Shown: piece after piece, positions 1-43,380 of the stretch
Position numbering within the stretch: the stretch's first letter is position 1
Layout: every line of letters begins with the position of its first letter
Assembly: GCA_013360915.1 (NCBI GenBank)
Contig: JABWAT010000020.1
Location: 1 to 43,380, forward strand
Direction of reading: 5' to 3'
Length of the DNA stretch: 43,380 nucleotides
Origin: Bacteroidota bacterium
GTDB taxonomy: Bacteria; Bacteroidota; JABWAT01
Notes under the pieces: generated by a model
Told to the model about the DNA's origin: nothing
Database searches by the model: none
What the model saw: only the letters and a program-made list of their open reading frames with translations
Made by a program: the position numbers and the translations under genes

Positions 1-160
1 TTGCATTCGCGGGTGGCCACCGGCATCGGTGGGCGGTGTGGGTGGCAAGGATCGCAGCTTTCAGATATTTTGTGAATCACTCATGGTTTTCTGTCTTCAA
101 AGTACCCTGCGCATCAAAATATCTGGTAAGTGGGATGGGGGCGATCGTGCGTTTCGATGC
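1..160. repeat. Long interspersed repeat, left-end copy of the window-terminal direct repeat
   Basis: This stretch aligns in the same orientation with 43197-43380 at the right end, beginning TTGCATTCGCGGGTGGCCAC in both and ending GTTTCGATGC in both, with scattered substitutions. The right copy carries an extra 24 nt (43345-43368) that is absent here between positions 146 and 147. No open reading frame here looks like a real protein. Because the copies differ at several positions they are separate repeat copies, not the overlap of a circular molecule. Confidence 0.85.
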
Positions 161-164
161 CGGA

Positions 165-590
165 AAGTTCTTTGCTACTTTCTTTTGAAGAAAGTTGATC
201 ACCACCAAGTGGAAAACAAACGGTTCCTGCCAGTTTGGGTTTGCTCCGCAAGGTAACTTTTTTCACAAAAAAGTCACCAAAAAACTGGGCCGACCGCCCG
301 CCCTTAGGCTTCTTGTTATCGCTACGACCCTAACCGAATCTGAACTCGTCCCGTTTACGGGCCTCAAACAGCAGATTCGGTCTTAACGGGATCTCCGCTC
401 ACAAGGGCGCCGGGCGGCCGATGTCGGCGAAGACTACCAATTCAAAATTGCAGTGTTCAATGGGTTATTTTCCTTTGACTCCGAATGGGGTCGAACCATG
501 AACTGCTCCCGATGTGGTCCCCGGGTGCCGAATTCGTAAAGTCTGCAGAAACCTGCAGGTTGATATGCTTCGCAGGGTTACTTTTGACGG
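165..590. repeat. Hairpin-rich interspersed repeat mosaic in a 596-nt gene-free region
   Basis: Three recognisable parts are present. At 177-195 ACTTTCTT and AAGAAAGT form an 8-bp stem. At 252-278 GGTAACTTTTTT and AAAAAAGTCACC form a 12-bp stem with one mismatch around CAC, and the same stem is perfect at 42980-43006. From 289 to about 440 run GGGCCGACCGCC, CTCGTCCC, GGGCCTCA and GGCCGATGTCGGC blocks that recur in the same order at 43030-43170. At 541-590 a segment with AGAAACCTGCAGGTTGATATG recurs diverged at 42950-42990. The short reading frame through this region is a by-product of the repeat. I see no gene in 1-596. Confidence 0.75.
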
Positions 591-596
591 CCTACC

Positions 597-1931
597 CTAC
601 AAATACCACGTCAGCCGGGCGATGGGGAGCGTAACAGGTGGTTCCGATTCCGGTTGTTTGAACCGGCTGGCCAGCAGCCAGTTTTCGGGCATGATCTGCA
701 CATCCCACTGTAGTTGACTGGTTGAGGCGGATCGTGAAACCATCCGCTTCCCGACCATGTAACCCGTCCAAAGACCGGCAGTGGCCAACGAGGGAGTCCA
801 TTTGTCGGCGGATACCGCAGCCGCAAATCCGAGTCCAACCAAACCGCCCCCGTAAATATATCGTTTGATCAGCCGGGCATCGTTGTAGGTGTATCCCTGA
901 TTGTCATTATCGGTGGTTCCCATCATCAGACCGATGGCGCTGCTGACACCCAATGCAGGTAAAAACCATTTTTCCTCGAAAGACTGTGAAGCTGCACCAA
1001 AACTGAAAACGGTGGAAATGACATTCAGATGGAAGTCTTCAACCAGCATGGCATCACCCAGACTCATGTTCCGTTCGTTGTACTTAAGAATTGACGGGGA
1101 CCAGAACCGGGAAGTCAGGCTGAGAGCAAGTCCGGTGGCGGCCGCCGATTGTGCGCCCCGTTTGGAATCGGGCCACAGGGGATTCAGGATCAGGGCGGGC
1201 CAGAAAAGGGAGTACGTTTCTGCTTTCAGTTTTACGTAGCTGACAGAGGCTGGTTCTTTTGCGGCTTTAAAGGTCTTGAAGGAAGATACCGCGTGCAGAA
1301 TTCCACCTGCGCTGGTGGCTCCGAGAATGAGGCGTTCATTATCCGGATTAAGGGCAAATCCGGCAAAGAGTCCCTGTCCCAGTCCGGCCAGATGACCATC
1401 GAAGGTGCCGGCGACAATGGAACGGTTAAGGGGTTCATCTTTTATCAGATGAGAGAGCAGGAAATAGCTGCCACCAGTGATCAGAAGCGGGGCTGCCACG
1501 CTGTTCATGCGGAACACGCCATTGGGAACGGCCACGGAATGGTAGCCAACAAAACTGACCTGTCCGATGATGAAGTCAAACTCCAGATCGGAACGGTCTT
1601 CTGTTTCAGCCAGTTCGGATTCTGAAGGTGAAATCGTAAGAAGCGAGTCAATCAGTTGACGGTTGGTCTTGAAAACCGATGGACTAACCAGCAGAAAATA
1701 CCGTTGACCGGGATCGGTATACACATCGAGCACAAGGGTGGAATCGGGTTTCAGAAAAGCTTCAATTTTATAAAATCCGCCGACCGTCGGGGTCCAGACG
1801 GGTGCAAACCGGGAATTGTCATGGATGACCAGGATTTTTCCGTGTGAATCGAAGGATTGTTTACGATCGGATTGAGCAAATCCGATGATGACTGTGAGTA
1901 ACAGAATGAGAAAACACAAGAGGCGTTTCAT
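597..1931 (-). CDS. Secreted or outer-membrane-associated protein of unknown function (444 aa)
   Basis: I do not recognise the family. The N-terminus is a clean signal peptide (MKRLLCFLILLLTVIIGFAQ), so the product is exported. Residues about 20-130 look like a soluble domain. From about residue 150 onward there are repeated Gly/Ala-rich hydrophobic stretches (for example TGGSYFLLSHL, AGLGQGLFAGFAL, GGGLVGLGFAAAV) that could be membrane hairpins or a small barrel. The ATG at 1931 is preceded by AAGGAGATGAT, a strong ribosome binding site that lies inside the end of the MFS gene. Only one base separates the two genes, so they are almost certainly co-transcribed and this protein may assist or respond to the exporter. 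No obvious terminator follows; the gene runs straight into the left repeat region. Confidence 0.8.
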   Translation of the reverse strand: MKRLLCFLILLLTVIIGFAQSDRKQSFDSHGKILVIHDNSRFAPVWTPTVGGFYKIEAFLKPDSTLVLDVYTDPGQRYFLLVSPSVFKTNRQLIDSLLTISPSESELAETEDRSDLEFDFIIGQVSFVGYHSVAVPNGVFRMNSVAAPLLITGGSYFLLSHLIKDEPLNRSIVAGTFDGHLAGLGQGLFAGFALNPDNERLILGATSAGGILHAVSSFKTFKAAKEPASVSYVKLKAETYSLFWPALILNPLWPDSKRGAQSAAATGLALSLTSRFWSPSILKYNERNMSLGDAMLVEDFHLNVISTVFSFGAASQSFEEKWFLPALGVSSAIGLMMGTTDNDNQGYTYNDARLIKRYIYGGGLVGLGFAAAVSADKWTPSLATAGLWTGYMVGKRMVSRSASTSQLQWDVQIMPENWLLASRFKQPESEPPVTLPIARLTWYL

Positions 1932-1932
1932 A

Positions 1933-3150
1933 TCATCTCCTTAAACCGGGAAGCCGGTAAAACAGAAAGAGCAGCGGGATCAGCAGGATCGAGCAGGCGA
2001 TCCAGAGTGAGTGAAAACCGGCCTGATCGGCCAGTGTGGTACCGGCCAGAGGTGCCAGAATCAGAGACACCCCATAGGCCATGGTGTAGAGAGCCATATA
2101 TGACCCCAATCCGTTGCCGCCAGCCCGTTTGGTAATCCAGGCTGCCATAAAGGGCATGGCGAGCATTTCAGCGAAGGAAAGCAGAATTACCGACAGAAGC
2201 AAAAAGACCCAGACCGGTGGTGGCAGCAGAAACAGAAAGGCCAGAATCAGCAGAAAAATGCCACCGGGTATCAGCAGATGGTCTTTTCCTGATCCTTCCA
2301 GCCGGTTCACCAGAACCATTTCGAACAGGAAGACGAGAAATCCGTTTAAAGCAAGCAAGCCGCCAATCATGGGTTCGGTAAGATGGGCTTCGGTGCGGAA
2401 GAACAAAGGCATGGTGGAGAACAATTGGAAAAAGGCGACGGCAAAAATGATTACCAGCAGGATGAATCCCCAGTAAACGGCATCGCGGTAGGCTGGTCCG
2501 ATCAGGGGAGGCCGGCCCGGGGCCGGAGCCGGTTGGCGGTGACGGAAAGCCCGGTAAAACACAAAGGCCGCGACCAGACTGGTGAGTCCGTCGGCCACGA
2601 AAATCAGACGGAAATCAATGACGGTGAGCAGGCCACCCAACGCCGGACCAATGGCGAAGCCAAGATTGGCGGCCATCCGGTTGAGAGAAAAAGCCCGTGC
2701 CACCGATTCGGGAGGTGAATACACCGCAACAGACGAGGCATTGGCTGGCCGGAACATATCCGAAAAAAAAGTGACAGTGAACAGTCCGATGGCCAGACTT
2801 TGGAAAGTCTGCAGCGGAATCAGACAGAAAAATCCGATGCCGGCGGCAGTCAGCGACACCACCTGAATTTTAAACACCCCGAACCGATCGACCAGCGCTC
2901 CGCCGGTGAGAGCGCCTGCAATGGATCCGGCACCAAACAGACTGACGAGGAGGCCGGCTTCGGTGAGGGAAAAATGCAGTTCACGGGTGACATACAGACT
3001 CATGAACGGCAGAACCATGGCCCCACTCCGGTTGATCAGCATGACGACCGCAAGCAGCCACGAGTCGCGGCTGAGGCCCGAGTAAGCAGATCGGTATTCC
3101 TGGATGATGTGTCGGAAGGGCATGTGATTGATTCCACAAAAATACTGCAT
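1933..3150 (-). CDS. Major facilitator superfamily transporter, drug-efflux type
   Basis: About 405 residues with twelve predicted hydrophobic helices and the usual split into two six-helix halves. The N-terminal half contains the MFS loop 2-3 signature region (GSIAGALTGGALVDRFG) and the conserved helix 4-5 block with SLNRMAANLGFAIGPALGG, typical of the MdtH/YdeE-like drug:proton antiporters. Substrate cannot be read from the sequence. I chose the ATG at 3150 because AGGTGG lies at suitable spacing upstream. A TTG 12 codons further out has no better site, and a later ATG at 3123 is also possible. It is the first gene of a two-gene operon with the exported protein downstream, and it diverges from the T9SS gene at 3237, so the 86-nt gap should hold both promoters. 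Confidence 0.88.
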   Translation of the reverse strand: MQYFCGINHMPFRHIIQEYRSAYSGLSRDSWLLAVVMLINRSGAMVLPFMSLYVTRELHFSLTEAGLLVSLFGAGSIAGALTGGALVDRFGVFKIQVVSLTAAGIGFFCLIPLQTFQSLAIGLFTVTFFSDMFRPANASSVAVYSPPESVARAFSLNRMAANLGFAIGPALGGLLTVIDFRLIFVADGLTSLVAAFVFYRAFRHRQPAPAPGRPPLIGPAYRDAVYWGFILLVIIFAVAFFQLFSTMPLFFRTEAHLTEPMIGGLLALNGFLVFLFEMVLVNRLEGSGKDHLLIPGGIFLLILAFLFLLPPPVWVFLLLSVILLSFAEMLAMPFMAAWITKRAGGNGLGSYMALYTMAYGVSLILAPLAGTTLADQAGFHSLWIACSILLIPLLFLFYRLPGLRR

Positions 3151-3236
3151 GGTACTGCCACCTACATTTTCATGGGATACAGACAATCCGGGAAAAGCCG
3201 GAGTTTTGTTTCCGGAGTTTACAAAAAGGGGGTTAC

Positions 3237-6047
3237 ATGAAACAGGTCGTTACTGCAGGAATTCTTCTTTTCATTCTGGCATCAGCCGGTTTTACGCAGA
3301 CCGATTCAGATTGGAGTTCAGCTTTTAATCTGTCCGGCGTTACCAATGGGGTGGTGTATGCCATTGCGGAAGACAGTTCTGGCAATGTCTGGATTGGTGG
3401 CAGTTTTTCGGGAGTGGATGGCATTCCATCAAAAAACCTGGCGTATTGGGATGGATCGAAATGGAATGGTTTTACGACGGGAGCCAATAACACGGTATTT
3501 GATATTGAAGTGGATGGAACCGGAACTGTGTTCATTGGCGGGGCTTTTTCCTCGGTGGAAGGGGTATCGGCGAATCTGGTTGCCAGATGGAACGGCGTTT
3601 CATGGTCGGCCTTGCCGGGCGGGCTTTCGGGTACCGGTGGACCGCAGGTGTGGTCGCTGGCCATCGACGAAAATGATGATTTATGGATTGGGGGATTTTT
3701 CCAATCACCCGATTCGAACCTGGTGAAATTTGACGGAACTTCCTTTACCGGATTTACATACTCACCCAATTCCACCGTGCGGGCTTTGCATCACAACGGA
3801 TCATTCTTGTTTGCATCGGGGGCTTTTACTTCGGTGGGCGGACTTTCCACCGGCAGGCTTGCCAGTTATGATGGAAGCGTCTGGCGTGATTTAGGCGCTA
3901 ACGCGGCATCCATGTCTGTAAACAGCATCACCTCGGTTTCCTCGGGCACCATTTATGTCGGGGGGACTTTTACTTCCATCGGTGGAGTTTCCACCACCTA
4001 TCTCGCTAAAGCAGTCGTCGGAAAATCATCGGTTACCTGGAGTGGCTTTGGTTTTTCGGTGAATGGTTCCGTTCAGATGGTAGATTACAATGAAAGCCTT
4101 GGGTTGATTTTTCTCGGAGGGACTTTCAGCACGCCATCTTCCTATCTGGCCACGCTGAACACATCGGGAACCTTTAATCCAACCGGAACACCTGCTGCGC
4201 CCGATCTGGCCGTTTACTCGCTGAAAGCTTTGGAAAGTGGTGTTACCACCATCGGCGGAACCTTCTATGAAGTGGGAGGGAACGAATCGCCCGGCATTGC
4301 CCAAATCAAAACCAATCTGTCTTCCCGTGCCATGACGGCCGTGACCGGTGGCTGGGGTGCCAACAGCACCGTTGCGAAAATCGTGAAGCATCCGGTAACC
4401 GGATCGATCATCGTTGCCGGCAGCTTTACCCGGATCGGTGGAATTGAAGCGCCGTATCTCGCCAGTTTTAATGGCACTTCCTGGAGTGGGTACGGATCCG
4501 GACCCAATGGAACGGTGAATGACATCGATTTCATGTCGGATGGGGACATGATTATTGGTGGTCAGTTCACAGAAGTGAATGGGGTGTCTGCAAACCGTGT
4601 AGCCCGGCTGAACGGGAAAAACTGGGAGGCTGTTGCAGCGGATGGACCCAATAACACCGTTTACGCCGTAACTGTTACTCAACAGGATTCTGTTTTTATT
4701 GGTGGTGTGTTTACCCAAACTGCCGGATTTTTCTCTTTGCAGCGGTTTGCAAAATTGCACAATGGTGTCTGGGTGAACCGGGGTGCTTCGGGAACACCAA
4801 CCGTTTTCGACCTGACGACCGGCCCCGATACCTCGGTGTATGTGGCCATGTCATCAACACTGGGACCTTTTTCCGGTGGAACGTTTAACCGGGTTGGAAA
4901 CTATAAAAATGGGGTATATAACAATCTGCTGAATGGAACCACTGCCGGGATCGCCTATACCTGGGGTCGATCGCCCGACAATACCATGCTCGTGGGCGGA
5001 ACATTTGGTACCATGTTTACCAGTGTTGGCAAAATTGCCGAATGGACCGGTTCCACCTGGGCGGCTGTTTCGATGAATTCCTCAACCGGATTTACCGGAA
5101 TTTCCGATGAGGTTCGGGCCATTGCTGCACACTCCGATGGTCGCTTGTTTATTGGGGGATTGTTCACTGCTGGCTGGACTCAATCAGCTTCCAATCTGCT
5201 GATGGTATTTAATGATGTGGTGTACCCGATGGGATCGGGAACCAACTCGACCGTTTATACCGTCTGTGTGGATGAGGAGAACAATGAAATCTGGGTGGGA
5301 GGTACCTTTCTCACCGCGGGAAATAAACCGGCCGTCCGGCTCTCCCGCATGAGCCTGGCCAATACGGTGCCTGTTGAATTGGTTTCATTTACCGGAATCA
5401 TTGCCGGTGATCAGTTCATCCTGAATTGGTCCACCAAATCGGAAACGACTAATTTTGGATGGGAAGTACAGAGGTTTCTTCCGGACCCTGAGGTTCTCGA
5501 AGGGACAGGAAGAAACCTTTCAGAAACAGACCCTTCGGACCCGGTCATTGAGCGAAGTCGAAATGCAGGGTCCGGAATTCAGAATTCGGAAGAGTGGGAG
5601 ACCGTTGGATTTGTGGCAGGAAGCGGTACTACCAATTCTCCAAAATCGTATTCCTTCCAATCACCAATCATGGACCCTGAGCGGAGTCGAAGTGCTGCTC
5701 GCCAGTCACTGTTTCGTCTGAAGCAACTCGATCTCGATGGAACCGTGTCTTACAGTCAGATCCTTACCATTGACGCTTCACCTACCGGGTTCCACTTGCT
5801 GGGGAATTATCCGAATCCGTTCAACCCAACGACGGTAATCCGTTATCAGCTATCTGCAATCAGTGAAGTGAAGCTGCAGGTTTTTGATGTGACAGGACGA
5901 CTGGTATCCACGTTGGTGAATGGAAAAGCAGAACCGGGAACGCATGCTGTTCCTTTCCGGGCGACCGGTCTGGCAAGCGGGGTGTATTACTATCAACTAA
6001 CGGCAGGGAACCAGAAAGTGACCGGTAAAATGATGCTTATCCGATAA
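3237..6047 (+). CDS. Secreted multi-repeat propeller-like protein with T9SS type A sorting domain, disrupted by in-frame repeat insertions
   Basis: The 936-residue product starts with a signal peptide (MKQVVTAGILLFILASAGFTQ) after an AGGGGG ribosome site. Residues about 25-720 hold roughly thirteen degenerate repeats of about 50 residues. Each has a GG-x-F core (WIGGSFSGVDG, FIGGAFSSVEG, VGGTFTSIGG and so on) followed by an 'A-x-W-x-G-x-x-W' segment, resembling Kelch or galactose-oxidase-type propeller blades. A short beta domain (VPVELVSFTGIIAGDQFILN) follows at about 710-745. The C-terminal 85 residues are a T9SS type A domain (GNYPNPFNPTT, VFDVTGR, ASGVYYYQL), so the protein is exported across the outer membrane and probably surface-anchored. 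Residues about 746-785 and 812-820 are translated miniature repeats (VIERSRNAG, DPERSRSA) with no counterpart in the fold. Ligand is unknown. Confidence 0.88.
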   Translation: MKQVVTAGILLFILASAGFTQTDSDWSSAFNLSGVTNGVVYAIAEDSSGNVWIGGSFSGVDGIPSKNLAYWDGSKWNGFTTGANNTVFDIEVDGTGTVFIGGAFSSVEGVSANLVARWNGVSWSALPGGLSGTGGPQVWSLAIDENDDLWIGGFFQSPDSNLVKFDGTSFTGFTYSPNSTVRALHHNGSFLFASGAFTSVGGLSTGRLASYDGSVWRDLGANAASMSVNSITSVSSGTIYVGGTFTSIGGVSTTYLAKAVVGKSSVTWSGFGFSVNGSVQMVDYNESLGLIFLGGTFSTPSSYLATLNTSGTFNPTGTPAAPDLAVYSLKALESGVTTIGGTFYEVGGNESPGIAQIKTNLSSRAMTAVTGGWGANSTVAKIVKHPVTGSIIVAGSFTRIGGIEAPYLASFNGTSWSGYGSGPNGTVNDIDFMSDGDMIIGGQFTEVNGVSANRVARLNGKNWEAVAADGPNNTVYAVTVTQQDSVFIGGVFTQTAGFFSLQRFAKLHNGVWVNRGASGTPTVFDLTTGPDTSVYVAMSSTLGPFSGGTFNRVGNYKNGVYNNLLNGTTAGIAYTWGRSPDNTMLVGGTFGTMFTSVGKIAEWTGSTWAAVSMNSSTGFTGISDEVRAIAAHSDGRLFIGGLFTAGWTQSASNLLMVFNDVVYPMGSGTNSTVYTVCVDEENNEIWVGGTFLTAGNKPAVRLSRMSLANTVPVELVSFTGIIAGDQFILNWSTKSETTNFGWEVQRFLPDPEVLEGTGRNLSETDPSDPVIERSRNAGSGIQNSEEWETVGFVAGSGTTNSPKSYSFQSPIMDPERSRSAARQSLFRLKQLDLDGTVSYSQILTIDASPTGFHLLGNYPNPFNPTTVIRYQLSAISEVKLQVFDVTGRLVSTLVNGKAEPGTHAVPFRATGLASGVYYYQLTAGNQKVTGKMMLIR
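5471..5592. repeat. Composite miniature palindromic repeat inserted in coding sequence
   Basis: Perfect 11-nt inverted arms AGGTTTCTTCC (5472-5482) and GGAAGAAACCT (5508-5518) enclose a 25-nt core that contains CCCTGAGGTTCTCGAAGGG. A second unit follows at 5543-5573 (GGTCATTGAGCGAAGTCGAA and on), matching the reverse complement of 42747-42777 apart from two bases. The block ends with GGAATTCAGAATTCGGA, similar to 42437-42470. The whole block keeps the reading frame of the surrounding gene open. Confidence 0.85.
5672..5695. repeat. Miniature 'ERSR' palindromic repeat within the T9SS cargo gene
   Basis: GGACCCTGAGCGGAGTCGAA is nearly identical to the elements at 22362-22385 and 23790-23813 and is read in frame as DPERSRSA. 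It is the second insertion in the same gene. Confidence 0.8.
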
Positions 6048-6057
6048 CACGTCTTCG

Positions 6058-6090
6058 TAAACCTCCCGTTCAATGTCGGGAGGTTTTTAT
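6058..6090. terminator. Bidirectional intrinsic terminator between convergent genes
   Basis: AAACCTCCCG and CGGGAGGTTT pair as a 10-bp stem around an 8-nt loop (TTCAATGT), followed by TTTAT on the plus strand and preceded by an A-rich run for the minus strand. It serves the gene ending at 6047 and the convergent gene whose TAA stop at 6087-6089 overlaps the T tract. Confidence 0.9.
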
Positions 6091-6983
6091 TTACTTAATA
6101 TCACCACCTGAGAAGAAGCATACTTTCCGGCTTGTAACCGGACGATATAGGCACCCGAAGATAAACCCGATGCATTAAAGATTTGGGTGTAAATCCCGGG
6201 TGGCATGTAACCCGACCGGAGCACTGATACTTCCTTTCCCGTCATATCGAATACAGAAAGCCGGATAGTTGTACCAAAGGGAAGGGAAAAGGGAATTTTG
6301 GTAACCGGGTTAAACGGATTCGGATAGTTTTTCAACAACGATGGTGCAATGGGAACCGGTGATTCATCCTCTGTATCCAGGTACCAACCCGTGGTATCAC
6401 CATAGGCGGTGCCGTCTATTATACAGCCTTTTAAAACGATCGATCCTCCACCTTCAGATTCTGTTTCCTGGAGTAAACCAAATTTTTCAGAATATAATTG
6501 TGTATGTGAAATTAATCCTATAGAACTCACACGAATTTCCACAGAATCATTTATGCCGAAAACATTTAATTGTTCGTTTCGAGAGTAGTAAAAGTCAATT
6601 GGCCATATTGATACAATTGTATCACCAGTTTCCTGGGTAATATACCTCGTAGTATCATTAAATGATATTATTTCAGAGATGTTTTGATTTCCATAAAAAA
6701 AAGGTATCCATCTGGAGTTGAGTGAATCAATGGGATCGTCAATATATGACCAGTATACATTTTGAGAATCAACTCTAATTGGTTGAAAAAAGGGGAGTGT
6801 TTTGATTTTATTATCAAATAAAAAGTATTCTGATCCATCATTGTGATAACTATCTATTATTTTACTACCCCATTTTTGAGTAAGGTTTGAGTAAAACCAG
6901 CCATTCCCAACTTTGTACGGTAATCTGGATTGGGAATAACAAAAAAACGGAATTATGAGAAAAATTGTTAAAATCGCTTTCAT
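6087..6983 (-). CDS. Secreted protein with T9SS type A sorting domain, cargo domain unknown
   Basis: 298 residues. Signal peptide MKAILTIFLIIPFFCYSQS, then about 190 residues of unrecognised, Asn/Tyr/Ser-rich cargo domain, then a canonical T9SS C-terminal domain from about residue 215 (LLKNYPNPFNPVTKI, VFDMTGKEVSVL, SSGAYIVRLQAGKYAS). The ATG at 6983 follows AAGGAGTCTTT, a strong ribosome site. The signal peptide and cargo part (about 6430-6983) are clearly more AT-rich than the surrounding genes, whereas the sorting domain is not, which suggests an imported or fast-evolving cargo domain joined to a resident sorting signal. The gene is monocistronic, bounded by a terminator at 6058-6090 and by a hairpin at 7000-7037 upstream. 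Confidence 0.85.
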   Translation of the reverse strand: MKAILTIFLIIPFFCYSQSRLPYKVGNGWFYSNLTQKWGSKIIDSYHNDGSEYFLFDNKIKTLPFFQPIRVDSQNVYWSYIDDPIDSLNSRWIPFFYGNQNISEIISFNDTTRYITQETGDTIVSIWPIDFYYSRNEQLNVFGINDSVEIRVSSIGLISHTQLYSEKFGLLQETESEGGGSIVLKGCIIDGTAYGDTTGWYLDTEDESPVPIAPSLLKNYPNPFNPVTKIPFSLPFGTTIRLSVFDMTGKEVSVLRSGYMPPGIYTQIFNASGLSSGAYIVRLQAGKYASSQVVILSK

Positions 6984-6999
6984 AAAGACTCCTTGAATA

Positions 7000-7037
7000 C
7001 TAAAAAGCCTGATTTAGAAATAAATCCGGCTTTTTAG
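7000..7037. terminator. Long-stem intrinsic terminator, probably for the decayed gene at 7040-7264
   Basis: CTAAAAAGCC pairs with GGCTTTTTAG and the pairing continues inward with TGATTTA/TAAATCC, giving a 17-bp stem with one mismatch around a GAAA tetraloop. It lies three bases beyond the stop of the minus-strand fragment, and T-rich flanks exist on both strands. Confidence 0.85.
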
Positions 7038-7039
7038 AA

Positions 7040-7264
7040 TTATTTGGATAAAAGAAGTTTACCAGTTTTGGTAATCTGTTCAAATTGAACCTTATAGTAA
7101 TAAACACCGGATGACAAACCTTGAGCATTAAACTCCAAAAGGTTGGAACCCTCAACACCATGTCCATCAAATAAATCACGGACTTTTAAGTTGGTTTGAT
7201 AATTGGAAACATCACAATCTGAATCAATTTTAAATTCATATTTCCGAATGAAGAACCGCAGCAA
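7040..7264 (-). pseudogene. Remnant of a T9SS sorting domain gene
   Basis: The last 47 residues (VRDLFDGHGVEGSNLLEFNA then QGLSSGVYYYKVQFEQITKT and GKLLLSK) match the C-terminal half of a T9SS type A domain: strand, 'GLSSGVYYYK', then 'TGKLLLSK' before the stop. The NYPNPFNP start of the domain, any cargo domain and a signal peptide are all missing, and the 27 residues before the match are not recognisable. A different minus-strand frame just upstream (about 7205-7310) reads as protein-like sequence (NWINYDRVNATDEVN), consistent with frameshifts in a once longer gene. It still has its own terminator hairpin. It could alternatively be a very short real gene, but without export signal that makes little sense. 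Confidence 0.6.
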
Positions 7265-7544
7265 TTTACTTCATCAGTAGCGTTGACACGGTCATAATTT
7301 ATCCAGTTTTTAAATGAAAGAAAAGATACAAACAAGTACCAAAATCCATTTACCAGCAATTTAATACCAGCTCAAGGTTTAGTGGTTAATTCAGAAAAAC
7401 ATATTACGAAAATAATCAAGCAATAATTGGTTGGGTGCTTAAAATATGTAACCAAAATAACTCTTAAAGGTTTAACCTCCGGCAGGCTGTTCGGGAAACC
7501 GGGTAGCCTTCTTTTTTTGCGAAACGGAAAAGAAAAACGGGGAA
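7265..7544. other. AT-rich intergenic region with decayed coding sequence
   Basis: 280 nt, strongly AT-rich, without an intact reading frame on either strand. The right part of the remnant described at 7040-7264 extends into it. Near 7490-7520 a weak inverted pair AGGCT/AGCCT followed on the minus strand by an A/T-rich tract could terminate the response regulator gene, but the stem is too short to be sure. Confidence 0.4.
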
Positions 7545-8174
7545 TTAAATCTCGCGGTTCAGTTTCATCCGGATGATGTCGGCTTTGTTATCCACCCGGC
7601 ATTTCCGGTAAATGTTCTTGATATGATGACGGACGGTTTCCAGTGAAATCTGATGCTGGTTGGCAATTTCCTGATAGGTCTGGCCATTGACCAACCCGTT
7701 TACAATATCCATTTCACGCGGTGTCAGCGGCTCGGTTTGTGTGGACTGCGCCGGTTTGCCAATAAAAGCAAGCACCTTTCTGGCGACAGAAGGTGACATG
7801 ACCGATCCGCCTGCTGCCATCTGCTCCAGTGCGCGGCGGATCTCGGGAAACGGGGTGGATTTAAGCAGATACCCGGTCGCACCACGTTGAATCGCGGTGA
7901 AAATAGAATCGGCCTCTTCATGTACCGTCAGCATGACGATGGCGGAGTCGGGAAACTTAGAAGTCAGAACGGGCAGATAGTCCAGACCCGACATGCCGGG
8001 AAGTCCGATATCGAGTAAAATAACCTGTGGAATACCGATATCACCCGACTGTTTTTCAAAGGCTTCTGCCGAGGAAACCGACAACAGGCAGACCAGATCG
8101 GGCTGACTGTCGATGAATAATTCCAGTCCGTCGGAAATGACAGGATCGTCTTCAATTAATGCAATGGTAATCAT
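7545..8174 (-). CDS. NarL/LuxR-family response regulator
   Basis: 209 residues. Receiver domain at 1-120 with acidic pocket EDD at 8-10, phospho-acceptor Asp55 (VILLDIGLPG), Thr near 84 (VMLTVHEE) and Lys105 (YLLKSTPF). LuxR-type helix-turn-helix at about 145-205 (LTPREMDIVNGLVNGQTYQE, then the recognition region SLETVRHHIKNIYRKCRV). It is a DNA-binding transcription factor activated by phosphorylation. The ATG at 8174 is chosen because the receiver fold starts there; an in-frame ATG at 8258 would overlap the kinase gene and add residues unlike any receiver. It lies 43 nt downstream of the Reg_prop histidine kinase, its evident partner. Target genes are not visible. Confidence 0.92.
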   Translation of the reverse strand: MITIALIEDDPVISDGLELFIDSQPDLVCLLSVSSAEAFEKQSGDIGIPQVILLDIGLPGMSGLDYLPVLTSKFPDSAIVMLTVHEEADSIFTAIQRGATGYLLKSTPFPEIRRALEQMAAGGSVMSPSVARKVLAFIGKPAQSTQTEPLTPREMDIVNGLVNGQTYQEIANQHQISLETVRHHIKNIYRKCRVDNKADIIRMKLNREI

Positions 8175-8217
8175 ACGGTGAAGGTCCGGGTTTTGCTGGC
8201 TATCCTCAATCCCATTT

Positions 8218-11160
8218 TCATGGGAAACGGTCCCCGGCAATGACCACATGAGTTCCATTTTGCCGGATAAACGTCAGGGTGGCGCCAATGGCCTGTGCCC
8301 GCCGGGTCATGTTCTTCAATCCGTTTCCGCGGCCTGGTGACTCAGGAAGTCCTTTTCCTTCATCGGCAACCAGAATGCTCCAGCGGTTGCCCTGCCTGAT
8401 CAGGTGAACCCGGATGACCGGACTACCCGAGTGCTTTACCGCATTATTCACCGCCTCCTTCACCAGCAGATACAGATTCTGCCGTAACCTGATATCCATT
8501 TTATCGGAATGAGTCCAGCCTTCCTCCCGAAAATCGAGATGAATCCCGACGGGTCCGGTGAGGGATTCGGCAGCCGACCGGATTCGCCCGATCCAGTCGC
8601 CAACGGTATCCTTCCCGGCATCGATACTCCAGATCACATCGCTCATGGTTCGAAGCACGGCCTGACTGTCATCAATCAGTCGCTGGGCTTGTTGTTCCCG
8701 CTGATCAGGCTGAACCTGAGCTGCCAGCAGATTGGCCTGCATGTTTACACGGGTCAGTTGAGCTCCCACATCGTCGTGAAGATCCCTTGCAATCTGCATT
8801 CGTAACTGTTCCACCGCTTTCAGTTTTTGTAACCGGTTCAGAAGCAAAAGAAACGGAATTCCAATGATGAGCAGGACGGCCAGCAACCGGAACCACCAGG
8901 TCATGTAAAAAGGGGGCAAAACCCTGAACCGCAGGTCAACCGGTTTTACAGACCATTGACCGGCATGGTCGGCGCCGCGGATTTGTAAAGTGTAGTCGCC
9001 CGGGTCGAGATTGGTAAACACAAACCTGCTTTCGGATGAAGGAACCGACCACCCGGATTGAAATCCTTCCAGTCGCCAGGAAAACCGATGTCGTTCAGGA
9101 TGGTTGTACCGCAAAACAGCGGCCCGCACATCCAGAATTTTATCGAGATACCCGATGGTCAGTCCGTCCTTTTCGCGCAGATTTACCGGCCGGTTACCAA
9201 CCAGCACCGAAACCAGACCAACGGAAGGCGGTTGGGTGGGTTCATTGAACCGGGAGGGGTCGAAGGATACCGGACCGGTGATCGTTCCAAACAGAAGCGT
9301 TCCATTGGCACGAACCAGTGCTGCGGCTGTGTTGAATTCATCAGAAGGAAGTCCGTCAGTATGGTCAAAAACGGTTACCAGGAGAGGTCTTTTATTATCA
9401 CTTTCCGGCCGGAACCGGACCAGCCCGAGATTGGTACCCGCCCAGAACCAGCCAAACCGGTCCTGACGAAGCGAATAAATGACTTCATTGGGTAAACCGG
9501 CATCGGACCCAAACCGGGTAAATCCGTTCAGTTCCTGATCAAAGCGGTTTAATCCCGATGTAGTCGCCACCCAGATATGATCCGAGGCGTCCTTTATCAG
9601 ATCGAGGACTGTGTTGGCAGACAGGCTGCTCAGGTCATCCGGCCGGTAGGTAAAGGTCTGTGTTGGTTTCCAGCCGGCGGGTCGTCTGATCAGTTCAGTG
9701 ATACCTTCATTCCTGAAGGCCATCCAAACCGTTGAATCGTTGATGAACAGCAGGTGCTCGGCATTCCGGCTTTTCAGACCAGCTTGTTCTCCTGAATTTA
9801 TCAGGGTTCCTGTGGAAGGTTGCCAGGTGTACCAGCCGGAATTGGAGAGAATCCAGAGCTGATCTGCCGATACCCAGACGAGTTTCCGTATGGCGCCGGG
9901 AATCCGGGAAGAAAGCGGCCAGGGTGTTTCCTTTCGCGTAACCGGATCGATCGTTGCAACACCCTGATTACCGCCTGCCCAAAGCGTCCCGTTAAAATCT
10001 GCTGTCACCGTCAGAACATCGGGAAGCCGCTTCCCGCCGGATGTTGGTTTCCACGTCTCTCCGTCCGAAAAAGCGAGTCCTTCTTTATACCGTCCGGCCC
10101 ATAACCGGCCGCTTGCATCCTGAAAAAAGGACCGGACCTGCGATCCGGCCAGTCCTTCCGGCATTTGAAATCGTTCCAGATCAGGCCGGAAGAGTGTGAG
10201 CCCGCCACCCCATGTTCCCACCCAGACATTGCCATCGCGGTCTTCGAGAACCCGGCGGATGTAATTCACCTTCAGATGACCGGTTTCTGCTTTCAGCCAG
10301 CAAAGTTCTTCTCCGTTACGGTTAAACACCCGTATTCCCTGATCGTAGGTTCCAGCCCACAGACGACCGCTGCGATCAACCGTCAGGGTGGTGATCAATG
10401 GTTTCCAGTCTGTCGGACCGAAAGAAGAGAACCGGTTGGTTTGGGTATTGAACAGAAGCAGACCCGTTCGGGTGGCCACGGCAAGAAACCGGTCATCCAG
10501 TCGGGTGGTTTCGACGATAAAATCGGTGTCGGGCCGGTTCACATCGCGGGATGGCAGCCATGATTGAAAACTGGTATCCTTCCAGCCCAGAAAATTCAAG
10601 CCTGATCGTGTAGAGACCCATATACCATCCTGAACGGCAAGCAGATGCCTGACGAAAGGATCAGACAGTCCGGATCGGAAATACCGGAACCGGTTGGAGG
10701 TTTCATCGAAGCTGGCAACACCTTGGCCCCAGGTAGCGAGAATCAATGACCGGTTTGGAGAGATAACCACATCGCGTATCACCGGCGAAGTCAGTCCGGT
10801 CAGAGAATCGGGTAACCAGAACCGTATTGAGTCGGCAGGAACATCCAACCGGTTCAATCCGCCGGCCTCGGTCGCCAGCCAGAAAACCCCGGGTTCTGCT
10901 TCTGCAATACGGTTAAACCAGTTATCAGAAAACGACCGCAAGTCGGTGGAAGACCGTCTCCACGTGGTCCACTGAACCCCATCAAACCGGGAAAGTCCGT
11001 CCTGAGTCGCCGCCCAGATAAATCCGGCCGAATCCTGGCGTACATCCAGAATAACCGACTGTCCGGCATTCAGATGCAGTGGGGGAGTCAGTCGTACCGG
11101 TTGAGCAGTCAGGCTGAAAACACCCAGCGTGGTAAGAACCAGAAAAAAAGGAAAACGCAT
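8218..11160 (-). CDS. Sensor histidine kinase with periplasmic Reg_prop propeller and Y_Y_Y domain (HisKA_3 type)
   Basis: 980 residues. Signal peptide MRFPFFLVLTTLGVFSLTAQ; residues about 25-680 contain many Reg_prop-like blades (GFIWAATQDGLSRFDG, RLWAGTYDQGIRVFN, NVWVGTWGGGLTLFR), expected to fold as two seven-bladed propellers. A Y_Y_Y domain follows at about 690-755 (FSWRLEGFQSGW, TNLDPGDYTLQIRGAD), then one membrane helix (LLAVLLIIGIPFLLLLN). The cytoplasmic part has the HisKA_3 H-box ARDLHDDVGAQL with His795, and an HATPase domain with N-box KEAVNNAVKHSG and G-box DEGKGLPES...GNGLKNM. It signals to the NarL-type regulator downstream; kinases of this architecture commonly sense glycans, but the ligand here is unknown. 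The start at 11160 was preferred over one 117 nt upstream because it begins the signal peptide and lies 2 nt after the glycosylase stop. Confidence 0.92.
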   Translation of the reverse strand: MRFPFFLVLTTLGVFSLTAQPVRLTPPLHLNAGQSVILDVRQDSAGFIWAATQDGLSRFDGVQWTTWRRSSTDLRSFSDNWFNRIAEAEPGVFWLATEAGGLNRLDVPADSIRFWLPDSLTGLTSPVIRDVVISPNRSLILATWGQGVASFDETSNRFRYFRSGLSDPFVRHLLAVQDGIWVSTRSGLNFLGWKDTSFQSWLPSRDVNRPDTDFIVETTRLDDRFLAVATRTGLLLFNTQTNRFSSFGPTDWKPLITTLTVDRSGRLWAGTYDQGIRVFNRNGEELCWLKAETGHLKVNYIRRVLEDRDGNVWVGTWGGGLTLFRPDLERFQMPEGLAGSQVRSFFQDASGRLWAGRYKEGLAFSDGETWKPTSGGKRLPDVLTVTADFNGTLWAGGNQGVATIDPVTRKETPWPLSSRIPGAIRKLVWVSADQLWILSNSGWYTWQPSTGTLINSGEQAGLKSRNAEHLLFINDSTVWMAFRNEGITELIRRPAGWKPTQTFTYRPDDLSSLSANTVLDLIKDASDHIWVATTSGLNRFDQELNGFTRFGSDAGLPNEVIYSLRQDRFGWFWAGTNLGLVRFRPESDNKRPLLVTVFDHTDGLPSDEFNTAAALVRANGTLLFGTITGPVSFDPSRFNEPTQPPSVGLVSVLVGNRPVNLREKDGLTIGYLDKILDVRAAVLRYNHPERHRFSWRLEGFQSGWSVPSSESRFVFTNLDPGDYTLQIRGADHAGQWSVKPVDLRFRVLPPFYMTWWFRLLAVLLIIGIPFLLLLNRLQKLKAVEQLRMQIARDLHDDVGAQLTRVNMQANLLAAQVQPDQREQQAQRLIDDSQAVLRTMSDVIWSIDAGKDTVGDWIGRIRSAAESLTGPVGIHLDFREEGWTHSDKMDIRLRQNLYLLVKEAVNNAVKHSGSPVIRVHLIRQGNRWSILVADEGKGLPESPGRGNGLKNMTRRAQAIGATLTFIRQNGTHVVIAGDRFP

Positions 11161-11162
11161 GG

Positions 11163-12095
11163 CTACGTTGATTTCTTTGGCAGCTTTCCTTCCGATTTCA
11201 ACCGGTCGTACTCGCTCCAGACGTAGAACATGGCCAATTCCCTGAACTCGCCCCAGGAATCGAGCAGGATTGCCCACCCGGAGTCGGTGGTGGATTCGGG
11301 ACCGTACACCGCATCGACCACTTTCCGGAATCCGCCTTCCATGGGTACCCGGGCATCGAGTTTTCCGAATCCGAAGGGAAGGGCAAAGGCGGCGGTGAAT
11401 TTTCCCACACCGCGAATGGTTTGCAAGCGGGTCAGAATCTCTTCGGAAGGCAGATCAAACCAGTCATTAAAAACCAGATCACCAGCGGCCAGACGTTTCG
11501 ATAATCCGCCGAGATAGTCAATCTTCTGACGGCTGAGCGACATGCTTTTCAATTGTGTTTCGGACAGTTTTGCAAACTGATCGGGCCGCGGAAAACACCA
11601 GAAATCCATTCCCTGCCAGTGAACGTGCGTGCCTGCCTGTTCCATGAGCGACTCGAGAATCCGCTGGGTAAGTCGTTCACTGACCTGGCTGGAGATAATG
11701 CTGTGGGCAATGCATTCCCACGGCGTGGGGAATATGACCGGGTGATAGCCCCAGCGGGCTTTCACAAGCTCTTTCAGTATCGGATCGGTTTTGCTCTTTA
11801 TCACCCGGTTGAGATCATACGGCAGCGAAAATTGCCGGCTGACCGCCTGCCGGACGGCTTCCACCTGTTTTACAGACAGGTCGGATGGAACATCCAATGC
11901 CAGTTCAGGTTTTTCCACCGATCCGTTCCAGGTCAGTGAAAAAACGGTTGAAAACTGATCAAGAGACAGGCTCTGGAAATACGTTTCACCGGTCCAGGCG
12001 TGAACGAGTGACAGGGACCAGGACTCGATTTGTCTGATTGATTCGTGAAATTGAAAGGGGGCGACCGGTTTTAAGGTGATGGTCTGAATGGACAT
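11163..12095 (-). CDS. AlkA-like DNA-3-methyladenine glycosylase, HhH-GPD superfamily
   Basis: 310 residues, the normal size of AlkA-like enzymes. An N-terminal mixed domain (1-110) precedes the helical HhH-GPD domain. The entry motif PWECIAHSIISSQVS at 125-139 corresponds to the 'pfe.lv..I..QQvs' helix of the family, and the helix-hairpin-helix is LQTIRGVGKFTAAFAL at 224-239. Enzymes of this family flip out and excise alkylated purines. The residue expected to be the catalytic Asp, about 12-15 residues after the hairpin, falls in KLDARVPMEGGFRK: depending on alignment it is Asp247 or replaced by Glu253, so activity should not be taken for granted. AGGATCAG lies upstream of the ATG. The gene is the first of an operon with the two-component pair, separated from the kinase by two bases, and diverges from the lipoprotein gene at 12254. 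Confidence 0.82.
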   Translation of the reverse strand: MSIQTITLKPVAPFQFHESIRQIESWSLSLVHAWTGETYFQSLSLDQFSTVFSLTWNGSVEKPELALDVPSDLSVKQVEAVRQAVSRQFSLPYDLNRVIKSKTDPILKELVKARWGYHPVIFPTPWECIAHSIISSQVSERLTQRILESLMEQAGTHVHWQGMDFWCFPRPDQFAKLSETQLKSMSLSRQKIDYLGGLSKRLAAGDLVFNDWFDLPSEEILTRLQTIRGVGKFTAAFALPFGFGKLDARVPMEGGFRKVVDAVYGPESTTDSGWAILLDSWGEFRELAMFYVWSEYDRLKSEGKLPKKST

Positions 12096-12253
12096 GGGTG
12101 ACTGATCCTGATTACGGTGGTGTCAACAATAAATTACAGCTAAAATCCCTCGTTGCCAATTGGACCGCATTCCCGGGGTTCCCGTTTTGGAAAAATGGGT
12201 TGGCATGATTTTCGTCTGATTGTTTCCATTATTAACCAGAAACGGAGTCCGGT
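12096..12253. promoter_or_regulatory. Divergent promoter region
   Basis: 158 nt between divergently transcribed genes, so it must contain promoters in both directions. No unambiguous -35/-10 or Bacteroidota -33/-7 pair stands out. GGAG sits nine bases before the ATG at 12254. Confidence 0.4.
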
Positions 12254-13903
12254 ATGAAGCGTGTAGTGTCGGGTATTGCGTGTGCGGTGTTGCTTGTTCT
12301 TCTTCCCGGTTGTGCCCAGATCGGGTCGGTGGTGGGAAATCTGATGACCCAGAAAACCAGCAATCTGGGTGATGTGGCCATGCAGGTACGGCTGATTCAG
12401 AATTTATATCCGAAAGAAGCAGCCACCACCGAAGTAAGTTATGCCAGTGATAAGTGGGTGCCGGGTTCGAACAGCCTGGTGGTCAATTTTACCAAACGGC
12501 AGGGGATTGGGATGTACACCATCGATGGAGTGATTAAAAACGGAGCGGATACCTTGCCCTACTGGTCCAATGGTGTGTATGCCAGAACGGTCAGTGATCT
12601 GGGCCCGCAACCGGTCGAAGTGGTGACCTCCAGCGGTCAGACCTTTAAAACCACGGTAACACCCGTTGAACCCATCAAAATCAAATCGGTGAATGGCGGC
12701 ACGGGAACCATTGATTTTAACAAAGACCTGGTATTGGAATTCGAGCATCCGAAAGGTGCTAAGAACACCGAGGGGAAGGCCTACCTCATCCTGGATGTCA
12801 TGGGAACAACTTCTTTCGTGGAAATTGCCTCCTTCCGGCTGAAGGATAAAGTGACCATTCCTGCGGTGGCTTTCCGGAATATTCCCAATCTGAAACCACG
12901 GACCGGACCGACCTGGCTGCTGGTTGAGCGGTTTAAGGTGGAACCCGTTCAACGGGGTGTGGTAGGGGCCTGCCAGGTGATTTCGGTGGCCTGGGATCAT
13001 GCACAGGTCACGGTAACCGGTGAACTGGATAAGGTTGATTTCATCAATACGAAAATTGAAAGCGGTGAAGATGATAAAAAGCTGGTGGCCGAACTGAGCA
13101 AACCCAATGCCTATACCGGAAAACCATTTTCCACCGCGAAGAAAATGGCGCTGGTGTCACTGAGCGTCCGTGCCACCAAACTCATGCAGACCCGTACGTC
13201 GACCAACACAACGAAAACCTATGGCGGCGGATACGTGACCACCACAACCACGACGACCACTTCCACCCGGAAATTCCCGACCCTGCCCGATGCTTACTGG
13301 GACAAATTGCTCGATAATCTGTATAAGGATGTCTCCGGACTGATGAAAAAACGGTACAATATTGAACTGATCCCCATGGAAAAAGTTCTGGCATCGAAAA
13401 CCTATCAGGATCTGGAAGAGATTAAGGATGAAGCGTCGGTGGTCGAGGTTTCCAAATCGTACAAAGGAACCAAAAGCCTCATTCCGACCAGTCTGTCTTC
13501 CATGATCAGCAGTGTGTCTTCCACCTTTGCGGCGGATCGGACCGATGCACGACTGATTGAGGAACTGGATGTGGACGGACTGATTTCGGTCACCCTTGAT
13601 CTGGAAATGCCCTGGTTTGATGAAGCAGCCAAGGCCACCCTTGCTCCGCGTCTGGCCATCCGGATTTCGGGTGAACCCAATGGATATCTGTACGGACCTA
13701 CCATTTACACCCAGGGTGTGGTGTATGGAATGGGCGATCCCATCAGTGATGCCATCATGGAATCTGGGAGTTTTCCCGGTGAGTTTCTGGAAGGGGTGGT
13801 CCGGTTAAAGGATCTGAATACGTTGCTGAATAAGGCTTTGGATGAACAGGCGGCCCGGGAAAAGGAATTGGGTTATCAGGAGATCTGGAATCTCCGGAAA
13901 TAA
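12254..13903 (+). CDS. Large lipoprotein of unknown function
   Basis: 549 residues. The signal MKRVVSGIACAVLLVLLPGC ends in a lipobox-type LPGC, so Cys20 is probably lipidated and the protein sits in the envelope. I do not recognise the family. Residues about 60-200 are beta-rich with an Ig-like flavour. A run at about 310-340 is almost only Thr/Ser/Tyr/Gly (TKTYGGGYVTTTTTTTTS) and may be a flexible linker between two halves. The second half has alternating charged helices (YWDKLLDNLYKDVSGLMKKR) and a segment DGLISVTLDLEMPWFDEAA. Codon use is like the neighbours. It stands alone: divergent from the glycosylase upstream, with a strong terminator 18 nt after its stop. Confidence 0.8.
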   Translation: MKRVVSGIACAVLLVLLPGCAQIGSVVGNLMTQKTSNLGDVAMQVRLIQNLYPKEAATTEVSYASDKWVPGSNSLVVNFTKRQGIGMYTIDGVIKNGADTLPYWSNGVYARTVSDLGPQPVEVVTSSGQTFKTTVTPVEPIKIKSVNGGTGTIDFNKDLVLEFEHPKGAKNTEGKAYLILDVMGTTSFVEIASFRLKDKVTIPAVAFRNIPNLKPRTGPTWLLVERFKVEPVQRGVVGACQVISVAWDHAQVTVTGELDKVDFINTKIESGEDDKKLVAELSKPNAYTGKPFSTAKKMALVSLSVRATKLMQTRTSTNTTKTYGGGYVTTTTTTTTSTRKFPTLPDAYWDKLLDNLYKDVSGLMKKRYNIELIPMEKVLASKTYQDLEEIKDEASVVEVSKSYKGTKSLIPTSLSSMISSVSSTFAADRTDARLIEELDVDGLISVTLDLEMPWFDEAAKATLAPRLAIRISGEPNGYLYGPTIYTQGVVYGMGDPISDAIMESGSFPGEFLEGVVRLKDLNTLLNKALDEQAAREKELGYQEIWNLRK

Positions 13904-13920
13904 TTTCCCGGTGACCGGCA

Positions 13921-13948
13921 AAGGGGGCTTCAGGGCCCCCTTTTTGTT
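13921..13948 (+). terminator. Intrinsic terminator after the lipoprotein gene
   Basis: AAGGGGGC and GCCCCCTT form a perfect 8-bp GC-rich stem around TTCAGG, followed directly by a run of T. It separates the lipoprotein gene from murI. Confidence 0.92.
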
Positions 13949-13991
13949 TCGGCCGGTTCTGAAAAATACCCGGCTGGTCTATTTTTGCGGA

Positions 13992-14807
13992 ATGTCTGCT
14001 TTAATTGGTCCATCATCACCCATTGGTGTTTTCGATTCCGGCATCGGCGGATTGACCGTTGTGAAGGAAATACACCGGTTACTTCCGAAAGAATCCATTG
14101 TATACTTTGGCGATACCGGTCGGGTTCCGTATGGAAATAAAAGCCGGGATACCATCATTGACTACTCGCTTCAGATCACCCGTTTTCTCGAATCAAAAGG
14201 GGTGAAGCTGATCGTCATTGCCTGCAACACGGCCACGGCCTTTGCCCTGACAGCCGTTCGTGAAGCCACCCGGCTTCCGGTTATCGGAGTGATCGACCCC
14301 GGTGCACGCGCAGCCATCCGCAAATCGAAAAGCGGTAAAATTGGTGTGATCGGAACGGTTGGTACCATCAATTCGAAGGCGTATGAAACCGCCATCCGTC
14401 AAGCCAATCCGGCAGTGGAGGTTTTTGGGCAGGCGACCCCGCTTCTCGTTCCGCTGGTCGAGGAAGGCTGGCTGAACCATCCGGCAACGAAGCTGATTAT
14501 CCGGGAATATTTAAAACCTCTCGAAAATCATCACGTCGATACGCTGGTGCTCGGCTGCACGCACTATCCGCTGCTGAAGGAAGCCATCCGCCGTGAAACG
14601 TTCGATTCCATTTCACTGGTCGATTCGGGCGAGGAAACCGCCCTCGATGTGCAGACGACCCTGAAAAGCAACCATCTGCTTTCCAAAGCATCCAGCCGGG
14701 ATCCTTACCAGTTTTATGTGAGTGACTTCAACTTCCGCTTTGGTGACCTTGGCCGGATGTTCCTCGAAGAACCCTTCGACCATGTGGAACGGGTCGAAGT
14801 CGGCTGA
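13992..14807 (+). CDS. murI: Glutamate racemase
   Basis: 271 residues, standard for the enzyme that interconverts L- and D-glutamate for peptidoglycan synthesis in the cytoplasm. All hallmark motifs are intact: GVFDSGIGGLTV with Asp15, VYFGDTGRVPYG at 38-48, the first catalytic Cys78 in VIACNTATA, and the second catalytic Cys189 with His191 in VLGCTHYPLL. The ATG at 13992 is chosen because it places the first conserved strand near the N-terminus; the reading frame is open about 150 nt further upstream but through the terminator at 13921-13948. The ribosome site before it is weak. The gene converges with the membrane protein gene at 14809, only one base apart. Confidence 0.96.
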   Translation: MSALIGPSSPIGVFDSGIGGLTVVKEIHRLLPKESIVYFGDTGRVPYGNKSRDTIIDYSLQITRFLESKGVKLIVIACNTATAFALTAVREATRLPVIGVIDPGARAAIRKSKSGKIGVIGTVGTINSKAYETAIRQANPAVEVFGQATPLLVPLVEEGWLNHPATKLIIREYLKPLENHHVDTLVLGCTHYPLLKEAIRRETFDSISLVDSGEETALDVQTTLKSNHLLSKASSRDPYQFYVSDFNFRFGDLGRMFLEEPFDHVERVEVG

Positions 14808-14808
14808 G

Positions 14809-15192
14809 TCAGGCGAATACGCCCGATTTTTTGATAATCAGGACGGCGACCACGGTTTCCAGCATGCTCAGCGGCAGGGCAAACGGTAAAATCCCCCAGG
14901 GAAGCACACCCAGATTCCCGATCACCAGCCACATCATCGGAAATGCCAGCACCCATGCCCAGACGGAAGTAATTGCCCAGTTGCGGTGTTTGCTCAGTTC
15001 AATGATCACGAGCGTGTAAACCATCGTCCAGATGCCCCAGACGGCGCCGTTCACCGGGGCCTCGGGAAATACCTGACCCATGGCCTGGTAATGTTCCACC
15101 CAGAAATCCCTGAGCAGAAATGAATTCCGGATAAATTCTGACAGACTGATCCATGCGGTGACTGCCAGGAAAATGCCCACTTTTTTTAACAT
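14809..15192 (-). CDS. Small integral membrane protein of unknown function
   Basis: 127 residues with four likely membrane helices (LKKVGIFLAVTAWISLSEFI; AVWGIWTMVYTLVIIEL; SVWAWVLAFPMMWLVIGNLG; LPFALPLSMLETVVAVLII). I recognise no catalytic motif. Its ATG overlaps the stop of the E2-like gene upstream by 7 nt, so it is the last gene of the minus-strand operon running from 18038. The reading frame fills the gap up to murI exactly, which supports it being real. Confidence 0.75.
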   Translation of the reverse strand: MLKKVGIFLAVTAWISLSEFIRNSFLLRDFWVEHYQAMGQVFPEAPVNGAVWGIWTMVYTLVIIELSKHRNWAITSVWAWVLAFPMMWLVIGNLGVLPWGILPFALPLSMLETVVAVLIIKKSGVFA

Positions 15193-15998
15193 ATCAGCAC
15201 TCCTTCCTGATTCTTCAGAAAATCCAATTCGCGGCCGCTTCTTATTTCATCGGTCAGGTCCTGCATGAACCGGGCCGCGGGGGCGCCATCCACCACATCG
15301 TGGTCGAAGGAAACGGTCAGACAGAGGTGTTCCCGGGTTTCATACCCGCTGTCTGTTTCCACCACACGGTTAATCATACTCCCGACTGTCAGAAGCACCG
15401 TGGCACTGCCATGCGGAATGAACCAGACAGGTGACTGACAATGCATTCCCACCGAGGTGATGGCCAGCTTTCCGTAGCGAAGTCCCATTTTTACCGAGCG
15501 GTCCGCCAGACGGATCATCGCTTTCATGAGAAACCCGGGAATCAGCCGGAACCAGCGATTGCCCGAAAGTGCACCCAGCCGGGAAGGTGGTGTCTGTTGT
15601 GCGTTTCTGATCCGGGTGTGGATCGCATCAACCGGCAGGGCCCCGCAATCGTGAATAACCAATGGTTCCGGATACCGTTCCCCGTTGAGTTCCCGCTCGA
15701 CCAGGACGCTGATGGTGATCTGATCCGGAAAAATCAGTCGCCCTCCGGCGATGAACGCATTCAGTCCCGGGTGCCGTTGTATGGTGACGGCCAGACACCT
15801 TGCCAGATAGGCCGTGAAGGAAATCCGGATTCCGGTACGGGATGCATGGTCTCTGATCTGTTGTCTGGGAACGGAGACATCGGTTTCGGTAAAGGCGTGA
15901 ATGGCATTTTTCTGCCGGGTGACCGATGCAGAGGCGATCACCGCTTTCCTGAGCAGGCTTAATGGCTGACTGGTAAATCCGGTACTGGCTGAACTCAT
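15186..15998 (-). CDS. Stand-alone 2-oxoacid dehydrogenase E2-type acyltransferase catalytic domain
   Basis: 270 residues matching only the C-terminal catalytic domain of dihydrolipoamide acyltransferases. The active-site motif H-x-x-x-D-G is present in SFDHDVVDGAPAARF near residue 235, and GKLAITSVGMHCQSPVWFIP corresponds to the conserved 'gtftisnlG' segment. The lipoyl and peripheral-subunit-binding domains are absent, as are E1 and E3 genes nearby. The fold is shared with chloramphenicol acetyltransferase, so an acyl transfer from a small thioester rather than a dehydrogenase-complex role is likely. It lies downstream of a polysaccharide flippase and a hexapeptide acetyltransferase in one operon, which points to an envelope or glycan-related acylation; that is inference. 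Confidence 0.8.
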   Translation of the reverse strand: MSSASTGFTSQPLSLLRKAVIASASVTRQKNAIHAFTETDVSVPRQQIRDHASRTGIRISFTAYLARCLAVTIQRHPGLNAFIAGGRLIFPDQITISVLVERELNGERYPEPLVIHDCGALPVDAIHTRIRNAQQTPPSRLGALSGNRWFRLIPGFLMKAMIRLADRSVKMGLRYGKLAITSVGMHCQSPVWFIPHGSATVLLTVGSMINRVVETDSGYETREHLCLTVSFDHDVVDGAPAARFMQDLTDEIRSGRELDFLKNQEGVLIC

Positions 15999-16065
15999 GG
16001 GTTCTATGACTCTGAAAATCCTTCGAAAAACATTGCTTTCACTTTTAATGGAACATCGTGTTGGT

Positions 16066-17454
16066 TCACACCTCTTGATAATTTCTTTTCAGATCCGACC
16101 GGAAAAACCAGATGGTCAGACCAGACATGGCGATCAGGGACGGAAGCATCCGCAGCCAGGAGTCGGTGTTCGCGGTGAGCAGGGACATCAATCCGATCAG
16201 GAAACCGGAGAGGAAAAAGCGTTGCAGAAGGGATTTCAGGTCCATGAGGCCGGTGAGCGGAACCGAGGCGGTCCGTGAGGTCACCACGAGATAATACCCT
16301 GCCTGAATCCATGTGGAAAGAACCAGAGCCAGTGCAATGCCGGCCAGCCCCAGAAACGGATACAGACTGAACATGAGACTCAGCGATAAAGCCAGATCGA
16401 GAATGGCGCCGGTGACGAGCCGCCGGCTGTCCCCGCGGACCTGCAGCAGCGAACTGAAGGACCCGATCCGGACCGGAAGCACCCAGCAATAGATTCCGAA
16501 CAGAACAGCCGAGGCCGCATAGGTTTCCGAGAAGAGCAGGGTAATGACCCAATCCCGTTGCCAGAAAGCGAAGAAAAACAGAGGGAACACCAGTCCGGCT
16601 GTCCAGCGCGTGGTGATCCGGAAAACACGGAACGGATCGGTCTGATGGCCATGCAGCGACTCACTCATCTGACTGGTGGCCACAGCAGCCACGCTGGTCA
16701 TCAGCATGGTGATAAAGGGAATCTCAAATGTGCCATTGAAATAAACGGCGAAATCGGCAGGAAGCACCAGGACCGCCACCACCAGTTTATCGAGCCAGCG
16801 GGATACAATCTGCAGGGCGTCATTCAGCCCGAATCCGAACCAGACACCGGCCACATTTTCAGTTCCGGTCACCTGATCGGCTGCGCGGTCGGGAATCTGC
16901 CCGAGAAGATAGGAAAGGGCCATGAGGCGCAGCCCGGAAACTGCCATCCAACCGGTGAGCAGGTTCACCAGTGAGTAACCGGTTTGCCAGACCAGGATGT
17001 GCACAGCCAGAAATCCCACCGACCAGACAGAATTGATCAGTTGCAGCGACCATTCCTGATTGGCCCGGATGGCACGCGATTCAAGAACAGCAAACCACGA
17101 TTGAATCAGCACCAGTCCGGCAGAGAGCAATGAAACCGGTAGCGGATAGCCGCCCGCCAGATAGAGAGTCAGGCCGGTGATCAGGGCCAGCAGGGCAGAC
17201 AGAAGAGAGGCCGACCGGAAGAGTGAAGTCCGGCGATCAGCCGTCCAACGGACCGACTGACTGAGGACCAGCGAAGGAAATCCCCAGGCGGTTAACACCG
17301 ATGCCACCGACAGATGCACCCACAAGGTCGTGTAAACGCCATAATCGGCGGGCGGCAATACCCGGGAAAACAGCATGCCGACCATCAGAATGGTAACCGA
17401 TGGGATAAACCGGGAGAAAAACAGACCTGCGATCCGGCCGGGAGAAACCATCAT
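16066..17454 (-). CDS. Polysaccharide/lipid-linked oligosaccharide flippase (MOP superfamily)
   Basis: 462 residues, with about twelve to fourteen hydrophobic helices. The N-terminus (GRIAGLFFSRFIPSVTILMV, LFSRVLPPADYGVYTTLW) is the characteristic start of Wzx/PST-type exporters, where the first helix is followed by a 'l.p.dyG.y' turn. Such proteins flip undecaprenyl-linked glycans across the inner membrane. The start ATG at 17454 overlaps the stop of the acetyltransferase gene by 4 nt (ATGA), indicating translational coupling. No Wzy polymerase or glycosyltransferase is in the window, so the exported glycan is not defined. Confidence 0.88.
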   Translation of the reverse strand: MMVSPGRIAGLFFSRFIPSVTILMVGMLFSRVLPPADYGVYTTLWVHLSVASVLTAWGFPSLVLSQSVRWTADRRTSLFRSASLLSALLALITGLTLYLAGGYPLPVSLLSAGLVLIQSWFAVLESRAIRANQEWSLQLINSVWSVGFLAVHILVWQTGYSLVNLLTGWMAVSGLRLMALSYLLGQIPDRAADQVTGTENVAGVWFGFGLNDALQIVSRWLDKLVVAVLVLPADFAVYFNGTFEIPFITMLMTSVAAVATSQMSESLHGHQTDPFRVFRITTRWTAGLVFPLFFFAFWQRDWVITLLFSETYAASAVLFGIYCWVLPVRIGSFSSLLQVRGDSRRLVTGAILDLALSLSLMFSLYPFLGLAGIALALVLSTWIQAGYYLVVTSRTASVPLTGLMDLKSLLQRFFLSGFLIGLMSLLTANTDSWLRMLPSLIAMSGLTIWFFRSDLKRNYQEV

Positions 17455-18038
17455 GAACGCGAGGCTGCAAAATGACGGCAGGCGGCTTCATCTAACTGCC
17501 GGATCACAACGGCTGGATTTCCTGCAAGAACGCAGTACCCGTCGGGAAAGGATTTGGTGACGACCGCCCCTGCCCCGATGATGGTAAAGTCGCCCAGTTC
17601 CACGCCGGGAAGCACGATGGCACCCATCCCCAGCCAGCAGAACCGGCCGATCCGGATGGGAGGCGCGGGAACATGCCGTTGGTTGTCAATGGGATCATGG
17701 TTGGCCGAGATCAGGCCGACGTTCGGACCGATATTGGTGAAATCGCCGATTTCCACGCCGTTTTTGGCGTTGATATACACACCCGGACTGTCACCGGGAT
17801 ACACCGACCGGCCGCATTTGATCCTTTCCGGATTTCCGATGGTACTGGTGAAATGCACCGGCCAGGGTACGGTCGGATTGAGACGAAGGATTTTCTTAAA
17901 AAACTGATCCTGCAGGCAGAAACGCAGACCGACATCGGGGGGAAAGCCGAACAGCCGTTTGATCAGCCGGAAACGCGGGGTGGCAGGGGTGCTTGGCCCG
18001 GCCGGGGCAACCTGATAGGGAGTTTGTTCTTCAGACAC
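17451..18038 (-). CDS. Hexapeptide-repeat (left-handed beta-helix) O-acetyltransferase
   Basis: 195 residues. Hexapeptide repeats at about 95-180 (GVEIGDFTNIGPNVGLISA, IRIGRFCWLGMGAIVLPGVE, LGDFTIIGAGAVVTKSFPDG) and the closing VLAGNPAVVIR are diagnostic of the LbH acyltransferases such as WbbJ and maltose/galactoside acetyltransferases. The catalytic His is probably in SANHDPID. It most likely acetylates a sugar before or after export by the flippase whose gene it overlaps. The frame starts with GTG at 18038; no strong ribosome site is seen, so the exact start is uncertain. It is the first gene of the operon. Confidence 0.88.
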   Translation of the reverse strand: MSEEQTPYQVAPAGPSTPATPRFRLIKRLFGFPPDVGLRFCLQDQFFKKILRLNPTVPWPVHFTSTIGNPERIKCGRSVYPGDSPGVYINAKNGVEIGDFTNIGPNVGLISANHDPIDNQRHVPAPPIRIGRFCWLGMGAIVLPGVELGDFTIIGAGAVVTKSFPDGYCVLAGNPAVVIRQLDEAACRHFAASRS

Positions 18039-18093
18039 AGACCGAAGTAAGCAGAAAAACAGGGAAAATTCAATTCACGGTTACCGGGGGAAT

Positions 18094-18222
18094 ATGGACG
18101 CCAAGACGCCAGGACGCAAAGGTTCAATTCGTTTTAACACGAAGAGCGCCAAGGGTTCATAACCAGGAACGCAATGGTTATTAGTACAGGAAACTCAGCG
18201 CCTTAGCGTCTTCGCGTACATA
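18094..18222. repeat. CGCAAAG-type miniature repeat in the 341-nt gap before the lipoprotein gene
   Basis: The ends are imperfect inverted copies: ATGGACGCCAAGACGCCAGG at the left and CCTTAGCGTCTTCGCGTACAT at the right. Between them lie AGGACGCAAAGG, AACACGAAGAGCGCCAAGGG and TTCATAACCAGGAACGCAA, phrases that recur at 22130-22350, 23665-23785, 25090-25310 and, in part, 29425-29599. No gene is present in 18039-18379. Downstream of the repeat, TTGACA at 18306-18311 followed by an oligo-T run and TTAATATT could be a promoter, but the spacing to any -10-like sequence is not convincing. Confidence 0.7.
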
Positions 18223-18379
18223 TTTTAAACCCTCCCTTTCTGATTGAATCTTACAAACCGTAAAACATCTACATGCATCTCCTTGCCTTTTTCTTGTGCC
18301 ACTTATTGACATCTGATGTTTTTTTTTTTCTTAATATTAATCATCGAGGTGCTTGTAAGTGTCAAGATTGGGAGTTAAA

Positions 18380-19291
18380 ATGAAAAAGAATCGTTTATTT
18401 GGTCTGCAGATACTGGCTTTGGGAATGCTGGTATCTGCCTGCGTCGAGCCCAAATTTGCCGAGGAAACAGCGCAAACAGACAGAAATGCGGGAGTTCGGT
18501 TAAGGCCAAGCCAGGCGTATGCTGCATTCTACGAAGAAGAGGTTTTATCGGTAAAGCCACGGATCAGAGGGAGCATTCTTGCCAAAGGAGCCAGTGAGGC
18601 GGAAGCCCCCATTCTGACCCGTTATGAAAAGGCCATGGTCGTGGAAAACTGGGATAGCACAGGCCGTTTTTCCTACGAAAAAACCTTCGTGGATGGCACC
18701 TACGAAGGGAAAGCCTTTGCTCCTTCCAAGAGAGGTGAACCAGGACCGGGAGAAATTAAAGAATCTGAATTTCACAAGGGCATGAAAGTCAGACGATTGG
18801 TTATAAATGACCACGAATCAGTATCCTACCTGGATAACGGAGAGGTGAAAAGGACTCCCATACCCGATGCAGTTTTAACAGAAATTGAACGGATTAAACA
18901 GGAAACGGGTGAGTGGGTCCCTTCCACCGGACCCGATACCACCGGTGGTCTGAACGGTAAATGGTTGGAGCAATTGGAAAAGTCTGTGACCCGTAATGGT
19001 GGAACACTGAGCATTAACAATAAGAATCAGATTTCAGCCATTTTCAAACAATCCCAATCAGATGACTACCTGCACATCCTGATGGATGGTAATACCGGAA
19101 TGACTCTACAGGAAGCCTTGTATGTAGGAGGATCCCTTTCACTGCTGACCAAATATGCCTATACCGAAATTGGAAACCGGTTCTTCCCGGTTATGATATC
19201 GACCCGGTTATTCGATAGGGTGGATGGCAGGTTGACCCTGATATCTGAGACAATGGAAACACGCAACAAGTACCGGATCATGCCGAAGTAG
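18380..19291 (+). CDS. Lipoprotein of unknown function, first gene of the hydrolase/propeller cluster
   Basis: 303 residues. The ATG at 18380 follows GGGAG at good spacing and starts a lipoprotein signal, MKKNRLFGLQILALGMLVSA before the lipid-carrying Cys (V-S-A-C lipobox). The mature part is hydrophilic and rich in Lys/Glu with several beta-strand-like repeats (RYEKAMVVENWDSTGRFSYE, GMKVRRLVINDHESVSYLDN). I do not recognise a family. The next gene starts 9 nt after its stop, so it is co-transcribed with the secreted hydrolase and could be its partner or chaperone; there is no direct evidence for that. Confidence 0.8.
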   Translation: MKKNRLFGLQILALGMLVSACVEPKFAEETAQTDRNAGVRLRPSQAYAAFYEEEVLSVKPRIRGSILAKGASEAEAPILTRYEKAMVVENWDSTGRFSYEKTFVDGTYEGKAFAPSKRGEPGPGEIKESEFHKGMKVRRLVINDHESVSYLDNGEVKRTPIPDAVLTEIERIKQETGEWVPSTGPDTTGGLNGKWLEQLEKSVTRNGGTLSINNKNQISAIFKQSQSDDYLHILMDGNTGMTLQEALYVGGSLSLLTKYAYTEIGNRFFPVMISTRLFDRVDGRLTLISETMETRNKYRIMPK

Positions 19292-19300
19292 GAGTTACCC

Positions 19301-20917
19301 ATGAAAACCATTATTACTTTTATTATTTTGTTTCTGTTAACAGCAGCCAGCATTGCCCAAACCAAATATGGAATCATCTTTCTACCCGGTGTGGGAGGAA
19401 GCTCGTATGAAACCTATATTGGTCAACCAGACGCGCCAGACTTAACTTATGATCACAACCTCCTCTTGAATCAATTAAGAGGCACACTCGGACAGGATTT
19501 GCGCGTTATTGATAACCTTACCTTTCAACATGTCGCCCTTTCTGTGAGGGCAACACAGTTGAATCAAAAGATTGGTGAATGGATGCAGGATAGTGACTTT
19601 GCCAACCGGGAATGGTTTATATTCGGACATAGCATGGGAGGCGTGACCGCAGCCTATTTTAACAAGGTTGCCAATACGAACCCGCAATTTAAAATTCGTG
19701 GCACCATTGCCATGCAGTCACCCTTTCAGGGAATAGAAACGCTCAAGGGGGGGAAATATTTTTTGGAACAGAAGTTTAACCTACAAATGAATGAACTTGG
19801 TATGGGGGTCAATGGTGACAATCCGTGGTTGCTGACGGATTTAATAGATGTTATTCATGTTCCAATCGATTTATTTAATGCTATGATTAGTGGCGGGAAT
19901 GGACCACAGACCCCACGGACACCACTTGCGTTTGAATTTATGGTAGATTTTATACGGGAAGAGTTAAAAAATAAAAAGAATGAAGCATCTGTTGGCTTCT
20001 ATGATCTGATGGGTGATGATCGAACAGATGTAAAATCCATGCAAAAAGGGCATCCTGATATTGAAACCATCAGAAATAATACATTTGCTACTGATTACCT
20101 GATAATTGGGGCGACAGACTTTAACTTGACTGCTATCCGATTGGTAGGTTCCAAGCCTAATTATTGTTTAAGTAAACCGGAAATTAAGGATTACTGGAAA
20201 TTTATTATGGCTCCTACTCTTGGTATGAGTTTAGCTGGAAATGATGATTTTAATGTTAGAAAACATCTGGGACCTGCGCATTCTGTCGCAATGACCTATG
20301 CGCTAAGAACATTTTTTGATAACAGAGTTACAGAATACCGGGCCTCTGAGCATCGGTTTAAAACATTATACGACGTAAGTCTTCAGTTAGTCGGTGAATG
20401 GAGATATCAAATGAATAAAGCGAAGGCAGCAAAAGAAAGATACATCGTTTCAAGAAGGGCGGTTGAGAACCTTGATATTGCCGCACAGGATCTAACCAAT
20501 GATCTTGATATTGAAACGGAAACCGTGGTCATTCATCACTATGGTATCAGCAACCAGTGGTTACAGGCTTGCCAAACTGCCAACACCGACGTTGGATTCA
20601 AAGTGGAAAATTACTCTGTTCTTCCTGCCCTTCTGACATATGATTGTGATGATCCGCTTTTCGTAAATTGGACAGAAACAAGGACAACCATTCTTTCCAT
20701 CAACACGGTTGAAACCGATGGGATGATTGCCTTGAAGAACCAGAAACCAACCAATGCTGCAGGTTCGTGGTATGAGGCACCAAACACAAACCCAAACGAT
20801 GGCCATAACCATGCCGCTGCCCTGTGGGTCGTAAAACCCTGGAACAAACAGGAAACCGAAACCATGCGTGAAACGAAAAGGTGGATTCGTGAAAAATATA
20901 ATGAAGACAATGAGTAA
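19301..20917 (+). CDS. Secreted alpha/beta-hydrolase (lipase/esterase-like)
   Basis: 538 residues. Signal peptide MKTIITFIILFLLTAASIAQ; the fold begins at once with the oxyanion-hole segment IIFLPGVGGSSYET (about 25-38), then the nucleophile elbow FGHSMGG with Ser111, as in lipases and PGAP1-type hydrolases. Candidate acid and His residues are not certain (HNHAAALW near 500 supplies histidines). At over 500 residues it is longer than a minimal lipase, so the C-terminal half probably holds an extra domain. AGGAG precedes the ATG. Base composition falls toward AT from about 19,750, unlike neighbouring genes. No T9SS domain is present, so the product is periplasmic or released by another route. 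Its stop overlaps the first propeller lipoprotein gene, and its last ~25 codons are copied twice downstream. Confidence 0.85.
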   Translation: MKTIITFIILFLLTAASIAQTKYGIIFLPGVGGSSYETYIGQPDAPDLTYDHNLLLNQLRGTLGQDLRVIDNLTFQHVALSVRATQLNQKIGEWMQDSDFANREWFIFGHSMGGVTAAYFNKVANTNPQFKIRGTIAMQSPFQGIETLKGGKYFLEQKFNLQMNELGMGVNGDNPWLLTDLIDVIHVPIDLFNAMISGGNGPQTPRTPLAFEFMVDFIREELKNKKNEASVGFYDLMGDDRTDVKSMQKGHPDIETIRNNTFATDYLIIGATDFNLTAIRLVGSKPNYCLSKPEIKDYWKFIMAPTLGMSLAGNDDFNVRKHLGPAHSVAMTYALRTFFDNRVTEYRASEHRFKTLYDVSLQLVGEWRYQMNKAKAAKERYIVSRRAVENLDIAAQDLTNDLDIETETVVIHHYGISNQWLQACQTANTDVGFKVENYSVLPALLTYDCDDPLFVNWTETRTTILSINTVETDGMIALKNQKPTNAAGSWYEAPNTNPNDGHNHAAALWVVKPWNKQETETMRETKRWIREKYNEDNE

Positions 20918-22121
20918 ATTATTACTATTTATATTTTCACTAGCATTCTTGGTCAGTTGCAATAATGATACAGATGACAAATATTCATCTAAAATCTTGA
21001 AGTTTGTTTGGAAAGTAGATTTAAAAAAAGTTCAGGGCTATCAGGGTTTTGAATTGCCATCCATCGATGGTAACTATGCTTACTTTCCGAATGGTCCAGA
21101 TATTGAATGCAGGGAACTTTCCACGGGAAGGTCAATCTGGAAAAAGCGTGTTACAAACGGAACAGTTGATTATATTGGAACAAACTTTAGTTTCAATAGT
21201 GAAAACATATTGATTGATGATGCCTTTTCAACACGCTTATTAAACAAGTTAACTGGAGAACAAATCTGGATTGCACCAGATTCGGGTGTTCAACGTGTTT
21301 ATGGTTCACTTGGAACAATAGATAACATACATGGTTATAGATTCCCTTCAATATATTTACCAAAGGAACTCCAACAGTTTGATTGTAGGACTGGTAATAA
21401 AATACAATCAATTTATTCTGATTCAGGATCGTTCAATTCAGTAGTTGCCAATTCATTTGGTGTCTTTGCAAATACTTTAGCTGCATATCGTGATAAGGTC
21501 ACTGATGAACGAATTAGCTTCGGGACACTTGTAAAGATTAACCCAGAGACCGGTAATCTTGATTTTAAGATCCGAATTCAACCACGATGGTTTAAAGATG
21601 TTGGTTATGGATTTTATTTATCAACTAGTTCAGAACTTTTTTCAAAACCCGCCTTTGATCAACAATTTGGTTATTGTTCTTTTAAAGATGGAACAACAAT
21701 AAAGTTCATTCCTGAAACAGGTAATATCGTTTGGAAATATGAATTACCCATCACCAATTACCGTCGTGACTTTCCGGATGCCATCAGTGTATTCCCAGAT
21801 GAAGAGAAAGGCCTTGTCTTTGTCACCGGCGGCCGTGATAGCTGGTTCTGTCTGGATATGGAAACCGGCAAGCAACTCTACTGGAAACGTCTGTCGGAAT
21901 ACGATGGAATGATTGATCCATCCAGTTACGATGGCAACCGGTATGTGTTTAAACCGCATACGTATGGTCAGTATGAGTGGTACATCATCGACATCACCAC
22001 CGGCGAAGTGGTCGAGGAATTCGATATCCCCGATGATTCCATTCTCTCGCAGGATGTGAAGAACGGGTACGTGGCTGCATTCGGGGTCGGGAGTTTCTAC
22101 GTATTTAAAATCGTCCGGTAA
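20901..22121 (+). CDS. PQQ/BamB-like propeller lipoprotein, copy 1 of 3
   Basis: About 406 residues. The frame opens inside the hydrolase gene; ATGs at 20901 and 20910 both precede a lipoprotein signal (MSKLLLFIFSLAFLVSC). I give 20901; 20910 is equally possible and either overlaps the hydrolase stop. The mature protein has propeller-blade motifs of the PQQ_2 type: GRSIWKKRV, GEQIWIAPDSG, GNIVWKYELP, GKQLYWKRL. Residues up to about 275 diverge strongly from copies 2 and 3 and are AT-rich. The last ~130 residues, from WKYELPITNYRRDF to FYVFKIVR, are almost identical in all three copies. A BamB-like scaffold or an inhibitor/partner of the hydrolase are both conceivable. Confidence 0.85.
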   Translation: MKTMSKLLLFIFSLAFLVSCNNDTDDKYSSKILKFVWKVDLKKVQGYQGFELPSIDGNYAYFPNGPDIECRELSTGRSIWKKRVTNGTVDYIGTNFSFNSENILIDDAFSTRLLNKLTGEQIWIAPDSGVQRVYGSLGTIDNIHGYRFPSIYLPKELQQFDCRTGNKIQSIYSDSGSFNSVVANSFGVFANTLAAYRDKVTDERISFGTLVKINPETGNLDFKIRIQPRWFKDVGYGFYLSTSSELFSKPAFDQQFGYCSFKDGTTIKFIPETGNIVWKYELPITNYRRDFPDAISVFPDEEKGLVFVTGGRDSWFCLDMETGKQLYWKRLSEYDGMIDPSSYDGNRYVFKPHTYGQYEWYIIDITTGEVVEEFDIPDDSILSQDVKNGYVAAFGVGSFYVFKIVR

Positions 22122-22124
22122 AAT

Positions 22125-22355
22125 ACATTTTAACGCGAAGGACGCAAAATGTTCATTACCAAGGGCGCAAAGTTTTTCAATTTTAAAACGCTGCGTCTTG
22201 GCGTTCCTTCCTGGCGACTTTGCGTTTAAATCCTTTTGCCGCTAAGGGCGCAAAGTGTTCATAACCAGGAACGCAAAGATTATTTGTAGTTTTCAATTCA
22301 GGAATCTCTGCGGTCTTTGCGAATTCTTTGCGTCATTGCGATTAAATGTCTGCAC
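22125..22355. repeat. CGCAAAG/CTTTGCG intergenic repeat after propeller copy 1
   Basis: A 230-nt array-like block made of AACGCGAAGGACGCAAA, CCAAGGGCGCAAAG, TGCGTCTTGGCGTTCC, CCGCTAAGGGCGCAAAG, TCTGCGGTCTTTGCG and TTTGCGTCATTGCG. The first ~165 nt are nearly identical to 25085-25260 after copy 3, while the last part matches the end of the block after copy 2 (23725-23785). The gap 22122-22454 holds this block, a 24-nt palindrome and a gene fragment, and no other gene. Confidence 0.8.
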
Positions 22356-22361
22356 TGTGAC

Positions 22362-22385
22362 GGTCCCTGAGCGGAGCCGAAGGGA
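22362..22385. repeat. Miniature 'ERSR' palindrome
   Basis: GGTCCCTGAGCGGAGCCGAA followed by GGGACC; the outer GGTCCC/GGGACC pair perfectly. It joins the CGCAAAG repeat to the duplicated hydrolase tail. Confidence 0.8.
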
Positions 22386-22458
22386 CCCCTGGAACAAACA
22401 GGAAACCGAAACCATGCGTGAAGCGAAAAGGTGGATAGAAAATAAGAGTAGGCCGTGA
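22386..22458 (+). pseudogene. Duplicated 3' end of the hydrolase gene (fragment 1)
   Basis: CCCTGGAACAAACAGGAAAC and the following 45 nt match the hydrolase gene at 20837-20890 with single substitutions and encode PWNKQETETMREAKRWI, against PWNKQETETMRETKRWI in the parent. The frame ends at TGA 22456-22458, which overlaps the GTG start of propeller copy 2 (GTGA). There is no start signal of its own, so it is a relic of a tandem duplication rather than a gene. Confidence 0.85.
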
Positions 22459-23660
22459 TAAAGCTATCCCTATTAATCCATCTTTGTTTTTGTTCCTTGA
22501 TAATTTCAGGCTGTTCTGAAAATCCAGAAAGTGCAAATTCAAAGTTTTTAAAGCTTGTGTGGAAAGCACCATTGACAAAAATTGAACCATCACAAGGATT
22601 TGAACTACCCACAATTGATGGTAACCGGGTTTATTTTCCAAATGGTCCTGATGTAGAATGCAGGGAGTTGTCCACTGGCAAAATCATTTGGAAGGCCAAT
22701 ATAACCGGTAAAACCAGAGATTATAATGGAACCCGTTTTTTGATTAACAACTCAATTATTGTTGTAAACGACACCTATTCTACCTCTGCATTTGATAAGT
22801 ATTCTGGAGAAAGACGGTGGATCGCTCCTGATTCAGGTGAGTTCAGACGATATGGCATCATGAATTGGATTGACAATGAATTTGGTTACAGGCGAGGGCA
22901 AGCAAATTTTATTCAATTTAACTTAAACGATGGAAATACAATTAAAATGTTTCCGATTGACACTGGCGCTGCCCGGGCAATAAATACCAGTAAGCATGGT
23001 GTATTCTGTTCGACATTTGCTGGTTATGTTAACGATCTGGGAAAGGAAATTTACGAGTTTGGTACACTTAAAAAATTTGATCCTGTAACTGGTCAGCAAA
23101 TTTTCAGTTTCCGGTGTACCCCACGTTATTTTAATTTTGGTGGTTACTCTGACTACCTGTCGACCATTACCAATCTCTTCGCAGTGCCGGTATTGTTAGA
23201 TTCAGTTGGGTATGCGGTTTTTCGGGATGGAACGGTTTTCAGGTTCAGACAATCCGATGGGTATTTGTATTGGAAATATGAATTACCCATCACCAATTAC
23301 CGTCGTGACTTTCCGGATGCCATCAGTGTATTCCCAGATGAAGAAAAAGGCCTTGTTTTTGTGACCGGCGGCCGGGATAGCTGGTTCTGTCTCGATATGG
23401 AAACCGGCAAGCAACTCTATTGGAAGCGGTTGTCGGAATACGATGGAATGATTTTTCCATCCAGTTACGATGGCAACCGGTATGTGTTTAAGCCACATAC
23501 ATACGGCCAGTATGAGTGGTATATCATCGACATAACCACTGGCGAAGTGGTAGAGGAATTCGATATCCCCGATGATTCCATTCTCTCGCAGGATGTGAAG
23601 AACGGGTACGTGGCTGCATTCGGGGTCGGGAGTTTCTACGTATTTAAAATCATCCGGTAA
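22455..23660 (+). CDS. PQQ/BamB-like propeller lipoprotein, copy 2 of 3
   Basis: 401 residues starting with GTG, whose GTGA overlaps the stop of the hydrolase-tail fragment. Lipoprotein signal MIKLSLLIHLCFCSLIISGC with a good lipobox (I-S-G-C). Blade motifs: GKIIWKANITGK, GERRWIAPDSGE, DGYLYWKYELP, GKQLYWKRL. It is closer to copy 3 than to copy 1: both share GPDVECR, WKANITGK, ILVVND/IVVND-YSTSAFDK and the block TITNLFAVPVLLDSVGYAVF. From about residue 272 to the end it is almost identical to the other two copies. Expected to be attached to the inner or outer membrane facing the periplasm. Function unknown. Confidence 0.85.
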   Translation: MIKLSLLIHLCFCSLIISGCSENPESANSKFLKLVWKAPLTKIEPSQGFELPTIDGNRVYFPNGPDVECRELSTGKIIWKANITGKTRDYNGTRFLINNSIIVVNDTYSTSAFDKYSGERRWIAPDSGEFRRYGIMNWIDNEFGYRRGQANFIQFNLNDGNTIKMFPIDTGAARAINTSKHGVFCSTFAGYVNDLGKEIYEFGTLKKFDPVTGQQIFSFRCTPRYFNFGGYSDYLSTITNLFAVPVLLDSVGYAVFRDGTVFRFRQSDGYLYWKYELPITNYRRDFPDAISVFPDEEKGLVFVTGGRDSWFCLDMETGKQLYWKRLSEYDGMIFPSSYDGNRYVFKPHTYGQYEWYIIDITTGEVVEEFDIPDDSILSQDVKNGYVAAFGVGSFYVFKIIR

Positions 23661-23663
23661 TTC

Positions 23664-23785
23664 GTTTTACCGCAAAGTCGCAAAGGGTTCATATCCAAGT
23701 ACGCAAAGATTTTTTAGTTTTTTATACATGAATCTCTGCGGTCTTTGCGAATCCTTTGCGTCATTGCGTTTAAATGTCTGCCCTG
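23664..23785. repeat. CGCAAAG/CTTTGCG intergenic repeat after propeller copy 2
   Basis: A shorter version of the blocks after copies 1 and 3: ACCGCAAAGTCGCAAAGGG, TACGCAAAG, ATCTCTGCGGTCTTTGCG, CCTTTGCGTCATTGCG, then TTTAAATGTCTGC leading into the palindrome at 23790. Confidence 0.8.
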
Positions 23786-23789
23786 TGAC

Positions 23790-23813
23790 GGTCCCTGAGC
23801 GGAGTCGAAGGGA
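23790..23813. repeat. Miniature 'ERSR' palindrome
   Basis: GGTCCCTGAGCGGAGTCGAA then GGGA, one base different from 22362-22385 and in the same position relative to the hydrolase-tail fragment. Confidence 0.8.
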
Positions 23814-23892
23814 ACCCTGGAACAAACAGGAAACCGAAACCATGCGTGAAGCGAAAAGGTGGATTGATGAACGTCGAGTAGGTCAAAAGTGA
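23814..23892 (+). pseudogene. Duplicated 3' end of the hydrolase gene (fragment 2)
   Basis: ACCCTGGAACAAACAGGAAA and what follows encode PWNKQETETMREAKRWIDER, matching the hydrolase C-terminus. The frame ends with TGA at 23890-23892, overlapping the GTG of propeller copy 3 as GTGA, exactly as in fragment 1. It has no start codon context. Confidence 0.85.
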
Positions 23893-25085
23893 AAATGCAC
23901 TTTGTTTTGCTTGCTGGTTTGATTTTCAGTTCATGCACAGAACCCAACGAGGATTCGCTGAACTCAAAATATTTGAAATTGGCGTGGAAGGTTGATCTTA
24001 AGAAGATACAGGGTTTCCAGGGCTTTGAGTTACCGTTGATCGATGGTGACCGGGTTTACTTTCCTAACGGTCCCGATGTTGAGTGTCGAAACCTGTATAA
24101 TGGAAATCTCATCTGGAAGGCAAATATAACTGGAAAGGAAAGGGACTATACCGGGACCAATTTTATGGTGAACAGTTCAATCCTGGTGGTCAACGATATC
24201 TACTCAACATCGGCCTTTGATAAGATTACCGGGGTAAGGAAATGGATGGCACCCGATTCTGGTATTCACCGGTCATCGGGGACAATGAATACCATTGACG
24301 AAAATTTTGGATACAGAAAGATTCATTCAGACTTCATTCAATTTGATCTGTCAACCGGATTGACAATTAAAGAATTTGATGTTGATACTGGTGGAGTTCG
24401 ATCCATTATGTCAAATATGAATGGAGTATTTGGATCAACAATTGCAACTCGGTATGGTGAAGGAGGCACTGAAATTTATAATTTTGGTGAATTGAAAAAA
24501 TTTGATCCAATTACAGGAAATCAAGTATTTAGTATACGCGCAGTACCACGGTGGTTCAAGGATGGTGGGTACGGGTTCTATCCACAGACCATTACTAATC
24601 TCTTCGCAGTTCCGGTATTGTTAGATTCAGTTGGGTATGCGGTTTTTCGGGATGGAACGGTTTTCAAGTTCAGGCAATCTGATGGGTATTTGTATTGGAA
24701 ATATGAATTACCCATCACCAAATACCGACTTGATTTTCCGGATGCAATCAGTGTATTCCCAGATGAAGAAAAAGGCCTTGTCTTTGTGACTGGCGGCCGG
24801 GATAACTGGTTCTGTCTCGATATGGAAACCGGCAAGCAACTCTATTGGAAGCGGTTGTCGGAATATGATGGAATGATTGATCCATCCAGTTACGATGGCA
24901 ACCGGTATGTGTTTAAGCCACATACCTATGGCCAGTATGAGTGGTACATCATCGACATCACCACCGGTGAGGTGGTAGAGGAATTCGATATCCCCGATGA
25001 TTCCATTCTCTCGCAGGATGTGAAGAACGGGTACGTGGCTGCCTTCGGGGTCGGGAGTTTCTACGTATTTAAAATCATCCGGTAA
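23889..25085 (+). CDS. PQQ/BamB-like propeller lipoprotein, copy 3 of 3
   Basis: 398 residues from the GTG at 23889 (an ATG two codons later is possible). Lipoprotein signal MKMHFVLLAGLIFSSC, then TEPNEDSLNSKYLKLAWKVD. The WKVDLKKIQGFQGFELP segment resembles copy 1 (WKVDLKKVQGYQGFELP), whereas GPDVECR, WKANITGK, VVNDIYSTSAFDK and LFAVPVLLDSVGYAVF resemble copy 2, so the copy is a mosaic of both. Blades: GNLIWKANI, GVRKWMAPDSG, DGYLYWKYELP, GKQLYWKRL. The terminal ~130 residues are shared by all three copies. It ends the tandem array; the intergenic block after it matches that after copy 1. Confidence 0.85.
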   Translation: MKMHFVLLAGLIFSSCTEPNEDSLNSKYLKLAWKVDLKKIQGFQGFELPLIDGDRVYFPNGPDVECRNLYNGNLIWKANITGKERDYTGTNFMVNSSILVVNDIYSTSAFDKITGVRKWMAPDSGIHRSSGTMNTIDENFGYRKIHSDFIQFDLSTGLTIKEFDVDTGGVRSIMSNMNGVFGSTIATRYGEGGTEIYNFGELKKFDPITGNQVFSIRAVPRWFKDGGYGFYPQTITNLFAVPVLLDSVGYAVFRDGTVFKFRQSDGYLYWKYELPITKYRLDFPDAISVFPDEEKGLVFVTGGRDNWFCLDMETGKQLYWKRLSEYDGMIDPSSYDGNRYVFKPHTYGQYEWYIIDITTGEVVEEFDIPDDSILSQDVKNGYVAAFGVGSFYVFKIIR

Positions 25086-25089
25086 AATA

Positions 25090-25310
25090 CATTTAAACGC
25101 GAAGGACGCAAAGTGTTCATAACCAAGGGCGCAAAGTTTTTCAATTTTATAACGCTACGTCTTGGCGTTCCTTCCTGGCGACTTTGCGTTTAAATCCTTT
25201 TACCGCTAAGGGCGCAAAGTGTTCATAACCATGAACTCAAAGGTTTTTTGGTTTTCAATTCAAGAATATCTGCGGTCTTTCCGAATTCTTTGCATCATTG
25301 CGTTTAGGCA
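25090..25310. repeat. CGCAAAG/CTTTGCG intergenic repeat after propeller copy 3
   Basis: Nearly identical to 22125-22330 for its first ~165 nt (AACGCGAAGGACGCAAAGTG, CCAAGGGCGCAAAG, CTTGGCGTTCCTTCCTGGCG, CCGCTAAGGGCGCAAAG), then more diverged. No palindrome and no hydrolase-tail fragment follows, which marks the end of the duplicated array. No gene in 25086-25381. Confidence 0.8.
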
Positions 25311-25381
25311 TTTAAAATCATAAGGATTGGGTGGTAGCAACCACACCTGTTTCCTGATAACACTTCACCTTTTTCACCTCA

Positions 25382-28105
25382 TTGAAACATTTCCTGTTCT
25401 TTCTTTTGGTTATCGGATTTGGGTTAACCGATCTGGTTGCTCAACACCAACCGGTCAGGGTTCATTTGCCTGTACCTGGGGGGGTGCAAAAGGTCTCTCT
25501 GCCTAAAAAAATGGCCCCTGCCGACACGGCAACGGTCCGGTCATTTTTCGTCAGGAATATTCAGGATCAAAGTAAATGGCATTCCATCCGCTTTAACCTG
25601 GCGGCCCGGTTCGATGGGATCCATGTGTGGGTGGATACCAGTTCGGTTTACCGGAAAATCAATCCAATCCAGATGGATTCTCTTCTTTACCTTTTTCACT
25701 ATCATCTGGTGGAAAGGACATCCTCATTTTCGGTAGATTCCACCAAGGGAATTGTTCCCCTTTCCATATCCCTTCTGGGAAATTTACCCAATCGTGCTGG
25801 TGATGAGGTGTTGAATATTCTGCTACTCGATATCCGGGATGATTTTCTGGTGACCGGGCAATACATCGCCGGGTTTTTTGATCCGGTCGATCAATTGGAA
25901 TACCCAACCAGCAATCAACGTGATATTCTCTACATTGATGTCTTTCCGACCCTGATTTTTAACCAGACAATAACGGTTGAGGGCTCTCTTCAAACGGCCG
26001 CTCACGAACTTCAGCATCTGGTCCATTCACAATATTCCGATCCGGACAATCCGGAATGGGTGTCCATAAATGAGGGGTGCTCTGAACTGATGGAATATCT
26101 GTGTGGTTTTGAGCCAAGACCCGTCACCCGATTCCAGAAAAATACAGAAAAAAGCTGGGCAATCTGGAAGGATCAGGATGCCATTTTATCCTATGAACAA
26201 AGTCTGGTTTTTATCAGTTGGTTTTACTTCAGGTATGGGCTTTCTGCTTTTCAGCAATTGATCTGGTCTAGATCGGTTGGCCTCGACGGGTTTGCAGCCA
26301 ATCCAACCCTACCCGATTATACAACGCTGAACCGGCAATGGATATCCGATTTATTCCTGCGCCCATTCAGACCGGATCAAACTCCGTTTCCACCCCGTTG
26401 GCAACCCGATCTGTCGTTGCTACCCACTGAACCAAACCGGTTTTTCCCTGTTGAAGGATTCACGAAACAAGATCCGGGTGGGTTTTCCTCACTCTTGCTT
26501 GAGGGATCTTCCATCTATTCTATTGGGGTAAGTTCACTGATAAAAACCGACTTGTTATGGTTACCATTCACGACCGATAAAGAACCGCAGTGGTTTTCAT
26601 TCAAATCTGGTGAGACCCTATCCATCCAAACCGACTCTGAAAAACCAGTGCTGATGGTTCTTGTCAATGCTGAACATCCCGATGTAAACGAGCCTTCATT
26701 GGGTAATCAGATCAGTTATCGGATTGAAGGGGAACCGGAAAGGGTGGTATTGACCATCCGTCAGGATGACGGGAAGTCGGATGAATTTATGGGTTCGGCC
26801 CGTTTTCTTCGTCTGCCCGATTCCATCCGGTCCTTTGCCCAGTGGATCCCAATCGATCACCCGGATTATTCCGGTATCAGGGATGTGTCGTTCCTGGGTG
26901 GATTTCTTTCTGAGTTCGACGGGACGGAGGTCGATTCGGATGCTCCCAGACAATTTGAACTTCAATTCTTTGATTCACTGTGCAGGCAGATTGGTGATCA
27001 GATTTTGTGCAAATCGGGACGTCCTTATGCGCAAATCCGTTTCGAAACCATTTCCTTGCCTGTTGGTCATGCCGTTCAGACCTATACCGGGTCTGGTGTG
27101 TGGGTCGTTTTTTCATCCCATGCACCCTCGAAAAATGGGGTGGTGTTGGCCATGGATCGGGCAGGTCAATCTGGTTTCATGGTTATAAACAATCATGGGG
27201 ATTGGAGAAAACCATCCGATGTCTGGCCGGTGTCTTACGATCTGGCCGGTTTCATTCCCATGATCAGGCTTGGGGTGTCGGTCAAAGCCGTTCAACCAAC
27301 TCTGCCCACACCTTTTACCTGCACCTTTGACCGGGATTCTATATACTTCTCATTCACGCCAGGAAAGGGTTCCCTTTCTGTTGAATTAACCAGTCTGTTT
27401 GGTTGGGATAAACTGGATCTGAATCCGCAAATGGGAAAAGCAGCAGTTTACTTTCCGGTATCGGGCCCGGTTTTCATTCGCTCCGACTATCAGAACGGAG
27501 ATACGATCCGGACGGCTTCGTTTAAAATGGTTCGATTTCCCTGGCATGATCAGGAGGGCTTTTTTCAGTGGTCAGTCGGCAAACAATTGGAATTGCAGGT
27601 GGCATCTGCAGGTATTCCTGCTGATAAACTCTGGGGGTTTGTCAGCAGGGAAACCAATGCGTCGATTGAATTGAATCCGGTCAGAAAAACACCGGGAGGT
27701 CCGGGTATCCTGATCACCTGTTCAAAACCGGTTCATGTTTCGGGAACAGGCATCCGGCAGATTTCCCCAACCAGCTTTTACTGGTCGCTTGAAGGCCATG
27801 TGGTGATTACTCCAGAAGAGAAACAGGTGATATCTGGTGTTCCTGACTGGTTTACGGTTTCCGGTGCCTTTCCGAATCCGGCTAATCCGTCAACCACTTT
27901 TGAAATTAAAAGCGATCGCGTGCAACCCATTCAGATAGGGGTTTACACAGTGTTGGGTCAATTGATCAGTAAAGAGGAGATGATGGTCAACCCCGGCAGG
28001 CAATGGTATGCCTTGTCGTTTGCAGGTAAGTCAACGGGTTTCTATTGGGTACAATTTGATGGTGCCGGAATCCGTCAAACGCAGAGGGTGCTGCTCCTGA
28101 AGTGA
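25382..28105 (+). CDS. Secreted M30-like zinc metalloprotease with T9SS sorting domain
   Basis: 907 residues beginning with TTG; no ATG would preserve the signal peptide (MKHFLFFLLVIGFGLTDLVA). A zinc-protease motif AAHELQHLVH gives HELQH at 208-212, followed about 20 residues later by WVSINEGCSELMEYL with Glu231 and Glu235 as candidate third ligand. That order resembles the hyicolysin/M30-type 'HELQH...NEG.SE' arrangement. The long middle region (about 350-820) is beta-rich and unassigned. The final ~75 residues are a T9SS type A domain (GAFPNPANPSTTFEI, VYTVLGQLI, STGFYWVQFDG, QRVLLLK), so the enzyme is secreted or surface-bound and probably digests external protein. A strong ribosome site is not visible before the TTG. 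Repeats flank it on both sides. Confidence 0.85.
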   Translation: MKHFLFFLLVIGFGLTDLVAQHQPVRVHLPVPGGVQKVSLPKKMAPADTATVRSFFVRNIQDQSKWHSIRFNLAARFDGIHVWVDTSSVYRKINPIQMDSLLYLFHYHLVERTSSFSVDSTKGIVPLSISLLGNLPNRAGDEVLNILLLDIRDDFLVTGQYIAGFFDPVDQLEYPTSNQRDILYIDVFPTLIFNQTITVEGSLQTAAHELQHLVHSQYSDPDNPEWVSINEGCSELMEYLCGFEPRPVTRFQKNTEKSWAIWKDQDAILSYEQSLVFISWFYFRYGLSAFQQLIWSRSVGLDGFAANPTLPDYTTLNRQWISDLFLRPFRPDQTPFPPRWQPDLSLLPTEPNRFFPVEGFTKQDPGGFSSLLLEGSSIYSIGVSSLIKTDLLWLPFTTDKEPQWFSFKSGETLSIQTDSEKPVLMVLVNAEHPDVNEPSLGNQISYRIEGEPERVVLTIRQDDGKSDEFMGSARFLRLPDSIRSFAQWIPIDHPDYSGIRDVSFLGGFLSEFDGTEVDSDAPRQFELQFFDSLCRQIGDQILCKSGRPYAQIRFETISLPVGHAVQTYTGSGVWVVFSSHAPSKNGVVLAMDRAGQSGFMVINNHGDWRKPSDVWPVSYDLAGFIPMIRLGVSVKAVQPTLPTPFTCTFDRDSIYFSFTPGKGSLSVELTSLFGWDKLDLNPQMGKAAVYFPVSGPVFIRSDYQNGDTIRTASFKMVRFPWHDQEGFFQWSVGKQLELQVASAGIPADKLWGFVSRETNASIELNPVRKTPGGPGILITCSKPVHVSGTGIRQISPTSFYWSLEGHVVITPEEKQVISGVPDWFTVSGAFPNPANPSTTFEIKSDRVQPIQIGVYTVLGQLISKEEMMVNPGRQWYALSFAGKSTGFYWVQFDGAGIRQTQRVLLLK

Positions 28106-28135
28106 GGTATTAAATGTTTTTCGTGGTGAAGCCAG

Positions 28136-28245
28136 TTAAATGCAAGGGCGCAATTAATTCGTAAAGACCTCAGAAGTATTTGTATTGAAAACAAAATAAT
28201 CCTTTGTGTTCTTTCTTAAACGCTTTGTGACCGTTGTGGTAAAGG
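28136..28245. repeat. Degenerate CGCAAAG/CTTTGCG-type repeat
   Basis: AAATGCAAGGGCGCAATTAA, GTAAAGACCTCAGAAG, CCTTTGTGTTCTTTC and ACGCTTTGTGACC are diverged versions of the phrases in the other intergenic repeats. The 217-nt gap 28106-28322 holds nothing else that I can name. Confidence 0.45.
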
Positions 28246-28322
28246 ACCAGAGTTTCCCTGAAACCCAGCAGACCCTTTTGTCGTAAACCTCCTCTGTTTT
28301 TCAACCAGAAAGGATTTATCTC

Positions 28323-28952
28323 ATGAAATGGCTGCTCTCTCTTCTTTTCCTCGTTCCGGCCGGACTGGCTTCGGCGCAGGATGAACCAGAAACCCTGTTT
28401 AATGGCAACATCCACTCCATCAGCGGTTTTGGCGGACCCACCACCCGGTTCACCCGCATTGCCGGTGATGGTGCCCTCATGACCGGTGGTTATGGCGGTG
28501 TGCTTCTGAATAATCAATGGGGAATCGGAGGGGGCGGCTTTGGTCTGGCCACCGAGATTAAAGCCCCTGCATCCATTCAGAGCACCAGCATTGAACCCCT
28601 GTATCTGCGCCTCGGCTATGGCGGTTTTTATCTGGAATACACTCAGAATCCCAATAAATTGCTTCATCTGAATTATGCCATGCTTATCGGTGCCGGCGGA
28701 TTTACCTACACCACAAAGAAAATGGATGACTGGGATTATGACGGCCACCACAACACCTTTTTTGTGGCAGAACCCTTTGTTGGAATGGAACTGAATGTGA
28801 CCAACTGGTTTCATCCATCCATCGGTGCGAGTTACCGGTTCATCGCCGGTGAAAACCTGAAAGGATTCGAAAGCAAAGACCTCTCTGATTTCACCCTCGC
28901 TCTGAATCTGAAGTTCGGATGGTTCGGAAACCGCTCCTGGGACGAGGACTGA
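28323..28952 (+). CDS. Probable outer-membrane beta-barrel protein of unknown function
   Basis: 209 residues. Signal peptide MKWLLSLLFLVPAGLASAQ. The mature part alternates aromatic and small residues in strand-length segments (YLRLGYGGFYLEYT, GGFTYTTKK, FFVAEPFVGMELNVTNWFHP, SIGASYRFIAG, FTLALNLKFGWFG) and is Gly-rich (GGYGGVLLNNQWGIGGGGFG), as in small eight-stranded barrels, though it ends with charged residues rather than the usual terminal Phe. AGAAAGGATT precedes the ATG at good spacing. A strong terminator follows the stop by 10 nt, so the gene is monocistronic. Confidence 0.8.
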   Translation: MKWLLSLLFLVPAGLASAQDEPETLFNGNIHSISGFGGPTTRFTRIAGDGALMTGGYGGVLLNNQWGIGGGGFGLATEIKAPASIQSTSIEPLYLRLGYGGFYLEYTQNPNKLLHLNYAMLIGAGGFTYTTKKMDDWDYDGHHNTFFVAEPFVGMELNVTNWFHPSIGASYRFIAGENLKGFESKDLSDFTLALNLKFGWFGNRSWDED

Positions 28953-28962
28953 AAAAAATTTG

Positions 28963-28988
28963 AAAGCCGGGAACTCCCCGGCTTTTTA
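28963..28988 (+). terminator. Intrinsic terminator
   Basis: AAAGCCGGG and CCCGGCTTT form a perfect 9-bp stem around AACTC, followed by TT. It lies just after the barrel gene and 14 nt before the palindrome of the DoxX gene. Confidence 0.92.
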
Positions 28989-29001
28989 GTGGGTTATTAA
29001 G

Positions 29002-29026
29002 TGTTATGACAACTAATGTCATAACA
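29002..29026. promoter_or_regulatory. Perfect palindrome, likely operator upstream of the DoxX gene
   Basis: TGTTATGACA (29002-29011) and TGTCATAACA (29017-29026) are perfect 10-nt inverted arms around ACTAA. It lies 26 nt upstream of the ATG at 29053, between the previous terminator and the ribosome site, with no T tract after it. The 15-nt centre-to-centre spacing and AT-rich arms are typical of a dimeric repressor site (MarR/TetR/HxlR-like regulators have such sites), but no regulator gene is adjacent. Confidence 0.7.
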
Positions 29027-29052
29027 ACCATAACCAAAACAGGAGGTTTCTC

Positions 29053-29406
29053 ATGAATAATCTGTCACTGACCGGACGTATCATCATCGCCATTCCCATG
29101 CTCGTATTCGGGATTTTCCACTTTGCATTCGGTGCCGGTATGGCCGGTATGGTTCCATCGTGGTTACCAGGCGGCGTACTCTGGGTTTATCTGACCGGTG
29201 CAGCCCTTATTGCAGGTGCAGTTGCTCTTTTCATCAATAAACAAGCCCGTCTGGCGGCTCTTCTGCTGGCTGCCTTTATTGCCATCGTTATTCTGACGGT
29301 CCATCTTCCGGGCATGCTGGGTGGAAATCAGGTTTCCATGTCGATGCTGCTGAAGGATCTGGGTCTGGTTGGCGGTCTGCTGCTGGTTGCCCACACCACG
29401 AAATAA
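29053..29406 (+). CDS. DoxX-family membrane protein
   Basis: 117 residues with four membrane helices, typical of the DoxX/DoxD-like family: GRIIIAIPMLVFGIFHFAFG, LPGGVLWVYLTGAALIAGAV, ARLAALLLAAFIAIVILTVH and MLLKDLGLVGGLLLVAH. An ideal AGGAGG site lies 6 nt before the ATG, so expression could be high when not repressed. Family members are inner-membrane proteins linked in several bacteria to redox or thiol stress, but the biochemical role is poorly defined. The palindrome directly upstream suggests single-gene control. A MITE-like repeat starts 18 nt after the stop. Confidence 0.9.
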   Translation: MNNLSLTGRIIIAIPMLVFGIFHFAFGAGMAGMVPSWLPGGVLWVYLTGAALIAGAVALFINKQARLAALLLAAFIAIVILTVHLPGMLGGNQVSMSMLLKDLGLVGGLLLVAHTTK

Positions 29407-29424
29407 CCGCCCCTGCAAAAAATT

Positions 29425-29599
29425 TGTACGCTAAGTCGCCAAGGCGCTAAGTTTCCTGTACTAAAAACTTAGAAAAAAACCTTTGCAGCTTTGCGTTGAA
29501 AGGTATTTATCCGCAAAGACAGCAGAGAATTTGCAAAGACCGCAGAGGTTTTTGCATTGAAAACCAAAAAATCTTAGCGCCTTTGCGACTTAGCGTACA
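29425..29599. mobile_element. MITE-like element with 27-bp terminal inverted repeats
   Basis: TGTACGCTAAGTCGCCAAGG CGCTAAG at 29425-29451 is the reverse complement of 29573-29599 (CTTAGCGCCTTTGCGACTTA then GCGTACA) apart from one base. The 121 nt between contain TTTGCAGCTTTGCGTTGAAA, CCGCAAAGACAGCAGAG and TTTGCAAAGACCGCAGAGG, the same vocabulary as the other CGCAAAG repeats. No coding capacity and no transposase in the window; a target duplication is not obvious. Confidence 0.7.
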
Positions 29600-29636
29600 T
29601 ATAAAAAACCAACCGGGTGTACCAGTAATCCCGTGG

Positions 29637-30302
29637 CTAGCCACTCATTTCCACTTCCAGTCCGACCAGACTCAGCCGGGTCTGCGGCATGAACTGGATC
29701 CGGTCGTAATCATACACGCCCACCACATCTCCCGGACCTGCGATATCACCACCGATCTGACACGTTCCTTCCAGAAAGACTAATAACAATCCGTTATCCG
29801 GATTTGAAAGTCCGAGAGAGGTTTCTTCAAAGGGAAACAATTCCCCGCTGACCATCCGGAAACCTCCCGCCTGTTCCTCCAGAAATCCACTCAGACCTTC
29901 CCGGTGATGAAAACGGGTGGTCACCAGCGACGACCGGTCAAACAAAGCGGTGGGAAGCAGTTGAAACTCGGTGATCATTGCGCCGGCATCCGGATCGGTT
30001 TCCAGTGAAATCGTGGTTCCTCCTCCTGAATGCCAGGACAGTACCGATTGCGGCTGAAGGGTCTGATAAAATCCGGTCGAGGTTTTCATGAGCGGCAGGC
30101 CGGAATGAACCGTCATGAGATGGATAGACTGACGGTCGAACCGGAAAAGACCGGTTCCCGGCGGGAGGTGATGCTGCTGAATCTGGATGACCGGTCCGAA
30201 CCGGAGAATTCCCGGACCCCAGTCACCAAAGGAAGACCAGGATCGGACTCCCTCCTGATCAGTTCCCGGCCGCAGATTGGCCGGGATTCTGAAAAAGGGC
30301 AT
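29637..30302 (-). CDS. Divergent pirin-like cupin protein
   Basis: 221 residues. The layout is that of the pirin/YhaK bicupins: SFGDWGPGILRFGPVIQIQQ corresponds to the conserved 'FG.LRVinedrv' entry, followed by HHLPPGTGLFRFDRQSIHLM in the place of the usual 'pg.G.p.HpHrd.Ei'. Then LQPQSVLSWHSGGGTTISLE stands for 'rpGdvqwmtAGrGi.HsE'. The His residues that bind the metal in pirins are thus mostly missing, only the final Glu being kept. Quercetinase-type activity is therefore unlikely; a structural or regulatory role is more plausible. The ATG at 30302 shares one base with the stop of abgT (TGATG), so translation is coupled. Confidence 0.65.
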   Translation of the reverse strand: MPFFRIPANLRPGTDQEGVRSWSSFGDWGPGILRFGPVIQIQQHHLPPGTGLFRFDRQSIHLMTVHSGLPLMKTSTGFYQTLQPQSVLSWHSGGGTTISLETDPDAGAMITEFQLLPTALFDRSSLVTTRFHHREGLSGFLEEQAGGFRMVSGELFPFEETSLGLSNPDNGLLLVFLEGTCQIGGDIAGPGDVVGVYDYDRIQFMPQTRLSLVGLEVEMSG

Positions 30303-31834
30303 CAGGGAACAGCCGGATAGCTCATAGGAGCACCGGGACCCACGGGAATGCCAAGGAGGTACCAGATCGAGAAAAAGATGGCCCATCCGATTCCGAAAAT
30401 GATGGAATAGGGAATCATGGTGCTGACCACCGTCCCGATGCCGGCCTTTTCATCATATTTCTGAATGAAGGCGATGATAAGCGGGAAGTATGACATCATG
30501 GGTGAAATGATATTCGTGACCGAATCGCCGACCCGGTAGGCCGTCTGAGTGACCTCGGGAGAAATCCCCAGCAGCATAAACATGGGGATAAATACCGGAG
30601 CCATCACGGCCCATTTGGCTGAAGCGGAACCCATGGCCAGGTTCACCACGGCGGTTAGTAACATGAAGCCCAGCATGAGAGGAATCGGTCCCAGACCGGA
30701 TGCTTTCAGCAGAATGGAGCCTTCCACCGCGAAAATGAGTCCGAGATTGCTCCATTTGAAAAAGGCCACAAACTGAGCAGCCACAAAGACGAGCACCATG
30801 TAAGATCCCATGGTTTCCATGGATTTGGACATGCCTTTGATTACATCGCCATCCGATTTGAACGTACCGGCCACCAGACCATACACAATTCCGGCCAATG
30901 CAGCAGCCACAAAAATGACCGCCACCACACCCGACAGAACCGGCGAATGCAGAATGGATCCATCCTTAAGAGAACGCAGAAATCCCTGTTCCGGGACCAG
31001 TCCCATGACGAGAATTCCGGCCAGAATCAGAACCACGATTAATGCAGCCCACAAACCGCGCTTTTCGGCAGGTTTCAGGTCTGAAAGCGTATCGGAATCA
31101 TCCTTCCCGTGAAACGGCCCCAGACGCGGAATGACAATGGCTTCGGTGATCCAGGTTCCCAGTGCGGTGATGATAAAGGTGGAGGCGAACATGAAGTAAA
31201 AATTGGCGGCAGGATTCACCAGATAGGTGGGATCCACAATCCGGGCGGCTTCGGTGGAGAGTCCGGCAAGAAGCGGATCGATGGTGCCCAGCAGCAGATT
31301 GGCTGAATATCCACCCGACACCCCGGCAAAGCTGGCGGCAATTCCGGCGAGCGGGTGCCGGCCCACCGCCAGAAACACCAGTCCGCTCAGAGGAACGAGA
31401 AGTACATAACCCACCTCGGAGGCAGCATTAGAAAGGACACCTGCAAATACAATGACCATGGTGAGCATGCGTTTCGGTGCCGAGGTGACCAGGACCTTCA
31501 GCGCACTTCCGATCAGTCCGGATCCTTCAGCGATCCCGATCCCGAGCATGGCGACCAGAACTGTTCCCAATGGAGCAAATCCGGTAAAATTGGTCACCAT
31601 TTCATTCATGATCCGGTGGAGTCCTTCCACCGAGAGCAGGTTCAGAGGCCGTATTTCAGCGCCGGTGGTGGGATGAACGACCACCAGATCCAGCCAGGCA
31701 GCAAGGGCGGATGCCACCAGAATCAGGACGCAGAAAAGGAAAAACAAGGTTACCGGGTGAGGAAGGGCATTCCCGGTGCGTTCAACAACCGAGAGGAAGC
31801 GATCGACGGCCGATCGTTTGACAGTGGTCTCCAT
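30302..31834 (-). CDS. abgT: AbgT-family transporter (p-aminobenzoyl-glutamate type)
   Basis: 510 residues, the normal size for the family. The N-terminal pattern [20 protein letters not shown], the segment [20 protein letters not shown], the [21 protein letters not shown] motif and the C-terminal [20 protein letters not shown] are all characteristic of AbgT proteins. These are dimeric inner-membrane carriers; members import p-aminobenzoyl-glutamate, a folate breakdown product, or export sulfonamides. Which applies here cannot be told. No abgAB hydrolase genes are adjacent; instead the stop overlaps the start of a pirin-like gene. It is divergent from the TMEM175-type gene with a 116-nt gap. 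Confidence 0.93.
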
Positions 31835-31950
31835 TCAGACTCCGTTTTGGTTAGAGGTTGATGCTGGCAAATATGTGCCAGAACAGTCAGACAGACCAAA
31901 TCCGTTCCCTCCATGCGGAGTTGCAGTGGTTACCGGTTTATCTTTGCAGG

Positions 31951-32697
31951 ATGAAACTGACCGATCAGACCAGAGAATCCACCGGATTTGTTTACCGTGG
32001 ACTTTCCCCTTCGCGGCTCGAGGGATTCACCGATGCCGTCTTCGCTTTTGCGATCACGCTGCTGGTGGTGTCGCTGGAAGTTCCCAAAACTTACGCCGAA
32101 CTGAAATCCATGATGGCAGGGTTTATCGGATTTGCCTTTTGTTTTGCCATGCTGGTGTTGCTGTGGTTCATGCATCAGAAGTTCTTCCGGCGGTATGGAT
32201 TGCATGATACCATCACGATGGTGCTGAATTCGGCACTTCTGTTTATTCTTCTGTTTTATGTCTATCCGCTGAAATTTGTCTTTACACTGACGGCTGCCAT
32301 TTTTTTTGGTCCGGGTGTGCTGGGTGATTTATCCGATGTGGAAGGACCGATCATGCCTGCCGATGCCGGGTCGGAAATGATGACGATTTACGGTTTGGGA
32401 TTTGCCGCGGTTTTCTTCCTGTTTTTTATGCTTTACCGGCATGCATGGGCCCTTCGGGACGTGCTTCATCTGACGCCGGTTGAACGCTGGCTCACCCGCG
32501 AGGAACTCTGGGCCACCGGGACCATGGCAACCATCGGGCTTCTGTCAGTTCTGATTGCCTGGCTGCCTTTTCCGGCGGCCTCTGCCTGGGCCGGATTCTT
32601 CTACTTCCTGATCGGGCCGGCCATGTTCGTCATTAAATATGTCTCCCGTTCCCGTCTCGTTAAAAAGTTTCCCGAACGGGAACTTCCTGCTGCCTGA
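31951..32697 (+). CDS. TMEM175-type potassium channel family protein
   Basis: 248 residues with about six membrane helices. The first helix contains RLEGFTDAVFAFAITLLVV, the R-x-x-x-F-[ST]-D signature of TMEM175 channels, in which this helix lines the pore as a tetramer. The remainder (FAMLVLLWFMHQKFFRRYGL, TMVLNSALLFILLFYVYPLK) fits the same family. Bacterial members conduct K+ with modest selectivity. The ATG at 31951 is chosen because the homology begins directly after it; the frame is open further upstream without likely coding sequence. The ribosome site is unclear. It starts a run of plus-strand genes; the next follows after 25 nt. Confidence 0.85.
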   Translation: MKLTDQTRESTGFVYRGLSPSRLEGFTDAVFAFAITLLVVSLEVPKTYAELKSMMAGFIGFAFCFAMLVLLWFMHQKFFRRYGLHDTITMVLNSALLFILLFYVYPLKFVFTLTAAIFFGPGVLGDLSDVEGPIMPADAGSEMMTIYGLGFAAVFFLFFMLYRHAWALRDVLHLTPVERWLTREELWATGTMATIGLLSVLIAWLPFPAASAWAGFFYFLIGPAMFVIKYVSRSRLVKKFPERELPAA

Positions 32698-32722
32698 TTT
32701 TCCTTCATTTTCTGGTCGATTT

Positions 32723-33151
32723 ATGGATTCTTTTTCCGATTTATCCAAGCAAGAAAAGGACACGCGTCTCTGGGCAAGTGTCTGTCATTTTATTCCGCTG
32801 GTGGTGGTGATTGGCGACTGGTTCAGCCATTCACTTGCCAATATCTGGGCGCCGGCTCTTATCTGGCTCTTTTTCAGAAACCGCGATGAATTTGTGGTGG
32901 CCAATGCCCGCGAATCGGTAAACTTCCAGATTGCCATCACCTCGTATCTGGTAATTTTCTTCCTGCTGCTTTACAGTCCGCTGAAAGTGGGTCTGATTCC
33001 ACAGGGCTGGTATTACGGCATCCTCGTTTTCATTGTCACGCTGGCGCTGGTCTTCGTGGTCATGATGATTCAGGCATCGGTTCTGGCCATCCGGGGTGAA
33101 TCGCACCGGTACGTTCTCATTTACCGTTTATTCAGATCAAAATCCGTATGA
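32723..33151 (+). CDS. DUF4870-type small membrane protein
   Basis: 142 residues. Three to four hydrophobic helices and the conserved start 'D.r.WA.l.Hl..l' (KDTRLWASVCHFIPLVVVIG). Then come LIWLFFRNRDEFVVANARES with VNFQI and a C-terminal helix pair, the layout of DUF4870/Tic20-like proteins, whose function is unknown. The ATG at 32723 starts this domain. Its stop codon overlaps the start of hemL (ATGA, 33148-33151), so it is translationally linked to the heme genes. Confidence 0.85.
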   Translation: MDSFSDLSKQEKDTRLWASVCHFIPLVVVIGDWFSHSLANIWAPALIWLFFRNRDEFVVANARESVNFQIAITSYLVIFFLLLYSPLKVGLIPQGWYYGILVFIVTLALVFVVMMIQASVLAIRGESHRYVLIYRLFRSKSV

Positions 33152-34446
33152 AATCCTATCCGCAATCTGCTGCCTTGTTCGACCGGGCCCGGGCCGTTAT
33201 TCCCGGTGGCGTGAATTCCCCTGTCCGGGCGTTTAAATCGGTGGGCGGAACTCCGGTTTTTATGAAATCGGGATCGGGATGCTACCTGACCGATGTGGAT
33301 GGAAATACCTATATCGATTACTGCGGATCGTGGGGCCCACTTATTTCGGGTCATGCACATCCCGAAATTTTGAAAGCGGTGATGGCTTCTGCACAGAACG
33401 GTACCAGTTTCGGAACCCCGAATCCGTGCGAAGTGGAAATAGCTTCTCTGATTACCGGTTTGCTGCCGCATGCAGAAATGATCCGGTTTGTGAATTCCGG
33501 AACCGAGGCGGTCATGTCAGCCATCCGGGTGGCCCGCGGGTTCACCGGCCGGACGAAAATTATCAAATTTGATGGATGCTATCACGGTCATGCCGACAGT
33601 CTGCTGGTCAATGCCGGATCGGGACTGGCCACATTCGGAATTGCCTCAACTCCCGGTGTTCCCGAGTCTCTGGCAAGGGAAACGCTGGTGCTTCCGCTGG
33701 ATGATGAAGACCGCTTCCTCGACCTGATGAAATCGGTGGGTGACCAGGTGGCAGCCGTGATTATTGAGCCGGTTCCGGCAAATAACGGCCTGCTTCTTCA
33801 ACGTCGTGAATTCCTGCAGACCCTGCGTGATGCCTGTACGCAATCGGGCGCCCTGCTCATTTTCGATGAGGTGATTTCCGGATTCCGGGTGGCGTTAGGT
33901 GGTGCAACCGGGGTGTATGACATCCGACCCGATCTGGTCACTTTCGGAAAAATCATTGGGGGCGGATTCCCGGTAGGTGCCTATGCCGGCCGCCGTGATA
34001 TCATGTCGGTGATTGCTCCGGTCGGAAAGGTCTATCAGGCCGGAACCCTGTCCGGAAATCCGGTAGCCATGGCAGCCGGACTTACCCAACTGAGATTGCT
34101 TACTGAACCCGGTTTCTATGACCGACTGGAATCACTTGCAGCACGTCTGGGAGAAGGAATGGCGTCGATCATCAGGAACCTGAATATCGAAGCGGTGCCC
34201 ATCCGGATGGGCTCGGTTTTATGGACGTATTTCGGTGCGGCGGACCGTCTGCGACGGGCAACCGATATAGATCATGCCACCATGGATCGTTACCGGCTCT
34301 TTTTTCATCACTGTCTCGAAAATGGGGTCTACATTGCGCCCAGCGGCTACGAAGTAATGTTTGTTTCCTCGGTTCATCAGTCAACCGATCTGGACCGTAC
34401 CCTTACCATCATGGAATCGGCGTTCAAAGTGGCCTACGGCAAATGA
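33148..34446 (+). CDS. hemL: Glutamate-1-semialdehyde 2,1-aminomutase
   Basis: 432 residues, full length. It converts glutamate-1-semialdehyde to 5-aminolevulinate in the C5 branch of tetrapyrrole synthesis, using PLP in the cytoplasm. Diagnostic stretches: IPGGVNSPVRAFKSVGGTP at the N-terminus, SGTEAVMSAIRVARG at about 115-130, FDGCYHGHADSLLVNAGSG at about 140-160, FDEVISGFRV, and the PLP lysine Lys268 in VTFGKIIGGGFPVGAYAG. GTLSGNPVAMAAG follows as expected. Its presence shows that aminolevulinate comes from glutamyl-tRNA. The stop overlaps the start of the sensor kinase gene by 4 nt. Confidence 0.97.
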   Translation: MKSYPQSAALFDRARAVIPGGVNSPVRAFKSVGGTPVFMKSGSGCYLTDVDGNTYIDYCGSWGPLISGHAHPEILKAVMASAQNGTSFGTPNPCEVEIASLITGLLPHAEMIRFVNSGTEAVMSAIRVARGFTGRTKIIKFDGCYHGHADSLLVNAGSGLATFGIASTPGVPESLARETLVLPLDDEDRFLDLMKSVGDQVAAVIIEPVPANNGLLLQRREFLQTLRDACTQSGALLIFDEVISGFRVALGGATGVYDIRPDLVTFGKIIGGGFPVGAYAGRRDIMSVIAPVGKVYQAGTLSGNPVAMAAGLTQLRLLTEPGFYDRLESLAARLGEGMASIIRNLNIEAVPIRMGSVLWTYFGAADRLRRATDIDHATMDRYRLFFHHCLENGVYIAPSGYEVMFVSSVHQSTDLDRTLTIMESAFKVAYGK

Positions 34447-35771
34447 ATCCGCTTGTCCGGCGAAACAAACTCTTCCTGGCTGTCTTTGCGCTGATTGTTC
34501 TGATCATTGGCGCACAGCTCACGTGGTGGGTGTTTTTTCACATCAATTCCAGCCGGACCTGGCATGATCAGTCCCTGCGGATGGCCGACCAGCAGCGTTT
34601 CACAGCCTCTTTCCGCCTGAATCAGCTCTGGTCCGATTTTCCGGGCAGCACCACCATGGACATGACCGCCGCCAGGATTGAGGTCACCCCTCAGGGTTTC
34701 CGGTTGGTGAGTGGTGATTCTTCGGGATTCGGTGCCATCAGGCAGAATCTGAAACCCGAAGGAAACCGGTACATACGGACCGGATGGTGGATCGTGACCA
34801 GCGGAGAAAATGGCCCTGTGACCTACATCCGCCTCGATAGCATGCGGCTGGCGTATTGGCTCGATCAGACCTATCCGGCGCTCCGTCTGGGCATGGTTCG
34901 GAACCAGATATATGACGGAGTTCTTCACGCCGATGATCTGGTGGTGAATCCGGACTATCTGCATGCCATTGAGGAGACATTTTATTCGAAGAACCGCATG
35001 TTTCTGGCTGAGGGGACGTTTTTTATCATTCTGCTGACCGTAGCGGTGGTGATTTTATACCTGAGTCTGAGCAAAGAATGGCGTTACACTCACCAGTCCC
35101 AGAATTTTATGCTGACTGTGACCCATGAACTGAAATCACCGCTTGCCGGTGCACGTCTCAATCTGGAAACGGTGCTGAAACACAATCCGCCACCCGATCG
35201 CCGTGATGTGTTTCTCCGGCAGGCGCTTTCTGAACTGGACCGTCTGACTGCCCATGTGGATAATATTCTGGCGGCTGCACGGCTCGAAAACCATCAGGCC
35301 ACCCCTGCCATGACTGAACTGAACCTGACGGAACTGATTGAAAAATGGTTTTCTGAACCAGCCGGTGGATTTGACCGCGTTCAGTTCGGCGATGGTATCC
35401 GGCAGGATGCATGGGTATCGGGGGATGAAGTCCGGTTGCGGTCGGTGTTTATCAATCTGGTGGATAATGCCCTGAAATATTCGGATGGACCGGTTTTTAT
35501 AGATGCCAGGCAGGATGAAGCAGAATGGGAATTTTCGGTAACCGATCAGGGAGCCGGTATCCCGGAAGATGCCCTTCCTTACATTTTCGACAAATTTTTC
35601 CGGGTGGAAGATGAGCAGACCCGTCAGTCGCCCGGTGCCGGTCTGGGATTGTATATTGCCAGAGAAATGGTAAAACTGCACCGCGGAACCCTGACAGTGG
35701 AGTCGGAACCCGGCAAACGGACCTGTTTCAGGGTGCGGTTGCCAAAACTGAGTGAGGCTGACCATGACTAA
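34443..35771 (+). CDS. Membrane sensor histidine kinase (HisKA type) embedded in the heme operon
   Basis: 442 residues from the ATG at 34443 (ATGA overlap with hemL). Helix 1 at about 9-30 (LFLAVFALIVLIIGAQLTWW), a periplasmic domain of about 150 residues with no recognised fold, helix 2 at about 190-210 (FFIILLTVAVVILYLSL). HisKA H-box TVTHELKSPLAGARLN with His228; HATPase N-box NLVDNALKYS, G1 DQGAGIPEDALPYIFDKFFR and G2 GAGLGLYIAREMVKLH, all intact. It should phosphorylate the OmpR-type regulator whose gene overlaps its 3' end by 8 nt. Sitting between hemL and hemE, it may sense oxygen, redox state or a tetrapyrrole, but no heme-binding motif is visible in the sensor domain. Confidence 0.93.
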   Translation: MNPLVRRNKLFLAVFALIVLIIGAQLTWWVFFHINSSRTWHDQSLRMADQQRFTASFRLNQLWSDFPGSTTMDMTAARIEVTPQGFRLVSGDSSGFGAIRQNLKPEGNRYIRTGWWIVTSGENGPVTYIRLDSMRLAYWLDQTYPALRLGMVRNQIYDGVLHADDLVVNPDYLHAIEETFYSKNRMFLAEGTFFIILLTVAVVILYLSLSKEWRYTHQSQNFMLTVTHELKSPLAGARLNLETVLKHNPPPDRRDVFLRQALSELDRLTAHVDNILAAARLENHQATPAMTELNLTELIEKWFSEPAGGFDRVQFGDGIRQDAWVSGDEVRLRSVFINLVDNALKYSDGPVFIDARQDEAEWEFSVTDQGAGIPEDALPYIFDKFFRVEDEQTRQSPGAGLGLYIAREMVKLHRGTLTVESEPGKRTCFRVRLPKLSEADHD

Positions 35772-36471
35772 CCGGATTTTATTGGTCGAGGATGAAAAAT
35801 CCCTGGCAACCACCCTTCAGTACAATCTGGAAGCCGAAGGGTACACGGTTACCCTGTGTGGTACCGGACTGAAAGCCCTTGAAGCATTTAATGAAGGCAG
35901 GTACGATCTGGTGATTCTCGATATCATGCTTCCCGGGATCAGCGGATTCGACGTGCTGGAATCCATCCGGGTGAAGGATGAAACCACTCCTGTCCTGGTG
36001 CTCTCTGCGCGGTATCAGGATCCGGACCGGATCCGCGGTCTGAAGAGCGGGGCCGATGATTACATGACCAAACCATTTAACCTCGAAGAATTGCTCCTTC
36101 GTGTGGCCCGGCTGATCCGCCGGACGGCGGCCAAACCCGATGTGGCCAAATTTCTGACCGATACTTTCACCTTTGGCAAAAACACCATCTACTTCTCACA
36201 GCATGAAGCCGCCACCAGCAACGGCCGCATTGAATTAACGGCCAAGGAAACGGAATTGCTTAAACTGCTGATTCAGAATGAAGGACAGGTGGTTTCCAGA
36301 GAAATTATTCTGTCCCGGGTCTGGGGATACGATGTGTACCCGACCACCCGGACCATCGATAACTTCATTTCCCGGCTTAGAAAGTACTTCGAGGACGATC
36401 CATCCAATCCAGTCTTTATCCACTCGATCCGTGGAGTCGGATATAAATTTACCGGGGATCCGAAAAAATGA
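35764..36471 (+). CDS. OmpR/PhoB-family response regulator
   Basis: 235 residues. Receiver with EDE at 9-11, phospho-Asp53 (VILDIMLPGISG), conserved Ser/Thr (VLSARY) and Lys (MTKPFNLEELLLRV). The winged-helix DNA-binding domain at about 140-232 has LTAKETELLKLLIQNEGQVV, SREIILSRVWGYD, and RTIDNFISRLRKYFEDDPSN with IHSIRGVGYKF. The ATG at 35764 is used; an upstream in-frame codon four residues earlier lies deeper in the kinase gene. The stop overlaps the hemE start by 4 nt. Direct control of the surrounding operon is an attractive but untested idea. Confidence 0.95.
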   Translation: MTNRILLVEDEKSLATTLQYNLEAEGYTVTLCGTGLKALEAFNEGRYDLVILDIMLPGISGFDVLESIRVKDETTPVLVLSARYQDPDRIRGLKSGADDYMTKPFNLEELLLRVARLIRRTAAKPDVAKFLTDTFTFGKNTIYFSQHEAATSNGRIELTAKETELLKLLIQNEGQVVSREIILSRVWGYDVYPTTRTIDNFISRLRKYFEDDPSNPVFIHSIRGVGYKFTGDPKK

Positions 36472-37513
36472 GTATGATCTTGAAGAATGACCGGTTTCTG
36501 CGGGCTTGCCGGCGTGAATCCACCGACCGCACCCCGGTCTGGATGATGCGGCAGGCTGGCCGGTACCTGCCCGAGTACCGGGCTGTGAGACAAAACGCCG
36601 ATTTTATGACCATGTGCCAGTCTCCTGAACTGGCTGCCGAGGTAACCATTCAGCCCATTGACCGGCTGGGAGTCGATGCCGCAATTTTATTCTCTGATAT
36701 TCTGGTTATTCCCGATGCCATGGGTCTGGAACTGGAACTGATTGAAAGCCGGGGTCCGGTTTTTCATAAGCCACTCAGAGAGGTGTCCGCCATCAGACAG
36801 TTACCAGTCCCTGATCCCGATTCCGATCTGGGCTATGTCATGGAAGCCATCCGTCTGATTCAGAAACGTCTGGACGGGCGTGTTCCGCTCATCGGCTTTT
36901 CGGGCGCCCCCTGGACGCTGATGACCTATATGGTGGAAGGTCAGTCCTCGAAAACCTTCCGCTTTTCCAAATCCCTGTTGCTGGATGAACCCGCTGCAGC
37001 CATCGATTTACTTGATCGGTTGTCCGAGTCGGTGGCTTCCTATCTTCTGGCTCAGATCAGGGCAGGCGTTCAGGCCGTTCAGATTTTTGATACCTGGGCC
37101 GGTGCATTGCCTCCGCATTTGTATCTGGAATTTGGCTGGCCCGCACTGGAGTCGGTCATCCGGGCCCTGAAACCAGCCGGTGTGCCGGTCATTGTGTTTG
37201 CCAAAGGGGCTGATTTTGTATTGGAAAGGGCCATTGCGGCAGGGGCAACGGTGTTTGGAGCCGATCACTCGGTTCCCATCGGCGAACTGGCCTCGCGAAC
37301 AGCCGGAAGGATTGCAGTTCAGGGAAATCTCGATCCGTCGGTACTGTACGGATCTCCCGACGCCATCCGACGTGAAGTGAACCGTCTGCTGACGGAATGG
37401 GGCGGCAGGCCCGGTCATATTTTTAATCTGGGGCATGGCATTCATCCCGATGTGAATCCAGATCATGCCAAAGCCATGGTGGAAGCCGTTCAGGCTTTCA
37501 GAATGAAGGAATA

Positions 37514-37514
<1 letters not shown>
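36468..37514 (+). CDS. hemE: Uroporphyrinogen decarboxylase
   Basis: 348 residues, full length. It converts uroporphyrinogen III to coproporphyrinogen III in the cytoplasm. The N-terminal signature PVWMMRQAGRYLPEYR (with the substrate-binding Arg and the family's RQAGRYLPEY) and the second signature GFSGAPWTLMTYMVEG are intact, as are the catalytic Asp in AILFSDILVIPDAMG, the FDTWAG segment and the C-terminal FNLGHGIHPDV. Start ATG at 36468 overlaps the regulator stop; the stop overlaps the hemN start by one base (TAATG). Confidence 0.98.
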
Positions 37515-38902
<1,388 letters not shown>

Positions 38903-38904
38903 CT

Positions 38905-39018
38905 ATGCTGACGATGATTTGGAATGCCATTAAAACCCGGATCAAGTTGTTTATTATCCGCCGGTGGATCCGTTACAACTTTAAAAACCGCTCAGGGGAT
39001 AAATACATCACCCGGTAA
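38905..39018 (+). CDS. Possible 37-residue basic peptide after hemN
   Basis: ATG at 38905, two bases after the hemN stop, opens a frame of 37 codons ending TAA at 39016-39018. The product starts MLTMIWNAIKTRIKLFIIRR and continues WIRYNFKNRSGDKYITR: strongly basic, with an amphipathic helix rich in Ile/Trp/Arg. The frame fills exactly the space between hemN and the convergent yqaA, whose stop it overlaps by 11 nt. No convincing ribosome site is visible, but translation could be coupled to hemN. It may instead be chance. Confidence 0.4.
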   Translation: MLTMIWNAIKTRIKLFIIRRWIRYNFKNRSGDKYITR

Positions 39019-39448
39019 CGGCTTCTGACAGAAGGATCAGGATGGCGTAACGTCCGGCCTTTCCGGTGAAGACCAGCAGACAGAACCGCCAGAACCGGTA
39101 GCGGAGACTGCCGGCTATCATGCAGAGCGGATCTCCGATGACGGGCACCCATGCCAGCAGCAACGTCCAGCCCCCCCAGCGGCCGAACAATCCTTCCGCC
39201 CGTTTCCAGCCCGATGATTCGCGGTTGACCTGTTTAGAGAAAACCCACCGGCTTCCCGCACCGATTCCGTATCCCGCCACCGATCCGAGTGTGTTTCCGG
39301 CAGTTGCCACTGCCCAGATGGCCAGCGGCTGATAGCCACCAGCCAGCATCAGAAGAACCATGGCCTCGCTTGAAACGGGGACCAGAGTGGCGGCCAGAAA
39401 GGCAATCAGAAACAGTCCCGGCCACCCGGCCTGAAAGAGAGCATCCAT
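39008..39448 (-). CDS. yqaA: YqaA/DedA-family membrane protein
   Basis: 146 residues with four or five hydrophobic segments. FLIAFLAATLVPVSSEAMVL at about 14-33, AVATAGNTLGSVAGYGIGAG at about 47-66 and LLAWVPVIGDPLCMIAGSLR at about 97-116 are the conserved blocks of the YqaA branch of the DedA/SNARE-associated superfamily. These are inner-membrane proteins, DedA relatives being involved in lipid-carrier flipping and proton-motive-force homeostasis; the YqaA role itself is not settled. It follows the M48 protease gene by 5 nt, so the two are co-transcribed. Confidence 0.88.
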   Translation of the reverse strand: MDALFQAGWPGLFLIAFLAATLVPVSSEAMVLLMLAGGYQPLAIWAVATAGNTLGSVAGYGIGAGSRWVFSKQVNRESSGWKRAEGLFGRWGGWTLLLAWVPVIGDPLCMIAGSLRYRFWRFCLLVFTGKAGRYAILILLSEAVTG

Positions 39449-39453
39449 TCTGA

Positions 39454-40710
39454 TTATGGATGGATGGGTTCAGCCGGTGCCATCCGGTCAAGGCGGGCAG
39501 CCAGTGGCGGATGAGAATACTCCACAAACACGGTGAACGGATGGGGAGTCAGGTTTGAAAGATTCTGCCTGCTCAGTTTTTTCAGCGCTGAGGCCAATTC
39601 CTCCCTGAGACCGGTTACCCGGATGGCATAGGCATCGGCTTCAAATTCATGTTTTCTGGAAAGCACCGACATGGCAATTCCCAGAATCAGTTCCACCGGT
39701 GTGAATAACATCCCGAAGAAAATCAGTCCGGCCGCAACCGACAGAGTGGTCATACCGAAGGCAGCAAACAGACCGGGGGCCGACAAGGCAACACTGAGGA
39801 GTGCCATCAGAACGCCTGTGTGAAGAAAACCGATGACCATGTTCAGCGGAATGTGGCGCAGTTTATAATGTCCGATTTCATGGGCCACCACCGCCAGGAT
39901 TTCCTTCTCATCCTGATGCTGAATCAGCGTGTCATACAAGGCAATCCGTTTGTTCTTCCCGAATCCGGTGAAATAGGCATTTCCCTTGGTGGACCGGCGT
40001 GATCCATCGATGACGTAAATATCCTTCAATGGAAACTCAACCTTCCCGGCCAGCGCCATGATCGATTCCCGCAGAGACCCGTTTTCGAGCGGCTGAAACT
40101 TATTAAAGAGGGGCATGATCCAGACGGGTGCCACATATTGAATGATCAGGGTGACCAGAATGATGGTTCCGAAGGCATACAGCCAGCCCCACGATCCGGC
40201 CCAGGTAAAAAAGAAAATCAGTCCGGCCAGAATCGGACCGCCAATGAGAATGCCGAGGGCCAGGCCTTTCAGCCGATCAGACATCCACGTTTTCCAGGTG
40301 GTTTTATTAAAGCCATACCGCGCTTCGATGGAAAAAGTGGCGTATACACTGAAGGGAGTGGAAAGGAGACTTTTAAGTGCCATCAGGCCGGCTGTAAAGA
40401 TCAGGCCCTGCCAGACCGGGTTTACCGAAATATTACCTGCGAGTGACCACATCCAGGGAAATCCGCCCGCCAGCCAGAAAAGAAGAGTGGCTGCCAGACT
40501 GACCGTTCCGCTTAAAAATCCGAACCGGATACTTTCTGCCTGATAGGCCTGAGATTTCCGGTACTGTTCCTCATCATACAAACCGGCCAGGGAGGGAGGA
40601 ACCGGACGGGAAAGAGCCTTCAGATTAAGAAAATCCGAGACCAGGTTCAGCAGATAATCGGCCAGAAGCGCAACCAGTATCAGCCAGAAAAAAACATTAA
40701 AGTCGATCAT
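39454..40710 (-). CDS. M48-family membrane zinc metalloprotease (Ste24/CAAX protease 1-like)
   Basis: 418 residues with several membrane helices. The zinc motif HEIGH begins at His277 (LAVVAHEIGHYKLRHI) and the third-ligand motif is KHEFEADAYAI, both intact. N-terminal features such as YDEEQYRKSQAYQAESIRFG and FSIEARYGFNKTTWKTWMSD are those of Ste24-type proteases rather than HtpX. In bacteria such enzymes act in membrane protein quality control; no prenylation is implied. The ATG at 40710 has AAAGGTTTC upstream. Downstream yqaA belongs to the same operon. Confidence 0.95.
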   Translation of the reverse strand: MIDFNVFFWLILVALLADYLLNLVSDFLNLKALSRPVPPSLAGLYDEEQYRKSQAYQAESIRFGFLSGTVSLAATLLFWLAGGFPWMWSLAGNISVNPVWQGLIFTAGLMALKSLLSTPFSVYATFSIEARYGFNKTTWKTWMSDRLKGLALGILIGGPILAGLIFFFTWAGSWGWLYAFGTIILVTLIIQYVAPVWIMPLFNKFQPLENGSLRESIMALAGKVEFPLKDIYVIDGSRRSTKGNAYFTGFGKNKRIALYDTLIQHQDEKEILAVVAHEIGHYKLRHIPLNMVIGFLHTGVLMALLSVALSAPGLFAAFGMTTLSVAAGLIFFGMLFTPVELILGIAMSVLSRKHEFEADAYAIRVTGLREELASALKKLSRQNLSNLTPHPFTVFVEYSHPPLAARLDRMAPAEPIHP

Positions 40711-40926
40711 TTACAGAAACCTTTCAGGATAAGGGCAATCATCAGAACGAAAAAAGCCGGCGATTCGCTCCGGTCAGAGCAGAAACCCCGATTGGCCAAA
40801 GAATTGAGGGGTTAAAACCCGCCGGCGACTGAAATCGGGCCACAAAAATACCGGATGGTCATGGCTGAATCGAAAAATTATGCTATTTTCCCGTTTTTCA
40901 AAACCGACCTGATGAGGGAGACAACC
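40711..40926. promoter_or_regulatory. Divergent promoter region with possible leader structure
   Basis: 216 nt between the M48 protease and the permease. AACCCC (40784-40789) pairs with GGGGTT (40808-40813), and the self-complementary GCCGGC occurs on both sides (40756 and 40821), so a nested stem is possible in the permease leader. AGGGAG at 40916-40921 lies six bases before the TTG at 40927. The exact promoter cannot be named. Confidence 0.35.
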
Positions 40927-42411
40927 TTGCTGAAACAACTGTTCCGCAAAAAGAAACTCGAAGATGTTCTGGCTGTCATTGACAAGCAGGAACACAAACT
41001 GGAAAAGAAACTGGGCTGGTTCGATCTGACGGCGCTGGGAATCGGAGCCATCATCGGGACGGGGATTTTTGTGCTGACGGGAACGGCTGCTGCCGGCGGG
41101 GCGAATCACATTGGTGCCGGACCGGCTTTATCGGTCAGCTTTGTCATTACGGGAATTGCCTGTGCACTGGCGGCCCTGTGCTACGCAGAATTTGCCTCCA
41201 TGATGCCGATTTCGGGGTCGGCATACACATACAGTTATGCTGCTTTTGGTGAAGTGGTGGCCTGGATTATCGGGTGGTGTCTGGTGCTGGAATATGCCAT
41301 CGGAAACATTGCCGTAGCTGTGGGATGGTCGGGCTATTTTGTTGATCTGCTGCGTGGCTTCGACATTCATCTGCCAGCCTGGATGATCACCGACTACGTT
41401 ACGGCCGGGCACCGGTTTGCCTACGGAACCGAGACGCTGATTATCGATACCGCTCCCAAAGTGGCGGGCATACCGATTGTGGTGAATTTTCCCGCCATTT
41501 TTATCAACGTGGTGGTCTATGGATTGCTGCTCATCGGAATTAAGGAATCCTCCCGTGCCAACATGATGATTGTGGTTCTGAAACTGTCGATGGTGTTGTT
41601 GTTTATTGCCGTCGGAGCTGCCTATGTGAAACCCGAATTCTGGGGACATGACTGGAACAGTTTTGCTCCGAACGGATTTAACGGAATCATGACCGGAGCA
41701 GCACTGATCTTTTTTGCCTACATTGGTTTTGATGCCATTTCAACCGCCGCAGAGGAAACCATCAATCCCGGCAGGGATCTGCCACGCGGCATTATCATTT
41801 CCCTGGCAGTGGTCACAGTGCTGTACGTGGTGGTGACGGTGGTGCTGACCGGTATGGTCGATTACCGCACACTGAATGTACCCGAACCGGTTTCCTTTGC
41901 CCTCCGGTCAGTGAATGCCGATTGGGCCGCCGGCATCATTTCGGCTGGGGCGGTCATTTCCATCACCTCGGTCCTGATTGTATTCGGATTGGGCCAGCCC
42001 CGGATTTTCTATGCCATGTCACGGGACGGATTGCTCCCCAAATCACTCAGTAAAGTCCATCCGAAATTTCACACGCCACACGTGGCCACCCTGATCACTG
42101 GCTGTTTTGTGGCCTTCTTTTCCGGATTTATCGATGTGGGACAAGCCGCCGAACTGACCAATATCGGCACACTGGCCGCCTTTGTGCTGGTCAGCCTGGG
42201 AGTCCTGGTGAAACGCTATACCGATCCAGGCATGCACCGTCCGTTCAGAACCCCGATGGTTCATGTGACCGCCGTGGCCAGTGCGCTTGCCTCTGGCTAC
42301 ATTGCATACAATCTGCCTTCCATCACCTGGAAAATGTTCTGGATCTGGCTGGTGGTCGGACTGACGATTTACTTCCTGTACGGCTACCGGAAAAGCAAGC
42401 TGAGGGGTTGA
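40927..42411 (+). CDS. APC-superfamily amino acid permease, cationic amino acid transporter type
   Basis: 494 residues from the TTG at 40927, preferred because of AGGGAG six bases upstream and because the product then starts as LLKQLFRKKKLEDVLAV, like family members. In-frame ATGs at 40912 and 40855 are alternatives. Twelve to thirteen helices; helix 1 holds the unwound substrate-binding motif ALGIGAIIGTGIFVLTG, followed by AGPALSVSFVITGIACALAA and LCYAEFASMMPISGSAYTYS. FFAYIGFDAISTAAEETINP on helix 6-7 is typical of YfnA/CAT-type transporters. It imports amino acids by proton coupling or exchange; exact substrate unknown. Divergent from the M48 protease; no terminator is evident before the repeats. 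Confidence 0.92.
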   Translation: MLKQLFRKKKLEDVLAVIDKQEHKLEKKLGWFDLTALGIGAIIGTGIFVLTGTAAAGGANHIGAGPALSVSFVITGIACALAALCYAEFASMMPISGSAYTYSYAAFGEVVAWIIGWCLVLEYAIGNIAVAVGWSGYFVDLLRGFDIHLPAWMITDYVTAGHRFAYGTETLIIDTAPKVAGIPIVVNFPAIFINVVVYGLLLIGIKESSRANMMIVVLKLSMVLLFIAVGAAYVKPEFWGHDWNSFAPNGFNGIMTGAALIFFAYIGFDAISTAAEETINPGRDLPRGIIISLAVVTVLYVVVTVVLTGMVDYRTLNVPEPVSFALRSVNADWAAGIISAGAVISITSVLIVFGLGQPRIFYAMSRDGLLPKSLSKVHPKFHTPHVATLITGCFVAFFSGFIDVGQAAELTNIGTLAAFVLVSLGVLVKRYTDPGMHRPFRTPMVHVTAVASALASGYIAYNLPSITWKMFWIWLVVGLTIYFLYGYRKSKLRG

Positions 42412-42419
42412 CTGCAGGA

Positions 42420-42634
42420 GACAGGAGACAGAATAGGAATTCAGAATTCAGAATACAGAATTCAGAATACGGAAAAACCCGGACCCTGAGGTTCTCGAAG
42501 GGTAAGGGTTTTTCAGTGACGGGTGGGCAGAGATCGGAATTCGGCCCTTCGACTCCGCTCAGGGACCAAGTCGAAATGCAGGGACCGGAATACGGAATTT
42601 CACCCTCTCCGCCGGTGAGGGAAGGGGTGAGGGT
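42420..42634. repeat. Cluster of miniature repeats after the permease gene
   Basis: From left to right: a short tandem run of GAATTCAGAATAC-like units (42437-42470); AAAAACCC (42473-42480) and GGGTTTTT (42506-42513) enclosing the same 25-nt core found at 5483-5507; CCCTTCGACTCCGCTCAGGG at 42546-42565; AAGTCGAAATGCAGGGACCG at about 42569-42588; and CACCCTCTCC...GGTGAGGG...GGGGTGAGGG at 42601-42634. No reading frame here looks like a protein. Confidence 0.75.
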
Positions 42635-42729
42635 CTGTTGCCGGTTTTAAAATGCAAAAATCTCAATTTTCGCAGATTTGCATCCTGTCCGTTGAATGTT
42701 CCTGTCCCCCGGGTGCCGAATCCGGTGGC

Positions 42730-42777
42730 TGCATGTCGACTGCGCTTGGTCCCTGCATTTCGACTGCGCTCAATGAC
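42730..42777. repeat. Two further 'ERSR' palindromic elements
   Basis: CATGTCGACTGCGCTTGGTC and, directly after, GCATTTCGACTGCGCTCAAT followed by GACC. The second is the reverse complement of the element at 5543-5573 apart from two substitutions. They lie in the gene-free end of the window. Confidence 0.7.
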
Positions 42778-42929
42778 CGGTCGCAGGGCAATGACCAATG
42801 TTTACCCCGATGAAGTCGGGGAAGCCACAAGGATGGGGTTCTGAAAGTCTGGCCTTGACGGATTTCGATTCCCCGGTCCCCGAGTGATCCCGTAATCGGG
42901 ATCGTATCGAGGGGCCCGGTGGCTTGTTC

Positions 42930-43380
42930 TGTCTAATGCTCAAAGTCTTTAGAAACCTGCAAGCTGGTATGCTCCGCAGGGTGACTTTTTTCACAAAAAA
43001 GTCACCATCCCTCGGCTCCGCTCGGGAACCGGCGAGGCCGACCGCCCAGCCTGAGACTCGTTCGTGGCACTCCAGGCCTAAAACGATTGAACTCGTCCCG
43101 GTGGGCCTCAGATAGCAATCGTTTCTGACGGCCTTCCGTTTCTCAATTCGTCGGCTGGCCGATGTCGGCAAAGCCAAAAATCCTGGAAAATGGACTTTGC
43201 ATTCGCGGGTGGCCACCGGCATCGGAGGGCGGTGTGGGTGGCAAGGATCGCAGCTTTCAGATATTTTGTGAATCACCTAAAGTTTTCTGTCTTCACAGTA
43301 CCCTGCGCATCAAAATATCTGGTAAGCGGGATGGGGGCGATCGTACTTCGACCTGGCTCAGCACAAGTGCGTTTCGATGC
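42930..43380. repeat. Long interspersed repeat, right-end copy (truncated by the window end)
   Basis: Contains AGAAACCTGCAAGCTGGTAT, the perfect 12-bp hairpin GGTGACTTTTTT-CAC-AAAAAAGTCACC (42980-43006), the GGCCGACCGCC, CTCGTCCC and GGCCGATGTCGGC blocks, and from 43197 the sequence aligning with window positions 1-160. The 969-nt end region 42412-43380 has no believable gene on either strand; reading frames of 60-170 codons here are products of the repeats. Confidence 0.85.
43345..43368. mobile_element. 24-nt 'ERSR'-family insertion inside the right-end repeat
   Basis: ACTTCGACCTGGCTCAGCAC followed by AAGT is present here between GGCGATCGT and GCGTTTCGATGC, whereas in the left-end copy these flanks are joined directly (146/147). 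The ends ACTT and AAGT are inverted. The inside, CTTCGAC..GCTCAG, is the same motif as in the other ERSR palindromes. Confidence 0.75.

What the first reader, a model, noticed from the sequence alone, without database searches (positions are those of the whole stretch)
18380..25085. Secreted hydrolase with three tandem propeller lipoproteins: possible lipase/partner or effector-immunity-like system
Gene order is lipoprotein, secreted alpha/beta-hydrolase (GHSMGG), then three paralogous PQQ-propeller lipoproteins, with overlapping starts. Several paralogous envelope lipoproteins behind one secreted lipase is the pattern seen where an enzyme is paired with multiplied immunity or inhibitor proteins, as in antibacterial lipase effectors with tandem periplasmic immunity genes. 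The paralogs differ strongly in their first ~270 residues and are nearly identical in the last ~130, as if the N-terminal blades were under diversifying selection. Against it: the hydrolase has an ordinary Sec signal and no secretion-system adaptor is visible. Gene order and motifs are seen directly; the functional pairing is inference.
Basis: partly seen in the sequence, partly recalled or inferred. Interest (0 to 1): 0.8.

Follow-up and report, generated by a model that had tools for sequence, protein, structure and literature searches.

The report
Lipase with swappable propeller-lipoprotein partner cassettes
A secreted lipase-like enzyme is followed by several copies of a partner lipoprotein whose front halves are swapped between copies and genomes, much as bacteria shuffle antitoxins, and the same four-gene set recurs in distant members of its phylum, which suggests an undescribed toxin-and-immunity system.

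Summary
The gene set is A (lipoprotein), B (PGAP1/DUF676-like lipase, predicted triad S111-D473-H504), C (BamB-fold propeller lipoprotein) and D (T9SS-exported, lugdulysin-like peptidase). It recurs as A-B-C-D or D-A-B-C in four Bacteroidota families. A was found in 10 of 394 sampled genomes, and every one also carries B. Extra C genes often carry a severed 3' end of B in front of them. In the window's genome one 49-nt piece of B's end occurs exactly four times, each 15-27 nt before a C gene. Within the genome the last 129 residues of C are 96-99% identical while the first 250 are as different as between genera. 'B-tail + C' units also occur in another family. Two sister species share D and half of A (91% DNA identity) but carry different B and adjacent C genes; the displaced C survives at the end of the array (93% DNA). 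Intact C genes persist where B is deleted or broken. Best reading: a polymorphic lipase toxin with swappable immunity lipoproteins (0.62). Toxicity, B-C contact and delivery are inferred. 'Diversifying selection' is not supported: the pattern is old variants plus recombination.

The parts
18380..19291 (+). Gene A, ~304-aa lipoprotein. Family found in 10 of 394 sampled Bacteroidota genomes, always with B. In the sister species G261/G398 its C-terminal half is exchanged together with B.
19301..20917 (+). Gene B, 538-aa Sec-exported alpha/beta hydrolase of the PGAP1/DUF676/bacterial lipase type; predicted triad S111 (GHSMGG), D473 (TDG), H504 (GHNH), with a ~300-residue insertion between Ser and Asp/His
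   Evidence: catalytic residues inferred from conservation
20838..20886 (+). 49-nt anchor inside the 3' end of B; occurs 4 times in the 3.65-Mb genome, each 15-27 nt before a C gene
20901..22121 (+). Gene C1, 406-aa BamB-fold propeller lipoprotein; start overlaps B's stop by 17 nt (B-adjacent, presumed cognate partner)
21732..22118 (+). 3' part of C1 (last 129 codons) shared almost unchanged by all C copies in the genome
22118..22384 (+). Intergenic dispersed repeats (GCGCAAAG..TTCATAACCA type) and a CTGAGCGGAGCCGAAGGG element joined directly to the severed B tail
22385..22458 (+). Severed 3' end of B (b2): anchor 22388-22436, mini-ORF MREAKRWIENKSRP from ATG 22414, stop TGA 22456-22458 overlapping the C2 start
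   Evidence: frame read from the sequence
22455..23660 (+). Gene C2, 401-aa propeller lipoprotein, GTG start
23813..23892 (+). Severed 3' end of B (b3): anchor 23816-23864, mini-ORF MREAKRWIDERRVGQK from ATG 23842, stop TGA 23890-23892 overlapping the C3 start
   Evidence: frame read from the sequence
23889..25085 (+). Gene C3, 398-aa propeller lipoprotein, GTG start
25382..28105 (+). Gene D, ~907-aa T9SS-sorted HExxH..NEG metallopeptidase-like protein (lugdulysin-like), next to A-B-C in every complete related locus; exact start uncertain

Best explanation
This is most likely a polymorphic lipase toxin with exchangeable immunity lipoproteins. B is an envelope-active lipase that harms cells lacking the matching C. 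C is an outer-membrane (periplasmic or surface) propeller lipoprotein that binds and blocks B, with its variable N-terminal blades carrying specificity. A, whose C-terminal half was exchanged together with B in one sister pair, is a B-specific lipoprotein carrier or chaperone. D is a T9SS-exported peptidase that helps release or mature the weapon. New variants enter by homologous recombination between two shared arms: the 3' end of B upstream, and the 3' half of C plus following repeats downstream. Such events leave the old C, often with a severed tail of its B, as an orphan unit in an array that keeps protection against other B variants. SHOWN: gene set, synteny, A/B co-occurrence, tail+C units in separate lineages, mosaic C genes, retention of the displaced C, C intact where B is lost. 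INFERRED: lipase activity, toxicity, B-C binding, roles of A and D, delivery.
For: Conserved four-gene set with alignable A, B, C and D in families f1, f16, f33 and f50; A found in 10 of 394 genomes, all with B. B-tail + C units in the window, the same genome's second contig, and G138, G400, G398; the anchor occurs exactly 4 times in the genome, once before each C. Within-genome C 3' parts 96-99% identical while 5' parts are at between-genus divergence; the same mosaic in family f16, with tree positions that differ between halves. Natural experiment: G261 and G398 are 91% identical in DNA through D and half of A, then A's second half, B and the adjacent C differ (B about 45%, C 37% aa), while G261's C is 93% identical in DNA to the LAST C of G398. 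G400's orphan b+C2 is collinear with the tail of B plus C1 of G138. B in G398 has lost the GHSLGG segment and is frameshifted while three C genes stay open; in G273 a truncated D runs into a B tail and only C is intact. Precedents: PGAP1-type lipase effector TplE/Tle4 with periplasmic immunity (PMC5611513), OM-lipoprotein Tli immunities (PMC9860674), partial-propeller immunity Tsi1 (PMC3391265), recombining immunity paralogues EsaG/TipC (PMC9484751).
Against: No experiment and no complex model; the B structure prediction failed (pLDDT 33). B has an ordinary Sec signal, no toxin-delivery domain and no T9SS tail; a T6SS core gene (TssC) is absent from 14 of 15 genomes, so delivery is unexplained. 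B varies along its whole length rather than having one swapped toxin domain. One genome per species is held, so within-species polymorphism is untested. The clean allele-replacement case is a single species pair. Several genomes are fragmented or metagenome-assembled, so frameshifts and array breaks may be assembly errors. Propeller lipoproteins are also scaffolds or enzymes.
Confidence: 0.62

Rival explanations
1. C is not an immunity protein but a dedicated partner of B (foldase, activator, anchor or surface scaffold) in a secreted lipid- or ester-degrading system; A-B-C-D form one surface hydrolase machine, and modules swap together because the parts must fit.
For: Conserved one-B-one-C loci in several families; A, B, C and D always together; D is an exported peptidase; C has the BamB scaffold fold; bacterial lipases often need dedicated partners (general knowledge).
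Against: Does not explain orphan C genes with severed B tails, retention of the displaced C after B was replaced, or C kept intact where B is deleted or broken.
Confidence: 0.2
2. C lipoproteins are surface antigens or phage/predator receptors that vary their exposed N-terminal blades by recombination; B is only a neighbour whose 3' end serves as a recombination arm.
For: Variable front half, constant back half, repeated units and an exact recombination arm.
Against: B and half of A are exchanged together with C, and A and B strictly co-occur; simple C variation would not need new B alleles. Every copy has its own start, lipobox and open frame, so the arrays are not silent cassettes.
Confidence: 0.08
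3. Neutral tandem duplication: intergenic repeats promoted duplication of B's 3' end plus C, gene conversion homogenised the 3' halves, and the extra copies have no special role.
For: Dispersed repeats flank each unit; related repeats occur elsewhere on contig C9.
Against: Copies stay open with saturated dS but restrained dN in the 5' part, so they were long kept under selection; the same array type arose in separate lineages.
Confidence: 0.1

Closest known systems
T6SS lipase effector/immunity pairs of the Tle/Tli type, especially Tle4/TplE (PGAP1-like)-Tli4/TplEi and Tle1/Tle3-Tli lipoproteins
   Same: GxSxG alpha/beta hydrolase followed by an envelope (periplasmic or OM-lipoprotein) partner gene; B relatives pass the Pfam PGAP1 cut-off
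   Different: No TssC in 14 of 15 genomes; B carries a Sec signal; partner is a full BamB-fold propeller; extra genes A and D; no sequence hit to the Tle4-Tli4 structure among PDB matches
Recombining tandem immunity paralogues of T7SS toxins (esaG, tipC; PMC9484751)
   Same: Strings of paralogous immunity-like genes with conserved blocks, including the 3' end plus intergenic DNA, that serve as recombination points around variable segments
   Different: Here the upstream arm is a severed end of the enzyme gene itself; Bacteroidota lipoproteins instead of Firmicute proteins; function untested
Polymorphic toxin loci with toxin-cassette/immunity arrays (Zhang et al. 2012, PMC3482391)
   Same: Toxin fragment plus immunity units downstream of a complete pair; alpha/beta-hydrolase toxins and lipobox immunities are known in that framework
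   Different: No repeat-rich N-terminal delivery region on B; no separable C-terminal toxin domain; the propeller partner was not found as an immunity class in the passages read
BamB
   Same: Fold: top Foldseek hits of the C1 model are BamB structures (TM about 0.6-0.7, 12-14% identity)
   Different: Scores far below the BamB equivalog cut-offs; multiplied, recombining, tied to A and B

Membership tests
Polymorphic toxin-immunity system | Toxin gene directly followed by a partner gene, conserved across genomes | tested here: met
   B followed by C in every A-B locus where downstream sequence is held
Polymorphic toxin-immunity system | Allelic toxin/partner modules replaced together while flanking genes stay conserved | tested here: met
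   G261 vs G398: D and half of A 91% DNA, B and adjacent C replaced; one clean pair only
Polymorphic toxin-immunity system | Orphan toxin-fragment plus immunity units or retained displaced immunities | tested here: met
   b+C units in window, G138, G400, G398; G261's C retained at the end of the G398 array
Polymorphic toxin-immunity system | Toxin carries a delivery module and a separable C-terminal toxin domain | tested here: not met
   B has only a signal peptide; Pfam and NCBIfam show no delivery domain; variation runs along the whole protein
Polymorphic toxin-immunity system | Toxin harms cells and partner neutralises it | not testable with these tools
   needs expression assays
T6SS Tle/Tli effector-immunity | GxSxG lipase with S-D-H triad | tested here: met
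   GHSMGG; conserved Asp and His; lipase/PGAP1 hits; activity untested
T6SS Tle/Tli effector-immunity | T6SS present in the genome | tested here: not met
   TssC (PF05943) absent from 14 of 15 genomes including the window's own; control found in E. coli
BamB | Scores above the curated BamB equivalog cut-off | tested here: not met
   TIGR03300 scores up to 30 against 285.2
T9SS cargo | C-terminal sorting domain and T9SS in the genome | tested here: met
   For D only: TIGR04183 23.7 bits over cut-off 23; sortase model matched in all 15 genomes, over cut-off in 11. B, A and C showed no such domain

The most novel reading that the evidence does not exclude
A previously undescribed class of envelope toxin-immunity system in Bacteroidota: a Sec-exported PGAP1-type lipase (B) with a co-varying lipoprotein carrier (A) and a T9SS peptidase (D) for release, neutralised by BamB-fold propeller lipoproteins (C) whose specificity blades are swapped by recombination between the end of the lipase gene and the 3' half of the propeller gene, with orphan tail+propeller units kept as a repertoire.
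Probability: 0.45. Interest if true: 0.85.

Novelty: new variant of a known kind. Interest (0 to 1): 0.72.

Why it matters
If right, it adds a lipase weapon with propeller-type immunity lipoproteins to bacteria that mostly lack a T6SS, shows how immunity repertoires can grow by using a piece of the toxin gene as a recombination arm, and links antagonism to a T9SS-exported peptidase. The sister-species case gives a direct, testable prediction of which orphan lipoprotein should neutralise which enzyme.

Tried and rejected
Active diversifying selection on the N-terminal blades: rejected as a claim, dS saturated and dN/dS about 0.1-0.3 where computable. BamB or metabolic enzyme: fold yes, family no. 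Anti-phage defence families: nothing convincing. T6SS delivery: core gene absent in 14 of 15. Structure of B from two sequences: failed, pLDDT 33, not used. The genome-contig scan found only the two known relatives. A second set A'-B'-C' (G273, G363, G505) shares B and C homology, but A' shows no detectable homology to A beyond the signal peptide; it is kept as a related but separate set. No paper found describes this gene set; the library holds open-licence papers only.
Full report
1. Observation. The five genes of the finding are present. B is a Sec-exported alpha/beta hydrolase with GHSMGG; A and C1-C3 have lipobox signals; C1-C3 hit PQQ_2. The C genes split sharply: the last 129 residues are 96-99% identical among the four copies in the genome (dS 0.20-0.50), while the preceding 250 are 45-66% identical with saturated dS. 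The 5' parts differ between copies about as much as between genera (45-51% to the sister genus), whereas the 3' part is 61-66% identical between genera. That is concerted evolution of the 3' part beside old 5' variants. Restrained dN in the 5' part argues against free decay and against ongoing diversifying selection.

2. Severed ends of B. C2 and C3 are each preceded by a copy of the last ~59 nt of B (22385-22443, 86%; 23813-23871, 95%). A 49-nt stretch occurs exactly four times in the 3.65-Mb genome with at most one base varying: at the end of B, before C2, before C3, and on contig C9 before a fourth C. At C9 the fragment is longer (residues 325-533 of B, 78% identical) and lacks the GxSxG part. 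Between C9 and C3, 52 nt of anchor are 100% identical, while the longer B-fragment alignment is only 74%. Read from the sequence, the anchor's ATG opens a mini-ORF (MREAKRW...) whose stop overlaps the GTG start of C2 and C3; this suggests translational coupling (inference).

3. A conserved four-gene set. Sister-genus genomes G002/G003 (Bacteroidetes bacterium UWPOB_BACT1 and BAC1 records) carry A-B-C-C-D; both assemblies break inside the conserved part of the second C, so the real copy number may be higher. G001 of the same genus has no B and no A, and only a 34%-identical general propeller match. Weak B hits elsewhere in the phylum led to loci with order D-A-B-C in families f16, f33 and f50. 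All four genes align and are recovered by profiles. The A profile finds 10 of 394 sampled genomes, all of which also carry B. D matches the solved metalloprotease lugdulysin (E 4.5e-30), keeps HExxH and NEG, and ends in a T9SS sorting domain. B matches bacterial lipases (E about 1e-5 to 1e-9), and its relatives exceed the Pfam PGAP1 and DUF676 cut-offs.

4. Arrays recur in separate lineages. With profiles for A-D: window A-B-C-bC-bC-D; G138 D-A-B-C-C-bC; G400 D-A-B-C-bC; G398 D-A-B(broken)-C-bC-C; G261, G379, G387, G504, G053 D-A-B-C (b = severed B tail). C front halves are often 15-30% and back halves about 50-85% identical between array members; front-half and back-half trees place the same genes differently (C3_138 with C1_398/C2_398 in front, with C2_138 in back; C2_400 with G138 genes in front, with C2_398 in back; support 72-94).

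5. A natural experiment. G261 and G398 are 91% identical in DNA through D and the first half of A; then A's second half, B and the adjacent C are different alleles (B about 45%, C1 37% aa), and G261's C is 93% identical in DNA to the third and last C of G398. The old C outlived its B. G400's b+C2 is collinear with the end of B plus C1 of G138. In G398 the new B has lost about 40 residues including GHSLGG and is frameshifted while all three C genes are open. In G273 a D N-terminus runs into a B tail, followed by an intact C. In G363 B' is frameshifted and C' is intact. Some of these may be assembly errors, but the direction is the same each time: the partner outlives the enzyme. One counter-example exists: in G449 the C gene behind a B tail is itself interrupted.

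6. Mechanism. Partners kept without their enzyme, fragments of the enzyme gene left in front of extra partners, joint replacement of enzyme and partner, and recombination that swaps the partner's front half together fit a toxin with exchangeable immunity better than a chaperone, a receptor or neutral duplication. Tle4/TplE is an antibacterial lipase with a periplasmic immunity (PMC5611513); [quoted passage not shown] Tsi1 is a partial propeller (PMC3391265); EsaG/TipC arrays recombine through conserved blocks, for esaG including the 3' end and intergenic DNA (PMC9484751); toxin-cassette arrays and polyimmunity loci are described in PMC3482391. Delivery is the weak point: TssC is absent from 14 of 15 genomes, T9SS sortase matches occur in all 15, and only D has a T9SS tail. 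The roles given to A and D are guesses from synteny and, for A, from its exchange together with B.

7. Structure. The C1 model (five sequences, pLDDT 67, pTM 0.68) matches BamB structures best, yet C fails the BamB family cut-offs: BamB fold, not BamB. The B model failed and supports nothing.

8. Verdict. A real, recurrent and apparently undescribed gene system, best read as a new variant of polymorphic toxin-immunity systems. The genetics is well supported; toxicity, inhibition and delivery are untested. Only open-licence papers could be searched for prior description.

Noticed in passing
L096 6049-9831, L097 5723-9411, L094 507-4034: A related set A'-B'-C' (lipoprotein, PGAP1-type hydrolase, propeller lipoprotein) without D in G273, G363 and G505; B' is frameshifted in G363 while C' is intact. 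A' shows no detectable homology to A beyond the signal peptide.
   Followed up: partly
window 18122-18186, 22118-22288, 25082-25252; L024 4329-4410, 10457-10613, 11926-12050: A dispersed intergenic repeat (GCGAAGGGCGCAAAG..TTCATAACCA type) flanks the array and also occurs elsewhere on contig C9.
   Followed up: partly
window 5677-5694, 22367-22384, 23795-23812, 42545-42562: Short dispersed element CTGAGCGGAGYCGAAGGG, joined directly to the severed B tails before C2 and C3 and present at two other places in the window (chance expectation 0).
   Followed up: no
L025 8797-8896; L026 start; L028 start: The G002 and G003 assemblies break or hold an N-run inside the conserved 3' part of the second propeller gene, as expected if more near-identical copies were collapsed.
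   Followed up: partly
window 6001-7500: Local drop in G+C to 0.365 against about 0.53 around it, next to a gene with a T9SS-tail-like match (6090-7013).
   Followed up: no
L090 6979-7887: In G514 a B-tail is the C-terminal part of a 303-aa open frame whose front part looks like an unrelated lipoprotein, again directly followed by a C gene.
   Followed up: no
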